Source of the DNA: Promethearchaeota archaeon
GTDB lineage: Archaea > Asgardarchaeota > Lokiarchaeia > Sigyniarchaeales > Promethearchaeaceae
NCBI GenBank assembly: GCA_004524545.1
Contig: SDNX01000005.1
Location: 1-54,115 of the forward strand
Length of the DNA: 54,115 nt
Direction: 5' to 3'
Shown here: positions 1 through 54,115 of the stretch, in pieces
How the letters are laid out: the number at the start of each line of letters is the position of its first letter
Numbering within the stretch: position 1 is the first letter of the stretch
Notes under the pieces: generated by a model
What the model was told of the DNA's origin: nothing
Database searches by the model: none
What the model saw: the letters and a program-made list of their open reading frames with translations, nothing else
Program-made: the position numbers and the translations under genes

Positions 1-2
1 TG

Positions 3-821
3 TTTGAAAATATATTAATTTTACCTCTTGCAGTGACTCAAACAATTTCACGTAAAAAAAAACATCCACATATACTCAAAATGGCAATCAAGGAACATTG
101 GTGGAGGTTTTTAATCGTTGGCTTTGTGTTTGCAGGTGCTCAAATAATGTTTTTTTTGGGATTTGATATTTCAGGTGATTCTGCTGCTATTTCGGGGTCT
201 ATTGCTATGAAATCATCCATAATATTTACATTGATTATAGGATGGATATTCTTGAAAGAGAAAGCCAGCCCTATCCAATTGATTTTTACTGGTATAATTT
301 TCATTGGGTTATTTTATACATTGACCTTGGGTACATTTAATCCAGGTAATATTAATTATGGAACTCTAATTTTGTTTCTAATGCCCTTATTGTGGACGAT
401 CGGCCATTCTGTATCCAAAAAACCTTTGCAACAAGGAGTTATCACCCCAGCTCAAGTCATTTATATACGTACTCTTATCAGCACTGTGATTTTGGTTATT
501 TTCACATTCGTTACAAATCCTTTCAGTGATATTTCCCTATTTTTTAATTGGACTAATATTCTGTTTATGTTTTTAATAGCATTATCCTATGCTGTTGGTC
601 ATTTGGGGTGGTATATGTCTATCAAAAACATCGATCTAGCTTTATCTTCTGCGATACAAGCCCCACAGCCAATTCTTACTAGTTTTTTTGCTTGGTGGAT
701 CTTGAATGAACCTGTCAAGATATATCATTATGTCGGATTGAGTCTAATTTTTCTGTCTATTCTCATTATTTTGTTCGACAAACAGCGCCTATCCAATCGT
801 ATGGATAACAAAACCATATAA
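3..821 (+). CDS. EamA/DMT-family permease, 5' end cut by window
   Basis: This is the C-terminal part of a drug/metabolite-transporter (EamA) permease of the cytoplasmic membrane; the substrate cannot be told. The reading frame is open to the window edge (FENILILPLA precedes the GTG used by the ORF track), so GTG 33 is probably internal and the first one or two helices lie outside. About eight hydrophobic helices remain. The end of the first EamA repeat is seen in IIGWIFLKEKASP, and the second repeat ends in QAPQPILTSFFAWWILNEP, the usual helix followed by a loop with a conserved Glu. The C-terminus is short and basic. A 24-bp gap separates it from the next gene on the same strand, so the two may be co-transcribed. 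Confidence 0.85.
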   Translation, partial: FENILILPLAVTQTISRKKKHPHILKMAIKEHWWRFLIVGFVFAGAQIMFFLGFDISGDSAAISGSIAMKSSIIFTLIIGWIFLKEKASPIQLIFTGIIFIGLFYTLTLGTFNPGNINYGTLILFLMPLLWTIGHSVSKKPLQQGVITPAQVIYIRTLISTVILVIFTFVTNPFSDISLFFNWTNILFMFLIALSYAVGHLGWYMSIKNIDLALSSAIQAPQPILTSFFAWWILNEPVKIYHYVGLSLIFLSILIILFDKQRLSNRMDNKTI

Positions 822-845
822 GGTCAGTTATAGTAATCATCCAAT

Positions 846-2225
846 ATGACCGAAGACAAAGACAATATATTATTTACAAAAAAAGATGAAAAACCGAAAG
901 TGCGATCAAAGGTGGGACAGTGGTTTGTGGACCTTTGGAAGAAAACTCTGTTATTTCTGAATGCTCAATTCACGGGGATTTTCGAAAAGGGTAAAATTTT
1001 CTTCACTTTGATTTTTTTCGTAGTAACTATCGTGATTGCGTTATTCTCATTTGGTGGATATGGCGCCTCATTTGGTGTGAAAAACGCTGTAAACATCATA
1101 AGCTTTTCAGTGGTGCTTGGATTTCTATTTTTAATGATTTGTACCTTCATCCCTGCATTATCTAAACATTTATTTGAAGAAGAAGGATCCTTTACCAAAA
1201 TTATAATATCCGTAATCACATTCATATTGAGTTTTATTATAGTTTTAATTTGGGCATTGTTTGGAGAAGAGGAAGTAACAATAGTTTTTCTCAGGTTTTC
1301 TCAATTACTTCCATATTTCTTTATACTCGTATTTCTTGGCGTGAATATTTTACAAATTCATTTCCTTAAAGATGGTATAAGCACAATTGCAAATAAAGCA
1401 GAAGACCGTATGATTGTTCAGCAAATTGATACTAAGAAAAAAAATATTGCTGCAATTCCCTTCCTAATCTTAAGCTTAATACTACCTCTATTACTGCATT
1501 TCTTTACAGTCTGGATATTTTGGGCTGATGCAAATTCTCCAGAAACTATTGCAGCAGATCCAGAAGCTCCAGCTAAATATATTGCATGGGTAGTTATCAT
1601 AGGTATCTTATATCTGGGAATGGATGTTTGGCAAGTCTATCTATTCATTAGAAGTAAAAAATACAGTTCAGTCAATGTGTACAGTAGTTTGTTATATATG
1701 TTCATTTCTTTAATCATTTGGTTCCGAACATATGGATTTATCACTTCTTTTCTTAAAGAAATATCCACAATAGGCACCATCTTTGTAAATGCGTTGGGTA
1801 ATATTCTATTAGTCATTCTGACTGCTGTATTTATATTGCGTATGATAGCTAAGGAAGTGAAGGAAACTAAAAAAATGAATGTTAATGCAATCCCATTCTT
1901 AGTTTTTGCGTTAGTCTTGATGTATGTGGCAGGTCAAGTAGTATTAATCCTCGGTTCTGTTACAACAACCAAACAAGTGGATATAGTAAACAATTCTATT
2001 TTGTTAGTATCCAGTGTTGTGTATTACATCTGGTATTCTCAATACATACTACAACGAATGAATTATATTAAACGCACACGTTATACAATTAAGGAAATAA
2101 AAGGCGTAATAACTGAATTTGCCGAGAATCTAAAAGAAACTGCTCCTTCTGAATCAGAAAAAATCAATAGTGCTTTAGAAACTATTTTAATTAAGCATAA
2201 AATCGAAGAAAAAGACATATCGTAA
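846..2225 (+). CDS. Polytopic membrane protein, unknown function
   Basis: I do not recognise this 459-residue protein. It has a charged cytoplasmic-looking N-terminus of about 40 residues, then roughly ten hydrophobic segments (about residues 50-410), and a C-terminal tail of about 50 charged residues (IKEIKGVITEFAENLKET) likely to be helical. No catalytic motif or transporter signature is visible. The segments do not fall into obvious repeats. It follows the EamA permease by 24 bp on the same strand and is followed by a promoter-like region before the Tes-like gene. It could be an orphan archaeal membrane protein; function cannot be inferred from context. Confidence 0.8.
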   Translation: MTEDKDNILFTKKDEKPKVRSKVGQWFVDLWKKTLLFLNAQFTGIFEKGKIFFTLIFFVVTIVIALFSFGGYGASFGVKNAVNIISFSVVLGFLFLMICTFIPALSKHLFEEEGSFTKIIISVITFILSFIIVLIWALFGEEEVTIVFLRFSQLLPYFFILVFLGVNILQIHFLKDGISTIANKAEDRMIVQQIDTKKKNIAAIPFLILSLILPLLLHFFTVWIFWADANSPETIAADPEAPAKYIAWVVIIGILYLGMDVWQVYLFIRSKKYSSVNVYSSLLYMFISLIIWFRTYGFITSFLKEISTIGTIFVNALGNILLVILTAVFILRMIAKEVKETKKMNVNAIPFLVFALVLMYVAGQVVLILGSVTTTKQVDIVNNSILLVSSVVYYIWYSQYILQRMNYIKRTRYTIKEIKGVITEFAENLKETAPSESEKINSALETILIKHKIEEKDIS

Positions 2226-2332
2226 TATTTTTCTTAACCATTTTTTTCAATAAATCCTGGTAAGGTTTGTATGGTTGCTAGATGACAGAAAATATTTAAT
2301 AAAAATAGTGGGTAGTAGGTAGTAGGTTCTCT

Positions 2333-3976
2333 ATGTTTCACGTAAAATCAGACCCGAATTTTAAGAAAAATTACTTTAAAAAAACCAAAAGTGTCTGTCC
2401 CGAATGTTTAACAACAATTGATGCCGAAATATATGAAGAAGATGGCAAAATATTCATTCGGAAATCATGCAAGGAACATGGAAATTACAAAGACATTCTA
2501 TCATCCAATGCAGATTACTATAGATGGACGCATTGGAAAGGTGACACATGGGGTTGGGAGAAAGATGGCAATCCAAATCCCCCGGATGTGGAATGTAAGG
2601 ATGAACGGGGATGTCCTTGGAATTGTGGGTTATGCTCAGAACATAAGAGCGCATGCACTCTCGTCATAATAGAAATCACGAACCGATGCAATCTGTCATG
2701 CAATTTTTGTTTTGCGAACGTAGAGAAAACTGGGATGCTCATTGAGCCTTCCTTAGAAGAAATTGGACGAATAATGGATCATTTTCGCAATAAACCAATT
2801 CCTGCAACGGCAATTATGTTTTCTGGAGGAGAACCTACAATTCGTTCTGATTTTGTTGAAATTGTAAAGATGGCTAAAGATAAGGGATTTAAAGAAATTC
2901 TTGCTGCAACCAATGGATATGGTTTTCAAAAAATTGATGGTGAACAGTATGCCAATGTATGTAGAGAAAATGGATTAGACACTCTTTACTTGTCATTCGA
3001 TGGAATCCATGAAGAAACTTGGAAAACAACCAGAGGAGTACCTCTCAAAGAATATAAAGAACGAGTATTAGAAAATTGCCGAAAAGCGGGTCTTGATTCA
3101 ATAGTTCTGGTATCTACCGTAGCACGAACTGTGAATGAGATTGAAATAGGCAATATTTTACAATATGCAATAGATAATATCGATTTGGTTCGCGGTATTG
3201 TGTTTCAACCTATTTCTTTGTGTGGTCGAGTATCTCACGAGGAAGTAAATACACTTCGAATTACAAATGCAGACGTCTTGAAAGCTATTGAAAAACAGAC
3301 TAAAGGCGCATTGAAAGTAGATCGAGATTGGTATCCTCTCTCGACTATTGTGGAATTCGGACGTGCTATAGCTTGGTTGGGGAATCAAGAACCCATTGAA
3401 ATTACATGTCATCCCGACTGTGGTTTTTCCACATATCTGGTGATGGATCCTGACGAAAACAAAATGATTTCTATCTTGGAATACATGGATCCTATGGCCG
3501 TGATTGACTTTGCAACCAAATTCTGGGCAAAACTCAAGGATCGTAAAGCGCCCACGTTTTTTTCCAACATTGCGGGGGACAGTTGGAAAAAATTAGCACG
3601 TACTTTGGATGATGGTCTAGCATGGTTGGATAAACAACAGTTAAAAGCACGTTTTGCTCTTGGTATACTCCCTTATATCAAGAAAACGGGAAAACAAATG
3701 GAGATATTCACCAAAATGATATTAACAGGCAACTGGGATAATGTTTCATCTTTTGCATATGGATCTCTTCTCATCGGTTCCATGCACTTTCAAGATGCCT
3801 ATAATTTTGATATAGAAAGGGTAAAAAGATGTGTTGTTCATTTTGGGATCTCAATGCCCGATAAAACCGTAGCAGAAGTACCTTTCTGTGCTATGAATAT
3901 TTTTCACCGTGAAAACATTGAGAAACAAATTGCAGTACCTTATAAGAAAAAAACAATTGGAGATGATTTAGAATGA
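2333..3976 (+). CDS. tes: Radical SAM tetraether lipid synthase-type protein (Tes/MJ0619 family)
   Basis: Members of this family join the phytanyl chains of two archaeol-type lipids to make membrane-spanning tetraethers, using SAM radical chemistry on unactivated carbons. The 547-residue protein shows the family layout: an N-terminal metal-binding module (KTKSVCPEC at about 18-25, then KSCKEHG at 45-50), a Cys-rich linker (RGCPWNCGLCSEHK, about 92-105), the radical SAM core with CNLSCNFC at 119-126, the SAM-contacting FSGGEPT near 165, and a C-terminal region with more Cys (CHPDCGF). A TATA-like TATTTAATA lies about 36 bp upstream of the ATG, giving a very short leader. The downstream small ORF overlaps by 4 bp. 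Paralogues in the family perform other lipid or pterin reactions, so exact product specificity is inferred. Confidence 0.75.
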   Translation: MFHVKSDPNFKKNYFKKTKSVCPECLTTIDAEIYEEDGKIFIRKSCKEHGNYKDILSSNADYYRWTHWKGDTWGWEKDGNPNPPDVECKDERGCPWNCGLCSEHKSACTLVIIEITNRCNLSCNFCFANVEKTGMLIEPSLEEIGRIMDHFRNKPIPATAIMFSGGEPTIRSDFVEIVKMAKDKGFKEILAATNGYGFQKIDGEQYANVCRENGLDTLYLSFDGIHEETWKTTRGVPLKEYKERVLENCRKAGLDSIVLVSTVARTVNEIEIGNILQYAIDNIDLVRGIVFQPISLCGRVSHEEVNTLRITNADVLKAIEKQTKGALKVDRDWYPLSTIVEFGRAIAWLGNQEPIEITCHPDCGFSTYLVMDPDENKMISILEYMDPMAVIDFATKFWAKLKDRKAPTFFSNIAGDSWKKLARTLDDGLAWLDKQQLKARFALGILPYIKKTGKQMEIFTKMILTGNWDNVSSFAYGSLLIGSMHFQDAYNFDIERVKRCVVHFGISMPDKTVAEVPFCAMNIFHRENIEKQIAVPYKKKTIGDDLE

Positions 3977-4224
3977 GTAATAAAAACTTAGAATCTACGG
4001 AATTGCGACAAGATACAACAATGAAACAAACGGAGGCTTTAAAAACACGCATCAAATTCTTCCAAGAACAACAATCCAGCAAAGTTCCGGGGATCTTTCT
4101 CGATATTGTTTCTAAAGGTGTAATGTTCGTAGCAAATGTGGGGAAAAAAATTGCGAAAGTCATCCCGGAAGAAACCCAGAAAAAAGGATTAGAGATATAT
4201 CAGAAAATAATTTTATCTTTTTGA
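3973..4224 (+). CDS. Small hypothetical protein translationally coupled to tes
   Basis: This 83-residue protein starts inside the last codons of the Tes-like gene (ATGA overlap), which supports real translation by coupling. The first half is polar and helical (residues 1-38); the second half contains an amphipathic or weakly hydrophobic stretch, VPGIFLDIVSKGVMFVANVG, followed by a basic helix ending in a hydrophobic tail. It may sit on the membrane surface beside its neighbour. I recognise no family. The opposite-strand ORF across the same region lacks any context and is treated as a shadow. Confidence 0.6.
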   Translation: MSNKNLESTELRQDTTMKQTEALKTRIKFFQEQQSSKVPGIFLDIVSKGVMFVANVGKKIAKVIPEETQKKGLEIYQKIILSF

Positions 4225-4226
4225 TT

Positions 4227-5096
4227 TCACTCGTATGTAATCTTTGTACCCACATAGCAAGTTTTGATTTTATCTGACCCGAACTTTTCTTTTAAGATAT
4301 CTATGGTTTTGGTCTGTTTCAGCAGCTTTGAAGGTAATTTATCCGTGCAATGGTTGATATAAAGAATGGGGTCATCAAATTCTTCTACGAATCTATTTCC
4401 TGTTTTCACGACATCGTCTTCTGAGTACCGAACCATATGGGTTCCTCCAATTATTGCTAAAATTGGCTTACTTGAAAGCTTTTTAACCGTTTTCAAGATG
4501 TTTAATATCCCGGCGTGAGCGCACCCTGTGATAACTATTTGACCTTGAGCAGTATCAATGATTACACTTATATCGTCTCTCATAGGGTCAATTTCATATT
4601 TCCCATTTACTATATGTTTAGCTAAAGGTTCAGTACCGTCTCGTTCCGTTCTATCGGTAATTTCTCCGGTTGTTTTCACATATGCATTGATTGAGAATGG
4701 TTCCTTTGAAAATGTGAAATTGAGTTTATCCTCTTGTTCCGTAGACAATGGGGGGAACCCCATCGGTTTTGTAATAAACAAAATTTTTAGTTTCTTATCT
4801 TCCCGCACTAAAGGATGTGCTATTACGTGTAAGGGTTCAGTTGTAGTTCTAGCATCTAAGAAGCCAGGTAATCCACCTGTATGATCATCATGCCCGTGGG
4901 TGAGAATCAGATGAGTTATTTCGTTGGGATCAATATTTAAAATTTTCATATTGTGTAGTAATGTAGGTCCATCCGCCCCTGTATCAATTAAAATTTGGTC
5001 ATTACCTGCCTTAATAAAAAAACTCTGTCCGTGTTTACCGATGAAATCGGTTCCCGGCATCGGTAAATTACTGTAAACATTAATGATTTCAATCAT
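4227..5096 (-). CDS. Metallo-beta-lactamase-fold hydrolase, COG1237 type
   Basis: A 289-residue metallo-beta-lactamase-fold enzyme of the branch often annotated as 7,8-dihydropterin-6-methyl-4-(beta-D-ribofuranosyl)-aminobenzene-5'-phosphate synthase. The metal-binding motif is LILTHGHDDHTGG (about residues 63-75). A later ligand region is VITGCAHAGILN, with GGTHMVRYSED towards the C-terminus, both typical of COG1237. No signal peptide. It is convergent with the tes/small ORF pair, with 2 bp between stop codons. The reaction in this branch is poorly established, so the pterin label should be read as a family name, not a measured activity. Confidence 0.8.
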   Translation of the reverse strand: MIEIINVYSNLPMPGTDFIGKHGQSFFIKAGNDQILIDTGADGPTLLHNMKILNIDPNEITHLILTHGHDDHTGGLPGFLDARTTTEPLHVIAHPLVREDKKLKILFITKPMGFPPLSTEQEDKLNFTFSKEPFSINAYVKTTGEITDRTERDGTEPLAKHIVNGKYEIDPMRDDISVIIDTAQGQIVITGCAHAGILNILKTVKKLSSKPILAIIGGTHMVRYSEDDVVKTGNRFVEEFDDPILYINHCTDKLPSKLLKQTKTIDILKEKFGSDKIKTCYVGTKITYE

Positions 5097-5143
5097 GGAG
5101 ATTGTATCTATCTGTCCCTATTTAAATTATATGCCACTTTGTT

Positions 5144-6187
5144 TCAATTTTCGAGTAATCCCTCTTCTGGTTGAATCAGATCCAAAATATCAACCAACAT
5201 GTCCAAAATATCATAAAATCGATATAAAATAATGGAAAGGGGTGCCTTATGCGGATGTACTTTGAATTCTTGAATGTATTTTTGGAGATCTCGAGGGAAT
5301 TCTTGGATTAATTTTGGTGCTTGTTTATATCCCGTCTTAACAAAAACATCAAAAGTTTTCTTATGGGCATCTCGTACTTGCTGAGAAACTGTGACTAAAT
5401 AATCTAAAATTGAATCGTTTTCGTTATTCATCGCATAAGATTTGTCTAATAACTCCGCAACCAGATTCTGGAATTCGATCAGATGTTCACAAATCAAAAC
5501 ACAATTATCTCCAATGTGCTCTAGTAAATGCACGAATAAACGGTAATCCATGATTCGGAGCGAATTGAGATCTTGCTGGTTACGAAGAGAGGGATCTTGT
5601 ATTAACGCTCGTAACTGACGAACCACTAGTAGATAGGTTCGATTAACTTTTAAATCCAATCCTTGAATACGACGGAGTTCTTCAATAACAGGACCGTTTC
5701 TGGTGTGCTTTGGGTTTAAAATATTTGCAATATCGTTTAACATCTGCTGGGTGGTATTGAATATATAATGAATGAGCTTGTAAGGGCCCATTTTTTCAAA
5801 AGATGCAATAATCTCAAATGTTATCTCATTTTTACCCTCATGCATAATCTCCGCACCAGGATATTTCCTACTAGCTAATTCAATTTGCTTCATTTCGTTT
5901 GTGGAAAAACCAGTTGCATTATCTGTTTTTATCACGATTTTCTCATAGCCTAGTAAGTATGCACGGGTAATATCACGTGACAATGTATCGGAAGTGATAA
6001 TTTCCATAATGGTGGGTTTTTTTTCTATATCTTTAGATTCTGGGAATGAAATTATTAGATCCCCTGAATCTAGCTCTCGAATTTCTAAATTTGCACCTTT
6101 CTGAACTCCCGCATTAATCACCCAACTGCGAGGTAAATTCAAGGAAAAAGTCTTCTTTCCCACCCGTTGAAGTTTTCGATAATACAC
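5144..6187 (-). CDS. AbrB-PhoU regulator-like protein
   Basis: The 347-residue protein combines an N-terminal SpoVT/AbrB-type DNA-binding domain (about residues 1-50; RKLQRVGKKTFSLNLPRSWV is the swapped-hairpin signature) with PhoU-type helical bundles (about 120-340). This architecture is common in archaea, usually annotated as a phosphate uptake regulator. PhoU repeats bind metal clusters and act on Pst transporters or partner kinases, but no pst gene is nearby. It is divergent from the PssA-like gene, with about 95 bp between starts that must hold both promoters. Regulation of the neighbouring lipid gene is possible but is only inference. Confidence 0.85.
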   Translation of the reverse strand: MYYRKLQRVGKKTFSLNLPRSWVINAGVQKGANLEIRELDSGDLIISFPESKDIEKKPTIMEIITSDTLSRDITRAYLLGYEKIVIKTDNATGFSTNEMKQIELASRKYPGAEIMHEGKNEITFEIIASFEKMGPYKLIHYIFNTTQQMLNDIANILNPKHTRNGPVIEELRRIQGLDLKVNRTYLLVVRQLRALIQDPSLRNQQDLNSLRIMDYRLFVHLLEHIGDNCVLICEHLIEFQNLVAELLDKSYAMNNENDSILDYLVTVSQQVRDAHKKTFDVFVKTGYKQAPKLIQEFPRDLQKYIQEFKVHPHKAPLSIILYRFYDILDMLVDILDLIQPEEGLLEN

Positions 6188-6282
6188 CTAATACACCTAA
6201 ATCTCATTTTTCGAATGAACTGTAAAACAACAAGCAATATATAATGAAATAGCACATATCCATATAATATTGGTGGTTTACC

Positions 6283-7071
6283 GTGGGAGTACTCAAAGAA
6301 CTCAAACTTAAGGATCTGGTTACACTTCTTGGAACTTCCTGTGGGATCATGTCGATTATTCTGACAATCGATGGGAGATATCTTTGGGCAGCGGCAGCAT
6401 TCATCTATTTTTCAATGGTCTTTGATTTGCTAGATGGTATAGTTGCAAAACGGATGAACCAAGCCAATGAGTTGGGTAAAATCCTAGATTCTATGAGCGA
6501 TTTGCTATGTTTCGGAATTGCTCCGGCGGTCTTGATGTACAGAGCATATACTGGGGGGGGTGCATTTCCTCCATTTGCATTGATGCTATTTTGTGCGATA
6601 TTCATTATTGGAGCTATTTTAAGATTAACATGGTTTAGTATCAGTGAGAATAAAGGATATGAGGGTGTGACAACACCAGTTACATCGTCTTTAATTCTTA
6701 CTTTATTTTTCATTGATACCTTTTATGGATATTTTCCAGATTCTGGATCTCTTTTGGGAGAGATTATGAAGTATATAATACCAATATGTATGTTAATTCT
6801 TCCATATCTAAATGTAAGTCGTTTTTTTGTGTATGGGGAGGGTGTACGTGCCAGAGAAAATAAGAGAATCACCTTTTTCTTGTTTTTAATTATGGGATTC
6901 GGCTTAATTTCGTCAATTCTCACATTTTTTAACCATGAAATTACTGGACTATACATATATGTTCTGTGTGTTTCAATTGCAGTAATGCTTTTCTTCTATC
7001 TTGGAATTGGTATATTAAACTACATTAAAAGAAAAAAAGAAATGACTAAAAGTAATTGCATAATTGATTAA
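6283..7071 (+). CDS. pssA: CDP-alcohol phosphatidyltransferase, archaetidylserine synthase-like
   Basis: This integral membrane enzyme would transfer a phospho-alcohol group from CDP-archaeol to serine or a similar alcohol in polar lipid synthesis. The family motif D-x2-D-G-x2-A-R-x8-G-x3-D-x3-D is present as DLLDGIVAKRMNQANELGKI followed by LDSMSD (about residues 48-73), with Lys in place of the usual Arg. About eight hydrophobic helices follow. The N-terminus (LKLKDLVTLLGTSCGIMSI) fits the PssA branch (COG1183) better than PgsA. Start is GTG with GGTGG a few bases upstream. The last codons run into repeat element 1, whose first bases supply the TAA stop, so the native C-terminus may have been slightly altered. 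Confidence 0.8.
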   Translation: MGVLKELKLKDLVTLLGTSCGIMSIILTIDGRYLWAAAAFIYFSMVFDLLDGIVAKRMNQANELGKILDSMSDLLCFGIAPAVLMYRAYTGGGAFPPFALMLFCAIFIIGAILRLTWFSISENKGYEGVTTPVTSSLILTLFFIDTFYGYFPDSGSLLGEIMKYIIPICMLILPYLNVSRFFVYGEGVRARENKRITFFLFLIMGFGLISSILTFFNHEITGLYIYVLCVSIAVMLFFYLGIGILNYIKRKKEMTKSNCIID

Positions 7072-7298
7072 TCAATATGTATCTAAGCCCTTAAAGGCTG
7101 GATTGTCAATAACACCATGTATTTTTCACGTATTTCTACGACCAACGTCAATAACCGCATTTTTGGAAAAACTCATATAGACCATAGGGTTTAGGCACTC
7201 CTACGCTAAAAAGCACCTTTCTATCTCTTTCAGAAAGGCTTTTTAGCGTAGTGCTATGAGAAATAGGCTATTCCAAAGAGTAGGGTAGATCTTGATTA
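7069..7298 (+). mobile_element. MITE-like element, copy 1 (TAATCAA family)
   Basis: A 230-bp element (including flanking TA) with ends TAATCAATATGTATCT on the left and GATCTTGATTA on the right, which are inverted repeats of each other over about 15 bp. The core has a long hairpin: TACGCTAAAAAGC (7202-7214) and its exact complement GCTTTTTAGCGTA (7238-7250), with an inner CCTTTCT/AGAAAGG stem. Two more copies occur at 11026-11265 (reverse) and 43062-43279. No ORF fits inside, so it would need a transposase supplied elsewhere. Insertion is at TA, as for IS630/Tc1-type elements. Its left end provides the stop codon of pssA. Confidence 0.85.
7202..7250 (+). repeat. Perfect hairpin inside element copy 1
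   Basis: A 13-bp perfect inverted repeat (TACGCTAAAAAGC / GCTTTTTAGCGTA) plus a 7-bp inner stem, total about 20 bp of stem. Flanking GCACT and AGTGC extend it with a small bulge. The same hairpin with minor changes occurs in the other two copies, so it is conserved within the family. Sited just after pssA, it could also end transcription. Confidence 0.8.
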
Positions 7299-7520
7299 CT
7301 AAATAGTGAGATTTTTTATGTTTTTATGTTTTTTTATGTAGAATGTAGACTCAACAAACCAAAAAATTTTATTTTTTCTGCTGAATTTTTAGGTGAATAG
7401 ATAATTACTTTCATTCACTATTTATCTAATCAAATAGATACTAAGATTGGACTCCCCATGGTTTTTAAGCATAATTTTTCTCTAGGATCATGAAATAAAA
7501 TTTTTGGGAGGACAAAAAAA

Positions 7521-8258
7521 TTGGATCAACCACCTTTACGAATAATGTTTGAAATTTTATTCGGAGAATTTTCAATTAATACATTGAACTATTATGTGAT
7601 AATTCAATTGAGTATATTTATTATTCTCATGATTGTGGCTTATTTATTATATCCAAGAAAGAATAGATATTCAATAATGAGGTGTACTATATCGTTTCTC
7701 GGTTCTCCTGATAGTATTCGAAATCCAAGGGGTTGGTATTTCTTTAGCATCGCTCTAATCTGGAAAATGTTGACAGATATACCGTTGATACTCTATATGT
7801 TTCGTCATATCAACCGATTTTCAATTTTTGCAGCGTATCTTGCTATATTGCTGTACGGGATAAGTGTTCTCTCAGGGATCATTGTCGGATTATTCCCTGA
7901 CAAGGAAAAAAATCATACGAATGGAAATTTCTTCAAAGATTTACGAATAGGAATGGTACATAATGTTGCCGCAGTTTTATCTTTGGGTGCATCCATGTTA
8001 GCAAACTTGATAATCGGAATATTTTACATAGTCAATCCATACACAAGATCATTTTCACAGTGGATACCTCCACTTGTTATCTACATCGTTGCAGTAATCG
8101 GATTATTCTGGTCACAGATCAAATGGCAAGGGAAATTAAAGAGAAATAAGAAACTAAATCCTTGGCCAGGTAAAGGTTTATACTCCTTACCTTTGTGGGA
8201 ATGGACGGTTTTCTTAGCATTAGAAGTATTCATCTATTGGAATGTATTAATTATCTAA
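7521..8258 (+). CDS. Six-helix membrane protein, paralogue of 8658-9386
   Basis: A 245-residue polytopic membrane protein with about six helices. It is clearly homologous along its whole length to the gene at 8658-9386: both share YSIM(x)3T(x)SFLGS, RNP(R/K)GW(Y/F)FFSIA, and PLWEW near the C-terminus. The loop pattern S-x-LG...NP...W resembles the DUF998/Frag1-like group, but I cannot confirm that assignment. The TTG start follows GGGAGG by about 8 bp, a good Shine-Dalgarno spacing. The C-terminal hydrophobic stretch ends in FIYWNVLII. Function is unknown; duplication with conserved loop motifs suggests a shared ligand or partner site. Confidence 0.8.
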   Translation: MDQPPLRIMFEILFGEFSINTLNYYVIIQLSIFIILMIVAYLLYPRKNRYSIMRCTISFLGSPDSIRNPRGWYFFSIALIWKMLTDIPLILYMFRHINRFSIFAAYLAILLYGISVLSGIIVGLFPDKEKNHTNGNFFKDLRIGMVHNVAAVLSLGASMLANLIIGIFYIVNPYTRSFSQWIPPLVIYIVAVIGLFWSQIKWQGKLKRNKKLNPWPGKGLYSLPLWEWTVFLALEVFIYWNVLII

Positions 8259-8275
8259 CTCTAGAGTGGAATCAA

Positions 8276-8636
8276 GTGCTATTCATCATAACCGGAGCAT
8301 CAAGAGCAGGAAAGTCCTCTCTCGTTCCTGAATTAAATAAATAACTGACTAAAAATTATTCTATTGTGGATTTTGATGTATTGGGTGACCCCTTTGATGG
8401 TGCCGAAGTTTGGAAAGACGATCATCTGCAAAGAGCAGAGAAAAATAAGATAGATGAAACGTAATGCTCCTTTAGACCTTATTGATGATGAGGAAGAGTT
8501 GGATTCCTTTCCTCATTGGATAAAAAAGTTCGTATCATCTTATCATCTTATTGATACAACTTACTACAGCATCTCAGAAATTTCGGTTGATGTGTTCAAT
8601 ATAATCCATGCTGTCTCCTTTAGAATACCTTATTAG
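8276..8636 (+). pseudogene. Decayed P-loop kinase/AAA-type gene
   Basis: Reading from GTG 8276 gives VLFIITGASRAGKSS, a Walker A motif (GASRAGKS), then an in-frame TAA, then the same frame continues through NYSIVDFDVLGDP and DGAEVWKDDHLQRAEK to another stop. The C-terminal end is found in a different frame as the track ORF at 8454-8636 (PHWIKKFVSSYHLIDTTYYS). The pattern (Walker A, VDFDxxG, C-terminal IDTTxxS) matches small nucleoside-kinase-like P-loop proteins. A nonsense change and at least one frameshift/deletion have killed it. It lies exactly between the two paralogous membrane genes. Confidence 0.65.
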
Positions 8637-8657
8637 CAAGCATTCTAATGGAGAATT

Positions 8658-9386
8658 ATGGCTGGGTTCTGGCAAATTTTTATTGGTAACTTCACCTATA
8701 CTCAACTTTTAATTTACGTAATTGTTCAAATCTGCGTATTTCTTATTTTATTGGGTTTGGCAAGAATCACTTATCCTAAGAAGAATAAATACAGCATTAT
8801 GACTCATACAATGAGTTTTCTTGGATCTAAAGAGGAATTTCGCAATCCTAAAGGCTGGTTCTTCTTCAGCATTGCCATAATCTGGATAACACTAGCTGAT
8901 GTTCCTCTTAATATTTACATATTCAGGCATTTATTGACTTTCTCACCATTTTTTGCTTGGATTATGATAATCTCGGGTGGTATTTCTACAATTACTGGGA
9001 TATTGGTATCAGTTTTTACCGATAAAGACACTGATCGAGATTTATCAGGGGGAGATTTCATCCAAGACCTAAAATCAGGACGTTTACATAATATAACCGC
9101 AGTAATAACATTTGCAACATTTATTTTCGCAAACTTAACTGTGGGAATGGCGTATATGTTTCATCCAAAACAACTTCCCGTGTATGATTGGTTACCACCT
9201 TTGTTAATATTTTGTGTGGTTTTAATAGGCTTTTTCCTGTTTAATGCGTTATGGCAGAAGAAATGTAAAAAAAATGATACACTGGAGACATTTCCGGGAG
9301 AAGGAATATATTCATTTCCACTTTGGGAGTGGCTGCTCTTCACTAGTCTGTATATATTTCTTTTCTGGAATGTTTTCATAATATAA
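8658..9386 (+). CDS. Six-helix membrane protein, paralogue of 7521-8258
   Basis: A 242-residue membrane protein with about six helices, homologous throughout to the gene at 7521-8258 (KNKYSIMTHTMSFLGS, RNPKGWFFFSIAIIW, and the end FPLWEWLLF...FWNVFII). The start ATG follows GGAG at a suitable distance. The long loop (about residues 118-132, TDKDTDRDLSGGDFIQDL) is charged; the paralogue has a similar loop PDKEKNHTNGNFFKDL. I do not recognise a function; DUF998/Frag1-like resemblance is weak. The two genes probably arose by tandem duplication, with the P-loop gene remnant now between them. Confidence 0.8.
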   Translation: MAGFWQIFIGNFTYTQLLIYVIVQICVFLILLGLARITYPKKNKYSIMTHTMSFLGSKEEFRNPKGWFFFSIAIIWITLADVPLNIYIFRHLLTFSPFFAWIMIISGGISTITGILVSVFTDKDTDRDLSGGDFIQDLKSGRLHNITAVITFATFIFANLTVGMAYMFHPKQLPVYDWLPPLLIFCVVLIGFFLFNALWQKKCKKNDTLETFPGEGIYSFPLWEWLLFTSLYIFLFWNVFII

Positions 9387-9544
9387 TTACCCTTGATTCT
9401 GTGGAGAGACTTTCTACTAAAACGGCATTTACTTTGGAATATTTTTAACAAAGGTTTTGCTAACCCAATTATATATGAAATTTTTCCCCACATCATATTA
9501 TTAGCTAGTTCGAACCAAATTTTTATTTAAAAGTTGGGATATTT

Positions 9545-10129
9545 ATGAAAATTGAAGATATAACTGAAACAATCGAAAAAGCATTAGGGGATATAGTATC
9601 CATTCCTCCTAACACTCGTATGTTATTTCATGCTTCTGCAAATGGAAATCGAGAAAATACTAATTATATTTTCATCCTTGAGATGTTTGACGAAAATGAA
9701 TACACTAAAATTAAGGAAGAACACCTTCGCTTAGATGATCCAGATCATATTGCAAGTGAGATGTTCTACAATAAGAAAAAAATAAAATCAGGTGATTATG
9801 CTGTGATTTTAGATTCATTATATCATGGTAATCACGATATTGAATTCACTAAAGCAGTTAAACTACTTTTCAATATGTCACATTGGCTGAATAGAAATTA
9901 TATCGTCACGGAGAATTTTAAATATAATATCTCCCCAAAAACTAATGGAACTGTATTCTATTCTTTTAAGACTGGAAAGAGACAAGAATTTCAACTGGTT
10001 TTCTTCCTTGATAGACTAGCAGATGGGGGACTCGTAATGGATATGGCAGATCATGATTTTGTCGCACCTATAAAAAATCAAACCTCAAACGAACAGGAAG
10101 AAGAACCTCCATACGTGATCTCTTCTTAG
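9545..10129 (+). CDS. Hypothetical soluble protein
   Basis: A 194-residue soluble protein of unknown family. The N-terminal 20 residues form an amphipathic helix, followed by a mixed alpha/beta pattern with strands such as NYIFILEMFD, YAVILDSLYHG and KTNGTVFYSFKTGKRQEFQLVFFLDRL. The tail (about 175-194) is acidic and probably disordered (NEQEEEPPY). No cysteine clusters, nucleotide-binding loops or catalytic signatures are visible. It stands alone, with about 150 bp of promoter region upstream and about 125 bp to the next gene on the same strand. Confidence 0.7.
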   Translation: MKIEDITETIEKALGDIVSIPPNTRMLFHASANGNRENTNYIFILEMFDENEYTKIKEEHLRLDDPDHIASEMFYNKKKIKSGDYAVILDSLYHGNHDIEFTKAVKLLFNMSHWLNRNYIVTENFKYNISPKTNGTVFYSFKTGKRQEFQLVFFLDRLADGGLVMDMADHDFVAPIKNQTSNEQEEEPPYVISS

Positions 10130-10256
10130 AAACATTACTTTTTCTTTGAACTCGAGCATATCATCTAGATATTATTATTATTAAAAATCACATTATTTTA
10201 ATAGAAAAATCTCAGACTTTGGTACTACAACCATAAAATACAGATGGACAAAGAAA

Positions 10257-11000
10257 ATGGCATTACAATTTTTACAATTATTAGGCTTTATATTTGAAGG
10301 CATTGGGCTAATTTCTGGAATCATAATTGCCACAGTCGTATTGAAAAAAGATTCGAAATATGTCGGGAATCGATTAATGGCAGCTGCAATGATCCTTTTA
10401 GGTGTTTATATGGGTTCAATATTATCATACGATATTTTGTATCCGATATTTCCAACCCAAGATTGGATTGTTCAAGGATTGTATCGAATATGCGTAATTG
10501 CATTGTTCTTTGGTACAATGTTTCTATTCTTCACTATAAGGGTGATGTGTCTATCTAGCGCTTGGCTAACCAAGAGAAATACTATACCGTATGCAATAAT
10601 TATTTTAGTATATAGTATTACGATATGGTTCATAGATTTCCTAGAGATACTCCCTGGAGACCAAGTAAATACTCAGACAAAAATCATGATCCCGTTATAT
10701 ATATTAATCGCAGGAGTTGCTTATTTTATTATATTCTCGATGATAGGGCTGTACAGATTTGGGATAAGGAAATCAGAAGGACTGAAGAGAATGAAAATGG
10801 TCATATTCTTCTCTGGATTGGCTGTTTCAATGCTTGCTATTGTAATTAATGTATTAAGTAATATTTTGGCAGACCCATTAGGAGTTTTGGATGTTTTATT
10901 CTTCGGAACTCTCGCAATTGCGATGGTCGTCATGACTTTCGGATTTGTAGGAAGACAAGCTGATCCTCAAAAGGAGATGCAGATTGATATGCACGATTGA
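10257..11000 (+). CDS. Seven-helix membrane protein, unknown
   Basis: A 247-residue protein with about seven hydrophobic helices spread evenly from residue 5 to 236 and short loops, ending in a short charged tail (GRQADPQKEMQIDMHD). The layout, with an outside N-terminus and no large domain, resembles the 7TM sensory modules that elsewhere sit in front of histidine kinases, but here there is no output domain. No retinal-type Lys or other diagnostic residue is obvious. The gene ends 25 bp before repeat element copy 3. Function unknown. Confidence 0.75.
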   Translation: MALQFLQLLGFIFEGIGLISGIIIATVVLKKDSKYVGNRLMAAAMILLGVYMGSILSYDILYPIFPTQDWIVQGLYRICVIALFFGTMFLFFTIRVMCLSSAWLTKRNTIPYAIIILVYSITIWFIDFLEILPGDQVNTQTKIMIPLYILIAGVAYFIIFSMIGLYRFGIRKSEGLKRMKMVIFFSGLAVSMLAIVINVLSNILADPLGVLDVLFFGTLAIAMVVMTFGFVGRQADPQKEMQIDMHD

Positions 11001-11025
11001 ATTTTGTTTATCACTTATTTTTGAA

Positions 11026-11265
11026 TAATCAAGATCTACCCTACTCTTTGGAATATCCTATTTCTCATAGCACTACGCTAAAAAGCCTTTCTGAGTGGGA
11101 TAGAAAGGTGCTTTTTATCGTAGGAGCACCTAATACCCATGGTAACCTAAAAGGTCGGTTGATTTTACGTTGGATGTTGTCGTTGACGTTCGATGTAAAA
11201 ATACGTTAAAAACAAGTGGTTTACGTTACCAACGGAGCCTTAAGAACTCAGAAAGATGTTGATTA
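11026..11265 (-). mobile_element. MITE-like element, copy 3 (reverse orientation)
   Basis: A 240-bp copy of the TAATCAA-family element in reverse orientation. Plus-strand ends are TAATCAAGATCTACC (left) and GATGTTGATTA (right). It shares a long near-identical block with copy 1, from the GATCTACCCTACTC end through the hairpin, and the GAGTTCTTAAGGCTCCGTT block with copy 2. The hairpin carries one mismatch (GCTTTTTATCGTA). It fills the space between two convergent genes without disturbing either. Confidence 0.85.
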
Positions 11266-11281
11266 ATTAAAACCAATTTGA

Positions 11282-12049
11282 TCACAGATTATCTAACGAA
11301 AAGTCAATATCATCACGTTTTTTTATGTATTCTGCAGGATTTCCAAAGTAAATGGAATCAGATTCCAATATTTGAAAAGGTAGAGTAAAAGATCCTGCTC
11401 CAATAATTGTTCCAGTTTTCACATGAGTCCCTGGAAGCAATGTAGATTTTGCTCCAATTATTGCATTTTCATCGATATATATCGTTTTAATAATGAGTTT
11501 ATCTTCTTCCAGCAAACACGATAAAATTGCGCTGCTATGCCCAATTATCACATTTTTTTCGATGTCTACGAACTCAGGGGTGATCCATACATCCCAATTG
11601 ATACCATACTTGCCAATTTTCACTCCAAAAGCCAAATAATATAACTGTCTACGAAACCATGGGAATGGGGTAGATGAAATCACATAGGATGGAAATAATC
11701 GCGCATAATTTCGCAAGTAATAGTATTTGAAATCTCGATTGGTTAATCTTCTGGGAAATATTCCCTCGCGTGGGGCATGAAATAATTTTAAAAGAAATAG
11801 ATGAATTTTCATTATTCCCACAGCGGATAGGACAAGAATATAATACATTACAAGAAGATCTAAAGGAATGAGTAATATTGATACCACCAAAGGCATTCTT
11901 AGCCATAACCAACCGAATCCAAGTTCTAAAAATACTGAGGGGATCAGAGAAATCCAGATATGAAGAAGGTAAAAGATGAAGTATCTCTTCCGTAGTGTTT
12001 CATGGATGTACATCGGATGCGACATTTTAAGGGAGGTTGGAGATGACAT
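11282..12049 (-). CDS. Membrane-anchored hexapeptide-repeat acyltransferase, second copy
   Basis: A 255-residue protein with two N-terminal transmembrane helices (about residues 24-85) and a C-terminal left-handed beta-helix of hexapeptide repeats (about 140-245; IDENAIIGAKSTLLPGTHVKT and TIIGAGSFTL show the I-G-A-x-x-x rhythm). Such proteins transfer acetyl or acyl groups; the membrane anchor suggests a lipid-linked or surface acceptor. Its stop-proximal repeat ends in the usual FGNPAEYI. The ATG overlaps the stop codon of the upstream gene (TAATG), which indicates translational coupling with its paralogue at 12049-12879. Substrate unknown. Confidence 0.8.
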   Translation of the reverse strand: MSSPTSLKMSHPMYIHETLRKRYFIFYLLHIWISLIPSVFLELGFGWLWLRMPLVVSILLIPLDLLVMYYILVLSAVGIMKIHLFLLKLFHAPREGIFPRRLTNRDFKYYYLRNYARLFPSYVISSTPFPWFRRQLYYLAFGVKIGKYGINWDVWITPEFVDIEKNVIIGHSSAILSCLLEEDKLIIKTIYIDENAIIGAKSTLLPGTHVKTGTIIGAGSFTLPFQILESDSIYFGNPAEYIKKRDDIDFSLDNL

Positions 12050-12879
12050 TAGTTTTCTTTCTCCTCTATCTTCTCTTTTTGAGAAACAGTACTCGAATCT
12101 GAGTCAGTGTTAATAATAAGTTTTTGAGGTATACTTTTTGTCGCAGGATTTCCCAAGTGAATCACCCCCCCCTCCAGATGCTGCCCTATATACGAGGAAC
12201 AACCAGCTCCTAATATTCCTTCCTCCCCTAATATGGTTCCTGGAGCTACTACTGCTTCTGCCCCCACAATCGAATTATCTTTAAGAACAGTACGCAGTTG
12301 CACAAATTTATCCTGAAATATTGCATGAGACATGATATTGGAATTCATTGAGGTCATTACTGATTTGCCGAATTCTACCAGTTCTATATCGATTACCGAA
12401 TCATACAGACAAACATAACTACCCACTTTATTTCCAAGCATGGAATAAACGACATAGTCTACCCATGGGATGGGTAAAGCTCTAGCTAGCCATAAAGCAA
12501 AGTATGATGCCCAATAACGGCGTTTATAAAATCTGAATTCCGCACTATCGAGTGAGAAGACACCTTGTTGGATTGGATGTATCCACTTCAGTATCTTGAT
12601 AATTATCCATGTTAATACTGCGATAGAAAAGGTGAATAACCACAGATTTCCATAAATCCCAAAGGGCATAAATAGTAACAGTATCCAGCCATTAAAATTG
12701 TTGTTTTGAATTGCATCCACAATTGGTTTCATTATGGGGTAATTCACTGCCATAACAACTAGTACTCCAAATATGAATTGGAAGAGAATAATTAACGAAT
12801 TTTTATCTGAATAAATATTTGAAGTTGTGACTGGTATTTTGTTTTGAATAATATCATCCTTATTACTACTAGAACTCAT
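12049..12879 (-). CDS. Membrane-anchored hexapeptide-repeat acyltransferase, first copy
   Basis: A 276-residue paralogue of the gene at 11282-12049 with the same plan: hydrophobic helices at about residues 25-47 and 60-95, a linker with FRFYKRRYWASYFALW (compare FKYYYLRNYARLF in the partner), and a left-handed beta-helix at about 135-250 (DNSIVGAEAVVAPGTILGEE and HLGNPATKS). The extra tail of about 20 residues is acidic and polar. The two proteins could form a heteromeric beta-helix trimer. It follows the CPBP protease gene by 21 bp and is coupled to the next gene by TAATG. Confidence 0.8.
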   Translation of the reverse strand: MSSSSNKDDIIQNKIPVTTSNIYSDKNSLIILFQFIFGVLVVMAVNYPIMKPIVDAIQNNNFNGWILLLFMPFGIYGNLWLFTFSIAVLTWIIIKILKWIHPIQQGVFSLDSAEFRFYKRRYWASYFALWLARALPIPWVDYVVYSMLGNKVGSYVCLYDSVIDIELVEFGKSVMTSMNSNIMSHAIFQDKFVQLRTVLKDNSIVGAEAVVAPGTILGEEGILGAGCSSYIGQHLEGGVIHLGNPATKSIPQKLIINTDSDSSTVSQKEKIEEKEN

Positions 12880-12900
12880 TGAATTTGACCTTCATTCATT

Positions 12901-13779
12901 CTAACTACGAATTTTCTCGAATTTATATTTTAATATCCCCCAAATGATTAATCCCACAATTGTAAAAATAATGACTAACAAATATGTAGGAATAATTGGA
13001 TAAAATAGTGCGAAACTAATATTATAAAACACATGCACACTCATTACTACGAATAAATTCTCGGTTATAAAATATACAGAAGTTAACAAAATTCCAATTC
13101 CAAATAGGAGTAATAAAGTTAATGCCATTGATGCCCCATGGAATCCTTGTTTAATTAAGGTAGGAATATGTAAGAGAGAAAATAAGAAATTAGAAACAAT
13201 TGCACCATTTATTATCCCCCATGTTGAATTCTGCATTAATTTTGTGAACTTTTTAGTCATTTGGATAAATATAAACCCTCGAAAGAAGACTTCTTCTAAC
13301 AAAACATTACCAAATATTTGTCCCAATAAATCCCCAACATCCCAGGTCAATCCTGGAGTGCTAGAATACAACCAATACGGATACCATATTAAGGGTTGCT
13401 GTGCTGCCACATTGATGATAAGTAGTAGGATGTTCAACAGTAAGTAGAACCCAAAGAATGTAATTATTCCTACAGGTATTTTACTTCCCTTTAATCCTAT
13501 ATTTCTTGGTTTTTCTTTACCAATTACACAGATTAATAGAATAATTACGATTAAAAACAGCAATAAGCTCGCAACCAATGTTGTATTAATTATGCCTTCT
13601 GTTGCATAATCAATTGGAGATAACCAGCCTTTCGGATACACTAAAGACATAAGAAAAATGATTATCGCTATATCCAAGAGATAGCTACCTATTACAAAGA
13701 TCCAAGACTTTTCTTGTTGCGGTTCCACGATATTCTCATAAAACTGCTTAAACATGATTTCAATTTTGATACGAAACAT
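12901..13779 (-). CDS. CPBP-family intramembrane metalloprotease
   Basis: A 292-residue membrane protein of the CPBP (CAAX protease and bacteriocin-processing, Abi) family, which cleaves peptides within the membrane with a glutamate- and histidine-bound metal. The motifs are visible: LLEEVFFRGF (EExxxR) at about residues 164-173, FLFSLLHIP (FxxxH) at about 200-208 and HVFYN (HxxxN type) near 254. About eight helices. Translation could begin at the first Met or at the ninth codon (MFKQFYEN). It heads a three-gene operon with two membrane acyltransferases, a pairing that suggests maturation of a lipid- or peptide-linked envelope component (inference). Confidence 0.85.
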   Translation of the reverse strand: MFRIKIEIMFKQFYENIVEPQQEKSWIFVIGSYLLDIAIIIFLMSLVYPKGWLSPIDYATEGIINTTLVASLLLFLIVIILLICVIGKEKPRNIGLKGSKIPVGIITFFGFYLLLNILLLIINVAAQQPLIWYPYWLYSSTPGLTWDVGDLLGQIFGNVLLEEVFFRGFIFIQMTKKFTKLMQNSTWGIINGAIVSNFLFSLLHIPTLIKQGFHGASMALTLLLLFGIGILLTSVYFITENLFVVMSVHVFYNISFALFYPIIPTYLLVIIFTIVGLIIWGILKYKFEKIRS

Positions 13780-13850
13780 AAGAGTCTTTTGTTGAGAAAA
13801 CTAGTACTTTGTTTCACAGCGTTATACCAAGAATAAAAAAAAAATATAAA

Positions 13851-14645
13851 TTAAAACTCATACCCGCATTTGCGGCATTGATTTTTCTTACTGTAAATTG
13901 GTATGTGTCCCACATACGATAATACTTTCGTTTTATCTTCCACTTGTTTTACATCGACTGCGCCGCACATTGGACAAGTGACTCTTTCTTCACCAATATC
14001 ACCTAGTTCAGGAACAGGGGCTTCGTAATTTTTCAATTTACCTTCTAACTCTTCCATAGACAAACTTTTTTCAGAGACTCTAGCTTGTAATTCATTTACT
14101 TTTGCTTTTGATTCTGCTAATTGCGGTTCAATCTGATCCAATCTCGCTTTCAGATTATCCAATGTTGAATTCTTTGCTGTTAACTCCGCATTTAAATCAT
14201 CTATTTTTTTCAAAAATTCAGCGTTTTTCTGAGTTAAATCCCGGATTTCATTAGCTTTTTCATTGAGATATTTAATCTGTTCTTGGGCTGCTTCTAAATC
14301 TGATGTTAAAGTTTGTTTTTCCCCTTCAGCGGATTGAACCTTTCCCATGAAATTCTCAACACTTGCTTTCATCTGAGCATATTCTTTTTCGAGTGCATCT
14401 TTCTCTTGAAGCGTGATCTCTAATTGATTTCTTACACTTGCAGCTTCCTGTAAATCAGCATCTAACTCTTGAATTTTCATACTTGCTGTGTTGAATTGTT
14501 TCTTAACATCTTCTAAATCTGTTCGGGTTTCGTGGAGGTTCGCTTCTAATTCAGCAATTTTCGCTCTTTGGTCGAGTAGGAATTGACCTTCAACTTTGTA
14601 CGGCTTATCGGGCTTACTTTCTATTTTTTCCCATTCTAAAGACAT
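13851..14645 (-). CDS. Coiled-coil protein with C-terminal zinc ribbon
   Basis: A 264-residue cytosolic protein. Residues about 20-210 form a near-continuous coiled coil, with heptads of Leu/Ile/Ala broken by Glu, Lys and Gln. The C-terminus is a zinc ribbon: VTCPMCGAV and later QCRKCGYEF, giving CxxC-x27-CxxC. Similar coiled-coil/zinc-ribbon proteins are common in Asgard-type genomes but their roles are not known to me; a scaffold that recruits a partner through the ribbon is plausible. It is a single gene with about 200 bp of upstream non-coding DNA. Confidence 0.75.
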   Translation of the reverse strand: MSLEWEKIESKPDKPYKVEGQFLLDQRAKIAELEANLHETRTDLEDVKKQFNTASMKIQELDADLQEAASVRNQLEITLQEKDALEKEYAQMKASVENFMGKVQSAEGEKQTLTSDLEAAQEQIKYLNEKANEIRDLTQKNAEFLKKIDDLNAELTAKNSTLDNLKARLDQIEPQLAESKAKVNELQARVSEKSLSMEELEGKLKNYEAPVPELGDIGEERVTCPMCGAVDVKQVEDKTKVLSYVGHIPIYSKKNQCRKCGYEF

Positions 14646-14854
14646 TTTAAGTGCACCTTTTGACTTTTACTATTTCCACTTGTGGTTTTAGTACTAATGG
14701 TTAGATCAACGTAAATGGTTTATCTACTGAACCGATCGATATCTGATCCATTTTCATTGATTTGATCAAGTTGATCTTAATATCGCTTGAAGTTTTAATT
14801 TTATGAGTAGAGATAATTACATAAACGACCAGCCTGGTCTCTTATTACTCAGTT

Positions 14855-15106
14855 CTAATCAAAAAATATAGGATAGTGTTTCTCTAAACGTTCCAAATTA
14901 TATCTCAGAAAAGTAATGACTTCAGGATTTTCTGTTTCCACGCTGGAGATAATATAGTCTAAGAATTCCAACCCGCGAATGATATCCTCCTCTGTCATGG
15001 AGTCATTTTTATCTCCAAATTGCATGTCAAACTCTTCAATAATCCATTTGATTCTCAGTTTTTCATCTTGTATTATTTCATAGTCATAATCAATCTTTAC
15101 TTCCAT
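14855..15106 (-). CDS. Small acidic hypothetical protein
   Basis: An 83-residue, strongly acidic protein predicted mostly helical (IIRGLEFLDYIISSVETEN and FLRYNLERLEKHYP). No cysteine motif, membrane segment or known domain is visible. It is flanked by about 200 bp of non-coding DNA on each side, so it has its own promoter. The codon pattern looks ordinary for this genome, and no competing ORF exists in the region, which supports it as a real gene. Confidence 0.6.
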   Translation of the reverse strand: MEVKIDYDYEIIQDEKLRIKWIIEEFDMQFGDKNDSMTEEDIIRGLEFLDYIISSVETENPEVITFLRYNLERLEKHYPIFFD

Positions 15107-15299
15107 TGGAGAATCACCGAATACCTTTCGTAAACATTCATTATTTTTAATGATCTTTGGGTCTTTCTCCTATTAAAGCTTTTTTGAGTCTGGTGTTTAA
15201 ATTCCTAAAATTAAACGAATTTTCAACTATCATATGATAGATTTAATCTATTACTAAGAAGAAGTAGAATACGAGGGGAAAATTACAAAAAGGTACATA

Positions 15300-16670
15300 T
15301 TATTCCGCGGGTTTGTGCCCAATTCTTCTTCTGATTTCTTTGAATTGATCCATAGAACCTGCAGCTGCGGGATTTTCGGGATCAATCTTATCCATGAAAA
15401 ATTTCGCTTTATCGTAAGCTTCATCCACAAAATCCAATCGTTCTAATAATTCGATAAATTGTATCTGATAATCAACATCTACCAATTTATCTGCATATTT
15501 ATCAAGAGAATTTTTCACAAGCGTTAATTCTTCTTTTGAAATACGTTTTCCTTGGATAGGAGTTAATGTGTGAATAAGATGCTTGAAACTGTCCATAATT
15601 GCATACATTTCACCTGCATCGTATTTGTCAATAACTTCCACGCACTTGGTAATGAACTCATCTGCTTTTTCTGGTTTTCCCATTATAAAACTAGTGTAGG
15701 CGAGCTGATTAAGGCAGATTTGATAGAGATATGAACTCTGAATTTCATCGATTATTTCTCTTTGGCAGAAATCGATAAGTTGGGGCTGATTGAATTGCTC
15801 TACAATATGGCACAAGAAAAAAATTATGGTTTGACGTAATCGGGAGTCGTTCATTCGATGGTTTTTGATAAAAGAAGTCAATATGTAAATCACAATATTC
15901 ATAGCTTCCCCAACTAACGGTGGATTTTCTGCAAATTTATAAAATGCAGATTCCAACGCATCTTGAATTTTTCCTTGATCTTCAAGCTCGAAGTGGAAAT
16001 ATCGTGGAAAATCGGGTTCTGGACCTTCCTTCTTCTTTTTTTCTCGTTTACCCTTTTTCCCTTTAACTTTAGGTTCAATTTTCTTCCTTACCAATCTTAA
16101 TTTTGGGATATCTTCTTCATTAATCATGTAAAACGCAAGTTCATGACCCTCAAGGACGAGTGCAAAATTCTGTTGTGGATGAACCTTATCCCGAAGTTCT
16201 TTGGGGAGAGTCAATCCACCACTTTTAGTAGGTTTTATCAACCAACATTCATCTTGAGGAATTACATGACCAGTTATGATAGGTGGTTTTTCTATGGCAG
16301 GTTCTTGCTGTGATGCCGCATTTTCCTCTCCACCTAAGTCTTCTGGAGAAATAGTAGGTGTTTTAGGTTCATCGGTTGAGGGGGCTTCAATTTTTCTTGG
16401 ATTTTCTTCAGAAGACAGATCCACCGCAGTGATTTCGTCAGATGGAAAGTCATATTTCTCAAATTCATCATCCTGAGGAGTTTCAAGCGCTTCTTTTTCT
16501 TCTTCGACTATTTCTATAGGTTCAGCATCTGTATCATATTTCTCATCGTCGTGTTCTTCAGTGACTTCTTCAATGATACTCTCCAGCTCCTTGATTTCTT
16601 CCGGATCTAACTCTTCATCCTCATCCGAAATCTTGACAATTTCAACGTGATCCTTCTCTTCTTCTGACAT
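15300..16670 (-). CDS. Acidic AbrB-like/helical-repeat protein
   Basis: A 456-residue protein in three parts. Residues 1-135 are very acidic and low-complexity (many Glu/Asp, Pro, Ser), probably disordered. Residues about 140-185 resemble a SpoVT/AbrB swapped-hairpin domain (CWLIKPTKSGGLTLPKELRD, then FALVLEGHELAFYMI). A Lys-rich linker (KKIEPKVKGKKGKREKKKKE) leads to an all-helical region (about 215-450) with TPR-like helix pairs. The AbrB fold binds DNA or serves as an assembly module. An acidic tail, basic linker and helical repeat together suggest a scaffold or chromatin-type partner; I assign no function. Confidence 0.7.
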   Translation of the reverse strand: MSEEEKDHVEIVKISDEDEELDPEEIKELESIIEEVTEEHDDEKYDTDAEPIEIVEEEKEALETPQDDEFEKYDFPSDEITAVDLSSEENPRKIEAPSTDEPKTPTISPEDLGGEENAASQQEPAIEKPPIITGHVIPQDECWLIKPTKSGGLTLPKELRDKVHPQQNFALVLEGHELAFYMINEEDIPKLRLVRKKIEPKVKGKKGKREKKKKEGPEPDFPRYFHFELEDQGKIQDALESAFYKFAENPPLVGEAMNIVIYILTSFIKNHRMNDSRLRQTIIFFLCHIVEQFNQPQLIDFCQREIIDEIQSSYLYQICLNQLAYTSFIMGKPEKADEFITKCVEVIDKYDAGEMYAIMDSFKHLIHTLTPIQGKRISKEELTLVKNSLDKYADKLVDVDYQIQFIELLERLDFVDEAYDKAKFFMDKIDPENPAAAGSMDQFKEIRRRIGHKPAE

Positions 16671-16823
16671 AAAAAAATCGCACCAAACGAGTCTTATTAT
16701 ATAATATCCCGAATTTCCTAAATATTACATTCTCAGTTTGGTTTTAGGATGTTGGTATAAGTTAAAAAACTGGCTGAAATATGCAATGAATGACATTCTG
16801 TTCTCAAGGAGAGTATCTTCCAA

Positions 16824-18089
16824 GTGGGATTAAATCAAAATATTAAAAAAATGAATCACAATGTCAGATTGACATTTCTTTTCAGTATATTTCAAAATTT
16901 AGGAAATGGAATTTGGAGTGGAAATATTCTTAGTGTATATATATTCTTCTTTGCTGATGAATCAAACACATTATTGGGGTGGACAGCAGGTGTAATGGGA
17001 ATTGCAATGACAATGGTAGTTTTGCCAGCCGGGTACTTTGCTGACAAATTTAGGCGTGATCTCATATTGAAAATAGCAGCAACTCTTGGTTTCGCGAGTT
17101 TACTTGTACTTATATTTTGGAATAGTCTTTTAGGAATTTTCATCAGTTTAGGTCTCTGGGGTTTATATCAAGGATTCACTCGACCCTCTTTAGAATCTAT
17201 ATTTGCAGATTCTACAATATCAGGAAACCGTTCTAGAATTTACAGTTGGTTGCATTTAATAAGACAAGTCTCTGGAGCAATTGGACCATTTATAAATGTC
17301 ATTCTTTTTCTTATTTTAGGCGACGAATGGAATTTGACCACACTAAAAATTGTCATGATAATTGGTATGGGTATTACGATGGTTTCTTTAGGATTAATGT
17401 TTCGATTTAGCGATAATCGTTCTCTAGGAGACACTAGCGAATCCTTAAAAATTACTGATGTAGTGGAGGATCACGAGGAATATCATGAACAAAAGAGACA
17501 GAACCGACTTATTTTCGGTATTTTGATCATTAGTGGCTTGATTATTGGCATCGGTGCAGGAATGACAATTAAATACTTCAGTATTTTCTTTATTGAGCAA
17601 TATTCTCTGCAACCAATAGGAGTTCAGTTAATTATGGGAACTCTTGCGATCATTACAGGCTTGGCGGGATTGATTTCTCAACGATTATCTAAAAGACAAG
17701 GAAGAGTCCAGATGATATTTGTGTTTGAACTTGCAGCGACGATTTGTCTATTTATCATCGCTCTCTATCCTCCACTATGGGTATTGATTCCAATATTTAT
17801 TTTGCGTGGGAGTTTGATGAATGGTGCGGAACCTTTGAGTAGATCTATTCTAATGGATATTATCCCTAAGAAAAGGCGCGGAATAGTGAATTCTATTCAA
17901 ACTATTAGTTGGGGTTTGTTATGGAATGCTTCTGCAGTGTTTGGAGGGTATTTAGTTGGAAATGAACGGCCTTTTAACTTTCGTTTGAATTTCATTGTGA
18001 CTGGGTGCATATATGTAATCGGTGTGTCTCTGTTGATATTCATCTTTAGAAAAGTTCGAGAAGAAAAAAAAAATGAAAATAACACCTGA
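16824..18089 (+). CDS. MFS permease
   Basis: A 421-residue major facilitator superfamily permease with twelve helices and a charged central loop (about residues 195-225, SLKITDVVEDHEEYHEQKRQ). The MFS loop 2-3 signature appears as GYFADKFRRDLI (about 70-81), and the equivalent in the second half as SQRLSKRQGRVQ. Substrate cannot be inferred. It begins with GTG; an in-frame ATG lies nine codons downstream. It ends 5 bp from the stop of the convergent MFS gene, so the two share a terminator region (TTTTTC and AT-rich DNA). Confidence 0.85.
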   Translation: MGLNQNIKKMNHNVRLTFLFSIFQNLGNGIWSGNILSVYIFFFADESNTLLGWTAGVMGIAMTMVVLPAGYFADKFRRDLILKIAATLGFASLLVLIFWNSLLGIFISLGLWGLYQGFTRPSLESIFADSTISGNRSRIYSWLHLIRQVSGAIGPFINVILFLILGDEWNLTTLKIVMIIGMGITMVSLGLMFRFSDNRSLGDTSESLKITDVVEDHEEYHEQKRQNRLIFGILIISGLIIGIGAGMTIKYFSIFFIEQYSLQPIGVQLIMGTLAIITGLAGLISQRLSKRQGRVQMIFVFELAATICLFIIALYPPLWVLIPIFILRGSLMNGAEPLSRSILMDIIPKKRRGIVNSIQTISWGLLWNASAVFGGYLVGNERPFNFRLNFIVTGCIYVIGVSLLIFIFRKVREEKKNENNT

Positions 18090-18094
18090 TTTTT

Positions 18095-19447
18095 CTACTT
18101 GGCTATTTCGGGTTCCTCTACTCTCTTCTTGAGTATGTTCTCGACATCTTGGATGTCTTTACGAATATTTCTGAACATTGGTATCCAAAGGATGAATCCG
18201 GCAATATTTATCACGCTTGCTAATATAAACGCAAGCTGATAACTACCTAACCATAGATACAATAATCCTCCAATCCACGGACCGATACCTGCACCAACCG
18301 CATCAACAAGATTCGCTACACTCAACATCGTTCCTCTATGTTCAGGTAGATTGACATCCATAATTGTACTATACCAATTTGGTCCAATGAACGAATCGAT
18401 GAAAAAGAATAATCCAACCATAATTATCGATATGAGAAACATACTATTACCCAAAACTTCCCCCATTGTAGGAGTTCCAGTAAAATTGAACTGAATTAGT
18501 ACGAATGCAATGAGGAAAGGTACCTCAAAAATCATCGCGAACATGGATATACCAACCCGTGCTCTTTTGTCCTTTTTGAACCATCGGTCTCCAATAATTC
18601 CTCCTACGATAGATCCTACTAAGGAAAATGCTGAAGCAATTAGGAATAAAGTAGATGCAACATCTTTTGGGACCCCTCGCTCTTCAACAAGCCAAGTGAT
18701 CGCCCAAGCTGCAATGATTCCCCCTGGAATATTGTCAATGAAGTTGATGATGAGGAAAAAATTCGATTTTCTTGTATAAATGTATTTCAAATCATTCATC
18801 TTAATTTTGTAGGAGTATTCTAATCCCTCCTGCAATTTCGATTCTAATATCTCTTCTTTTGCACCTCTCTTGGGATTATTTAAGAAAATCACAGAAACCG
18901 CAGCGACTATGTTGATAATTCCAATGAGGATAAAGGGTGTTCTCCAGTTTCCTGCTTCACCATAATTCCCCGAAATAATTGTTCCTAAAGCCCCTCCAAG
19001 AGTGAGTGCAACACCAAAAACTGAAAACACTCTAGAACGAGCAGTTGCTTTAAACATGTCTGTTATTATTGAATACGCAACAGGCACTACCACACCTATC
19101 CCTACTCCCGTTAAAATTTTAAATAACAGTAACTGTTCATAACTCTGTGCATAGCCCACAAAGAGAGAGGAGATAGAGTAGTAAATACTGCCTCCGAACA
19201 ACAACCATTTTCTATTCACTCGATCATTAAGGAAGCCAAAAATTACAGTGCATATAGCAGCCGTTATCATAAATAGAGTAGAGATTAACCCTACTTCGGG
19301 CTCAGTTTTTCCAAATTCCAACATAATTAGATTGTAGTTTGGGGGTAAAAGGGCTCGATCCATGAAATTAAAGACAGAAATAAATAAGATAATGAAAATT
19401 GAAACGATATTCGTGAGTTTTTGATTTTTTCGTAGTGACATACACAC
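18095..19447 (-). CDS. MFS permease (spinster/ACS-like branch)
   Basis: A 450-residue twelve-helix MFS permease. The signature loop is GFLNDRVNRKWLLFGG (about residues 60-75) and the second-half counterpart is GGIIGDRWFKKDKR. The N-terminus FMDRALLPPNYNLIMLEFG matches the helix 1-2 pattern of organic-anion/spinster-like transporters (D-R motif). Substrate unknown. The start may be the first Met or MSLRKN two codons later. It is convergent with the other MFS gene and divergent from the zinc-ribbon/HAD operon across about 80 bp. Confidence 0.85.
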   Translation of the reverse strand: MCMSLRKNQKLTNIVSIFIILFISVFNFMDRALLPPNYNLIMLEFGKTEPEVGLISTLFMITAAICTVIFGFLNDRVNRKWLLFGGSIYYSISSLFVGYAQSYEQLLLFKILTGVGIGVVVPVAYSIITDMFKATARSRVFSVFGVALTLGGALGTIISGNYGEAGNWRTPFILIGIINIVAAVSVIFLNNPKRGAKEEILESKLQEGLEYSYKIKMNDLKYIYTRKSNFFLIINFIDNIPGGIIAAWAITWLVEERGVPKDVASTLFLIASAFSLVGSIVGGIIGDRWFKKDKRARVGISMFAMIFEVPFLIAFVLIQFNFTGTPTMGEVLGNSMFLISIIMVGLFFFIDSFIGPNWYSTIMDVNLPEHRGTMLSVANLVDAVGAGIGPWIGGLLYLWLGSYQLAFILASVINIAGFILWIPMFRNIRKDIQDVENILKKRVEEPEIAK

Positions 19448-19526
19448 AAGTCTCTTTTGGATTAAATAAAGGTTTCAATCTTAGATAAATAGGTGATGTT
19501 ATATTTTTCAAATCCCTACTGCTCAT

Positions 19527-19727
19527 ATGCCTACTTGTCCGGAATGTACAGGTTCTATGGAATATAATCCGAAAATTCGAAAATACGTCTGCCAAGCATG
19601 TGGACTAGCCTTGAATAAAAATGAAATAGAAGATGAATGGGAAAACAGACACTATAGAGAATCGGATGAAGATAAACGGGAGAGAGAAAGACAAGAATAT
19701 AAGGATTGGTACTTTAAAAAGAAATAA
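19527..19727 (+). CDS. Small TFIIB-type zinc-ribbon protein
   Basis: A 66-residue protein with a zinc ribbon at its N-terminus (PTCPECTGS ... YVCQACGLAL, CxxC-x15-CxxC), like the ribbon of archaeal transcription factor B but without cyclin repeats. The rest is a highly charged helix (NRHYRESDEDKRERERQEYKDW). Its stop codon overlaps the start of the HAD gene (TAATG), so the two are co-translated. It may be a nucleic-acid-binding or adaptor protein; function unknown. Confidence 0.75.
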   Translation: MPTCPECTGSMEYNPKIRKYVCQACGLALNKNEIEDEWENRHYRESDEDKRERERQEYKDWYFKKK

Positions 19728-20395
19728 TGAAAAAGTACTCTACCATAATTTTCGACTTAGATGGAACGATAACCGATCCTGTAGAAGGAATTATTAATTC
19801 CGTGCGTCATGCTTTGATGAAATTTGATATCGAAGAACCGGATTCAGAGAAGTTGAAGAGGTTTATAGGTCCACCATTGAATAAATCTTTTGAAAATCAT
19901 TATGGTTTTCCCACTGAGAAAGCTAAACAAGCGGTTGATTTTTATCGGGAATATTATGCTGAAAAAGGAATTTATGAACTTCAAATCTATGCAGGGATAA
20001 TTGAAGTGCTGTCTCTTCTTTCCGCGAAAAAATGTCGACTCTTTGTAGGAACATCTAAACCCACTAATTATGCAAAGAAATTACTCAAACACTTTGAAAT
20101 TGATCATTTTTTTGAAGAAATTGTGGGATCTAATATGGATTTAACTCGAGTCAAAAAGAATGAAATTCTTGAATATATTTTAAACAAACATGAATTGATT
20201 TCCAAAGAAGATGTTTTGATGGTGGGGGATACACAATACGACATTGAAGGAGCTAATTATTGCGGAATTCATTCCTTATATGTTGAGTATGGTTATGGAG
20301 ATTTGCTGGAAGTGATGAGACATAATCCCACTTATTCAATTAAAACAACAAATGAGCTATACTCCTTCTTTGATATCATGCTTGAAGAATGCTAG
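19727..20395 (+). CDS. HAD-superfamily hydrolase, phosphoglycolate-phosphatase-like
   Basis: A 222-residue cytosolic HAD phosphatase. Motif I is FDLDGTITDP (nucleophile Asp about residue 10), motif II is GTSKP near 108, motif III is the Lys in VKKNE, and motif IV is MVGDTQYDIEGA near 165. The cap between motifs I and II is helical (subclass I), as in phosphoglycolate phosphatase and PpaX/Gph-like enzymes. Such enzymes remove phosphate from small metabolites; the substrate is not predictable. It overlaps the zinc-ribbon gene by one base (TAATG). Confidence 0.88.
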   Translation: MKKYSTIIFDLDGTITDPVEGIINSVRHALMKFDIEEPDSEKLKRFIGPPLNKSFENHYGFPTEKAKQAVDFYREYYAEKGIYELQIYAGIIEVLSLLSAKKCRLFVGTSKPTNYAKKLLKHFEIDHFFEEIVGSNMDLTRVKKNEILEYILNKHELISKEDVLMVGDTQYDIEGANYCGIHSLYVEYGYGDLLEVMRHNPTYSIKTTNELYSFFDIMLEEC

Positions 20396-20632
20396 ATTTC
20401 TCCGTACATTTTCCGATTCACCGTCCCAATTATCTTGATTGCCATTTTACGAGACATTATTTTAGACATTAAAAATCCGATAATTTTATTTAATCCATAC
20501 TGAATATGAAAATGCAGGTGTACCATATGTACTATGATCTAACACAATAATTTGTTCAATGTCGAAAAGATAGCAGATGAAAATAAAATTGAAGATGAAA
20601 AAGGCAATAAGAATAATATCAATTATCTTCAT
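20392..20632 (-). pseudogene. Possible remnant of an EBP/emopamil-binding-like membrane gene
   Basis: The minus strand from ATG 20632 reads MKIIDIILIAFFIFNFIFIC followed by YLFDIEQIIVLD, a helix ending in a D-x-E-Q-x-x-V motif, then soon meets a stop. The neighbouring frame continues with HFHIQYGLNKIIGFLMSKIM and ends in NRKMYGEI. Together they resemble the first helix and linker of emopamil-binding-protein-like proteins (helix, (Y/L)xxDxEQ, then a W/YG..F.P.L..R segment). A frameshift and loss of the rest would explain it. It lies behind a DUF1295 gene on the same strand. The family call is from pattern memory only. Confidence 0.3.
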
Positions 20633-20666
20633 CGTTTTCGGTCGGTTTTGATAGGTATATTTTCAC

Positions 20667-21584
20667 TCATAATTTTTTCCTCTTGACGATTCGTGGAATA
20701 AAAGCAGGCGTTTTTGCCATATATTCCTTATATGCTTCTTTTTTCGAGAGTTGATATTTGTCCATAACTGGAATACTATACGTGAGGAAGAGGATTGCTA
20801 TTGCAATTGGACCTATAATTACCCACCAAGATGAATATGTGGTCCCTAAACCGAAGAAATACATTCCGAACCAAAATGTCACTTCTCCAAAGTAATTGGG
20901 GTGCCTAGAGCGACTCCATAATCCTTGGTTCATAATTTGTCCTTTATCTGTACGATTTTTAACAAATCGATGAAGTTGAGCATCTGCAATTCCTTCGATA
21001 AAGACAGCCCCAACAGCGATTATGAATCCAATAATATCAAATACAGTAATCAATGATGAATTTGCCGTTGATAAGGAATAACTCATTGAGAGAGATCCAA
21101 GGAACACCATGATAGTTGGGAAGACTTGGATTCCAAATAGGTTGATAATGAAGAACCATTTTCCTGATTTCTTACGGAAGTTACGATATCTCCAATCCTC
21201 ATAATCCAATCCCGTGAACCAGCGAGTCCAATTCCATGTCAATCTTAAACTCCATAATGCTACAACTCCAAAAATAATCCATAATTTCAGTGGGACTTGA
21301 GATACTGAATTGAAAGACTGCGCTAACCAGAAAAGGGCCAAGAATGGTGGAGCCACTGACCAATACGGGTCATATAAAGACGCATTTTTCCAAATACATG
21401 ACCAAAAATACACATAAAGTGTCGCTACAATATCGATAATTAATAATTCCCATACAGGAGGAATTGAATCAATCCAAACATACAATGCATAACTCAGTAA
21501 TATAGCTGTAATATAAATAATTGAAATTAATCCAAGTCCAAACGATTTAGATTTAATCAAAGACATAGTTAAGTAAAATATCAA
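20667..21584 (-). CDS. DUF1295/steroid-reductase-like membrane protein
   Basis: A 305-residue membrane protein of the DUF1295 family (COG3752), related to the C-terminal part of 3-oxo-5-alpha-steroid 4-dehydrogenases and isoprenylcysteine methyltransferases. The diagnostic segment is GLWSRSRHPNYFGEVTFWFG (about residues 222-241), preceded by an Arg-rich cytosolic loop (LHRFVKNRTDKG) and another marker WTRWFTGLDYEDWRY near 125. About eight helices. The bound cofactor would be NADPH or SAM at the membrane face; the natural substrate is unknown. A short basic C-terminus ends in IVKRKKL. Confidence 0.8.
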   Translation of the reverse strand: MIFYLTMSLIKSKSFGLGLISIIYITAILLSYALYVWIDSIPPVWELLIIDIVATLYVYFWSCIWKNASLYDPYWSVAPPFLALFWLAQSFNSVSQVPLKLWIIFGVVALWSLRLTWNWTRWFTGLDYEDWRYRNFRKKSGKWFFIINLFGIQVFPTIMVFLGSLSMSYSLSTANSSLITVFDIIGFIIAVGAVFIEGIADAQLHRFVKNRTDKGQIMNQGLWSRSRHPNYFGEVTFWFGMYFFGLGTTYSSWWVIIGPIAIAILFLTYSIPVMDKYQLSKKEAYKEYMAKTPAFIPRIVKRKKL

Positions 21585-21655
21585 TTGGATTATTTAAAAA
21601 GGCTCCTTTCAGTCGTTAGTTAAACACATTTAAAGAAAAATAATCTATAGGAAAG

Positions 21656-22031
21656 CTAACTTTCATTGGCATTTTCTATCTTATCAATCAATTCAGGTGA
21701 GGTAAACGATTTATAGCTCTTTTTTTTTCTTTTACCTTTCTTTGTAAATTTATCTACAAAAAAGAAGAGTGGGATACTCCCAAGTATAATATATCCAACT
21801 AAGGGCATAAGAATCACTAATGATCGAGTTTCTGGAGATTCTCCAGTGATCAAACATAACTCTTTCTGCATATTCATTATATCTATGATCTATTTCACAG
21901 ACAATAATGATCCCTTGAACACTTGGCCAAGATGTTGTATCTCTCTGCTTAGTTAAAATTTTAAATACCCCAATCGGGAGAATTGTAAAAATAAGGGCAA
22001 AACAAACACAAACCTTAATCCAAAATTGCAA
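21656..22031 (-). pseudogene. Broken DUF3592-like membrane protein gene
   Basis: Two overlapping minus-strand ORFs look like halves of one gene. The first (from 22031) has a signal-like helix (FWIKVCVCFALIFTILPIGV) then DTTSWPSVQGIIIVCEID, the W-P-x-x-x-G strand typical of DUF3592. Its later part is out of frame. The second (21877 to 21656) supplies the usual second helix, ETRSLVILMPLVGYIILGSI, and a basic tail. The central beta-rich portion is largely missing, so an internal deletion plus a frameshift is likely. Neither half alone would make a normal protein. Confidence 0.5.
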
Positions 22032-22241
22032 TTCATTTTTCTTATATCATTTCTTTAACTTAGTACTTCTGATTTCGACATTATAGAATTAATTTATAAC
22101 TCTTTAGATTGATGGGATTGGGGGGGTTATAGGTCAATTTTTTCTATTATTTGTTGAAAAACTAAGTAATAGGAAGATTTTTGTAGGTATTCAAAGAAGA
22201 ATAATTGTTAACTACTAATTGAACAAAGAGGCGGTTGTACA

Positions 22242-23093
22242 GTGGATTTCAAACCAGAATCAGATGTTGCAGTGAAAGAAAGAAAGGCAGACGATTTTCT
22301 TGAGGTAGCTCGTTCTTTAGCTCTGAATAACCGCGTAGACGAATCCCTTTATTATTATCGAGAAAGTATGAGATTATTTGAAGAACTTGGATTCAAACAT
22401 CGATTAAATAGGCTAATTTGGGAACTCGAAAAAGTTCTAACTGGTGAAATTAAAAACCTAAATTATCTACAATATGAAGCATTCCAAGAATATGACAACG
22501 TACGAAGGGATCTCATTTTAGAAAAACTCCACGATTATGAATCTGGAAAAAATTGGGTTGAAAAACGAGAAGAATTGCTTAATAAAACCTTATCTGAGGC
22601 AAAAAAATATGCAGATGCCGAGAAATATTCAAAAGCTAAACTGTTTTACGGACGAGCTCTGAAATTCCTCAGAGACTTGGGATGGCATAAAGAAATTGAA
22701 ACAATTCAAAACGAAATAAAATTACTCTCTGAAAAAGAGTATGTGCGAGATGAACGGTTACGAATCGAGCAAGAGCTAGCAGAACAAAAGAAGAAAGAAA
22801 GAGAAAAGTATTTTGAAACCGAAAAACAGAAATTTGAGGAAGCTGAACGGCAGAAAGCATACATTCCACCGGAACCTGACCCTCAAGAAGAAGCACTGAA
22901 AAAGAAAGTACAAATTGCCGAAATGAATAAAAAGAAAGCGGAAGACGCAGAAAAGGCAGGAAATTATCGTCTTGCTCTGAACCGCTATGAATATCTGCTC
23001 AATTTGTACATTGAATTAAATTATGACCCTATTCAACGAGAGAGAATAAAGCAAAAAATCGGGGAAATGAAAGACAAAATCATGTTTAAATAA
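22242..23093 (+). CDS. TPR-like/coiled-coil hypothetical protein
   Basis: A 283-residue all-helical cytosolic protein. Residues about 15-50 (DDFLEVARSLALNNRVDESLYYYRES) and 112-150 (AKKYADAEKYSKAKLFYGRALKFLR) and again 235-265 (KAGNYRLALNRYEYLLNLY) each have the tetratricopeptide/MIT-like helix-pair look, with a long Glu/Lys coiled coil (about 160-205) and a proline break (IPPEPDPQEE) between them. Three copies of the A-x3-G/Y-x3-A-L-x3-Y pattern suggest a protein-interaction scaffold. GTG start with GAGGCGG upstream. A T-rich run (ACGTTTTTTTTCG) follows the stop and may terminate transcription. Confidence 0.75.
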   Translation: MDFKPESDVAVKERKADDFLEVARSLALNNRVDESLYYYRESMRLFEELGFKHRLNRLIWELEKVLTGEIKNLNYLQYEAFQEYDNVRRDLILEKLHDYESGKNWVEKREELLNKTLSEAKKYADAEKYSKAKLFYGRALKFLRDLGWHKEIETIQNEIKLLSEKEYVRDERLRIEQELAEQKKKEREKYFETEKQKFEEAERQKAYIPPEPDPQEEALKKKVQIAEMNKKKAEDAEKAGNYRLALNRYEYLLNLYIELNYDPIQRERIKQKIGEMKDKIMFK

Positions 23094-23225
23094 TCTGTTT
23101 ACGTTTTTTTTCGACATTGTGAAATCCTTTGGATGATAGTACATTCTCTCAAAAGAAAGAAAGGGAAAAAAGCAACGAGGGATTTATAAATTTCGAAAAT
23201 GATAATAAAGTGGTGAAACTTACTC

Positions 23226-23564
23226 ATGTCAAATTTTAGTATATTATTGAGTACGACAGATGAAATACCCGGATTTCGTATTACGGAATATAAAGGCTTA
23301 GTTTTTGGAATTACAGTGCGTTCCCGAGGAATGGGTGGGGACTGCGCTGCAGGATGTCAATCTTGTGCAGGAGGAGAGGTGTCTGCGTACACAAGTGTTG
23401 TTTTAGATTCACGAAATGAAGCCTTGAACCGTATGGTGGCTGATGCACAGACTCGTGGTGCTAATGCAATTGTTGGAATTAGGATTGATAATGATCAACT
23501 AGGTCAGGGAGCAAACACGGGCGTAGTTGCAATGGGAACGGCAGTTGTTGTCACAAACATGTGA
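23226..23564 (+). CDS. YbjQ/UPF0145 family protein, first of a pair
   Basis: A 112-residue YbjQ (DUF74) protein. Family members form small ring-like oligomers and are sometimes called heavy-metal-binding, though no function is firmly established. The signature is seen in YKGLVFGITVRSRGMG (about 22-37), SRNEALNRMVADAQTRGANA and the closing GTAVVV. The loop GDCAAGCQSCAGGE carries three Cys, which could bind metal. A TATA-like TTTATAAAT lies about 45 bp upstream. It is followed by a 17-bp spacer and a paralogue. Confidence 0.85.
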   Translation: MSNFSILLSTTDEIPGFRITEYKGLVFGITVRSRGMGGDCAAGCQSCAGGEVSAYTSVVLDSRNEALNRMVADAQTRGANAIVGIRIDNDQLGQGANTGVVAMGTAVVVTNM

Positions 23565-23568
23565 GATA

Positions 23569-23574
23569 GGAGGA
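23569..23574 (+). promoter_or_regulatory. Shine-Dalgarno GGAGGA fixing an unusual CTG start
   Basis: GGAGGA lies 7 bp before CTG 23582. No ATG, GTG or TTG exists in frame between the previous gene and the internal ATG at 23654, and the alignment with the upstream paralogue places the initiator exactly at this CTG. Confidence 0.6.
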
Positions 23575-23581
23575 GATTCAA

Positions 23582-23950
23582 CTGGCGCAACAAAATATAA
23601 TCCTCGCAACAACAAAAAAAATCCCTGGATATAAAATTATAGAATACCGGGGATTGGTGATGGGAGTAACGGTTAGGTCCCGTGGATATTTTGGTGCTTG
23701 GTGCGCATCGTTTCAAACATGTGCAGGCGGCGAGATTTCACAATATACTGCTCAACTTCTCGAAACTCGAAATGAAGCGTTGAACCGTATGGTGGCTGAT
23801 GCATATGCACGTGGTGCCAACGCAATCATCGGTATAAAATTCGATAATGATGAGTTGGGTTCGAAAAAAGCTTCCAGTAATTCAAATATGACGATCGCGA
23901 ATAATGCGACCATTGCTGTTGGTACCGCTGTAATCGTTCAAAAGCTATAA
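23582..23950 (+). CDS. YbjQ/UPF0145 family protein, second copy, apparent CTG start
   Basis: The ORF track begins at ATG 23654, but that would delete the conserved N-terminus. Reading upstream in frame gives (M)AQQNIILATTKKIPGYKI, which aligns residue for residue with MSNFSILLSTTDEIPGFRI of the upstream paralogue, so the true start is most likely CTG 23582, with a strong Shine-Dalgarno 7 bp before it (ATT 23576 is a weaker option). The protein is 122 residues. It shares MVMGVTVRSRGY, TRNEALNRMVADAYARGANA and GTAVIV, but keeps only two of the loop Cys (WCASFQTCAGGE) and has an Asn-rich insert (SSNSNMTIANN) before the last strand. Confidence 0.75.
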   Translation: MAQQNIILATTKKIPGYKIIEYRGLVMGVTVRSRGYFGAWCASFQTCAGGEISQYTAQLLETRNEALNRMVADAYARGANAIIGIKFDNDELGSKKASSNSNMTIANNATIAVGTAVIVQKL

Positions 23951-23993
23951 TTCTTTAATTCTCTTTTTTTTCCTTATCCAGTGGTTTCTACTG

Positions 23994-24659
23994 ATGCGAC
24001 TCAAATTAAAACAACGACTTTTACTATGGAAAAAACGGATTTCGTTATCCTACTGGTATAAACATTCCCATCACCCGTTATGTGAGCGATATGATGATCA
24101 CATTTTCAAAATTCCGTTAAAAAATAAGACTCTATATATATGTCAGGGTTGTTCTCTTACAGCTTTAGGATGGTTAATAGGTGTTCTAATTACAATTTTT
24201 TCTTTTGTCCCCTTCGTTGAGTATGTATGGTATCACTTATTGATTGCTTTGGGGTTTCTTTTGCTACCTATTTTGCTCGTAGAAATATTGAATGTATCGA
24301 ATAGGCAGATTAAACGGTTTATTCGTTTACTTGGTGGTTTGGGACTAGGTTTTTTCGCTACCATCGCAATTGATTTTAAATCTGTTGGATATTTTATCCT
24401 ATCTATCGGGATTGTTATTCCCTCGTATGTTGTATTTCTTATCATACGTAAACAGAAACATAAAAATAAGGATATATGTGAAGGTTGTAGTGAATTAGAA
24501 GAATTACAAAAGGGACAAATTAAATATTGTTCGGGATTAAAAGAGAAAATGATTGCAGAAAAGAAGTACTCTGATTTTGCTTCGGATTTATTGCAGGAAG
24601 ATATTCGAAAAAGTTATTCCCAGAGATATAAACCAGAATCGGATGAAATTAATAAATAA
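23994..24659 (+). CDS. DUF2085-like membrane protein
   Basis: A 221-residue protein with a soluble N-terminus containing a probable metal site (SHHPLCERYDDHIFKI ... LYICQGCSLTALGW, i.e. HxxxC and CxxC), four hydrophobic helices (about 57-155), and a C-terminal soluble part with a second CxxC-like element (DICEGCSEL and YCSG). The H-P-x-C...C-x-x-C-S/G-x3-G pattern leading directly into a helix is characteristic of DUF2085. Function is unknown. It follows the YbjQ pair by 43 bp on the same strand and may share the transcript. Confidence 0.65.
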   Translation: MRLKLKQRLLLWKKRISLSYWYKHSHHPLCERYDDHIFKIPLKNKTLYICQGCSLTALGWLIGVLITIFSFVPFVEYVWYHLLIALGFLLLPILLVEILNVSNRQIKRFIRLLGGLGLGFFATIAIDFKSVGYFILSIGIVIPSYVVFLIIRKQKHKNKDICEGCSELEELQKGQIKYCSGLKEKMIAEKKYSDFASDLLQEDIRKSYSQRYKPESDEINK

Positions 24660-24671
24660 AGTTGAAATTCG

Positions 24672-27047
24672 TTACGATTTTTCTAATATTTTTGCTACAG
24701 TATCCGTTACGGTTTTAAATTTCATTCCCAGCATCATAGATCCCTCAAATTTGAGTTCCTTTGTCATATATGCCGTAGCTGCATTAACCGTTCCTGCAAA
24801 AATACCACTCGCTATAGATGGGTCCATCCAAACGGTTACATTGGGATCATTTACTTTCTTTTCACCCGCAGAAAACTTCCCATTATCGATATGGATGTAG
24901 TAATCTTTGTCATCTCCGACAGATATTTGAAAGAGGACTTTAGTTTTCTTGTTTTTCTTATGAATCTTTGCATCCTCATTACAAATCTGCACTAACATGT
25001 CTAAGTACTCCGGGATGTCATAGTTTGTGAATGAACCTCTCTTCATTTTTATTTTCATCATGGATTTCAGGTCGCGGTCTTCACTTTCTTCAATATCTCC
25101 GAACATTAGGTTTGCACTGGGGAATTCGATGATTTTTCCCAGTTCATATCCCTCTTTAATGGAATCGAGAATATTTCTCGGATAAACCTCTTTACAGTCT
25201 CCAATTTTGTACATATTCTCAATTTTTCCTTGAGCTATTTCTTCTGCGTCTGTAGATGGTTTCGTTGACGTTAAAATGAGTTCGTCAAATACCAATGTCG
25301 ATTTTTGACCGTTTTGAACTAAAGAGAGTGACCCCTCCGTAATATCCTCAAGCTTTGTGTCTACTATGATCTTAATATTCTTATCTTCTTCAATTGTAGG
25401 CAATATTTCTCTGGCAACCAGTGAGTACATATCGGTTCCAAGGCGTTTCTTCTCAGTAATTAACGTCACGTTCTTATTTTGATGAGATAAATATTCAGCA
25501 ACCTCAATACCGATTGTATCTCCCCCGAGCACCACGATCCGATCTGCTACGGGGATTTGCCCCTCAAAAATATCACTATATACACTATAATTGCATTCAC
25601 TAAGTTTTATTTTATCCTCTACGGTCGGAGATATTCCTGTAGCTAACACAAGCGCATCGGGTTTGTATTGTTGAAGAATACGTTCAGAAAATTCCGTGTT
25701 CAAACGAATCTCGATGTTAAGTTCCTCTAAAATATAATTGTAATAGTCAAAGAAATAATTCACCTCTTTTTTCATGGGTGCAGCGCTTGCGTGTCGCAAT
25801 GATCCCCCGATCTTGGCATTTTTTTCGATTAAGATCACTTCATGACCACGGAGTGTTGCTGTACGTGAAAATTCTAATCCAGCAGGACCACTTCCTACGA
25901 CAAGAATTTTCATCTTGTTCTCAGTTGGGATAAGATCGTTATCTGAACCGAGAAGATTGGGATTAACCGCACAAAGAACCTGTTGTTCTGTCATAATTTG
26001 GTTAAGGCACGTATTGCAACCAATACAAGTTCGAATTGAATTTACTTTTCCTTCTTTGATTTTATTGGGAAAATCATGATCTGCAATGACCGCTCTCCCA
26101 ATAGAGAGGAGATCTATCTTTTCATCTTGTAGAATTTTTTCCGCAATTTCAGCAGTATTTATTCTTCCAACAACCGCTACCACGGTTTTATTCAAAGCCT
26201 CTTTGATCTTTTGAGCATTTGAAACAAAATGTCCTTTTGGATAATTCATATACGCGACTACAGGAAATCTAGGACTATCAAACACCCCACCAGTAATGTT
26301 GAGTAAATCGATTCCTGCATCTTCTAGAATCTTAGCAATTTTCACAGTGTCATCTATCTTTAACCCATCAGCGATGTAATCTTCACCATTTAATCGATAA
26401 CCAATAATAAAATCGCTACCACATTTTTTTCTCACCTCTTTTGCTACTTCAACTGCTAATCTGGTTCGATTTTCAAAGGATTGAGGACCGTATTCATCGT
26501 CCCTTTTGTTCGTTCTAAGAGAAAAGAATTGATTAAGCAAGTATCCATGACCTGCATGTATTTCTACTCCGTCAAAGCCTGCTTTTCTTGCTCGTAAACA
26601 TGCTTTTCCATATTCCCTGACCATCTTTTTAATTTCATCCTTAGTTAAAGGTCGTGGGGTTTCACCAGACATCTCAAAAGGAACTGCGGATGGACCAACT
26701 CCTTGTAATCCGATCATAAATGAGGTAGATTGCGCACCAGCATGGTAAATCTGAAGTAAGGTACGTGTTCCATGCTTATTGAGAGCCTTAACAAGCTTCC
26801 TGAATTTTGGGATGCGCTTGTTACTATCAATTCCAAGCATTTTTGAGGTTCCTGCACCTACTGGGTCAAAATAGGCACCTTCTACTATAATTAATCCAAC
26901 TCCCCCCTTTGCTCGTAATTCGTAGTAGTTTATTAAAATATCGGGAAGATCACCTTCAGAGTTACCATATCCCGTATCCATCCCGGGCATTATAATTCGG
27001 TTTTTTAAGACAGTTTTATTGAGTGTAAACGGTTCAAATAGTTTCAT
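24672..27047 (-). CDS. Old-yellow-enzyme/dienoyl-CoA-reductase-type oxidoreductase fused to SCP2 domain
   Basis: From MKLFEPF (27047; the track's 13 upstream residues are unlikely) the protein has 791 residues in three blocks. First, an FMN TIM barrel of the NADH:flavin oxidoreductase family (about 1-340; GVEIHAGHGYLLNQFFS is the family hallmark). Second, a 4Fe-4S motif (CIGCNTCLNQ...C) and an FAD/NAD(P)H domain with ILVVGSGPAGLEF (about 375-640), as in 2,4-dienoyl-CoA reductase and trimethylamine dehydrogenase relatives. Third, an SCP2 sterol/lipid-carrier domain (about 685-790; NDPNVTVWMD and KFEGSMMLGMK). The last is not part of standard family members. It may present a hydrophobic enoyl substrate to the flavin. 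A UroD-like gene lies 90 bp upstream on the same strand. Confidence 0.85.
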   Translation of the reverse strand: MKLFEPFTLNKTVLKNRIIMPGMDTGYGNSEGDLPDILINYYELRAKGGVGLIIVEGAYFDPVGAGTSKMLGIDSNKRIPKFRKLVKALNKHGTRTLLQIYHAGAQSTSFMIGLQGVGPSAVPFEMSGETPRPLTKDEIKKMVREYGKACLRARKAGFDGVEIHAGHGYLLNQFFSLRTNKRDDEYGPQSFENRTRLAVEVAKEVRKKCGSDFIIGYRLNGEDYIADGLKIDDTVKIAKILEDAGIDLLNITGGVFDSPRFPVVAYMNYPKGHFVSNAQKIKEALNKTVVAVVGRINTAEIAEKILQDEKIDLLSIGRAVIADHDFPNKIKEGKVNSIRTCIGCNTCLNQIMTEQQVLCAVNPNLLGSDNDLIPTENKMKILVVGSGPAGLEFSRTATLRGHEVILIEKNAKIGGSLRHASAAPMKKEVNYFFDYYNYILEELNIEIRLNTEFSERILQQYKPDALVLATGISPTVEDKIKLSECNYSVYSDIFEGQIPVADRIVVLGGDTIGIEVAEYLSHQNKNVTLITEKKRLGTDMYSLVAREILPTIEEDKNIKIIVDTKLEDITEGSLSLVQNGQKSTLVFDELILTSTKPSTDAEEIAQGKIENMYKIGDCKEVYPRNILDSIKEGYELGKIIEFPSANLMFGDIEESEDRDLKSMMKIKMKRGSFTNYDIPEYLDMLVQICNEDAKIHKKNKKTKVLFQISVGDDKDYYIHIDNGKFSAGEKKVNDPNVTVWMDPSIASGIFAGTVNAATAYMTKELKFEGSMMLGMKFKTVTDTVAKILEKS

Positions 27048-27137
27048 TTTGCACCATACTCCTGATACAACAAAAAAACAAAACAAGTTTAATAAACATA
27101 TTTCTTGTTACAGCGACATAGGGATAAATAATTCTTG

Positions 27138-28295
27138 TTAATATTTCCCGAATTCATAGGCAGCATCAAACATGGCAACAATATTTTCGGGTGGGACTTC
27201 TGCTGTAATATTATGGATATTCGCTGCCACATACCCTCCTTTGGGTTTCAAGCATTGAAAATTTTTCCTGACCTGGTTTCGAATGTTTTCAGGTGTTCCA
27301 AATGGTAGCATATTTTGTGTATCGCACATTCCTCCCCAGAAAACAATCCCATCTCCAAATCTCATTTTTAAGCTGCAAGGTTCCATGTCTTCTGCAGAAA
27401 TTTGTACTGGATTATAGATATTAAAACCGATATCAATGAAATAAGGTAGTAATTTTGGGGTTGACCCGCAACAGTGGTAATTTATTTTTACAGGAGCTAT
27501 TTTTTTAATATGGTCAACTAGTTGTTTTTCTATTGGGGCAATCAGAGCTCCATAGGTTTTTGGATTGAAAAACGGTCCATGTTGTTCAGCAAGATCCCCA
27601 TTCACACATACAACATTCACAAAATCCCCGATTTCTTTCAGAAGACCGCTATTATACTCTTTCCAATACTTTAAGAGGTGCTGCATTGTTGTTAGAATCA
27701 TTTCAGGTTGTTTATGGAGCAATGTTACTGCTTTGACAAAGCCAAAAAGGAATGTTGTATATTCGAAAATACAGCCCGAAGGAGGGGTCACTAATCCATA
27801 CGGAGTTTCTGCAAGACTCTTTGCTGCTTCTCGTAACCCTCTGAAATTGGACGGGTCACTCCCATCAGGCCAATCGTGATTTTCTATCTCGGAGGTGTGG
27901 GTAAAATCTTTGAATGGATGAATAATGGGGTCATAGTAAAGATGACTTTCAATAGGTTTATCCGCGAAATTCCCCCAGAATACACCGAATTGGTCATAAA
28001 CTCCAACATACTTGTCTACATATTCTGGTTCCATGTCTTTAATCTTAATCATGTTGTGTTTCGGTCGAATATACCTGGTGTCAATGTGAAATCGCTGAAG
28101 CACTTCCTCACAAGGGTCTACAATTTGTTGTATGAAGTCTGCATATCTGGGATTTGGATCTTCGATACCCAAATAATCTACTAAATTCCTATAGGCAATC
28201 TTGTGGATCCCGGATTGGTTTCCACCTAAATCGATCGGAACTCTATCGGGTTCTTGATGATTTAAAGAGGTGAGCAATCTTTCTCGTGAGTTCAT
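27138..28295 (-). CDS. UroD-superfamily protein (methyltransferase-type)
   Basis: A 385-residue TIM-barrel protein of the uroporphyrinogen decarboxylase superfamily. The opening MNSRERLLTSLNHQEPDRVP is typical of the MtaA/CmuA-like anaerobic branch, which transfers methyl groups from corrinoid proteins or related carriers, rather than the haem enzyme. A metal-site segment is INYHCCGSTPKLL (about residues 270-282). The C-terminal GGYVAANIHNITAEVPPENI is also typical. No corrinoid-binding protein gene is nearby. It sits upstream of the flavoenzyme/SCP2 fusion on the same strand, suggesting one catabolic unit; the substrate is unknown. Confidence 0.8.
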   Translation of the reverse strand: MNSRERLLTSLNHQEPDRVPIDLGGNQSGIHKIAYRNLVDYLGIEDPNPRYADFIQQIVDPCEEVLQRFHIDTRYIRPKHNMIKIKDMEPEYVDKYVGVYDQFGVFWGNFADKPIESHLYYDPIIHPFKDFTHTSEIENHDWPDGSDPSNFRGLREAAKSLAETPYGLVTPPSGCIFEYTTFLFGFVKAVTLLHKQPEMILTTMQHLLKYWKEYNSGLLKEIGDFVNVVCVNGDLAEQHGPFFNPKTYGALIAPIEKQLVDHIKKIAPVKINYHCCGSTPKLLPYFIDIGFNIYNPVQISAEDMEPCSLKMRFGDGIVFWGGMCDTQNMLPFGTPENIRNQVRKNFQCLKPKGGYVAANIHNITAEVPPENIVAMFDAAYEFGKY

Positions 28296-28419
28296 GATTT
28301 CTATCAGCTTCTTATCTGGTAATAATTCAATCGTATAGATAAACTATCTAATAATCTATCTAATAAATCGGTTGTCGACAAAACTACTCGAAGAAAGAAA
28401 TTTAACTTACCTATCAAAC

Positions 28420-28428
28420 TATAAATTA
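28420..28428 (+). promoter_or_regulatory. TATA-like box for orc1/cdc6
   Basis: TATAAATTA is centred about 27 bp before ATG 28452, the spacing expected for a leaderless archaeal transcript starting at the initiation codon. It also favours ATG 28452 over the out-of-frame ATG at 28445. Confidence 0.5.
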
Positions 28429-28451
28429 ACATTTTGTGGCGATTATGAGCT

Positions 28452-29663
28452 ATGAGTTCTCACAAAAAAAATCCGTTCTATGCTGGCACAACTGTTTTCA
28501 AAGATGCGAAGTCATTAGATCAAGGTTGGACTCCCGATTATTCCAAAGAAAATGAAACCCTACCTTGCAGAGATGAAGAGATCCAATCCTTGACAGCATT
28601 ATACAAACCCGTGATTATAGAAGGAGGGAGTGTAGGATTAAACTCTATGATTATCGGTCGAGGTGGGGTTGGAAAGACAGTCACTGCAAAATACTTTGGG
28701 CGAATGTTTCGTGATGCATTGTATGGTAAAGATATTGATATTGTCGCGGAGTATATTGATTGCAATGAACATTCCACCCGAAATTCGATTTTACGTGAAG
28801 TATTAAAAAAATTCAAAATTAGCACTGGTCGAGGATACTCCGATCCTGAACTGATGAAACAACTGATTGGGTATATGCGAATGAATAATGCATACTTGTT
28901 CCTTATTCTTGATGAAGTACATAAACTTCCGCACGATGATTTACTCTCATTTTTGAATGCATCCATTACCTTTGGGAGTGGAAATGTGAATATGAGTATC
29001 ATTTGTATATCTCGATCACAAGATTGGTTACGATATAGCACGGAAAGATTGACAAGTAGAATACAGAAAACTTATAATTTCCGCCCGTATTCCCAACCTG
29101 AATGTTTTGAGATTTTAAAGTTTCGAAGTCGACTTGCATTCCACCCCGAAACATTTTCGGAGGATGTTATAGATTTAATTTCTGATTTTGCAGCAAAAAA
29201 TAAAAATATTCGAAATGGGATCGAGATTATGCGACAAGTAGCCATTCATTTAGATGAAAAAGGGTTGACTGAAGCAACCCCTGAGATGGTTAGAAGAGCT
29301 GGTGGGAATGCAATCTCAAATTATGATACGGATCTACTCAATTTTTTGAAAAGTGAACATGAGTTTTTAGTATTACTTTCAATCGCTCGATACTTCCGAA
29401 CCCGTCCAAAATCCTATATTACTACGACTGAAATCAATGATGAATATCTAGTACTGTGTGAAGAATATAAAATGGAACCATTGAAATTTGCCACTCTAAA
29501 ACGCTATATAGTGGGTCTAGAGAAACTCGATTTACTAACTAAGAAGTTTGCACTTCCAGAAGGTAAAGAAAGGGGTAGAGAAAGCAGATATGCATTAATG
29601 GGGTTCTCTGCTGAAGTCTTAGAGGATCAACTCACAAAAATGATGGATAACGTATTTAAATAA
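28452..29663 (+). CDS. orc1/cdc6: Orc1/Cdc6-type AAA+ ATPase
   Basis: A 403-residue AAA+ protein of the Orc1/Cdc6 family, which binds archaeal origins and loads MCM. Walker A is IIGRGGVGKTVTAKYF (about residues 67-82), Walker B is LFLILDEVHKL (about 150-160), followed by a sensor-1-like IICISRSQDW. The lid begins near RPYSQPECFEIL. The C-terminal 110 residues have the winged-helix pattern of the family (EHEFLVLLSIARYFRTR, then TTEINDEYLVLCEEY and RYIVGLEKLDLL). The N-terminus is slightly long. No clear ORB-type repeats are seen in the 156-bp upstream spacer, so it may be a secondary paralogue that does not mark an origin. Confidence 0.85.
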   Translation: MSSHKKNPFYAGTTVFKDAKSLDQGWTPDYSKENETLPCRDEEIQSLTALYKPVIIEGGSVGLNSMIIGRGGVGKTVTAKYFGRMFRDALYGKDIDIVAEYIDCNEHSTRNSILREVLKKFKISTGRGYSDPELMKQLIGYMRMNNAYLFLILDEVHKLPHDDLLSFLNASITFGSGNVNMSIICISRSQDWLRYSTERLTSRIQKTYNFRPYSQPECFEILKFRSRLAFHPETFSEDVIDLISDFAAKNKNIRNGIEIMRQVAIHLDEKGLTEATPEMVRRAGGNAISNYDTDLLNFLKSEHEFLVLLSIARYFRTRPKSYITTTEINDEYLVLCEEYKMEPLKFATLKRYIVGLEKLDLLTKKFALPEGKERGRESRYALMGFSAEVLEDQLTKMMDNVFK

Positions 29664-29700
29664 GTCGTTTTGTTTCCTTTTTTATTTTTATTTTTCTACA
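29664..29700 (+). terminator. T-rich terminator region after orc1/cdc6
   Basis: The stop codon is followed by TTTTGTTTCC then TTTTTTATTTTTATTTTTC. Oligo-T runs without a needed hairpin are the usual archaeal termination signal. Confidence 0.5.
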
Positions 29701-30698
29701 CTATTTTCCGTGTTTTCTTGATATTTCGGCTCAGAGTTCGGTGTTTTTTCTATTTCTGTTGACTCTTCTTTTGGATTGTTCCCTTCTTCAGTTTGCACTA
29801 CCTTATCCAATTCTAATTGAAAAATCTCTTGTCGTTCTTCTATTTGGGAAATTCTATCTTCAAGAATTCGTGCAGTGGTCACTAAATTATCAAATTTATT
29901 TCCAATATCCAAAATATCTTCACGCATCTGGCTGAATTGCGTCAGTAACCAATCAATTGTAGCTCCTGAACGTACGGGGGTGTGAAACCACATGATTAAG
30001 TTTTGGATGAGCTGTTTATTATCAAGTGAGGTCAATCCAAATAATGGGTTTGAACTAAACATATCAACATCTCCAAATGCAGCAATTCGTCCTTGCCCAT
30101 AAATCGAAATGCTGACGACAGGGACATGCACATCTGAATTTTTCACCCATTTACTATTAATCTCATCATACACCTCCACCCAGGTATCTTCACCGGAGAG
30201 ACAAACATCCATAGATCCTTTTGCTTTAACTGTACGAATCGTCGAGCAACCGCCTACCATGACTTTTTTTACATTTTTTGTAATTGCATGATCCACAATA
30301 TCGGTGATCAATACAATGCTATTGGTTTCGGTGTTTGTTTTAGAACGTAAGGTTGTATTTTCGAAATAAAGACCGAATTGCTTCATTAAATCATTTAGAT
30401 TTGTCTTCTGGAGAACCCCTACTTCACTCATGACCAGAAGATTTCCTCCTGAACTAACCCAATCCACTATAGTTCCGATCTCTTGAGAAACAAAATAGGA
30501 TTCCACAGGACAACCAATTACAAGAAGATCTATATTTTGCAATATATCTTGAGTGATTCTGCTTTGATGATTAAAACCTATAACACATTCCATAGATTTG
30601 AGAAGATTTCTAAATGGATGATACTCATTATCTTCTAAATTTATGATTTCATTATGTGCATAATCAAATAAGATCCGCAAGTTCTTTGCTTTCGGCAT
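29688..30698 (-). CDS. GldG/IFT52-like (GIFT/DUF4350) domain protein with coiled coil
   Basis: The likely start is MPKAKNLRILFDYAHNE (30698), giving 336 residues; the track's extra 20 residues look non-native. Residues about 1-225 show a class-I amidotransferase-like alpha/beta fold as in the GIFT/DUF4350 group (GldG, IFT52): IDLLVIGCPVESYF, WVSSGGNLLVMSEVG and GQGRIAAFGDVDMFSS. No catalytic Cys/His pair is apparent. A coiled coil follows (about 245-300; DILDIGNKFDNLVTTARILE) and an acidic, Pro/Glu-rich tail. In eukaryotes the related domain occurs in intraflagellar transport protein 52; here it probably mediates assembly. It is convergent with orc1/cdc6. Confidence 0.6.
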   Translation of the reverse strand: MPKAKNLRILFDYAHNEIINLEDNEYHPFRNLLKSMECVIGFNHQSRITQDILQNIDLLVIGCPVESYFVSQEIGTIVDWVSSGGNLLVMSEVGVLQKTNLNDLMKQFGLYFENTTLRSKTNTETNSIVLITDIVDHAITKNVKKVMVGGCSTIRTVKAKGSMDVCLSGEDTWVEVYDEINSKWVKNSDVHVPVVSISIYGQGRIAAFGDVDMFSSNPLFGLTSLDNKQLIQNLIMWFHTPVRSGATIDWLLTQFSQMREDILDIGNKFDNLVTTARILEDRISQIEERQEIFQLELDKVVQTEEGNNPKEESTEIEKTPNSEPKYQENTENSVEK

Positions 30699-30898
30699 GC
30701 TTGGTTGACTTCTCCAAATATTTTTACTAAAAGTTTGATGAAAACTCAATAACATCAAAATAAAAGCCCTATTTAACTTTAAGGGTAATTTTTACTCATT
30801 TATTCGATTTTTAGAAACTTTTGAATAATATTTCAAAGCTTTATTAATTTCCAAATAGATATGGAGATAACAAATTTGTCTTAGTAGAAGATGATTTT

Positions 30899-33541
30899 AT
30901 GGGAAAAATCGATAAAAAAATTCTGATCAATGTTATCATCGTTGGAGTCGTTACGGCGGGGATTGTAACTGCATTCTCTATACCTCTTGGGGTGATTCCA
31001 GCTTTGGGAAACATTTTATTTCCGGGAAAAGGGATATGGAAAATCCCAGGTGAAGTACCTGAGTATGAGGAACTTGAAGTATTCAATTTAGAAAATGATG
31101 TCACTGTGATTCGTGATAATTGGGGCGTTCCACATATTTATGCAAAAAGTGAAGCTGATTTAGCCTTTGCATTAGGATATGTTCATGCACAAGACAGGTT
31201 CTTCCAGATGGATATGGGTCGCAGGGAAGTTCAAGGACGGCTTGCAGAAGTACTTGCTGATTTTGCTCCTGGTGTCGAGGAGTATGATAAGTTCAATCTT
31301 GCGCTTGGAATGAAATATTGGAGTGAAAAAACTGCAGAATATGCTATGGAACTTCAAGATAACGGAACCATTGACTTTATGGATGACTGGGTAAAATATG
31401 CTGATGGAGTAAATTATTACCTTAATACTCATAAAAATGAGAAACCCTTAGAATATTATTTACTTGGATTCAATCCGGAGCCATGGGATATTGTAGACTC
31501 ATTTTCTTACACTGCCTTCATGAGTTCAATGTTGATTTTACAATTTTCGGACTTAAGCAGATATTCCGAGTATATGGCATTTGAGGCTGCGGGATATGAA
31601 GAATGGTATGCAGAAAAATATAACAACATTCATTATGGACAGAGACCGATTGTTCCAGAATATGGGGATTATAGTTCTCCTCCTGTTCCTCCAAGTACCC
31701 CAGTGGAGGTTCCAGAAGAAAATTTTGAACTAGCACTAGGATTCACGGAATTCCTGAATGCTATTGGTGATCTACCTTATCAAAAGGATCTTTTAACTAG
31801 GGAATTTACTCACGGATCGAACAATTGGGTAGTAGATGGAACAAAAACAACAACTGGAAAACCAATTCTGGCTAATGATATGCATCTTGCATGGAATTCT
31901 CCAGGAATTTGGTATGAAGCCCACCTCGTCTGTGAAAATACAGGGTTGAATACATATGGATTTACAGTAGCAGGAGTTCCTATCCCTATTGTGGCACATA
32001 ATGCTCATATCGCTTGGGGTTTTACAAATGCTGGAATGGATGTAATGGACTTTTACTTTTATGATACAATAAATGATACCCATTACGTTTATGATGGAAC
32101 TCCAACTGCCTTTACTACGATAGACTACGAGGTAAAAATAAAAGGGAAAGAACCTGAACAATTTACGTTAAGAGAGACTGTTCATGGTCCAGTAGTTAGT
32201 GACTTGACTTATGGAGGATTCTCCGCAGAAGACTTTGGACTTGAAAATGGAGTACTGGCTACGCAATGGACTTTATATAATGTGACTAACACTTTCCGAG
32301 CACTATATGGATTTAATCACGCTACGAACCTTGCAGAGTTTGATGAAGCAAGTAAATTCTTCGATGTTCCTGGTCAAAATATAGTCTATGCAGATGTGGA
32401 TGGGAATATCCAAATTCGTCCAACTGCACGAGTTCCAATTAGAGATGACACTGGTATCGATCCTTGGAATACAGGCAACGGTACAATGCCTTACAATGGT
32501 AGTGCTGGTCAAGGAGATTGGATAGGATTTGTTCCATTCGAAGATCTACCCGTCTCAACCAATCCCTCTCAAAATTATCTGGTATCTGCCAATCAAGTTA
32601 GCGTTGGTCCAGATTATGCAGTAACCAAAGGATATCATCTTCAACCATATGGATACGCTGATGGTTACCGAGCTCGTAGAATTAATGAAGCCTTGGAGGC
32701 TAAAGGTCCCGGAACAATCGATATTGATTTCATGAAAGATCTACACTTCGATGTTGTTGATACATCTGCTGCAGCTTTCACACCGGTAATTTTGGCCGAA
32801 TTGGATAACGCTTATCCTTCTAAATCAACCGAAATCCAAGAAATTTACGACATTTTGGATGGATGGGATTATGAAATGGATAAAGATGAAGTTGCACCTA
32901 CTATTTTCCGCGCTTGGAGGGATTATATGTACCAAGCAACCTATGGGGATGAAAGTAGTGAATATGGAATTTCTGCTTATCCAGATCTTAACCTCTTGGA
33001 GTATATTGTCTATGAAAATGCGACATCCCACTGGTTTGACGATGTAACGACCACACCTAAAGTTGAAAACCTAACGGATTGTGTCGTGAAAGCTGTGGAT
33101 TATGCTTTGGATTATTTAACCGATGTCTACGATTCCGCAGATCCAACAACATGGAGATGGGGTGAAATCCATAAGGGGGCAGCTCCTGATTTGTTAGGGA
33201 TAGGGGTTGGCTATGTTGGTCCATTCGAATTATCTGGTTCGGGTTATACGGTGACTCCATCGGGAATCAGTATGAGAACTTACTATACTTCGACTTCTGA
33301 TTTTCGACCTTCCACACACGGAGCTTCACAACGTTATATTGTAGATTTAAGCAACATGAACAACTCAATAAGCGTAATCCCTAGTGGGCAACGAGCAATT
33401 CAAAGTTCTCGTCATTACAGTGATCAATTAATTGAACTTTTTCTTCAAGGATTGTATCATGAACAATGGTTCACTAATATTCCGAGCAATTTTCCAACTA
33501 CTGCAGTCGAATCAGAGATCTACTTTGTAGGAGGTCACTAA
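30899..33541 (+). CDS. Penicillin acylase-family Ntn hydrolase
   Basis: An 880-residue amidase precursor of the penicillin acylase family (S45), which matures by self-cleavage and hydrolyses amide bonds of acylated substrates such as acyl-homoserine lactones or beta-lactams. An N-terminal hydrophobic segment (about residues 8-35) suggests export or anchoring. The alpha-chain region has VIRDNWGVPHIYA and GYVHAQDRFFQMDMGRREVQG. The nucleophile is Ser307 in HGSNNWVVDG, the first residue of the beta chain. The oxyanion/Asn region ILANDMHLAW follows. The end HGASQRYIVDLSN is also characteristic. The true substrate is unknown. A small membrane-protein gene follows after 2 bp. Confidence 0.9.
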   Translation: MGKIDKKILINVIIVGVVTAGIVTAFSIPLGVIPALGNILFPGKGIWKIPGEVPEYEELEVFNLENDVTVIRDNWGVPHIYAKSEADLAFALGYVHAQDRFFQMDMGRREVQGRLAEVLADFAPGVEEYDKFNLALGMKYWSEKTAEYAMELQDNGTIDFMDDWVKYADGVNYYLNTHKNEKPLEYYLLGFNPEPWDIVDSFSYTAFMSSMLILQFSDLSRYSEYMAFEAAGYEEWYAEKYNNIHYGQRPIVPEYGDYSSPPVPPSTPVEVPEENFELALGFTEFLNAIGDLPYQKDLLTREFTHGSNNWVVDGTKTTTGKPILANDMHLAWNSPGIWYEAHLVCENTGLNTYGFTVAGVPIPIVAHNAHIAWGFTNAGMDVMDFYFYDTINDTHYVYDGTPTAFTTIDYEVKIKGKEPEQFTLRETVHGPVVSDLTYGGFSAEDFGLENGVLATQWTLYNVTNTFRALYGFNHATNLAEFDEASKFFDVPGQNIVYADVDGNIQIRPTARVPIRDDTGIDPWNTGNGTMPYNGSAGQGDWIGFVPFEDLPVSTNPSQNYLVSANQVSVGPDYAVTKGYHLQPYGYADGYRARRINEALEAKGPGTIDIDFMKDLHFDVVDTSAAAFTPVILAELDNAYPSKSTEIQEIYDILDGWDYEMDKDEVAPTIFRAWRDYMYQATYGDESSEYGISAYPDLNLLEYIVYENATSHWFDDVTTTPKVENLTDCVVKAVDYALDYLTDVYDSADPTTWRWGEIHKGAAPDLLGIGVGYVGPFELSGSGYTVTPSGISMRTYYTSTSDFRPSTHGASQRYIVDLSNMNNSISVIPSGQRAIQSSRHYSDQLIELFLQGLYHEQWFTNIPSNFPTTAVESEIYFVGGH

Positions 33542-33543
33542 AC

Positions 33544-33927
33544 ATGGATAAAAAGCAATTAATATTATTCTTGTCGGGAATTGCACTTTCAGCAATTCTT
33601 GCATGGATTCTTTCCATAACTGGAATCTGGCAATTGGTTATTATTGCTGGGTTTGCTGCAGGAGTTCTTAACTACTCAATGGGTTGGGGATGTTTAAGTG
33701 GTGGAGTCGGAGTTTTCATTGGATGGGGAGGTATCGTGCTCAATGGAATCATCAACAATAATCCTGCAGCTCTACTTGATGCGTTTGGAAGCATAATGGG
33801 ATTAACTGGAATCGCGTGGGTGTTTTATATTCTCATTGTAATGTTCGGTTTTCTTTTCGGGGTCCTCGGTGGGGCATTAGGCGGAGGGATTATTCGTCTG
33901 ATTGTTCCAAAAACGCGAGAAAAATAA
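33544..33927 (+). CDS. Small Gly-rich membrane protein downstream of acylase
   Basis: A 127-residue protein with four hydrophobic helices (about residues 5-24, 27-45, 48-65 and 85-118), rich in Gly (FGFLFGVLGGALGGGII) and ending in a short basic tail. Start codon lies 2 bp after the acylase stop, so the pair form one operon. No known domain is recognised; it may help membrane placement of its neighbour, which is only inference. A run of T follows the stop (CTATTTTTTTATCC). Confidence 0.7.
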   Translation: MDKKQLILFLSGIALSAILAWILSITGIWQLVIIAGFAAGVLNYSMGWGCLSGGVGVFIGWGGIVLNGIINNNPAALLDAFGSIMGLTGIAWVFYILIVMFGFLFGVLGGALGGGIIRLIVPKTREK

Positions 33928-33987
33928 ATTCATTCCTATTTTTTTATCCTTATTTTCACATCAAATATGCTTCAAATTCAGAGGGTC

Positions 33988-34956
33988 TTATTTCCAATTC
34001 GCTTTTAACACTCGTAACCAATTTTCATGTGCTATTTTCTTAATATCTTGGTTACTATATCCATTTTCAAATAAGTATGCGAACAAATCGGGATATTTAA
34101 TACAATCCTTTACACAATCAGGCATTATTGCTCCATCAAAATCCGATCCCATTGCTACCGTATTGATGTCTGATATTGAAACAATATGGTCTATATGACG
34201 TTTTATAATATCAAATCCCAACTTTGAATCATGTTTTCCCGGTTTTATTGGATTTAGAAAAATCCCCCCAAAATTTATTCCAATTGTTCCGTGAGTTTCT
34301 TGGATGGCTTTAATCTGGTCATCTTTCAAATTTCTTCGATGTGCAGATACAGAATAGGCATTAGAATGTGTCGCATATACTGGTTTTTTTGTATTTTCGA
34401 TGACATCCCAGAAAGATGGAACGTTCAAATGACTTACATCGACTCCAATTCCCAGAGATTGGGCTTTTTTGACCAGGTTTACTCCTAATTCTGTTAACCC
34501 TCGTGTTTTTTCACTACCGAACATTCTCGCACCAGTTCCAAATTTGTTTGTGTCGAACCATGTGAGGCTTAAAGAACGCAAGCCCAATTTGTAATAATAA
34601 TCAAGCATAGTAAATCGTTTATCGATGCCACCTGCACCTTCAAAATGGAGAACTACTCCAATTTTGCCATTTTTTTTTGCATTTATAAAATCATCGATCT
34701 TTTTGATATGCATCATTTGGTTTCGGTCATCTTGAACAACAGAGAGCCAAATCTTAGTTCTTTTTTTTATCATTCCTCTATTGAAACAAGGCCATACAGC
34801 AAAAAAACCCGCTTGAAAATTACCTTCTCTCATACGTGGGAGATCAATTTGACCCTTATCTGATCGTTCATGAAAAGAACGCCTTTGCATACGGCTAGCT
34901 AACATCATATCGTTATGTCCATCAAGGACCCAGAAATCGTCTTGACTCATAATCAT
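33988..34956 (-). CDS. Membrane dipeptidase family (peptidase M19)
   Basis: A 322-residue zinc dipeptidase of the M19 (renal dipeptidase) family, which cleaves dipeptides, including some D-amino acid ones. The metal ligands fit: LDGHNDMML (HxD near residue 13), VVLHFEGA (Glu), VYATHSNAYSV and AHRRNLKDDQI (His), and AMGSDFDGA (Asp). TIM-barrel pattern throughout, no signal peptide, so probably cytosolic. Translation may begin at either MIMSQDD or MSQDD. It ends about 60 bp from the acylase operon, convergent with it; the two enzymes could both salvage peptides, but there is no direct evidence. Confidence 0.88.
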   Translation of the reverse strand: MIMSQDDFWVLDGHNDMMLASRMQRRSFHERSDKGQIDLPRMREGNFQAGFFAVWPCFNRGMIKKRTKIWLSVVQDDRNQMMHIKKIDDFINAKKNGKIGVVLHFEGAGGIDKRFTMLDYYYKLGLRSLSLTWFDTNKFGTGARMFGSEKTRGLTELGVNLVKKAQSLGIGVDVSHLNVPSFWDVIENTKKPVYATHSNAYSVSAHRRNLKDDQIKAIQETHGTIGINFGGIFLNPIKPGKHDSKLGFDIIKRHIDHIVSISDINTVAMGSDFDGAIMPDCVKDCIKYPDLFAYLFENGYSNQDIKKIAHENWLRVLKANWK

Positions 34957-34981
34957 ACCCTATATAAAGAAAGGAAAAAAT

Positions 34982-35578
34982 CTAGTAGTCTTCATCCATT
35001 TTCTTGAAAAAAGCTCGAGGATGATCACAAGATGGGCATATTTTAGGCGGTTCCTTTGCGAAATGCCAATATCCGCATTCCATACACAACCACCACACCT
35101 TTCCGTCTTTCTTAAAGAAACTAGCTTTTTCCAATTGTTCCAAGAGCATTTTGTATCGTGTTTCATGATGTTCTTCCGCTGTAGCAATTGCTAAAATTTG
35201 GGTAGCTAGTTCTGGAAAATTTTCTTCTTATGCAATTTTAGCTATCGCGGGATACATTTCGGAATTTTCATGATGTTCTCCTGCTATCGCTTGCTTCAAA
35301 TTCTCAATTGTGGTGCCTCGGACTACAGGGACAGCAACTTTATCTAGTTCCAACATATCGGTTTTTTCACCAATTTTTGCAAAAACCTTTTGGATCATTC
35401 GGAAATAATTTTTTCCGTGGGTTTTTTCATGGTCCGCTGTTTCAAGGAATATCGCCATAATTTGTTCGTATCCTTCTTTCCCAGCAATCTTAGCATATTC
35501 TGTATATCGCATACGTGCCTGAGATTCACCAACATAGGCTTGTGCGAGTGCTTCTACTAATCGATTCATTTTTTTCAC
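34982..35578 (-). pseudogene. rbr: Rubrerythrin gene interrupted by an in-frame TAA
   Basis: The track ORF (35228-35578) ends in YPAIAKIA then TAA, but the same frame continues after the stop with EENFPELATQILAIATAEEHH and finishes in a rubredoxin domain (LCMECGYWHF ... CPSCDHP) at 34982. The joined 198-codon product is a full-length rubrerythrin: a ferritin-like di-iron domain that reduces peroxide, then a rubredoxin. One base change of a Glu or Lys codon to TAA explains it. The truncated form would lose the last EExxH iron ligands and the rubredoxin. Either a recent pseudogene, a sequencing error or readthrough; sequence alone cannot decide. Confidence 0.85.
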
Positions 35579-35782
35579 TACTTTAGACTATTCCTATCTC
35601 TATAAAAAAGTTAGTTCCTAACGAGAAATGAATGGAACAATATTCTACTAACTTAACGGTTTGTTTAAGTAATCATCTAGTGTTTTATTGCTATTACAAG
35701 CAATAAAAAAAAGGAAAAATCTTGCAAATGCAAGCGAGTTACTTTTAAATAGTATCTGATTAAAGTATGAACTGAATTCGGT

Positions 35783-36655
35783 ATGTGCGATCATTGTCTT
35801 AAACATGGCACCGCGGGTAAGTGGTATCTGAATGCGGAAAATTATAGTAAGGAACTGGCTGAAGAACTAAATCTGAAGGAGTTTTTCTTAGAGCAATATA
35901 AGAATTTCGAAGCAATGCAAGTTCGGAAGATTGCTGGTTTAGATGGTGTTGGTTTAGGATACAAAATCAAGATGCCGATAATTGGACGCATTACAAAACA
36001 TTTTGCGGAGAAAATGCTTCATTCACAGAAACCTAAACACAATCCCTTTCGCGCAGAAGGTCACATTGGGCAAGTAATACCACTTCATGATGCGACCTCT
36101 ATATTAGAACACTGTGTGGACGAGGATAGTATAATTTTGAAATACTGTATGTGTCGTTTTATGCATCAAAATGTTAAGGAAGCATGCTGCATTAATTTTG
36201 GAATCATGAGTGAAGTTATTGATAAACTTCCACGCTTTAAACCTGAAAAAGATAAATTTCATATATCAAAAGACGAAGCGATTGCAAAATTCAAATCCTT
36301 CCATGAAAAGGGTTACATTGGTACAATATGGTACGGGATGTATCCCTATATCTCAAATCTTTGTGCGTGTGCAACTCCAGCTTGTGCTGGCATTCGTCCC
36401 CGTGTTGAATTCGATATTAAAACGGTTTTTAAGGCGGAATATGTTGCGCAAATAGATCCAGATAATTGTCAAGGATGCAAATCATGCATTAATGCATGTA
36501 AATTCGATGCGATTCACTTCAATGAGAAGGAAAAGGTCTCTGAAGTCGATCTTCAAAAATGCTATGGATGTGGAGTTTGTATCCAGCGATGCAAATTCGA
36601 TGCATTAATTCTTCGAGACAGGAAAGCAATTCCAGAAATAGCTTTAGAATATTAA
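35783..36655 (+). CDS. Iron-sulfur protein with C-terminal 2x[4Fe-4S] ferredoxin domain
   Basis: A 290-residue electron-transfer protein. The N-terminal 215 residues form a separate domain with its own cysteines: MCDHC at the start, ILKYCMCRFMHQNVKEACC near 125 and LCACATPACAG near 193, which could hold another cluster. The C-terminus is an 8Fe ferredoxin module: CQGCKSCINAC (about 232-242) and CYGCGVCIQRC (about 261-271). No signal or membrane segment. A TATA-like TTTTAAAT lies about 36 bp upstream. It heads an operon with a small ferredoxin (14 bp away) and an NAD(P)-dependent SDR (7 bp), so reducing equivalents may pass between these three. Confidence 0.8.
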   Translation: MCDHCLKHGTAGKWYLNAENYSKELAEELNLKEFFLEQYKNFEAMQVRKIAGLDGVGLGYKIKMPIIGRITKHFAEKMLHSQKPKHNPFRAEGHIGQVIPLHDATSILEHCVDEDSIILKYCMCRFMHQNVKEACCINFGIMSEVIDKLPRFKPEKDKFHISKDEAIAKFKSFHEKGYIGTIWYGMYPYISNLCACATPACAGIRPRVEFDIKTVFKAEYVAQIDPDNCQGCKSCINACKFDAIHFNEKEKVSEVDLQKCYGCGVCIQRCKFDALILRDRKAIPEIALEY

Positions 36656-36669
36656 ATTTGGTGCATTAA

Positions 36670-36927
36670 ATGGGTAGAACAAAAATTAAGATTGATTACT
36701 CCAAATGTGGAGATAAAAGTAGCGTAGATCCTCGAGAATGCGGTAAATGCCTAAAAAATTGTGACCCAGCTATTTTTCTTCTTCACGAATCCTTAGATTT
36801 TGAAAAGGAAAATGACCCCTATGATCCGCAAATCTGGCGTGTTACACCTGTTTATCTTTCCTTATGTACACGTTGTATGAAATGTGTGGAAATCTGCCCT
36901 GAAAAAGCAATTACGGTTAAATGGTGA
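36670..36927 (+). CDS. Small ferredoxin-type [4Fe-4S] protein
   Basis: An 85-residue protein with cysteines arranged as an 8Fe-type ferredoxin with an expanded middle: CGDKSSVDPRECGKCLKNCD (residues about 10-29) and CTRCMKCVEICPEKAI (about 65-80). The insert of about 35 residues between the two clusters (DFEKENDPYDPQIWRVTPVY) is larger than in classical ferredoxins. It is encoded between the larger iron-sulfur protein and the SDR gene with very short spacers, so it is probably part of the same electron-transfer unit. Confidence 0.8.
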   Translation: MGRTKIKIDYSKCGDKSSVDPRECGKCLKNCDPAIFLLHESLDFEKENDPYDPQIWRVTPVYLSLCTRCMKCVEICPEKAITVKW

Positions 36928-36934
36928 ACCATGA

Positions 36935-37945
36935 ATGAGAGAAAAAACGATTGATCTAGGAAATTGCCTAGTAATTGGCGGTTCAGGAATGCTGGGAATG
37001 CAATTAGTCAAGCAATTAAGACAACAAGGATATCCAGTTACATCTCTAGACTTAGACCCAATGCAATTCGATGGTGCAATCCCTATAATCGGCGATATTC
37101 GTAATATTTCCGACATCGAAAAAGCCTGCGAAGGAATTGATACCATATTCCAGACAGCCAGTATTATTTGGGACCCTAAGTTAGCCGATTCGGTATACTA
37201 TGATACAAATGTGAAAGGTAACCAAAATGTTATAGATGTCTGCAAAAAACTCCGAATTCCTCGATTGATATATACTTCGACTCTGGATGTGCTTGTAGAT
37301 GGGTACAAACCTATTTCAGATGGAAATGATGAGATGTCTTATCCATCCAAGATGCCAAAAGATCCTTATTCCCGAACGAAAATTTTAGCGGAGAAAGCCG
37401 TATTAGAAGCGAACAATCCGAAAGAAGGACTATTCACATGTTCCTTACGACCGGTTGGAATCTATGGTCCGGGAGATAAATATCATATTGGTAACCTCGT
37501 TACAATGGCAAGAAATAATCTGAAAGTGAAATTAGGAAATGGTTCCGCTCGATTCAGTTTCGTCTATGTAGAAAATGTAGCTCATGCACATATTGAGGCT
37601 GCAAAACAATTGCATGATGAATCTCGAGTTCCAGGAAACGCTTATATTATTTCGGATTCGACCCCACCTTCGAATTTCTTCCTTTTTCTAAATGAATATT
37701 TGAAGGCATTTTCGCTTCCTCCTTTAACAAAGTCGATTCCAGGAGGATTAGCATTTGGAATTGCGGGAATCGCAGAAATTTTTGCGCCCAAAGCAAAATT
37801 CAATAGGTTTTCTGTAGCCCAGACTTGTAGAGACCACGTTTTTATAGGAACTAAAGCAGAAACAGACTTTGGGTACACTCCTATTGTCTCACAAGAAGAA
37901 GCTTTCACTCGCACGGTAGATTGGTTCAAAAAAAATTGGATATGA
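36935..37945 (+). CDS. NAD(P)-dependent epimerase/3-beta-HSD-like SDR
   Basis: A 336-residue extended short-chain dehydrogenase/reductase. The Rossmann motif is NCLVIGGSGMLGMQLVKQL (GGxGxxG, about residues 8-26), the catalytic YxxxK is YSRTKILAEKAV (about 148-159) with a preceding TSTLDVL, and RPVGIYGPGD is the typical substrate-side motif. The look is that of 3-beta-hydroxysteroid dehydrogenase/isomerase-like members rather than sugar epimerases, but substrate is not predictable. It is the last gene of the ferredoxin operon. The pairing of an SDR with two ferredoxins hints at ferredoxin-linked redox chemistry on a lipid-like or cyclic alcohol (inference). Confidence 0.8.
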   Translation: MREKTIDLGNCLVIGGSGMLGMQLVKQLRQQGYPVTSLDLDPMQFDGAIPIIGDIRNISDIEKACEGIDTIFQTASIIWDPKLADSVYYDTNVKGNQNVIDVCKKLRIPRLIYTSTLDVLVDGYKPISDGNDEMSYPSKMPKDPYSRTKILAEKAVLEANNPKEGLFTCSLRPVGIYGPGDKYHIGNLVTMARNNLKVKLGNGSARFSFVYVENVAHAHIEAAKQLHDESRVPGNAYIISDSTPPSNFFLFLNEYLKAFSLPPLTKSIPGGLAFGIAGIAEIFAPKAKFNRFSVAQTCRDHVFIGTKAETDFGYTPIVSQEEAFTRTVDWFKKNWI

Positions 37946-37982
37946 TATTTTCTTGTAAACTTATTTATCTACATACATATAG

Positions 37983-38228
37983 GTTCAAGAACACGGGGTA
38001 GGAATCTTCCAGTTGGACTACGTTCCCGTACTTCTTACTTACCTATTCTACATCTGTTCGGGGTATTTAAACAAATCATCATGTGTTACTAATCGTGCTA
38101 CGTATCCATCGTGATATTGGATCGTGATTTATCGTAAAATTTTCGATTTTACACGTTTGATACCGTTTCACGATGGGTTTAAATTGAAGGAATGGTTTGT
38201 ATGATCCATTCAACAGAATAAGTGTTGA
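37983..38228 (+). repeat. Dispersed repeat family 2, copy A
   Basis: A 246-bp sequence matching 42558-42893 in several long blocks: GTTCAAGAACAC, CTTCTTACTTACCTATTCTA, ATCGTAAAATTTTCGATTTT and TTTAAATTGAAGGAATGGT. No ORF is conserved between copies. It contains a nested stem-loop (38106-38176). It fills most of the 480-bp gap between the SDR operon and the HEPN/MNT pair. Confidence 0.8.
38106..38176 (+). repeat. Nested stem-loop in repeat copy A
   Basis: The outer arms CCATCGTGA (38106-38114) and TCACGATGG (38168-38176) are exact complements, and an inner hairpin GTAAAAT/ATTTTAC encloses the loop TTTCG. Copy B has the same design with one mismatch in the outer arm (CCATCGGGA). Conservation of a two-level fold suggests an RNA structure or a recombination/protein-binding site. 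Confidence 0.6.
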
Positions 38229-38319
38229 CGGGGTAAATTCCAGATCACTAACGAATAGATTACAAGAAATGGAAGATATTGGCATTCTCAATTCCAATAG
38301 GATGAAAAATTTATTTTAA
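38186..38319 (+). pseudogene. Fragment of a winged-helix regulator gene
   Basis: The plus strand reads GLYDPFNRISVDGVNSRSLT then NRLQEMEDIGILNSNRMKNL to a TAA. The S-x-x-L-x-x-R-L-x-E-x-E-x-x-G-I pattern is the recognition helix and wing start of HxlR/MarR-type regulators. The part before is lost in repeat sequence with stops. Copy B of the repeat ends in a related short reading (DDQFSRIDVD), so the repeat boundary lies inside this old gene. Confidence 0.35.
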
Positions 38320-38427
38320 TTTTTAATTGAATTCCCATAAATACAATTTTTAACTTCTACTCATTTTCACCCATGAAACGACATACACACATAAATAAAT
38401 TAGGATATTTTTCTTTATCTATATATA

Positions 38428-38823
38428 ATGGGACTCTCAAAAACTGATCAACAATTATTAGATACATTTCTGCAAGAAATTTTGCTTGATCAGAGAATAA
38501 TTGGCGTATTCCGTTTTGGTAGTTCGGTTACTAATAACTCCTATAATGATATTGATATAGCTTTAATTACAGAGCCCATTTTTTCCTCTCAAGCCAAGTT
38601 TGACATGAAACTACAATCTCCTGATAGGATTGATGTTTCCTTTTTGGAAGATTTCCCTTTAGATATTGCTAAAAATGTGATTAAAGGATCTCTAATTGTG
38701 AACAGGAATAAAGACAGAGTTTTTGATATCGTTGTTGATATTATTAAAAGATGGGAGGACTTCAAACCAATGTGGGACCTCTATGTGGATGTGTCAATAA
38801 ATGGCTTTGGAGAGAATCGTTAG
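38428..38823 (+). CDS. mntA: MNT-type nucleotidyltransferase antitoxin
   Basis: A 131-residue minimal nucleotidyltransferase. The active-site motif is FRFGSSVTNNSYNDIDIALI (about residues 30-49), GS followed by DxD, slightly shorter than the usual GSx9-10DxD spacing. In type VII toxin-antitoxin systems MntA adds AMP to a Tyr of the HEPN toxin and silences it. The partner gene overlaps by 23 bp, as expected. A TATA-like CTATATATAA lies immediately before the ATG, perhaps too close to be the promoter; another AT-rich box lies about 30 bp upstream. Located in a repeat-rich accessory zone. Confidence 0.85.
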   Translation: MGLSKTDQQLLDTFLQEILLDQRIIGVFRFGSSVTNNSYNDIDIALITEPIFSSQAKFDMKLQSPDRIDVSFLEDFPLDIAKNVIKGSLIVNRNKDRVFDIVVDIIKRWEDFKPMWDLYVDVSINGFGENR

Positions 38824-39205
38824 ACGAATAGATATATTGGTTGCAAGCTTACGCAAAATTGAGAAGTGGCTTCCCGATACAAAAGAAGAATTTGAACTAA
38901 ATGAAATTATGCAAGCCGCTATCGAAAGGAGTTTACAAGTCTCTATAGAAGCAATTCTTGATATTTGCATACAACTTGTGAAATTATTAGAATTAGGTAC
39001 TCCGAATTCTCCTGAAAATGTAATTCAATTGCTGAAACCACACTTATCCTCTATTAAAACTATAGAAGAATTGAAAAAACTCAGAAATGTTTTAGTTCAT
39101 CAATATTCTGATATTGAAATCACACTAGTTTATAATTACGCAAAAAGTTTCATCAACGACGGGACAAAATTAGTTGGAGAATTTAAAGATTTACTAAAAA
39201 AATGA
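38801..39205 (+). CDS. hepT: HEPN-domain toxin (HepT)
   Basis: A 134-residue all-helical HEPN RNase-type toxin. The catalytic motif RNVLVHQY (Rx4HxY, about residues 97-104) is intact, with the Tyr that MntA modifies. Other family features include IERSLQVSIEAILDICIQLV. HepT cleaves RNA (tRNA in some systems) unless AMPylated by MntA. It overlaps the mntA gene by 23 bp, indicating co-translation. The pair looks fully functional, unlike the neighbouring VapBC locus. Confidence 0.88.
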   Translation: MALERIVRRIDILVASLRKIEKWLPDTKEEFELNEIMQAAIERSLQVSIEAILDICIQLVKLLELGTPNSPENVIQLLKPHLSSIKTIEELKKLRNVLVHQYSDIEITLVYNYAKSFINDGTKLVGEFKDLLKK

Positions 39206-39230
39206 TCTCTATTAATCAAATTATCTGTTC

Positions 39231-39628
39231 TTGTTTTGGATTTCGGAAGACCTCTACTGGAAGTTCCCACTCCGCTCTTTAGTTGAAATGTCATGAATCC
39301 TGTGGCAGCTCCTATAGATCCCTCTTCAACCCGATCAGAACAATTTGCATTCTTTATGGCTTCAAATACATGTTTTATACGTGACATGACGACCTTGAAT
39401 ATCATTCAAGTAGGAATCATTACATTCGGTTACTAAAGCTGATAAAATTGCTGATATTCCTGTACGAATGGGACCTTTTCTTGGTTTTAAAATGCCTGAT
39501 CCAGAAATTATGGTGCTATGACCCACTTTTAACCCGTTTACGTCCATAATGGAATTAGTTGGTCCCGGTTGAAAGTTTCCACATTCCCATCCTTTAGTGC
39601 GAATAAAGTCTTTAGATGATTTGATCAT
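39231..39628 (-). pseudogene. Broken P1-family (DmpA-like) aminopeptidase gene
   Basis: Two overlapping minus-strand ORFs are pieces of a DmpA-like peptidase. The first (39628 to 39362) opens with the N-terminal signature NSIMDVNGLKVGHSTIISG and GPIRTGISAIL, then jumps to ECNDSYLNDIQGRHV, which in intact members lies about 100 residues later. The second ORF (from 39405, different frame) continues with HVFEAIKNANCSDRVEEGSI and GAATGFMTFQLKSGVGTSSR and then ends in unrelated residues. So there is an internal deletion, a frameshift and loss of the C-terminal half with the catalytic Ser. It lies between hepT and an MFS gene. Confidence 0.75.
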
Positions 39629-39723
39629 GCTTGCATTAGGGTAGGGAAGAAAAATTAATAGGGGTTTGGATCACCCCAAAAAAACTAGAATCATAGTCTA
39701 TATTCAATTTTCAATACAATTGT

Positions 39724-41013
39724 TCAGGGAAGTTTAAAATCACCATCTAATGCTTTTGAAACCTTAGTGAACAACCATATGCATTGCACAAACAGGAACG
39801 CAATACTTGCTGAAAGAATCCATAGCAATTTCACTCCAACAAGATTCTCTAAAGTTCCAGACAAAATGATGCCCAAAGGAGAAATTAAGCCCGATATTGA
39901 AATTAAGATGGAAAATATTCGTCCTTGGTATTCCTGAGGAATTTTTTGTTGCATTGAGGTTATAATAGTGGAGTTCAAAATAGGAAAGGTTAAACCTGCA
40001 ATAAACAATCCACTACTCATTAAGGGATACATTCCCGATGGACTGAAACTTAATATTAAATATCCAATAAACTGAAGAGTTAAGAGGAAATACGTGAGTC
40101 TTGTTTTATTTTTCCACTCTTTCTTTAAGGTGCTGATAAGGGATCCTAGCAGTAAACCTACTTTTAAAGCTCCCATTAAGATAGCCAACTCGTCTTCTGT
40201 GCCTTGATTGGTCACATTGACATAATAGGGGAGGAGAGTGTTGAAAGGCATAATAAAGAGATTTAGGATAGATGCAGTAAAGAGCAATATCATGAACGGT
40301 CGATTGCTTGATAATAGATCGAATCCGGCCTTTATTTTAGAGAAATAATCCCGTATTCCCTTTTTTTGCTTGGATTTTGGTTGGGATTCTAATTTCGGAA
40401 TAGAAAGAAATAACAAGGGAATCAAGGCAAAGACGAATGTTATTAAATCTACGAATAAGATTTGGTAGAACGTAAAGAATTTCAGTAATAATGCAGCAAA
40501 TGCGGGTCCTGCGATGGCTACTATACTTGATAACAAATAATCGATTCCATTTAATCGAGATAATCTATCTTTAGGGACCATTGAGGAAACAATGGCGGCT
40601 TTTGAAGGAGATTGAACCGTCTGAAACACTGAACGCAGAGCTAATATGATGAAAAACAAGGTGTAATTCATAAAATTAAACATTAATCCTGCAATTATGA
40701 TTGTAGTTACCGCTGCTTGAAGCAGATCTGAATAGATGATGATTTTTTGTCGATCAAATTTATCCGCTAATACTCCCATAAATGGACTTAATATGATTTG
40801 TGGTAAGAATCCCAGAAATGCAGCAAAAGAAAGGTACATACTGCTTTGAGTTTCGGTGGTTATCCACCAAATCATGGTAAATTGCACTATTGAGGAACCA
40901 AGTAAGGATAAGATTTGTCCAATCCATATGACAATGTATTGACGAAATGTTTTTATCGTGGGTACTTGGGACGGTTTTAATGTTTTAGAGAGTTGTGAAG
41001 TCATGCTATACAC
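39724..41013 (-). CDS. MFS permease, MFS_3/EntS-like
   Basis: A 429-residue twelve-helix MFS permease of the MFS_3 (EntS/macrolide-efflux-like) branch. The opening FRQYIVIWIGQILSLLGSSI followed by VQFTMIWWI and the loop SPFMGVLADKFDRQKIII (about residues 76-93) are characteristic; a later marker is SKAAIVSSMVPKDRLSRLNG (about 130-150). Members commonly export siderophores or drugs. Translation probably begins at MTSQLSK (fourth codon) or the first Met. It is divergent from the ArsR-like regulator across 330 bp containing an inverted repeat, so control by that regulator is likely (inference). Confidence 0.85.
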   Translation of the reverse strand: MYSMTSQLSKTLKPSQVPTIKTFRQYIVIWIGQILSLLGSSIVQFTMIWWITTETQSSMYLSFAAFLGFLPQIILSPFMGVLADKFDRQKIIIYSDLLQAAVTTIIIAGLMFNFMNYTLFFIILALRSVFQTVQSPSKAAIVSSMVPKDRLSRLNGIDYLLSSIVAIAGPAFAALLLKFFTFYQILFVDLITFVFALIPLLFLSIPKLESQPKSKQKKGIRDYFSKIKAGFDLLSSNRPFMILLFTASILNLFIMPFNTLLPYYVNVTNQGTEDELAILMGALKVGLLLGSLISTLKKEWKNKTRLTYFLLTLQFIGYLILSFSPSGMYPLMSSGLFIAGLTFPILNSTIITSMQQKIPQEYQGRIFSILISISGLISPLGIILSGTLENLVGVKLLWILSASIAFLFVQCIWLFTKVSKALDGDFKLP

Positions 41014-41260
41014 GTTTTTTAGTTTTTGGGATATTTTGACTGTCTTTTTTGGAAATGTATTAGTGCTGTTGTTTTATTTATAAAAATGGGTTGATTTTTA
41101 GTAGTTTTTATTTTCTTTGATTTTGTTTTCGTATTTTCGAATTGTATCCATCATGTAATCGTTCATGTATTGTTACCTCCGTTTTCGATTATTGGTTGGG
41201 TTACGAATTCGGGATTATCGATATTTTCGAAACCATGATCTAATGTAGGCTAATTTCATA
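41014..41260. other. Divergent intergenic region, MFS gene to regulator
   Basis: About 250 bp, T-rich on the plus strand, without a convincing ORF. It carries several TTTTCGA/TTCGAA half sites (for example around 41134-41141 and 41225-41232) resembling the inverted repeat nearer the regulator. The MFS promoter must lie in it or in the adjoining inverted repeat. Confidence 0.4.
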
Positions 41261-41266
41261 TATAAA

Positions 41267-41314
41267 TATTTCGGAAAGTTGACTTTTTACGAATTCGATA
41301 TTCTTCCGAAAATA
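41267..41314. promoter_or_regulatory. Inverted repeat operator candidate before ArsR-like gene
   Basis: TATTTCGGAA (41267-41276) is matched by TTCCGAAAATA (41304-41314), an almost exact inverted repeat with a 27-bp spacer. The right arm runs into the TATA-like box AATATAAATA (41311-41320), so a protein bound here would block transcription start. Mirror TATA-like AT runs on the left side would serve the divergent MFS gene. Confidence 0.55.
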
Positions 41315-41320
41315 TAAATA
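41311..41320 (+). promoter_or_regulatory. TATA-like box for the ArsR-like gene
   Basis: AATATAAATA centred about 28 bp before GTG 41344, the spacing of a leaderless archaeal transcript. It supports GTG 41344 as the start rather than ATG 41353. Confidence 0.55.
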
Positions 41321-41343
41321 CCTAACTAGCCATATTATGATAT

Positions 41344-42090
41344 GTGAGAACAATGTCTGGACGGAATCGTGAAGAAACTCGAAAAAAACTCTGGAAAATG
41401 ATACAAAATAAAGCTAAGGTTCAGATATTCAATGCATTTGAGATGTATGGGCGTATGTCATTAACAGAACTAGCAGAACGGCTAAATAAAAGCAAAAGCA
41501 CCATACATTCACATCTAAAATTTTTAATAAAGGATCTGGGTATTATCAAAAAAGAACGAGTACCATTAGAGTCTAATCCCAATGTTTATGAGAATTATTA
41601 TGAATTCTCGGATAATGCAAATGAAATTTTTCGAGAAATCGATATGGAATTTAAACCATTTACAAAATTCTCAAGTGAAGAAGTTGAAGAGCTGATTAAC
41701 CCAGCAATTTCGATGAACAAATTAATCAAGTCATATTTCGAAACTCAAATTCGTTTTTTTGAAGCTATTCGAGAGTCGGGTTTCGATGATGAAGCAGTGA
41801 ACCATTTCAACAAGATGATCTCCTGGGTGGAAGATAAAAACGGCAAACCTATATTGTTATCCCGGAACACAAATTCGACTAATTTCTTATCGGAGCGAGA
41901 ATACTTCAAAGAGATGAGAAGAATCTTCCAAATTGAACAATTAAAGGATATAGATTTTGATGCATTGTTCAAAGAACAAGAAAAAGAGTCTGAAATCGGT
42001 AATCCTATGCTAATTATCAAAGCCACAATGCCATATGGGTTCATTCTGGAGTATTTAAATAAACAGAAGAAAAAGGCCTACCGAGTATAA
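41344..42090 (+). CDS. ArsR-like winged-helix transcription regulator
   Basis: A 248-residue regulator. Residues about 20-85 form a winged helix: VQIFNAFEMYGRMSLTELAE then RLNKSKSTIHSHLKFLIKDL, the recognition helix being STIHSHLKFL, followed by a wing. The remaining 160 residues are mostly helical and acidic, with no obvious metal site, and probably sense a ligand or dimerise. Starts at GTG 41344 (leaderless from the TATA-like box) or ATG 41353. It is divergent from an MFS exporter and follows an inverted repeat, a classic local-regulator arrangement; self-regulation is likely. Confidence 0.8.
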   Translation: MRTMSGRNREETRKKLWKMIQNKAKVQIFNAFEMYGRMSLTELAERLNKSKSTIHSHLKFLIKDLGIIKKERVPLESNPNVYENYYEFSDNANEIFREIDMEFKPFTKFSSEEVEELINPAISMNKLIKSYFETQIRFFEAIRESGFDDEAVNHFNKMISWVEDKNGKPILLSRNTNSTNFLSEREYFKEMRRIFQIEQLKDIDFDALFKEQEKESEIGNPMLIIKATMPYGFILEYLNKQKKKAYRV

Positions 42091-42145
42091 TTGCATTTAT
42101 TTTCTGAATGACCAAATTAAATCAAGTTTATTTCTATGGCATTTC

Positions 42146-42427
42146 ATGGCACAGAAAAATTGGTTATATCCTCCCGAGGGATTGGGAGTAGATGAGACTT
42201 TTGCATTAATGGAGAAATCCGCCCGAATGGTAATAAATAAGGATAAGGAATATCCAACCCAAAAATTCAGAGGCTTTGGTTCAATAGGAAAAGCAGTCTA
42301 TTTTAATAGGATTTTTCCATTCAGATTTGCTAGATTGTTTAAAGCGAGAAAAGGGCAGATTTTAGGAGGAGCAGTCAGCCGAGTAGGTATACTGTTGATT
42401 AGTCAACATCTATTCCGTGATATCTAA
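42146..42427 (+). CDS. Small hypothetical protein
   Basis: A 93-residue protein that I do not recognise. It starts polar (MAQKNWLYPPEGLGVDETFA), has a basic middle (FNRIFPFRFARLFKARKGQ) and a short hydrophobic end (GAVSRVGILLISQHLF). It follows the ArsR-like gene by 55 bp on the same strand and may be co-transcribed. It is directly followed by hairpin repeats and repeat copy B, so it may be the N-terminal remnant of a longer gene cut by repeat accumulation. Confidence 0.45.
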   Translation: MAQKNWLYPPEGLGVDETFALMEKSARMVINKDKEYPTQKFRGFGSIGKAVYFNRIFPFRFARLFKARKGQILGGAVSRVGILLISQHLFRDI

Positions 42428-42438
42428 ATTTTCCCTTT

Positions 42439-42531
42439 CTATCCTAACGGAGGTATATAGTACGAAGTGCCATCCATTTGGTGTACCATTCTATCCTAAC
42501 GGATAGGTTACGCATCTATCCTATCGGATAG
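42439..42531 (+). repeat. Tandem short hairpins CTATCCTAWCGGATAG
   Basis: Two near-identical 16-bp hairpins, CTATCCTAACGGATAG (42491-42506) and CTATCCTATCGGATAG (42516-42531), 9 bp apart, with a half copy CTATCCTAACGG at 42439-42450. Each is a 6-bp perfect stem with a 4-base loop. A further CCGATAGG lies near 42568. Spacing of about 25 bp between hairpins suits binding of a dimeric protein on one face, or they may end the upstream transcript. Confidence 0.6.
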
Positions 42532-42557
42532 AATGCCTCATGCTACGCATTCGGCGT

Positions 42558-42893
42558 GTTCAAGAACACCGATAGGGATCTTTCAATTGGACGACGTTCC
42601 CGCACTTCTTACTTACCTATTCTACATCTGTTCGGGTCATGATGTGTTACCCCTCCACTTTCATCCAAGAACCCCCTATCCTACCATCCGAACTACCAAA
42701 CCCGAACTACGAACTTAACCTTATACAATCTGTTCGGCGTATTTAAACAAATCACGATGTGTTACCTATCCATCGGGATATTGGATCGTAATTTATCGTA
42801 AAATTTTCGATTTTACACGTTTGACCCTGTTTCACGATGGTTTTAAATTGAAGGAATGGTATGGATGATCAATTCAGCAGAATAGATGTTGAC
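42558..42893 (+). repeat. Dispersed repeat family 2, copy B
   Basis: A 336-bp relative of copy A (37983-38228), longer because the CTGTTCGG...GATGTGTTAC segment is partly duplicated, with about 90 bp of C- and A-rich filler (CCCGAACTACGAAC) between. The nested stem-loop is retained at 42770-42840. The 61-residue track ORF in it is not conserved in copy A. The repeat ends 2 bp before the vapB-like start codon, so its right end may provide the promoter. Confidence 0.75.
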
Positions 42894-42895
42894 TA

Positions 42896-43036
42896 ATGAA
42901 AAATTTGAGAGAGTGGTATGAATCAAGCACCTTTGAATTAATGACAGATGAAGAAGCAAAAGAAATGAATAAAGCAGTGAGTGAATTTCGAGCGAATTTT
43001 CGTCCTAATGAGGTAAATTTAGATGATTCTAGTTGA
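42896..43036 (+). CDS. vapB: VapB-like antitoxin, short
   Basis: A 46-residue ORF below the track cut-off. It reads MKNLREWYESSTFELMTDEE then AKEMNKAVSEFRANFRPNEV, like the toxin-wrapping C-terminal half of a VapB antitoxin. It overlaps the start of the vapC gene (ATG 43023 lies before its TGA), as in normal VapBC operons. Typical VapB proteins are about 70-80 residues with an N-terminal DNA-binding part; that part is absent, replaced upstream by repeat copy B, so this may be a truncated antitoxin. Confidence 0.5.
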   Translation: MKNLREWYESSTFELMTDEEAKEMNKAVSEFRANFRPNEVNLDDSS

Positions 43037-43653
43037 TAACCAGTTACATCGTTGATTTGATTAATCAATATCTATCTGAGTTCTTAAGGCTCCGTTACCC
43101 AAATTATCCATGTAATTTTAACGTATTTTAGCATATAACGTCAATAACGCTATTTTTCCAAAATTCTACCCAACTTATAGGGTTTAGGTGCACCTACGCT
43201 AAAAAAACCTTTTAACGCACTTATGAAAGGCTTTTTAGCGTATTTTTACCTTAGAAAGGAGTAGGATGGTTTTTGATTAGGAAAAAAGTCAAAATCGACT
43301 CAGAATTGGATGAGGAGATCCTTTTTATAACTGAAATTACTGTATATGAACTATATTTTGGATTATTTAGCAACAATATACTCAATAAAGATCCAGAAAA
43401 GTTGCAAAAAAGAATAGATACTCTCTCAAAAATATTAAGCAAATTCCAAATTTTACCATTTAGTAGAGATGAGTCAATCCAATCTGCTAAAATATTAGGA
43501 CAGCTAAAATTAGACAGAAAAACAATTGAATTTCGTGATGGGATGATAGCTGGTAGTAGATTTGCAAATGGAATTACTAAAATCCTGACTCGAAATGCAG
43601 ACCATTTCGATCGAATCCCAGGAATTCAAACAATTACATATGAGCTTCATTAG
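43023..43653 (+). pseudogene. vapC: vapC PIN-domain toxin gene split by a MITE-like element
   Basis: The 5' piece reads MILVD from ATG 43023. After one extra A (GATAACC in place of GATACC) the frame continues TSYIVDLI up to the element at 43062. Downstream of the element, the frame resumes as RKKVKIDSELDEEILFITEI and runs to 43653 (the track ORF). Removing 43064-43279 joins ATT to AGG and restores a complete PIN ribonuclease of about 140 residues with its acidic residues: Asp5, Glu of VYELYFG, Asp of FRDGMIAGSR and Asp of RNADHFDRI. Thus the toxin is inactivated twice: a 1-bp frameshift and a 218-bp insertion. Confidence 0.85.
43062..43279 (+). mobile_element. MITE-like element, copy 2, inside vapC
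   Basis: A 218-bp copy including both TA target duplications (43062-43063 and 43278-43279). Left end TAATCAATATCTATCTGAGT, right end TTTTGATTA, hairpin TACGCTAAAAA / TTTTTAGCGTA retained. The right end has drifted (GGATGG where other copies have GGGTAGATC), so the insertion is not brand new. The flanking frame reconstruction of vapC gives independent proof of the element's boundaries. Confidence 0.88.
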
Positions 43654-43676
43654 GGATCACAATATAAAAAAAGGCA

Positions 43677-45122
43677 TCAGATTATTATCTTATTTTCACT
43701 AAGAATTTTCTCTTGTTTTCCTTCTTTATCTGCAATTTTGATATCTTTTAAATGAATAGTTGTAGATTTGAATTCATTTCCCCGTTCAAGCCGTTCAAAC
43801 GATTCTTTTTTGGAAAGTGAAAATCGGTTAAAATCAAAATTACTGAGTTTTTTCGCTGTATCATTACGAAATTCCATATTCCACTTGAACTCGTCCAAGT
43901 AAAGTAGAACCCCATCCAGTAGGTTTTCTTTTTTGACATCCGTAGTGAAGTAACTGTCTTGAACTTTAATCGGAATCGGACGCCCCCATTCTTGTAATTC
44001 ATCTACTAAAATGAGTAAAAACCCTAATGGGCGCTTTTCAAATGAATGATCAGACAAATGATCTTTAAAACTGTGCAGAGCAATTGCTTGTGCCACTAAA
44101 ACATATGCTCGATTCTCATCATTCTTCTTAATTACTTCGGGTGTTCCTAATCCATTCAATAAACACAAAGCGGATAATACACCGTGATCAAATTCAAATT
44201 GTTCAGAATACCGATATTCAGGATGTCCTGCTTGTTGCTGAAGGAAAGTTTGATATTGCGAAACTTGTCGGGTTTTTGGTCCCACTCCTGTTCGAAATAG
44301 ATCACGTGCTTTATCAGACATTCCTTGTTCAAGAATTTGCATATAATCCTCGAGGTTACCTTTCCAAGATAATCCTATTTGTAAAGGTTGAATCTCTAAA
44401 TCAAGAGTTGGATAGCACTTTAAGACTTGATTCAGTAGAGAGTAATTCACTGCGGTAGTCATTTTGCCCAAAGGGTAACCAATGTCATGGAGAAGTCCGA
44501 TTAACCACCATAATTTCTCCCGGATAAAAGTTTCATCCAGTTCAATCTTATCGGCAATAACTTTACTTAATTTTCCTTGTCCTAAATCTTGGGATAACAA
44601 GAAATCACCAAGCACTGCAACACGTAATGCATGTTCGGTGTGATCTCGGTAGTATTTTTGAACACTGGTGCTATAAAGAAATGCTTCAAGATCGGGTAAC
44701 GCTTTTATTAAGTAGAGTAATCCGGTTTCTTCAATTCCTTTTTCTTTGGAAACATCATATAAAGCACCTGAGAGACTTTTTTTCTTCCCAGTAATAAAAT
44801 CAAGGTCAAATAAATCATCCTCTTTTATTGTATCTCCAATTTGCTTCTTAATATAATTCCCCATTAGTGCGCCGAATTTTGAAAACATTCCCCCAAGACC
44901 GAGTTTCGATAATTCCTCTTTTGCTTCCAATAAATTATTTTCAACTTCATCTAATGAAGTTACTATCTCATTTTTGCCATGTCGTCCCAATTGTTTAGGA
45001 TCTACGTTTTCTAAAGATTTTGAGAGGACATTTTTCAAACTAGAAATCCAACTGCTAAAACTGGTGCTCTGTTTCGAAATTCGGTTTAAAATCCACTCAT
45101 CGTTGATATTGTAATTAGACAT
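43677..45122 (-). CDS. HD-domain phosphohydrolase-like protein
   Basis: A 481-residue cytosolic protein. The HD-type metal site is split as YYRDHTEHALRVAVLGDFLL (about residues 159-178) and WLIGLLHDIGYPLGK (about 206-220), with further His in EFDHGVLSALCLL (about 298) and VAQAIALHSFKDH (about 330) as expected for ligands four and five. The N-terminal 150 residues are helical with coiled-coil character (TSLDEVENNLLEAKEELSKL); the C-terminus is polar. HD enzymes hydrolyse nucleotides or cyclic nucleotides; the substrate here is unknown. It is a single gene with its own promoter. Confidence 0.75.
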   Translation of the reverse strand: MSNYNINDEWILNRISKQSTSFSSWISSLKNVLSKSLENVDPKQLGRHGKNEIVTSLDEVENNLLEAKEELSKLGLGGMFSKFGALMGNYIKKQIGDTIKEDDLFDLDFITGKKKSLSGALYDVSKEKGIEETGLLYLIKALPDLEAFLYSTSVQKYYRDHTEHALRVAVLGDFLLSQDLGQGKLSKVIADKIELDETFIREKLWWLIGLLHDIGYPLGKMTTAVNYSLLNQVLKCYPTLDLEIQPLQIGLSWKGNLEDYMQILEQGMSDKARDLFRTGVGPKTRQVSQYQTFLQQQAGHPEYRYSEQFEFDHGVLSALCLLNGLGTPEVIKKNDENRAYVLVAQAIALHSFKDHLSDHSFEKRPLGFLLILVDELQEWGRPIPIKVQDSYFTTDVKKENLLDGVLLYLDEFKWNMEFRNDTAKKLSNFDFNRFSLSKKESFERLERGNEFKSTTIHLKDIKIADKEGKQEKILSENKIII

Positions 45123-45188
45123 TTAGTTCATGTTAGAATGGATATGATCCTCAATAAGAATATCAGATAAAATGAAAGGGAAAAAAGA

Positions 45189-45785
45189 TCACAAAAAGTC
45201 TCTCTTAAACATATTCATTGTTCGTTCTCGACCCACCGTGGATTCGTGCATATGTCCAGCAAGAACTTGAAAATCATCTGTAATGTTTTTGTTTCGCATA
45301 ATCTTCACTCGAATAGAATTCATCAATTTTGTGTAATCTCCACCCTCAAAGTCAGTTCTCCCAATTGAACCAGCAAATAATGTATCTCCCGTAAAAATAA
45401 TCTTGTTTTCATAACTCGCTAATAAAATTCCTCCCGGAGAATGCCCTGGAGAATCCAATACATGTAATTTTTCGGAACCTATTTCAATTACATCGGGTTC
45501 TTGGATATACTTAACTTTTTGAAATCCTATTAATTTATGTTCATCGGGGTGATACATGATAGGGATATTGAAGTGATCTCGTAATTTTTCTGTTCCTCCG
45601 GTATGGTCAGGATGTCCATGTGTATTTATTAATGCAATCGGTTTGAGATCTTTATTCTCAATCCGTCGGATGATTGCGAGCGGTTCTCCCCCTGCATCTA
45701 TAATTACAACCTCTTTCGTTTTCTCGTCTCCAAATATATAACAATTTGTCTGCATCCAATTGCATACCATAGATTCCAATATCAT
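45189..45785 (-). CDS. Metallo-beta-lactamase-fold hydrolase, glyoxalase II-like
   Basis: From MILESMVCNWMQTNCYIFGD (45785) the protein has about 198 residues; the track's 38 upstream residues do not look native. The metal motif is LINTHGHPDHTGG, then HVLDSPGHSPGG for the next His, FTGDTLFAGSIGRTDFEGGD for the bridging Asp and VLAGHMHESTVGRE for the last His. This is the compact YcbL/glyoxalase II-like branch that hydrolyses thioesters such as lactoylglutathione-type conjugates. The Met-Gln-Thr-Asn-Cys-Tyr opening is characteristic and decides the start. Physiological substrate unknown. Confidence 0.85.
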   Translation of the reverse strand: MILESMVCNWMQTNCYIFGDEKTKEVVIIDAGGEPLAIIRRIENKDLKPIALINTHGHPDHTGGTEKLRDHFNIPIMYHPDEHKLIGFQKVKYIQEPDVIEIGSEKLHVLDSPGHSPGGILLASYENKIIFTGDTLFAGSIGRTDFEGGDYTKLMNSIRVKIMRNKNITDDFQVLAGHMHESTVGRERTMNMFKRDFL

Positions 45786-45909
45786 TTTGCCAATTTTCCC
45801 TAATTCAATTGTGTTTTTAAAATTCTGAGAACTATTTAGAATTTCACATTTAATAATTAAGCAAATTTTCAATACATTCGAATCGAAATTGTAGTACAAA
45901 ATTGAAAGT

Positions 45910-45917
45910 TATAATTA
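45910..45917 (+). promoter_or_regulatory. TATA-like box before the hydrolase/membrane fusion gene
   Basis: TATAATTA centred about 27 bp before ATG 45941, which would give a leaderless transcript beginning there. This is why the ATG is preferred over the TTG at 45923 used by the track. Confidence 0.45.
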
Positions 45918-45940
45918 GCTAATTGAGTAAATATACTTCT

Positions 45941-47557
45941 ATGAATCGTAAAAAGATGATAACCCTAATCATCACGTGGAGCATTTTTGTGGGTTGTGTA
46001 GTATGTATTAATTTTTTACCAATTGGGGTCGCAAAATCTCTCAATAATCACACAATAACTGGTGATGGGATCAAAATTTATTACGATCTATTTGCACCGA
46101 AAGGAGATTCCTCCTTAAAAAATGGCATAATTCTAGGTCATGGAGTGATGGTAAATAAGCAATTTATGAGGTCGATTGCATTAGATCTAGCTCAAAATGG
46201 CTTTGTAGTCGCCGCTTTTGATTTCAGAGGACACGGACGAAGTGGGGGAACTCTTCTTAGAGAAAATATTACGCTTGATATCCTAGCAATTAAAAATATT
46301 TTTGCGCTCCGAGGAGATATAAATATGTCTAACCTTGGATATTTAGGGTATTCCATGGGGGGTGGGGCAGGGTATCAACTTCTATCCAGTGATCCTGACT
46401 TTCGGGCTATGGTTAGTCTAGCTTCAAGTGGTTCTAGTCCACAAGATCCTCCTAATTTATTGATCTTACAAGGAAAAATTGATGAGGTAGTAGAATATGA
46501 TCATGTTTTACAATATATTTCCAACCGTACAGGAATCGCTACAGAAAATATAGAACCAGGCATAACTTATGGCTCTATTTCTGATGGAAATGCTACAAAA
46601 TTAATACTCTCTAACACAGATCATCTTCTTGCTCCATATAGTCGCAATAACATCCTCGAAACTCGAAAATGGTTTCTCCAAACGCTAGAAAATGAGAATA
46701 ATTCTCCTACTGAAATGACAAGTCATACACTACTAATCCTTTTTGTTGTGATTGGAACATGTAGTGGTATTGTAGCATTTATCTTCTCGGCAGAGTTTAT
46801 CATAAAGAAATTATCTACTCAAAAGTCTGATTATGAAGACATTTCAGCCCTTGTTGAAAAAATCGATCGGAATGAATTGCGTAAAAAAGTTTTGCGAAGA
46901 TATTGGTATACGGTATTGCCCTTATCGATTCCATGTGTGATTGTTGGAGCACTTTCGCTGGTTCTACCCATTTTTTACACCTCCTTAATTATCATATTAC
47001 TTTCGGGATCTGCAGCTGCGAGCACATTTTACTTATGGTATCTTTTGAAAAAAGAAGGGATACGATTTGAACGATTCCTTAAAAATGAATTCCGAAGAAC
47101 TTCCATTGTTAATATCGCCATTGGCATTGGGCTGGGTTTAGCATTATATGCAGTTTTAGGGTTAACAATTGGCTATATATTTGGAATCGTGCCAGGAATC
47201 TCAAAATGGGGGTGGGCAGCGCTTTATTGGATTTTCATGTTTTTAATAATGTTTACGAATACCTTATTCTTTAGAACAGTATATGGAACTCCCAATACAA
47301 CTTTTTCCGGTAAATTTAAAGAGTTAGGGTTAGTGACAGCAATGAATTTTGTACCTATTACCATAATCATATTGATTTCCGTAGGTATATTCAGAAGTTG
47401 GTTCAATATCCAATTCTTAATACCAATATTTCCTCAGATTATCCTTATAAATGCTGTAGCAATTAAAATCTATTCCGTAAACAAGGATGTTGTGCTTTCT
47501 TCCTTAGTAAATAGTGTAATGTTGACTATATTCACAATCGCATTGAGTTTCCTATGA
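45941..47557 (+). CDS. Alpha/beta hydrolase fused to a C-terminal membrane domain
   Basis: A protein of about 538 residues. An N-terminal hydrophobic segment (ITLIITWSIFVGCVVCINFL) is followed by an alpha/beta hydrolase domain outside the membrane (about 35-255): ILGHGVMVNKQFMR oxyanion region, AFDFRGHGRSGG, nucleophile elbow GYLGYSMGGGAGYQ, and acid/His part with NTDHLLAPY. After residue 260 come about seven helices separated by short loops, with one charged cytosolic loop (ALVEKIDRNELRKKVLRRYW). I do not know a named family with this fusion. A secreted or outward-facing esterase tethered to its own permease-like domain is a possible reading. Confidence 0.75.
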   Translation: MNRKKMITLIITWSIFVGCVVCINFLPIGVAKSLNNHTITGDGIKIYYDLFAPKGDSSLKNGIILGHGVMVNKQFMRSIALDLAQNGFVVAAFDFRGHGRSGGTLLRENITLDILAIKNIFALRGDINMSNLGYLGYSMGGGAGYQLLSSDPDFRAMVSLASSGSSPQDPPNLLILQGKIDEVVEYDHVLQYISNRTGIATENIEPGITYGSISDGNATKLILSNTDHLLAPYSRNNILETRKWFLQTLENENNSPTEMTSHTLLILFVVIGTCSGIVAFIFSAEFIIKKLSTQKSDYEDISALVEKIDRNELRKKVLRRYWYTVLPLSIPCVIVGALSLVLPIFYTSLIIILLSGSAAASTFYLWYLLKKEGIRFERFLKNEFRRTSIVNIAIGIGLGLALYAVLGLTIGYIFGIVPGISKWGWAALYWIFMFLIMFTNTLFFRTVYGTPNTTFSGKFKELGLVTAMNFVPITIIILISVGIFRSWFNIQFLIPIFPQIILINAVAIKIYSVNKDVVLSSLVNSVMLTIFTIALSFL

Positions 47558-47573
47558 CATTAAGGATAGAAAT

Positions 47574-48341
47574 TCAGAAATCATTTGTCAAGAAAGTCAG
47601 CGTATGAGTGATAAATGCATCCAAGTGTTCTCCCTTGAAATCATGTGGTGCTCCTTCCACCATTTTCAAAATATGATTGTTATCTTTAGGCATTATATAA
47701 AAGGCTTTTTCAGAATACTCCGGTTTTACTGTTTTATCTTTAGTACCTTGAATAATTAAAAAGGGGATGGAAAACTTTCGTAAGTATTGGTCCACATCAA
47801 AATTTAATACATAATCAACAAAGGACAGTTCAAATAATAATGGTGGTCCTGCACCAGTTTGTTTCATTTTTATAGTTTTTTTCAATAATCGTTTTGGAGC
47901 AATATTTGCGATGAATTTCTGAAACGGAGAAATGGAGTCTTTCAAATAAAATCCTGGAGCCCAAAATACTGCAAAATCTCTATCAGGAATTTGGGCACAT
48001 AATGACACTAACCCCCCCATACTTAATCCTATCGTGCCAATTTTTTTGTAATTTTGTTGTTTTGCCCAATTCCATACATCTTCGAGATCCGTTACCATTA
48101 CTGGGAGTTGTATAGGGACCCGTTCATTTTCTCCATATCCAGAGAAGTCAAACAAAAGGGTATCATATTCTATTTCAGCTAATCTTTCTGCCATTGCTAG
48201 AAACCTTCCATGTTCATAACGATCTCCAAATCCTCCATGGCAAATAATAGTCAAATTTTCATTTCCTTGATTAAACCATGATGCATGGAGTTCATACCCC
48301 GACGGTTTTATTATTTTAAGATATTGCTCTGTCACTGTCAA
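47574..48341 (-). CDS. Alpha/beta hydrolase, paralogue of 49717-50487
   Basis: A 255-residue soluble serine hydrolase. The oxyanion region is TIICHGGFGDRYEHG, the nucleophile is in IGTIGLSMGGLVSLCAQ (GLSMGG, Ser about 106), the acid in IQGTKDKTVKP and the His in VEGAPHDFKGEHLD. It is strongly similar along its length to the gene at 49717-50487 (both share KPSGYELHAS, LLFDFxGxGENERVP and the final GAPHDF). The lid (about 140-180) is basic. Such enzymes hydrolyse esters or thioesters; substrate unknown. Convergent with the fusion hydrolase gene. Confidence 0.88.
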   Translation of the reverse strand: MTVTEQYLKIIKPSGYELHASWFNQGNENLTIICHGGFGDRYEHGRFLAMAERLAEIEYDTLLFDFSGYGENERVPIQLPVMVTDLEDVWNWAKQQNYKKIGTIGLSMGGLVSLCAQIPDRDFAVFWAPGFYLKDSISPFQKFIANIAPKRLLKKTIKMKQTGAGPPLLFELSFVDYVLNFDVDQYLRKFSIPFLIIQGTKDKTVKPEYSEKAFYIMPKDNNHILKMVEGAPHDFKGEHLDAFITHTLTFLTNDF

Positions 48342-48547
48342 TTTACCCCTTTTTGATTCGAAAAATCACATTAGTTGGTATTTTATATTGATATTTATAG
48401 GTTGTTCTTCAAAAATGTTAAAGACTGCAGAATGTAGGAATCTATCACATTTATATGTTGGAATGATCTAAAAGAATACGAATTCACAGAATATTTTCGA
48501 TGAAACTGGTTAAAGTGTCATAACTGGATTCTCAATAGGTGGGTTTA

Positions 48548-49585
48548 ATGGATAAAAAACTTAGATTAACAATTATACTTGGATTTGTTGTAGTTATTGC
48601 AGTTCCCTCATTTATTTCGCTGGGATATGTCATTAAAAACACTGGAATTTTTGATATAGAAAGAATGATTAATGAATCGGATAATATAGAACTTGTACCT
48701 ACTCCTAATTCTAATATTTCTGTTGAATATTCAATCCTCGAAAGTAAAAATACAGAGAGTTTTCATTATGATTTCGAGTTCCTATTTAACATCATCCATG
48801 GAATCGAACCAAATTTCACCTATCATGATCAAATATACAATGAAACTCAATTATATTTAACCATTAAAGCAAATCATGGATTAGAATTTTTTACGTTCTT
48901 TTCTGTGCTGAATATGACGAAATTTCAAGAAGACAATTCTCAAATAATAGTGCAAAAAGTCATGGATTCCTCCCAAAGATTCGAAAACTTGAATTTTAAA
49001 ATCGAATACGATAGCCTGTCAATAAATGGATCAATAACGATTATCGGAGGCGCAAAAGTATTAACTTTCAGGGAAGCTCCCATCACAGCAGAAGATATTT
49101 CCCAATATTCGGGTATCATGCATTTTTGGATAAATGAGAATAGTTATAATCTAAGTTATACAATTACATCAAATTTTCTCATGACATATACTTTGAATTC
49201 TTTCGTTACGGACAATCCTAAATTACAAATGGGGAATATCCAAATTATAGGATGGAATGGAACAAGAGGATCAGGAGTTGCCTCAATAGGATTTCCATGT
49301 ACACCTTGGGCATCACCCGGTTACTATTCAACCGAAAAAAATACAACATTTTCGCTGCAATATCCGTATATTATTTTTGAATTTAATGTAGGGGTAAATT
49401 ACGGGAGCGTTGATGTCAGATATGAAATCATTCCACTTTCGGAGATTAAAGATGAAAGAATTATGAAATTACGTAATACTCTCTTAATTACAACGGGATC
49501 GACTCTACTACTGTATTTAATTGTGATATCGTGTATGATTAATCAAGAACGAAAATATGATATATTTTGGTATAGTAGGAAGTAA
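48548..49585 (+). CDS. Bitopic membrane protein with large extracellular domain
   Basis: From ATG 48548 (GTG 48539 is possible; AGGTGGG precedes the ATG) the protein has 345 residues. A helix near the N-terminus (LTIILGFVVVIAVPSFISLG) and another near the C-terminus (TLLITTGSTLLLYLIVISCM) enclose about 270 residues rich in beta strands, Asn and Ser, with many N-x-S/T sites, as expected outside the cell. No cohesin, Ig or S-layer motif is recognised. It lies between two paralogous alpha/beta hydrolase genes that read the other way, so the locus may have been duplicated around it. Confidence 0.7.
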   Translation: MDKKLRLTIILGFVVVIAVPSFISLGYVIKNTGIFDIERMINESDNIELVPTPNSNISVEYSILESKNTESFHYDFEFLFNIIHGIEPNFTYHDQIYNETQLYLTIKANHGLEFFTFFSVLNMTKFQEDNSQIIVQKVMDSSQRFENLNFKIEYDSLSINGSITIIGGAKVLTFREAPITAEDISQYSGIMHFWINENSYNLSYTITSNFLMTYTLNSFVTDNPKLQMGNIQIIGWNGTRGSGVASIGFPCTPWASPGYYSTEKNTTFSLQYPYIIFEFNVGVNYGSVDVRYEIIPLSEIKDERIMKLRNTLLITTGSTLLLYLIVISCMINQERKYDIFWYSRK

Positions 49586-49716
49586 TTTAGATGATGAGTT
49601 ATTCATAACTTCTAGATTCTCAAGAAATTTCATTAATGCAATGTTTCATCAAAAACTTAAAGTTACACGAATAAAAAGCACAGCAAAACACAGTTCTTAT
49701 TTGCATACCTTCTTCT

Positions 49717-50487
49717 CTATATTTTATTTAGGGTATCGTTCAAAAAATTCAGTGAATGCAATATGTATTCATCTAAGTGATTCCCTCTGAAGTCGTGAGG
49801 AGCCCCTTTTACCATTTTTAAAAAGTTATTTTTGCCTTGAGGAAGCAAGGAATATGCTCTAATGGAAGATTTTGGATTTACTACGATATCTCTGGTTCCT
49901 TGAATAATTAGGGTGGGGGTAGAAAAACGCTGCAAATGTTCCTCTATGTTCATTTCTAAAAGTTCATGAACAAAGGAGATTCTAAACAAAATTTTGGGAG
50001 GTTTTCCACTTGTTGGCATTTTTAGGGTAATCTTTGCATGTTTTGGTAGAATTTTAGCTAGAAATCTCAAGAAAGGAGAGATAAAGTCCTTAGGATGAAA
50101 TGCAGGAGACCAAAAAATTGCTAGTTTCCTACCTGGTGCTGGAGTAACTAAAGAGATCAACCCCCCTAAACTAAGCCCAATTGTGCTTATAGTCGTATAA
50201 TTTTGCTGGCTAGCCCATTCCCATACTGCTTTAAAATCTTCTATCATGGAGGAAGTTTGAAATGGTACTCGTTCGTTCTCCCCAGATCCCGTGAAATCGA
50301 ACAGTAGCACATCATAATTATTTTCTGTCAGGCTTTTTGTAACATAAAGAAACCTGTTGTGGCTTTCAAACTTATCTCCCATGGCACCATGACAGATTAT
50401 AATAAGATTGCTGTTTCCTCCTTTGAATAAAGAGGCATGAAGTTCATATCCTGATGGTTTTGTTATTATAAATAATTGTGGAATCAA
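49717..50487 (-). CDS. Alpha/beta hydrolase, paralogue of 47574-48341
   Basis: A 256-residue soluble hydrolase with oxyanion region IIICHGAMGDKFES, nucleophile elbow ISTIGLSLGGLISLVTP (GLSLGG rather than GLSMGG), acid region IQGTRDIVVNP and catalytic His in VKGAPHDFRGNHLD. It shares the whole fold and many short motifs with the gene at 47574-48341, from which it probably arose by duplication; the 348-codon membrane-protein gene lies between. It is upstream-divergent from nothing close; the nearest gene on its strand is the glycosyltransferase 95 bp away. Confidence 0.88.
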   Translation of the reverse strand: MIPQLFIITKPSGYELHASLFKGGNSNLIIICHGAMGDKFESHNRFLYVTKSLTENNYDVLLFDFTGSGENERVPFQTSSMIEDFKAVWEWASQQNYTTISTIGLSLGGLISLVTPAPGRKLAIFWSPAFHPKDFISPFLRFLAKILPKHAKITLKMPTSGKPPKILFRISFVHELLEMNIEEHLQRFSTPTLIIQGTRDIVVNPKSSIRAYSLLPQGKNNFLKMVKGAPHDFRGNHLDEYILHSLNFLNDTLNKI

Positions 50488-50581
50488 AGTTAACGCCTTT
50501 TATTTTTCATCCGTAAAGAAAAAGAAAAATATAGCGTTCACTGGTACATAAAAAAATAGAGTAAGATTGCACTTGCTTGAT

Positions 50582-51763
50582 TTAAGATAAACCTGCATCA
50601 AGATCAGGGGTGTATTTGATTCCTTTCCATTCGGTTGTTTTTTTGAATTTAATTTCCAATACAGAAAATATCATTGCTAAAATAAACACGAATTCTAGGA
50701 ATGGAAGAAGTAAGTATGTAAGATAGTAGTGCCGTCCTTTCTTATTCCAATAATGTGCAAATACCAACAAGTGCAGAATATATATTCCACTAGTTATTAA
50801 GAAGAATAACCGGGTTTCATGGCGAACTGATAGCAAAATCGCAAAAGGTGTAAGGATAACCCAAAGTACGAACAACGTGGATAGTATTATTTTCTTGGGT
50901 GAAGTTATTCTTGTACCTGCGTAGAGAACCTTTTTTATTCCTGTCCAGCACATTCTGGGAGAATCTGGATACATTCTCGATGCGACAAGTTGGTGATTTT
51001 CCAAGTAATACAGACAATTCAATTTTGTTTTTATACATCTGGCTATTGCATAATCCTCGACTACACTGCCCTTAATGCTCTCGTGCCCTCCAAACTCAAC
51101 ATACGCTTTCCGAGTGAAAAGCATATATTGTCCCGAAGCTAAGAAACTATCCTGATTTTCACGATTATTCACTCTTTTCGATCCTCCAGAACTAACATGG
51201 GACATGAAGTAGTAGATTGGAAGTATTGATTCCCAGTATTTTGACATTTTTTGATAGGGAAGAAGGGTCAATAATCCTGCATTGGTTTCTCTACTTATGC
51301 AAACTAATTTCCTTAATGATTCGGGTTTGTGCTCTGTATCAGCATCTGTAAAAAGTAATATATCTCCTTTCGCAGCTTGATACCCAAGATGACAAGCCCA
51401 GCTTTTCCCAATCCATCCTTCAGGTAATCCCTCACTCACAATAATATTTTTTGGTTCGAGATATTCCTGTGCCACCGAAACGGTCTTATCTGTTGACCCA
51501 CCATCAATTAATATGATTTCATAATGTGGATAATTTAAAGATTTAAGTGATTTTAAGCATTTTCCAATATTATTCTCTTCATTATAGGCTGGAACGATAA
51601 TCGAGACAAATGGAATATCATGTTTCTTTGCTAATTCCTCAAAATCAAATCCGTTGGAGTCGTATCCAAAAGATATCTTTCCATAATAAAACAATATTGT
51701 TATTTCTACAGAGAAGTAAAGTGTTGCGAGAATACTTAGGATTGTTATATCCACATAGCTCAC
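50582..51763 (-). CDS. Membrane GT2-family glycosyltransferase
   Basis: A 393-residue processive-type or lipid-linked glycosyltransferase of family 2. An N-terminal helix (ILATLYFSVEITILFYYG) anchors it; the GT-A domain follows: PFVSIIVPAYNEENNIGKC (about residues 51-69), EIILIDGGSTDKTV, the DxD-like DADTEHKPE (about 140-148), and the base region VVEDYAIARCIK (ED motif). At least three helices make up the C-terminal 110 residues. The layout resembles hopanoid or carotenoid glycosyltransferases (CrtQ/HpnB-like), so the acceptor may be an isoprenoid lipid; this is family inference. Confidence 0.85.
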   Translation of the reverse strand: MSYVDITILSILATLYFSVEITILFYYGKISFGYDSNGFDFEELAKKHDIPFVSIIVPAYNEENNIGKCLKSLKSLNYPHYEIILIDGGSTDKTVSVAQEYLEPKNIIVSEGLPEGWIGKSWACHLGYQAAKGDILLFTDADTEHKPESLRKLVCISRETNAGLLTLLPYQKMSKYWESILPIYYFMSHVSSGGSKRVNNRENQDSFLASGQYMLFTRKAYVEFGGHESIKGSVVEDYAIARCIKTKLNCLYYLENHQLVASRMYPDSPRMCWTGIKKVLYAGTRITSPKKIILSTLFVLWVILTPFAILLSVRHETRLFFLITSGIYILHLLVFAHYWNKKGRHYYLTYLLLPFLEFVFILAMIFSVLEIKFKKTTEWKGIKYTPDLDAGLS

Positions 51764-51927
51764 CTAATATAACGTGTTCAGTGGGAAATCATAAAATTTC
51801 CTTTATTTTTTAATATCTGACCTTATCAGATATTTTTAGATATTTTTATTAAAAGAGAGTGTTATTTATATAACTATTGATTTGAATTTGTTTTATATTA
51901 AACACTGTTCATTAAAGGTTGTCACTA

Positions 51928-51934
51928 TTTAAAT
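51928..51934 (+). promoter_or_regulatory. TATA-like box before the E2-type acyltransferase
   Basis: TTTAAAT lies about 26 bp before the second in-frame ATG (51957) and 17 bp before the first (51948). If the mRNA is leaderless, translation begins at 51957. Confidence 0.4.
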
Positions 51935-51947
51935 CAAATCATCGGAT

Positions 51948-52775
51948 ATGAGAATCATGGGAAAGGAAAAATATTGCACAATTAAGAACTTTTCACCGAC
52001 TCGCAGAATAATGGGAGATTATTATGAGGTTGCAGGTGAGAATCATCGTGTGTTGGGATTAGTTGAGCTCGATATTACAGACGGAAGAAAACGAATCAGT
52101 GAGCTTAAAAAAGAAGGAAAAAAAATTAGTCTCACAAGCTGGATCGCAAAATGTGTTGGGCAAGCAGTATCTGAAGATAAACGATTTAACACTTTTTTAA
52201 TAGGAAAACGAAAAACTGTTACCTTTGATGAAGTAGATTGCTCAGTAATGATCGAACTTACTAGAAAAGATAACAAAAAAGTACCATATAACCATTGTGT
52301 TCGTAATATTGACAAAAAAAGCATAGCTGAGATAAATAAAGAAATTTTGGGCATTCAAACTAAGAAGTTAGAAGAAAATGAGCAGCTAGATAAGGATTCC
52401 AAAGGGAATAATCCTAGACTATTAATGTTGATTCCCACATTCATTCGAAGGATGGCTATGCGTCGTATGTTAAAAAATCCTTTCTATGTAAAAAAAATAA
52501 TGGGAACTATCGGAATATCGACTCTAGGTGAAGTTTTCAAAGGGTTTACAGGATGGCCCGTTGGTTTTGGAGACAAGACATTGAATGTAAATCTTGGAGG
52601 AATTGTAAAGAGAGTAATAGAAACCGAGAATGGATTTGAAAGTCGAGAAATCTATAACATGACATTCCTATTCGATCACTCGCTAGTAGATGGGGCACCT
52701 TGCGCAGCTTTCGTGGCTCGTGTCGGCCAATTACTAAAGGAAGCATATGGTCTTCAGGATATCAATAAAGTGTAG
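51948..52775 (+). CDS. Stand-alone 2-oxoacid-dehydrogenase E2-type acyltransferase domain
   Basis: A 275-residue protein matching only the catalytic core of dihydrolipoamide acyltransferases (CAT-like fold). The active-site motif is FLFDHSLVDGAPCAAF (HxxxDG, about residues 240-255), and SLTSWIAKCVGQAVSEDKRF and the FxxVDxSVxI strand are also typical. The lipoyl and peripheral-subunit-binding domains are absent and no E1 or E3 genes are near, so it is not part of an ordinary dehydrogenase complex. It may acylate a small acceptor using acyl-CoA, as chloramphenicol acetyltransferase-like relatives do. Start is ATG 51948 or, more likely if leaderless, 51957. Confidence 0.8.
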   Translation: MRIMGKEKYCTIKNFSPTRRIMGDYYEVAGENHRVLGLVELDITDGRKRISELKKEGKKISLTSWIAKCVGQAVSEDKRFNTFLIGKRKTVTFDEVDCSVMIELTRKDNKKVPYNHCVRNIDKKSIAEINKEILGIQTKKLEENEQLDKDSKGNNPRLLMLIPTFIRRMAMRRMLKNPFYVKKIMGTIGISTLGEVFKGFTGWPVGFGDKTLNVNLGGIVKRVIETENGFESREIYNMTFLFDHSLVDGAPCAAFVARVGQLLKEAYGLQDINKV

Positions 52776-52810
52776 TAATTTCTAACACAAATTAAAAAAT
52801 GGTTTGATCT

Positions 52811-53626
52811 ATGAAGTCTTGTACAATACCAAACGGTGAGAAATTATATTGCATTGATCGATTATCTGCTATCGATTCCTATAATGAAATATTCAATGAT
52901 CGAATCTACGACAATTTTGGCTTAGAGGTAAAAGATGGGGATGTAATTTTTGACGTTGGTGCAAATGTCGGAGTGTTTTCACAGTATATTTCACAACAAG
53001 CAAATGATCTTACAATCTACGCATTTGAACCAGTACCAGCAATATATAAAGTTCAGAAAAAAAATCTCGAATCCATTAAAAGTACACAAAAAGTCCATGC
53101 GTTTAATATTGGGTTGGGAGCGGAAGAATCAAATGTTGAAATTAATTACTATCCTCGCGCAACAACACTTTCTGCAATAGAACCTGTCGATTTTGAATTG
53201 GAACAGAAAAGGACTATCGAAAACTGGGAGGAAATGAAAAAAATCACACCTATTGCGAAATTCATTCCAAAATTTCTAAGAAAAACGTTCACAAAATTAG
53301 CCCATCGATACGTTTTCAAGGAACAGAAAGTTCCGATTAAAGTGCGAACGTTATCAGACGTAATTAACGAGAATAATATAGGAACTATAGATTTTCTGAA
53401 AATTGATGCTGAAAATTATGAATGGCAAGTTTTACAAGGCTTAAATGACTCTGGTTGGAATTTGATTCACCAAATAGCAATGGAAGTGCATACGAATGCA
53501 CAAGGGCGTGAAAATCTATTAGAAGAGATCACAACTCTTCTGAAAAGTAAAGGTTTTGTAGTTCATCAAGTCAAGGATGGGAAATTCGCGGTCACAGGCG
53601 TATATTTACTTTATGCGAAGAGGTAG
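52811..53626 (+). CDS. FkbM-family SAM-dependent methyltransferase
   Basis: A 271-residue methyltransferase of the FkbM family, which methylates hydroxyls of sugars or polyketide-type substrates. SAM-binding motif I is VIFDVGANVGVFSQYI (about residues 46-61), motif II is IYAFEPVPAIYKV (about 73-85), and the family's IDFLKIDAENYEWQVLQGL (about 193-211) is intact. A basic insertion (about 140-180, KFIPKFLRKTFTK) may touch the acceptor or membrane. It follows the E2-type acyltransferase by 35 bp on the same strand; with the GT2 gene nearby this suggests decoration of a glycan or glycolipid. Confidence 0.88.
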   Translation: MKSCTIPNGEKLYCIDRLSAIDSYNEIFNDRIYDNFGLEVKDGDVIFDVGANVGVFSQYISQQANDLTIYAFEPVPAIYKVQKKNLESIKSTQKVHAFNIGLGAEESNVEINYYPRATTLSAIEPVDFELEQKRTIENWEEMKKITPIAKFIPKFLRKTFTKLAHRYVFKEQKVPIKVRTLSDVINENNIGTIDFLKIDAENYEWQVLQGLNDSGWNLIHQIAMEVHTNAQGRENLLEEITTLLKSKGFVVHQVKDGKFAVTGVYLLYAKR

Positions 53627-53938
53627 AAGTTCAACCTTTATTACTCTCTTTACTGTAAAAATCCAAAAACCTATGAAAAAAAGTTGAAATACAACACCTT
53701 TTTTCTTAAATGGGATAAATTTCACAACTTTCTGATTACTCCACGAATTTTTTGTATGCATAAAAAATAGTACCGGACCTTTTCCAGTTAGTCTATAATG
53801 CAGTTTACCTGTTGATACTTCCATAATTTCTCCTGTCTCCATTACTTTCATCACGGATCTTTTCCACAATAAATAACTTATTATTATTAGAATGGTGAAT
53901 ACTGCTAACACAAGCAATACAATGAAAATTACTCGCAT
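53606..53938 (-). pseudogene. N-terminal remnant of an alpha/beta hydrolase
   Basis: The 110-residue ORF begins with a signal-anchor helix (FIVLLVLAVFTILIIISYLL) and then MEVSTGKLHYRLTGKGPVLF and FMH, the usual opening strands of a membrane-anchored alpha/beta hydrolase up to the oxyanion His. From about residue 63 the sequence turns basic and hydrophobic without hydrolase motifs (no nucleophile elbow, acid or His), then runs into the end of the FkbM gene. It is most likely a gene cut off by deletion; alternatively a short membrane protein. Confidence 0.55.
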
Positions 53939-54115
53939 ATATGAACGAGTGACGATGAATTATTAAGCCTTATGGGTATTTTTTTCTGATTGAGTTATAG
54001 ATGGTTAGAAAGTGGATGTTATGGATATCCTATGGGCAAGTGTGATGCTAAAGCTTTATTGTCTTACCGAAAAATGATCCAAATTTTGACACACGGATTC
54101 GAAACAGAGATAAAA
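53939..54115. other. Terminal non-coding stretch
   Basis: About 175 bp at the window end with no convincing ORF, RNA or repeat. It would contain the promoter of the truncated hydrolase gene. Confidence 0.4.

What the first reader, a model, noticed from the sequence alone, without database searches (positions are those of the whole stretch)
43023..43653. VapC toxin gene disrupted by the element; in-silico excision restores the PIN protein
Deleting one TA plus the element joins ...GATTTGATT to AGGAAAAAA and gives a continuous VapC sequence (VDLIRKKVKID). This proves element boundaries and TA duplication from coding logic. An extra A in the MILVDT codon run is a second, independent inactivation, so the toxin was lost twice or died first and then was a safe landing site.
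Basis: seen in the sequence. Interest (0 to 1): 0.8.

Follow-up and report, generated by a model that had tools for sequence, protein, structure and literature searches.

The report
Archaeal vapBC operon broken by MITEs
In a Loki-type Asgard archaeon, a toxin-antitoxin gene pair is a relic: one small non-coding transposable element splits the toxin gene, a second one sits where the front half of the antitoxin gene should be, and the toxin also carries a one-base frameshift; this is ordinary gene decay by an apparently undescribed but conventional family of mini-transposons.

Summary
A VapC (PIN) gene starts at 43023, is interrupted by a 218-bp element (43062-43279, TA at both ends) and resumes at 43280 to 43653. 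Fourteen intact Asgard VapCs read D-x-[LF]-R-K where the window's left piece ends D-L-I and the right piece begins R-K-K. An extra base shifts the frame between MILVD and TSYIVDLI. The element is a MITE: seven more copies in the genome share its ends. The operon has at least three lesions and lies in a 5.7-kb stretch absent from the same-genus genome. 'Proves TA duplication' is too strong: an 8-bp direct repeat (TTTGATTA) flanks this copy; other copies support TA. A 'safe landing site' is not needed: the site fits the family's T-tract...TA...A-tract target preference. No transposase carrying these ends was found. Verdict: real, explained, new member of a known kind (archaeal MITEs in a dead vapBC pair); modest interest.

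The parts
42400..42895 (+). MITE e2 (496 bp including both TAs), terminal repeat TAGTCAACATCTATTC, directly upstream of the vapB remnant
   Evidence: 21-nt inverted repeat 42395-42415/42880-42900 at 95%; two exact TIR matches; end-to-end relative of G001:C16:252920-253338, ends coincide
42146..42399 (+). 5' fragment (about 85 codons) of an unidentified gene, cut off at the left end of e2
   Evidence: 63% identical paralogue G000:C4:8800-9045 lies in a 313-aa open frame; the remaining part is not in the window
42896..43033 (+). vapB remnant: C-terminal half (residues ~40-82 of about 82); N-terminal, presumably DNA-binding, half missing
   Evidence: tblastn of intact VapB L021 residues 40-77 onto 42899-43009, 32% identity, E 0.033, directly upstream of vapC as in intact operons
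43023..43061 (+). vapC 5' fragment, with a 1-bp insertion separating MILVD and TSYIVDLI
   Evidence: three-frame reading against 14 intact homologues
43062..43279 (+). MITE e1 (218 bp including both TAs; 216 bp net) inside vapC
   Evidence: TIR arms 43062-43085/43256-43279; seven other copies in the genome, with shared ends in the alignment; copies in same-genus G001
43280..43653 (+). vapC 3' fragment with three of the four PIN acidic positions (identified by eye); open frame runs back to a TTG at 43273 inside e1
   Evidence: PF01850 E 2.4e-9, profile 25-118; 53% identity to intact VapC in G006
37983..38229 (+). partial, decayed relative of e2 at the left edge of the island, upstream of an MNT/HepT pair
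   Evidence: 82-90% identity to e2 segments
37943..43676 (.). 5.7-kb stretch absent from same-genus genome G001, where the flanking genes are neighbours about 30 bp apart
   Evidence: blastn/tblastn of window ORFs to G001:C24

Best explanation
This is a dead vapBC toxin-antitoxin operon in a Lokiarchaeia-type genome, broken at least three times. A non-autonomous MITE (e1, 218 bp) inserted at a TA about 13 codons into vapC. A one-base insertion near codon 6 independently shifts the frame. A second MITE of the same terminal-repeat family (e2, 496 bp) now sits where the 5' half of vapB should be; its two flanks are fragments of unrelated genes. That is most simply explained by recombination between two e2 copies, or by a deletion next to e2, removing the DNA between. 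Shown: the three lesions, the shared element ends, intact relatives, the target-site preference. Inferred: transposition in trans by an unseen transposase, the deletion route, and loss of toxin function.
For: PIN profile truncated at the N-terminus. Fourteen intact VapCs bridge the junction. Frames of the left piece. Seven other e1-type copies in the genome with shared ends, plus copies in G001 but in none of the other relatives searched. TIR pattern TARTCAAYATCTAT with up to 1 mismatch occurs 28 times in G000 (reversed control 8) and 99 times in G001 (control 12). e2 is end-to-end homologous to a G001 element. Outside 77 element ends, positions -4 to -7 are 79, 86, 68 and 55% T against 33% background, matched on both sides at the vapC site. 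Only the vapB C-terminal half remains, and the left-hand gene is truncated.
Against: No transposase gene with these ends was found in G000 or G001, so the mobilising system is not identified. The right-hand fragment has no internal stop, so continued selection and recency cannot be separated. The genome is a 76%-complete draft, and the 1-bp insertion rests on one assembly. The vapB match is weak on its own (E 0.033).
Confidence: 0.88

Rival explanations
1. The element donates a start for a truncated PIN protein: its right end supplies AAAGGAG and a TTG at 43273, so a shortened VapC is still made, perhaps as an inert partner of the VapB C-terminal half.
For: Open frame 43273-43653 without stops; AAAGGAG lies about 12 nt before the TTG; the VapB C-terminal half is also still open (sequence).
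Against: The first strand with the catalytic Asp lies in the left fragment; none of the relatives examined is this short at the N-terminus; the element's right end is only its family terminus.
Confidence: 0.05
2. The whole locus degenerated first in a decaying island and the MITEs landed later in dead DNA (order reversed; no inactivating role).
For: The island also holds a gutted S58 peptidase and a truncated gene; G001 lacks the island; an independent frameshift exists.
Against: The right-hand fragment has no stop in about 125 codons and keeps the remaining acidic residues, which argues against long decay before insertion.
Confidence: 0.35
3. The 1-bp insertion is a sequencing or assembly error and only the MITEs are real lesions.
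For: Draft MAG; only one sequence of this locus is available.
Against: Not in a long homopolymer (GATAACC); many long genes of the contig align to G001 without frameshifts.
Confidence: 0.12

Closest known systems
VapBC type II toxin-antitoxin (VapC PIN ribonuclease)
   Same: PIN domain, overlapping vapB-vapC order, vapC start inside the vapB end
   Different: This copy lacks the VapB N-terminal half and has a split, frameshifted vapC
Archaeal MITEs of Sulfolobus (SM3A, SMN1; PMC3718332)
   Same: Short, multicopy, no ORF; SM3A in S. islandicus is likewise without a functional cognate transposase
   Different: Different terminal sequence; Asgard host; TA ends with a T-tract/A-tract target; diverse interiors of about 118-496 bp sharing one terminus
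Tc1/mariner-IS630 type MITEs
   Same: TA at both ends and short TIRs
   Different: No DDE_3 transposase in this or the same-genus genome; resemblance by ends only

Membership tests
VapC (PIN, PF01850) | PIN profile match over the cut-off | tested here: met
   38.3 bits against cut-off 23.6, but only profile positions 25-118
VapC (PIN, PF01850) | Intact N-terminal strand with catalytic Asp in one frame | tested here: not met
   Split by e1 and a 1-bp shift; it is a pseudogene of the family
VapBC operon | Upstream VapB with N-terminal DNA-binding and C-terminal toxin-binding halves | tested here: not met
   Only residues ~40-82 remain; the N-terminal half was not found in the window
MITE | Short, multicopy, non-coding, terminal inverted repeats with shared ends | tested here: met
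MITE | Target-site duplication (TA) | tested here: inconclusive
   TA at both ends in nearly all copies, but no clean empty orthologous site; this copy has an 8-bp direct repeat
IS630/Tc1-mariner derived | Cognate DDE transposase with the same ends | tested here: not met
   PF13358 absent from G000 and G001; the only DDE_Tnp_1 gene of G000 and the degraded one of G001 lack these ends

The most novel reading that the evidence does not exclude
A genus-wide MITE family with a palindrome-like target preference (TTTTgat-TA-atcAAAA, resembling its own ends) repeatedly inserts into or beside its own copies and into toxin-antitoxin islands, driving their deletion by copy-copy recombination; the vapBC relic would be one product of that route.
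Probability: 0.12. Interest if true: 0.45.

Novelty: new member of a known kind. Interest (0 to 1): 0.27.

Why it matters
It gives a clean example of how a toxin-antitoxin module died in an Asgard archaeon. It also exposes a multicopy, internally diverse MITE family defined by one terminal repeat in an archaeal group for which my full-text search found no MITE description. It does not change any general view.

Tried and rejected
Autonomous partner: DDE_3 in G000 and G001 (none), DDE_Tnp_1 (one intact gene at G000:C33, no matching ends), TIR pairs up to 2.6 kb apart with long ORFs (none convincing; the ORFs inside long pairs were not checked against profiles). IS200/IS605-type (TTGAT target, no TIR) considered because TTGAT precedes e1; rejected because the ends are symmetric inverted repeats and most copies lack TTGAT in the flank. 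Rfam: no match in the window. The same-genus genome as an empty-site control failed because it lacks the whole island. MAFFT placed the isolated start of the right piece (KKVKID) on the VapC N-terminus; judged a mis-alignment, since BLAST against L128 starts exactly at RKK.

Full report
Observation. The window's vapC begins at 43023 (ATG overlapping the end of a vapB frame), is interrupted at 43062 and resumes at 43280, ending at 43653. The downstream piece alone is a PIN domain lacking the profile's first 24 positions. In the left piece, frame 0 gives MILVD and the next frame TSYIVDL: one extra base. The two halves were not joined, as the brief asks; each was placed on intact relatives. Fourteen intact VapCs from the phylum, 37-55% identical to the right piece, read D-T/S then D-x-L/F-R/K-K (one has G for the second D) at this spot, e.g. 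VDLLRKD and LIDALRKK. The left piece ends V-D-L-I and the right piece begins R-K-K, so the interruption falls inside a motif that is contiguous in relatives. The segment 10 residues on is 2-3 residues shorter than in relatives; a small in-frame loss cannot be excluded.

The element. 43062-43279 has inverted ends (TAATCAATATCTATCT.../...TTTTTGATTA). Seven more copies, some partial, occur in the genome at 70-82% identity; in the alignment the copies share the ends TAATCAA and TTGATTA. Copies occur in the same-genus genome but in none of the other 57 relatives. The copies examined encode nothing recognisable. Their inner stem (CCTACGCTAAAAAG...CTTTTTAGCGTAG) keeps pairing through changes on both sides at five pairs in 11 copies. 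This is a MITE.

A second element. 42400-42895 has ends TAGTCAACATCTATTC in inverted orientation, the same kind of terminal repeat as e1. It is homologous from first to last base to a 419-bp element of the same-genus genome, so its boundaries are independent of this locus. To its right, starting at the next base, lies ATGAAAAATTTGAGAGAG..., which matches residues 40-77 of intact VapB: VapB has lost its N-terminal half. To its left lies the first ~85 codons of a gene whose paralogue elsewhere in this genome sits in a 313-aa frame. The two flanks do not belong together, so DNA has been lost around e2; recombination between two copies is the simplest route (inference). A decayed relative of e2 lies at 37983-38229.

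Family and target. The terminal pattern TARTCAAYATCTAT (up to one mismatch) is found 28 times in this genome against 8 for the reversed control, and 99 times in the same-genus genome against 12. Interiors differ widely, and paired ends there are mostly 118 to about 430 bp apart. Outside 77 ends, positions -4 to -7 are 55-86% T against 33% background, with A favoured at -2. The vapC site, TTTGAT-TA-GGAAAAAA, fits on both sides; the double-sided pattern TTTNNNTANNNAAA occurs 11 times in the window, the right-hand end of e1 among them. That preference also explains the 8-bp direct repeat TTTGATTA at this copy, so the repeat is not good evidence for an 8-bp duplication; equally, this copy cannot prove a 2-bp one. 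In several places in the other genome two elements abut and share the TA.

Mobilising enzyme. No DDE_3 (IS630 type) gene was found in G000 or G001, although three other genomes of the taxonomic family have it. The one intact DDE_Tnp_1 gene of G000 does not carry these ends. The MITE family may be orphaned, as reported for SM3A in Sulfolobus islandicus LAL14/1 (PMC3718332), or its source may lie in the missing quarter of the genome.

Context. In the same-genus genome the genes flanking 37943-43676 are direct neighbours. The intervening stretch holds an MNT/HepT pair, a gutted S58 peptidase and an MFS transporter, an HTH regulator, the truncated gene, e2 and the vapBC relic: a decaying island. 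Whether vapC died before or after e1 arrived is open; the lack of stops in the right piece argues against long prior decay.

Verdict. The proof of a TA duplication is over-claimed, and the vapB half of the story was missed. Ordinary in kind; the element family appears undescribed in the literature I could search.

Noticed in passing
window 7069-7298: Another e1-type MITE; its first three bases (TAA) form the stop codon of the ORF 6283-7071.
   Followed up: partly
window 11026-11265: Another e1-type MITE, minus orientation, between convergent ORFs.
   Followed up: partly
window 43193-43251 and copies in C44, C144, C82, C89, C40 and G001: Internal hairpin of the e1-type MITEs keeps pairing through compensatory changes (5 pairs); could be a DNA cruciform or RNA structure.
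   Followed up: partly
window 38428-39205: Apparently intact MNT/HepT toxin-antitoxin pair next to a decayed e2 relative.
   Followed up: no
window 39136-39628, minus strand: Peptidase S58 remnant with profile positions 1-31 and 124-170 only, in two frames: a pseudogene.
   Followed up: no
L103, L067, L120 (G001:C27, C35, C13): Pairs of elements abut and share a single TA, suggesting insertion at the end of an existing copy.
   Followed up: partly
G001 contigs C18, C23, C35: Contigs end inside these elements, as expected if near-identical copies broke the assembly.
   Followed up: no
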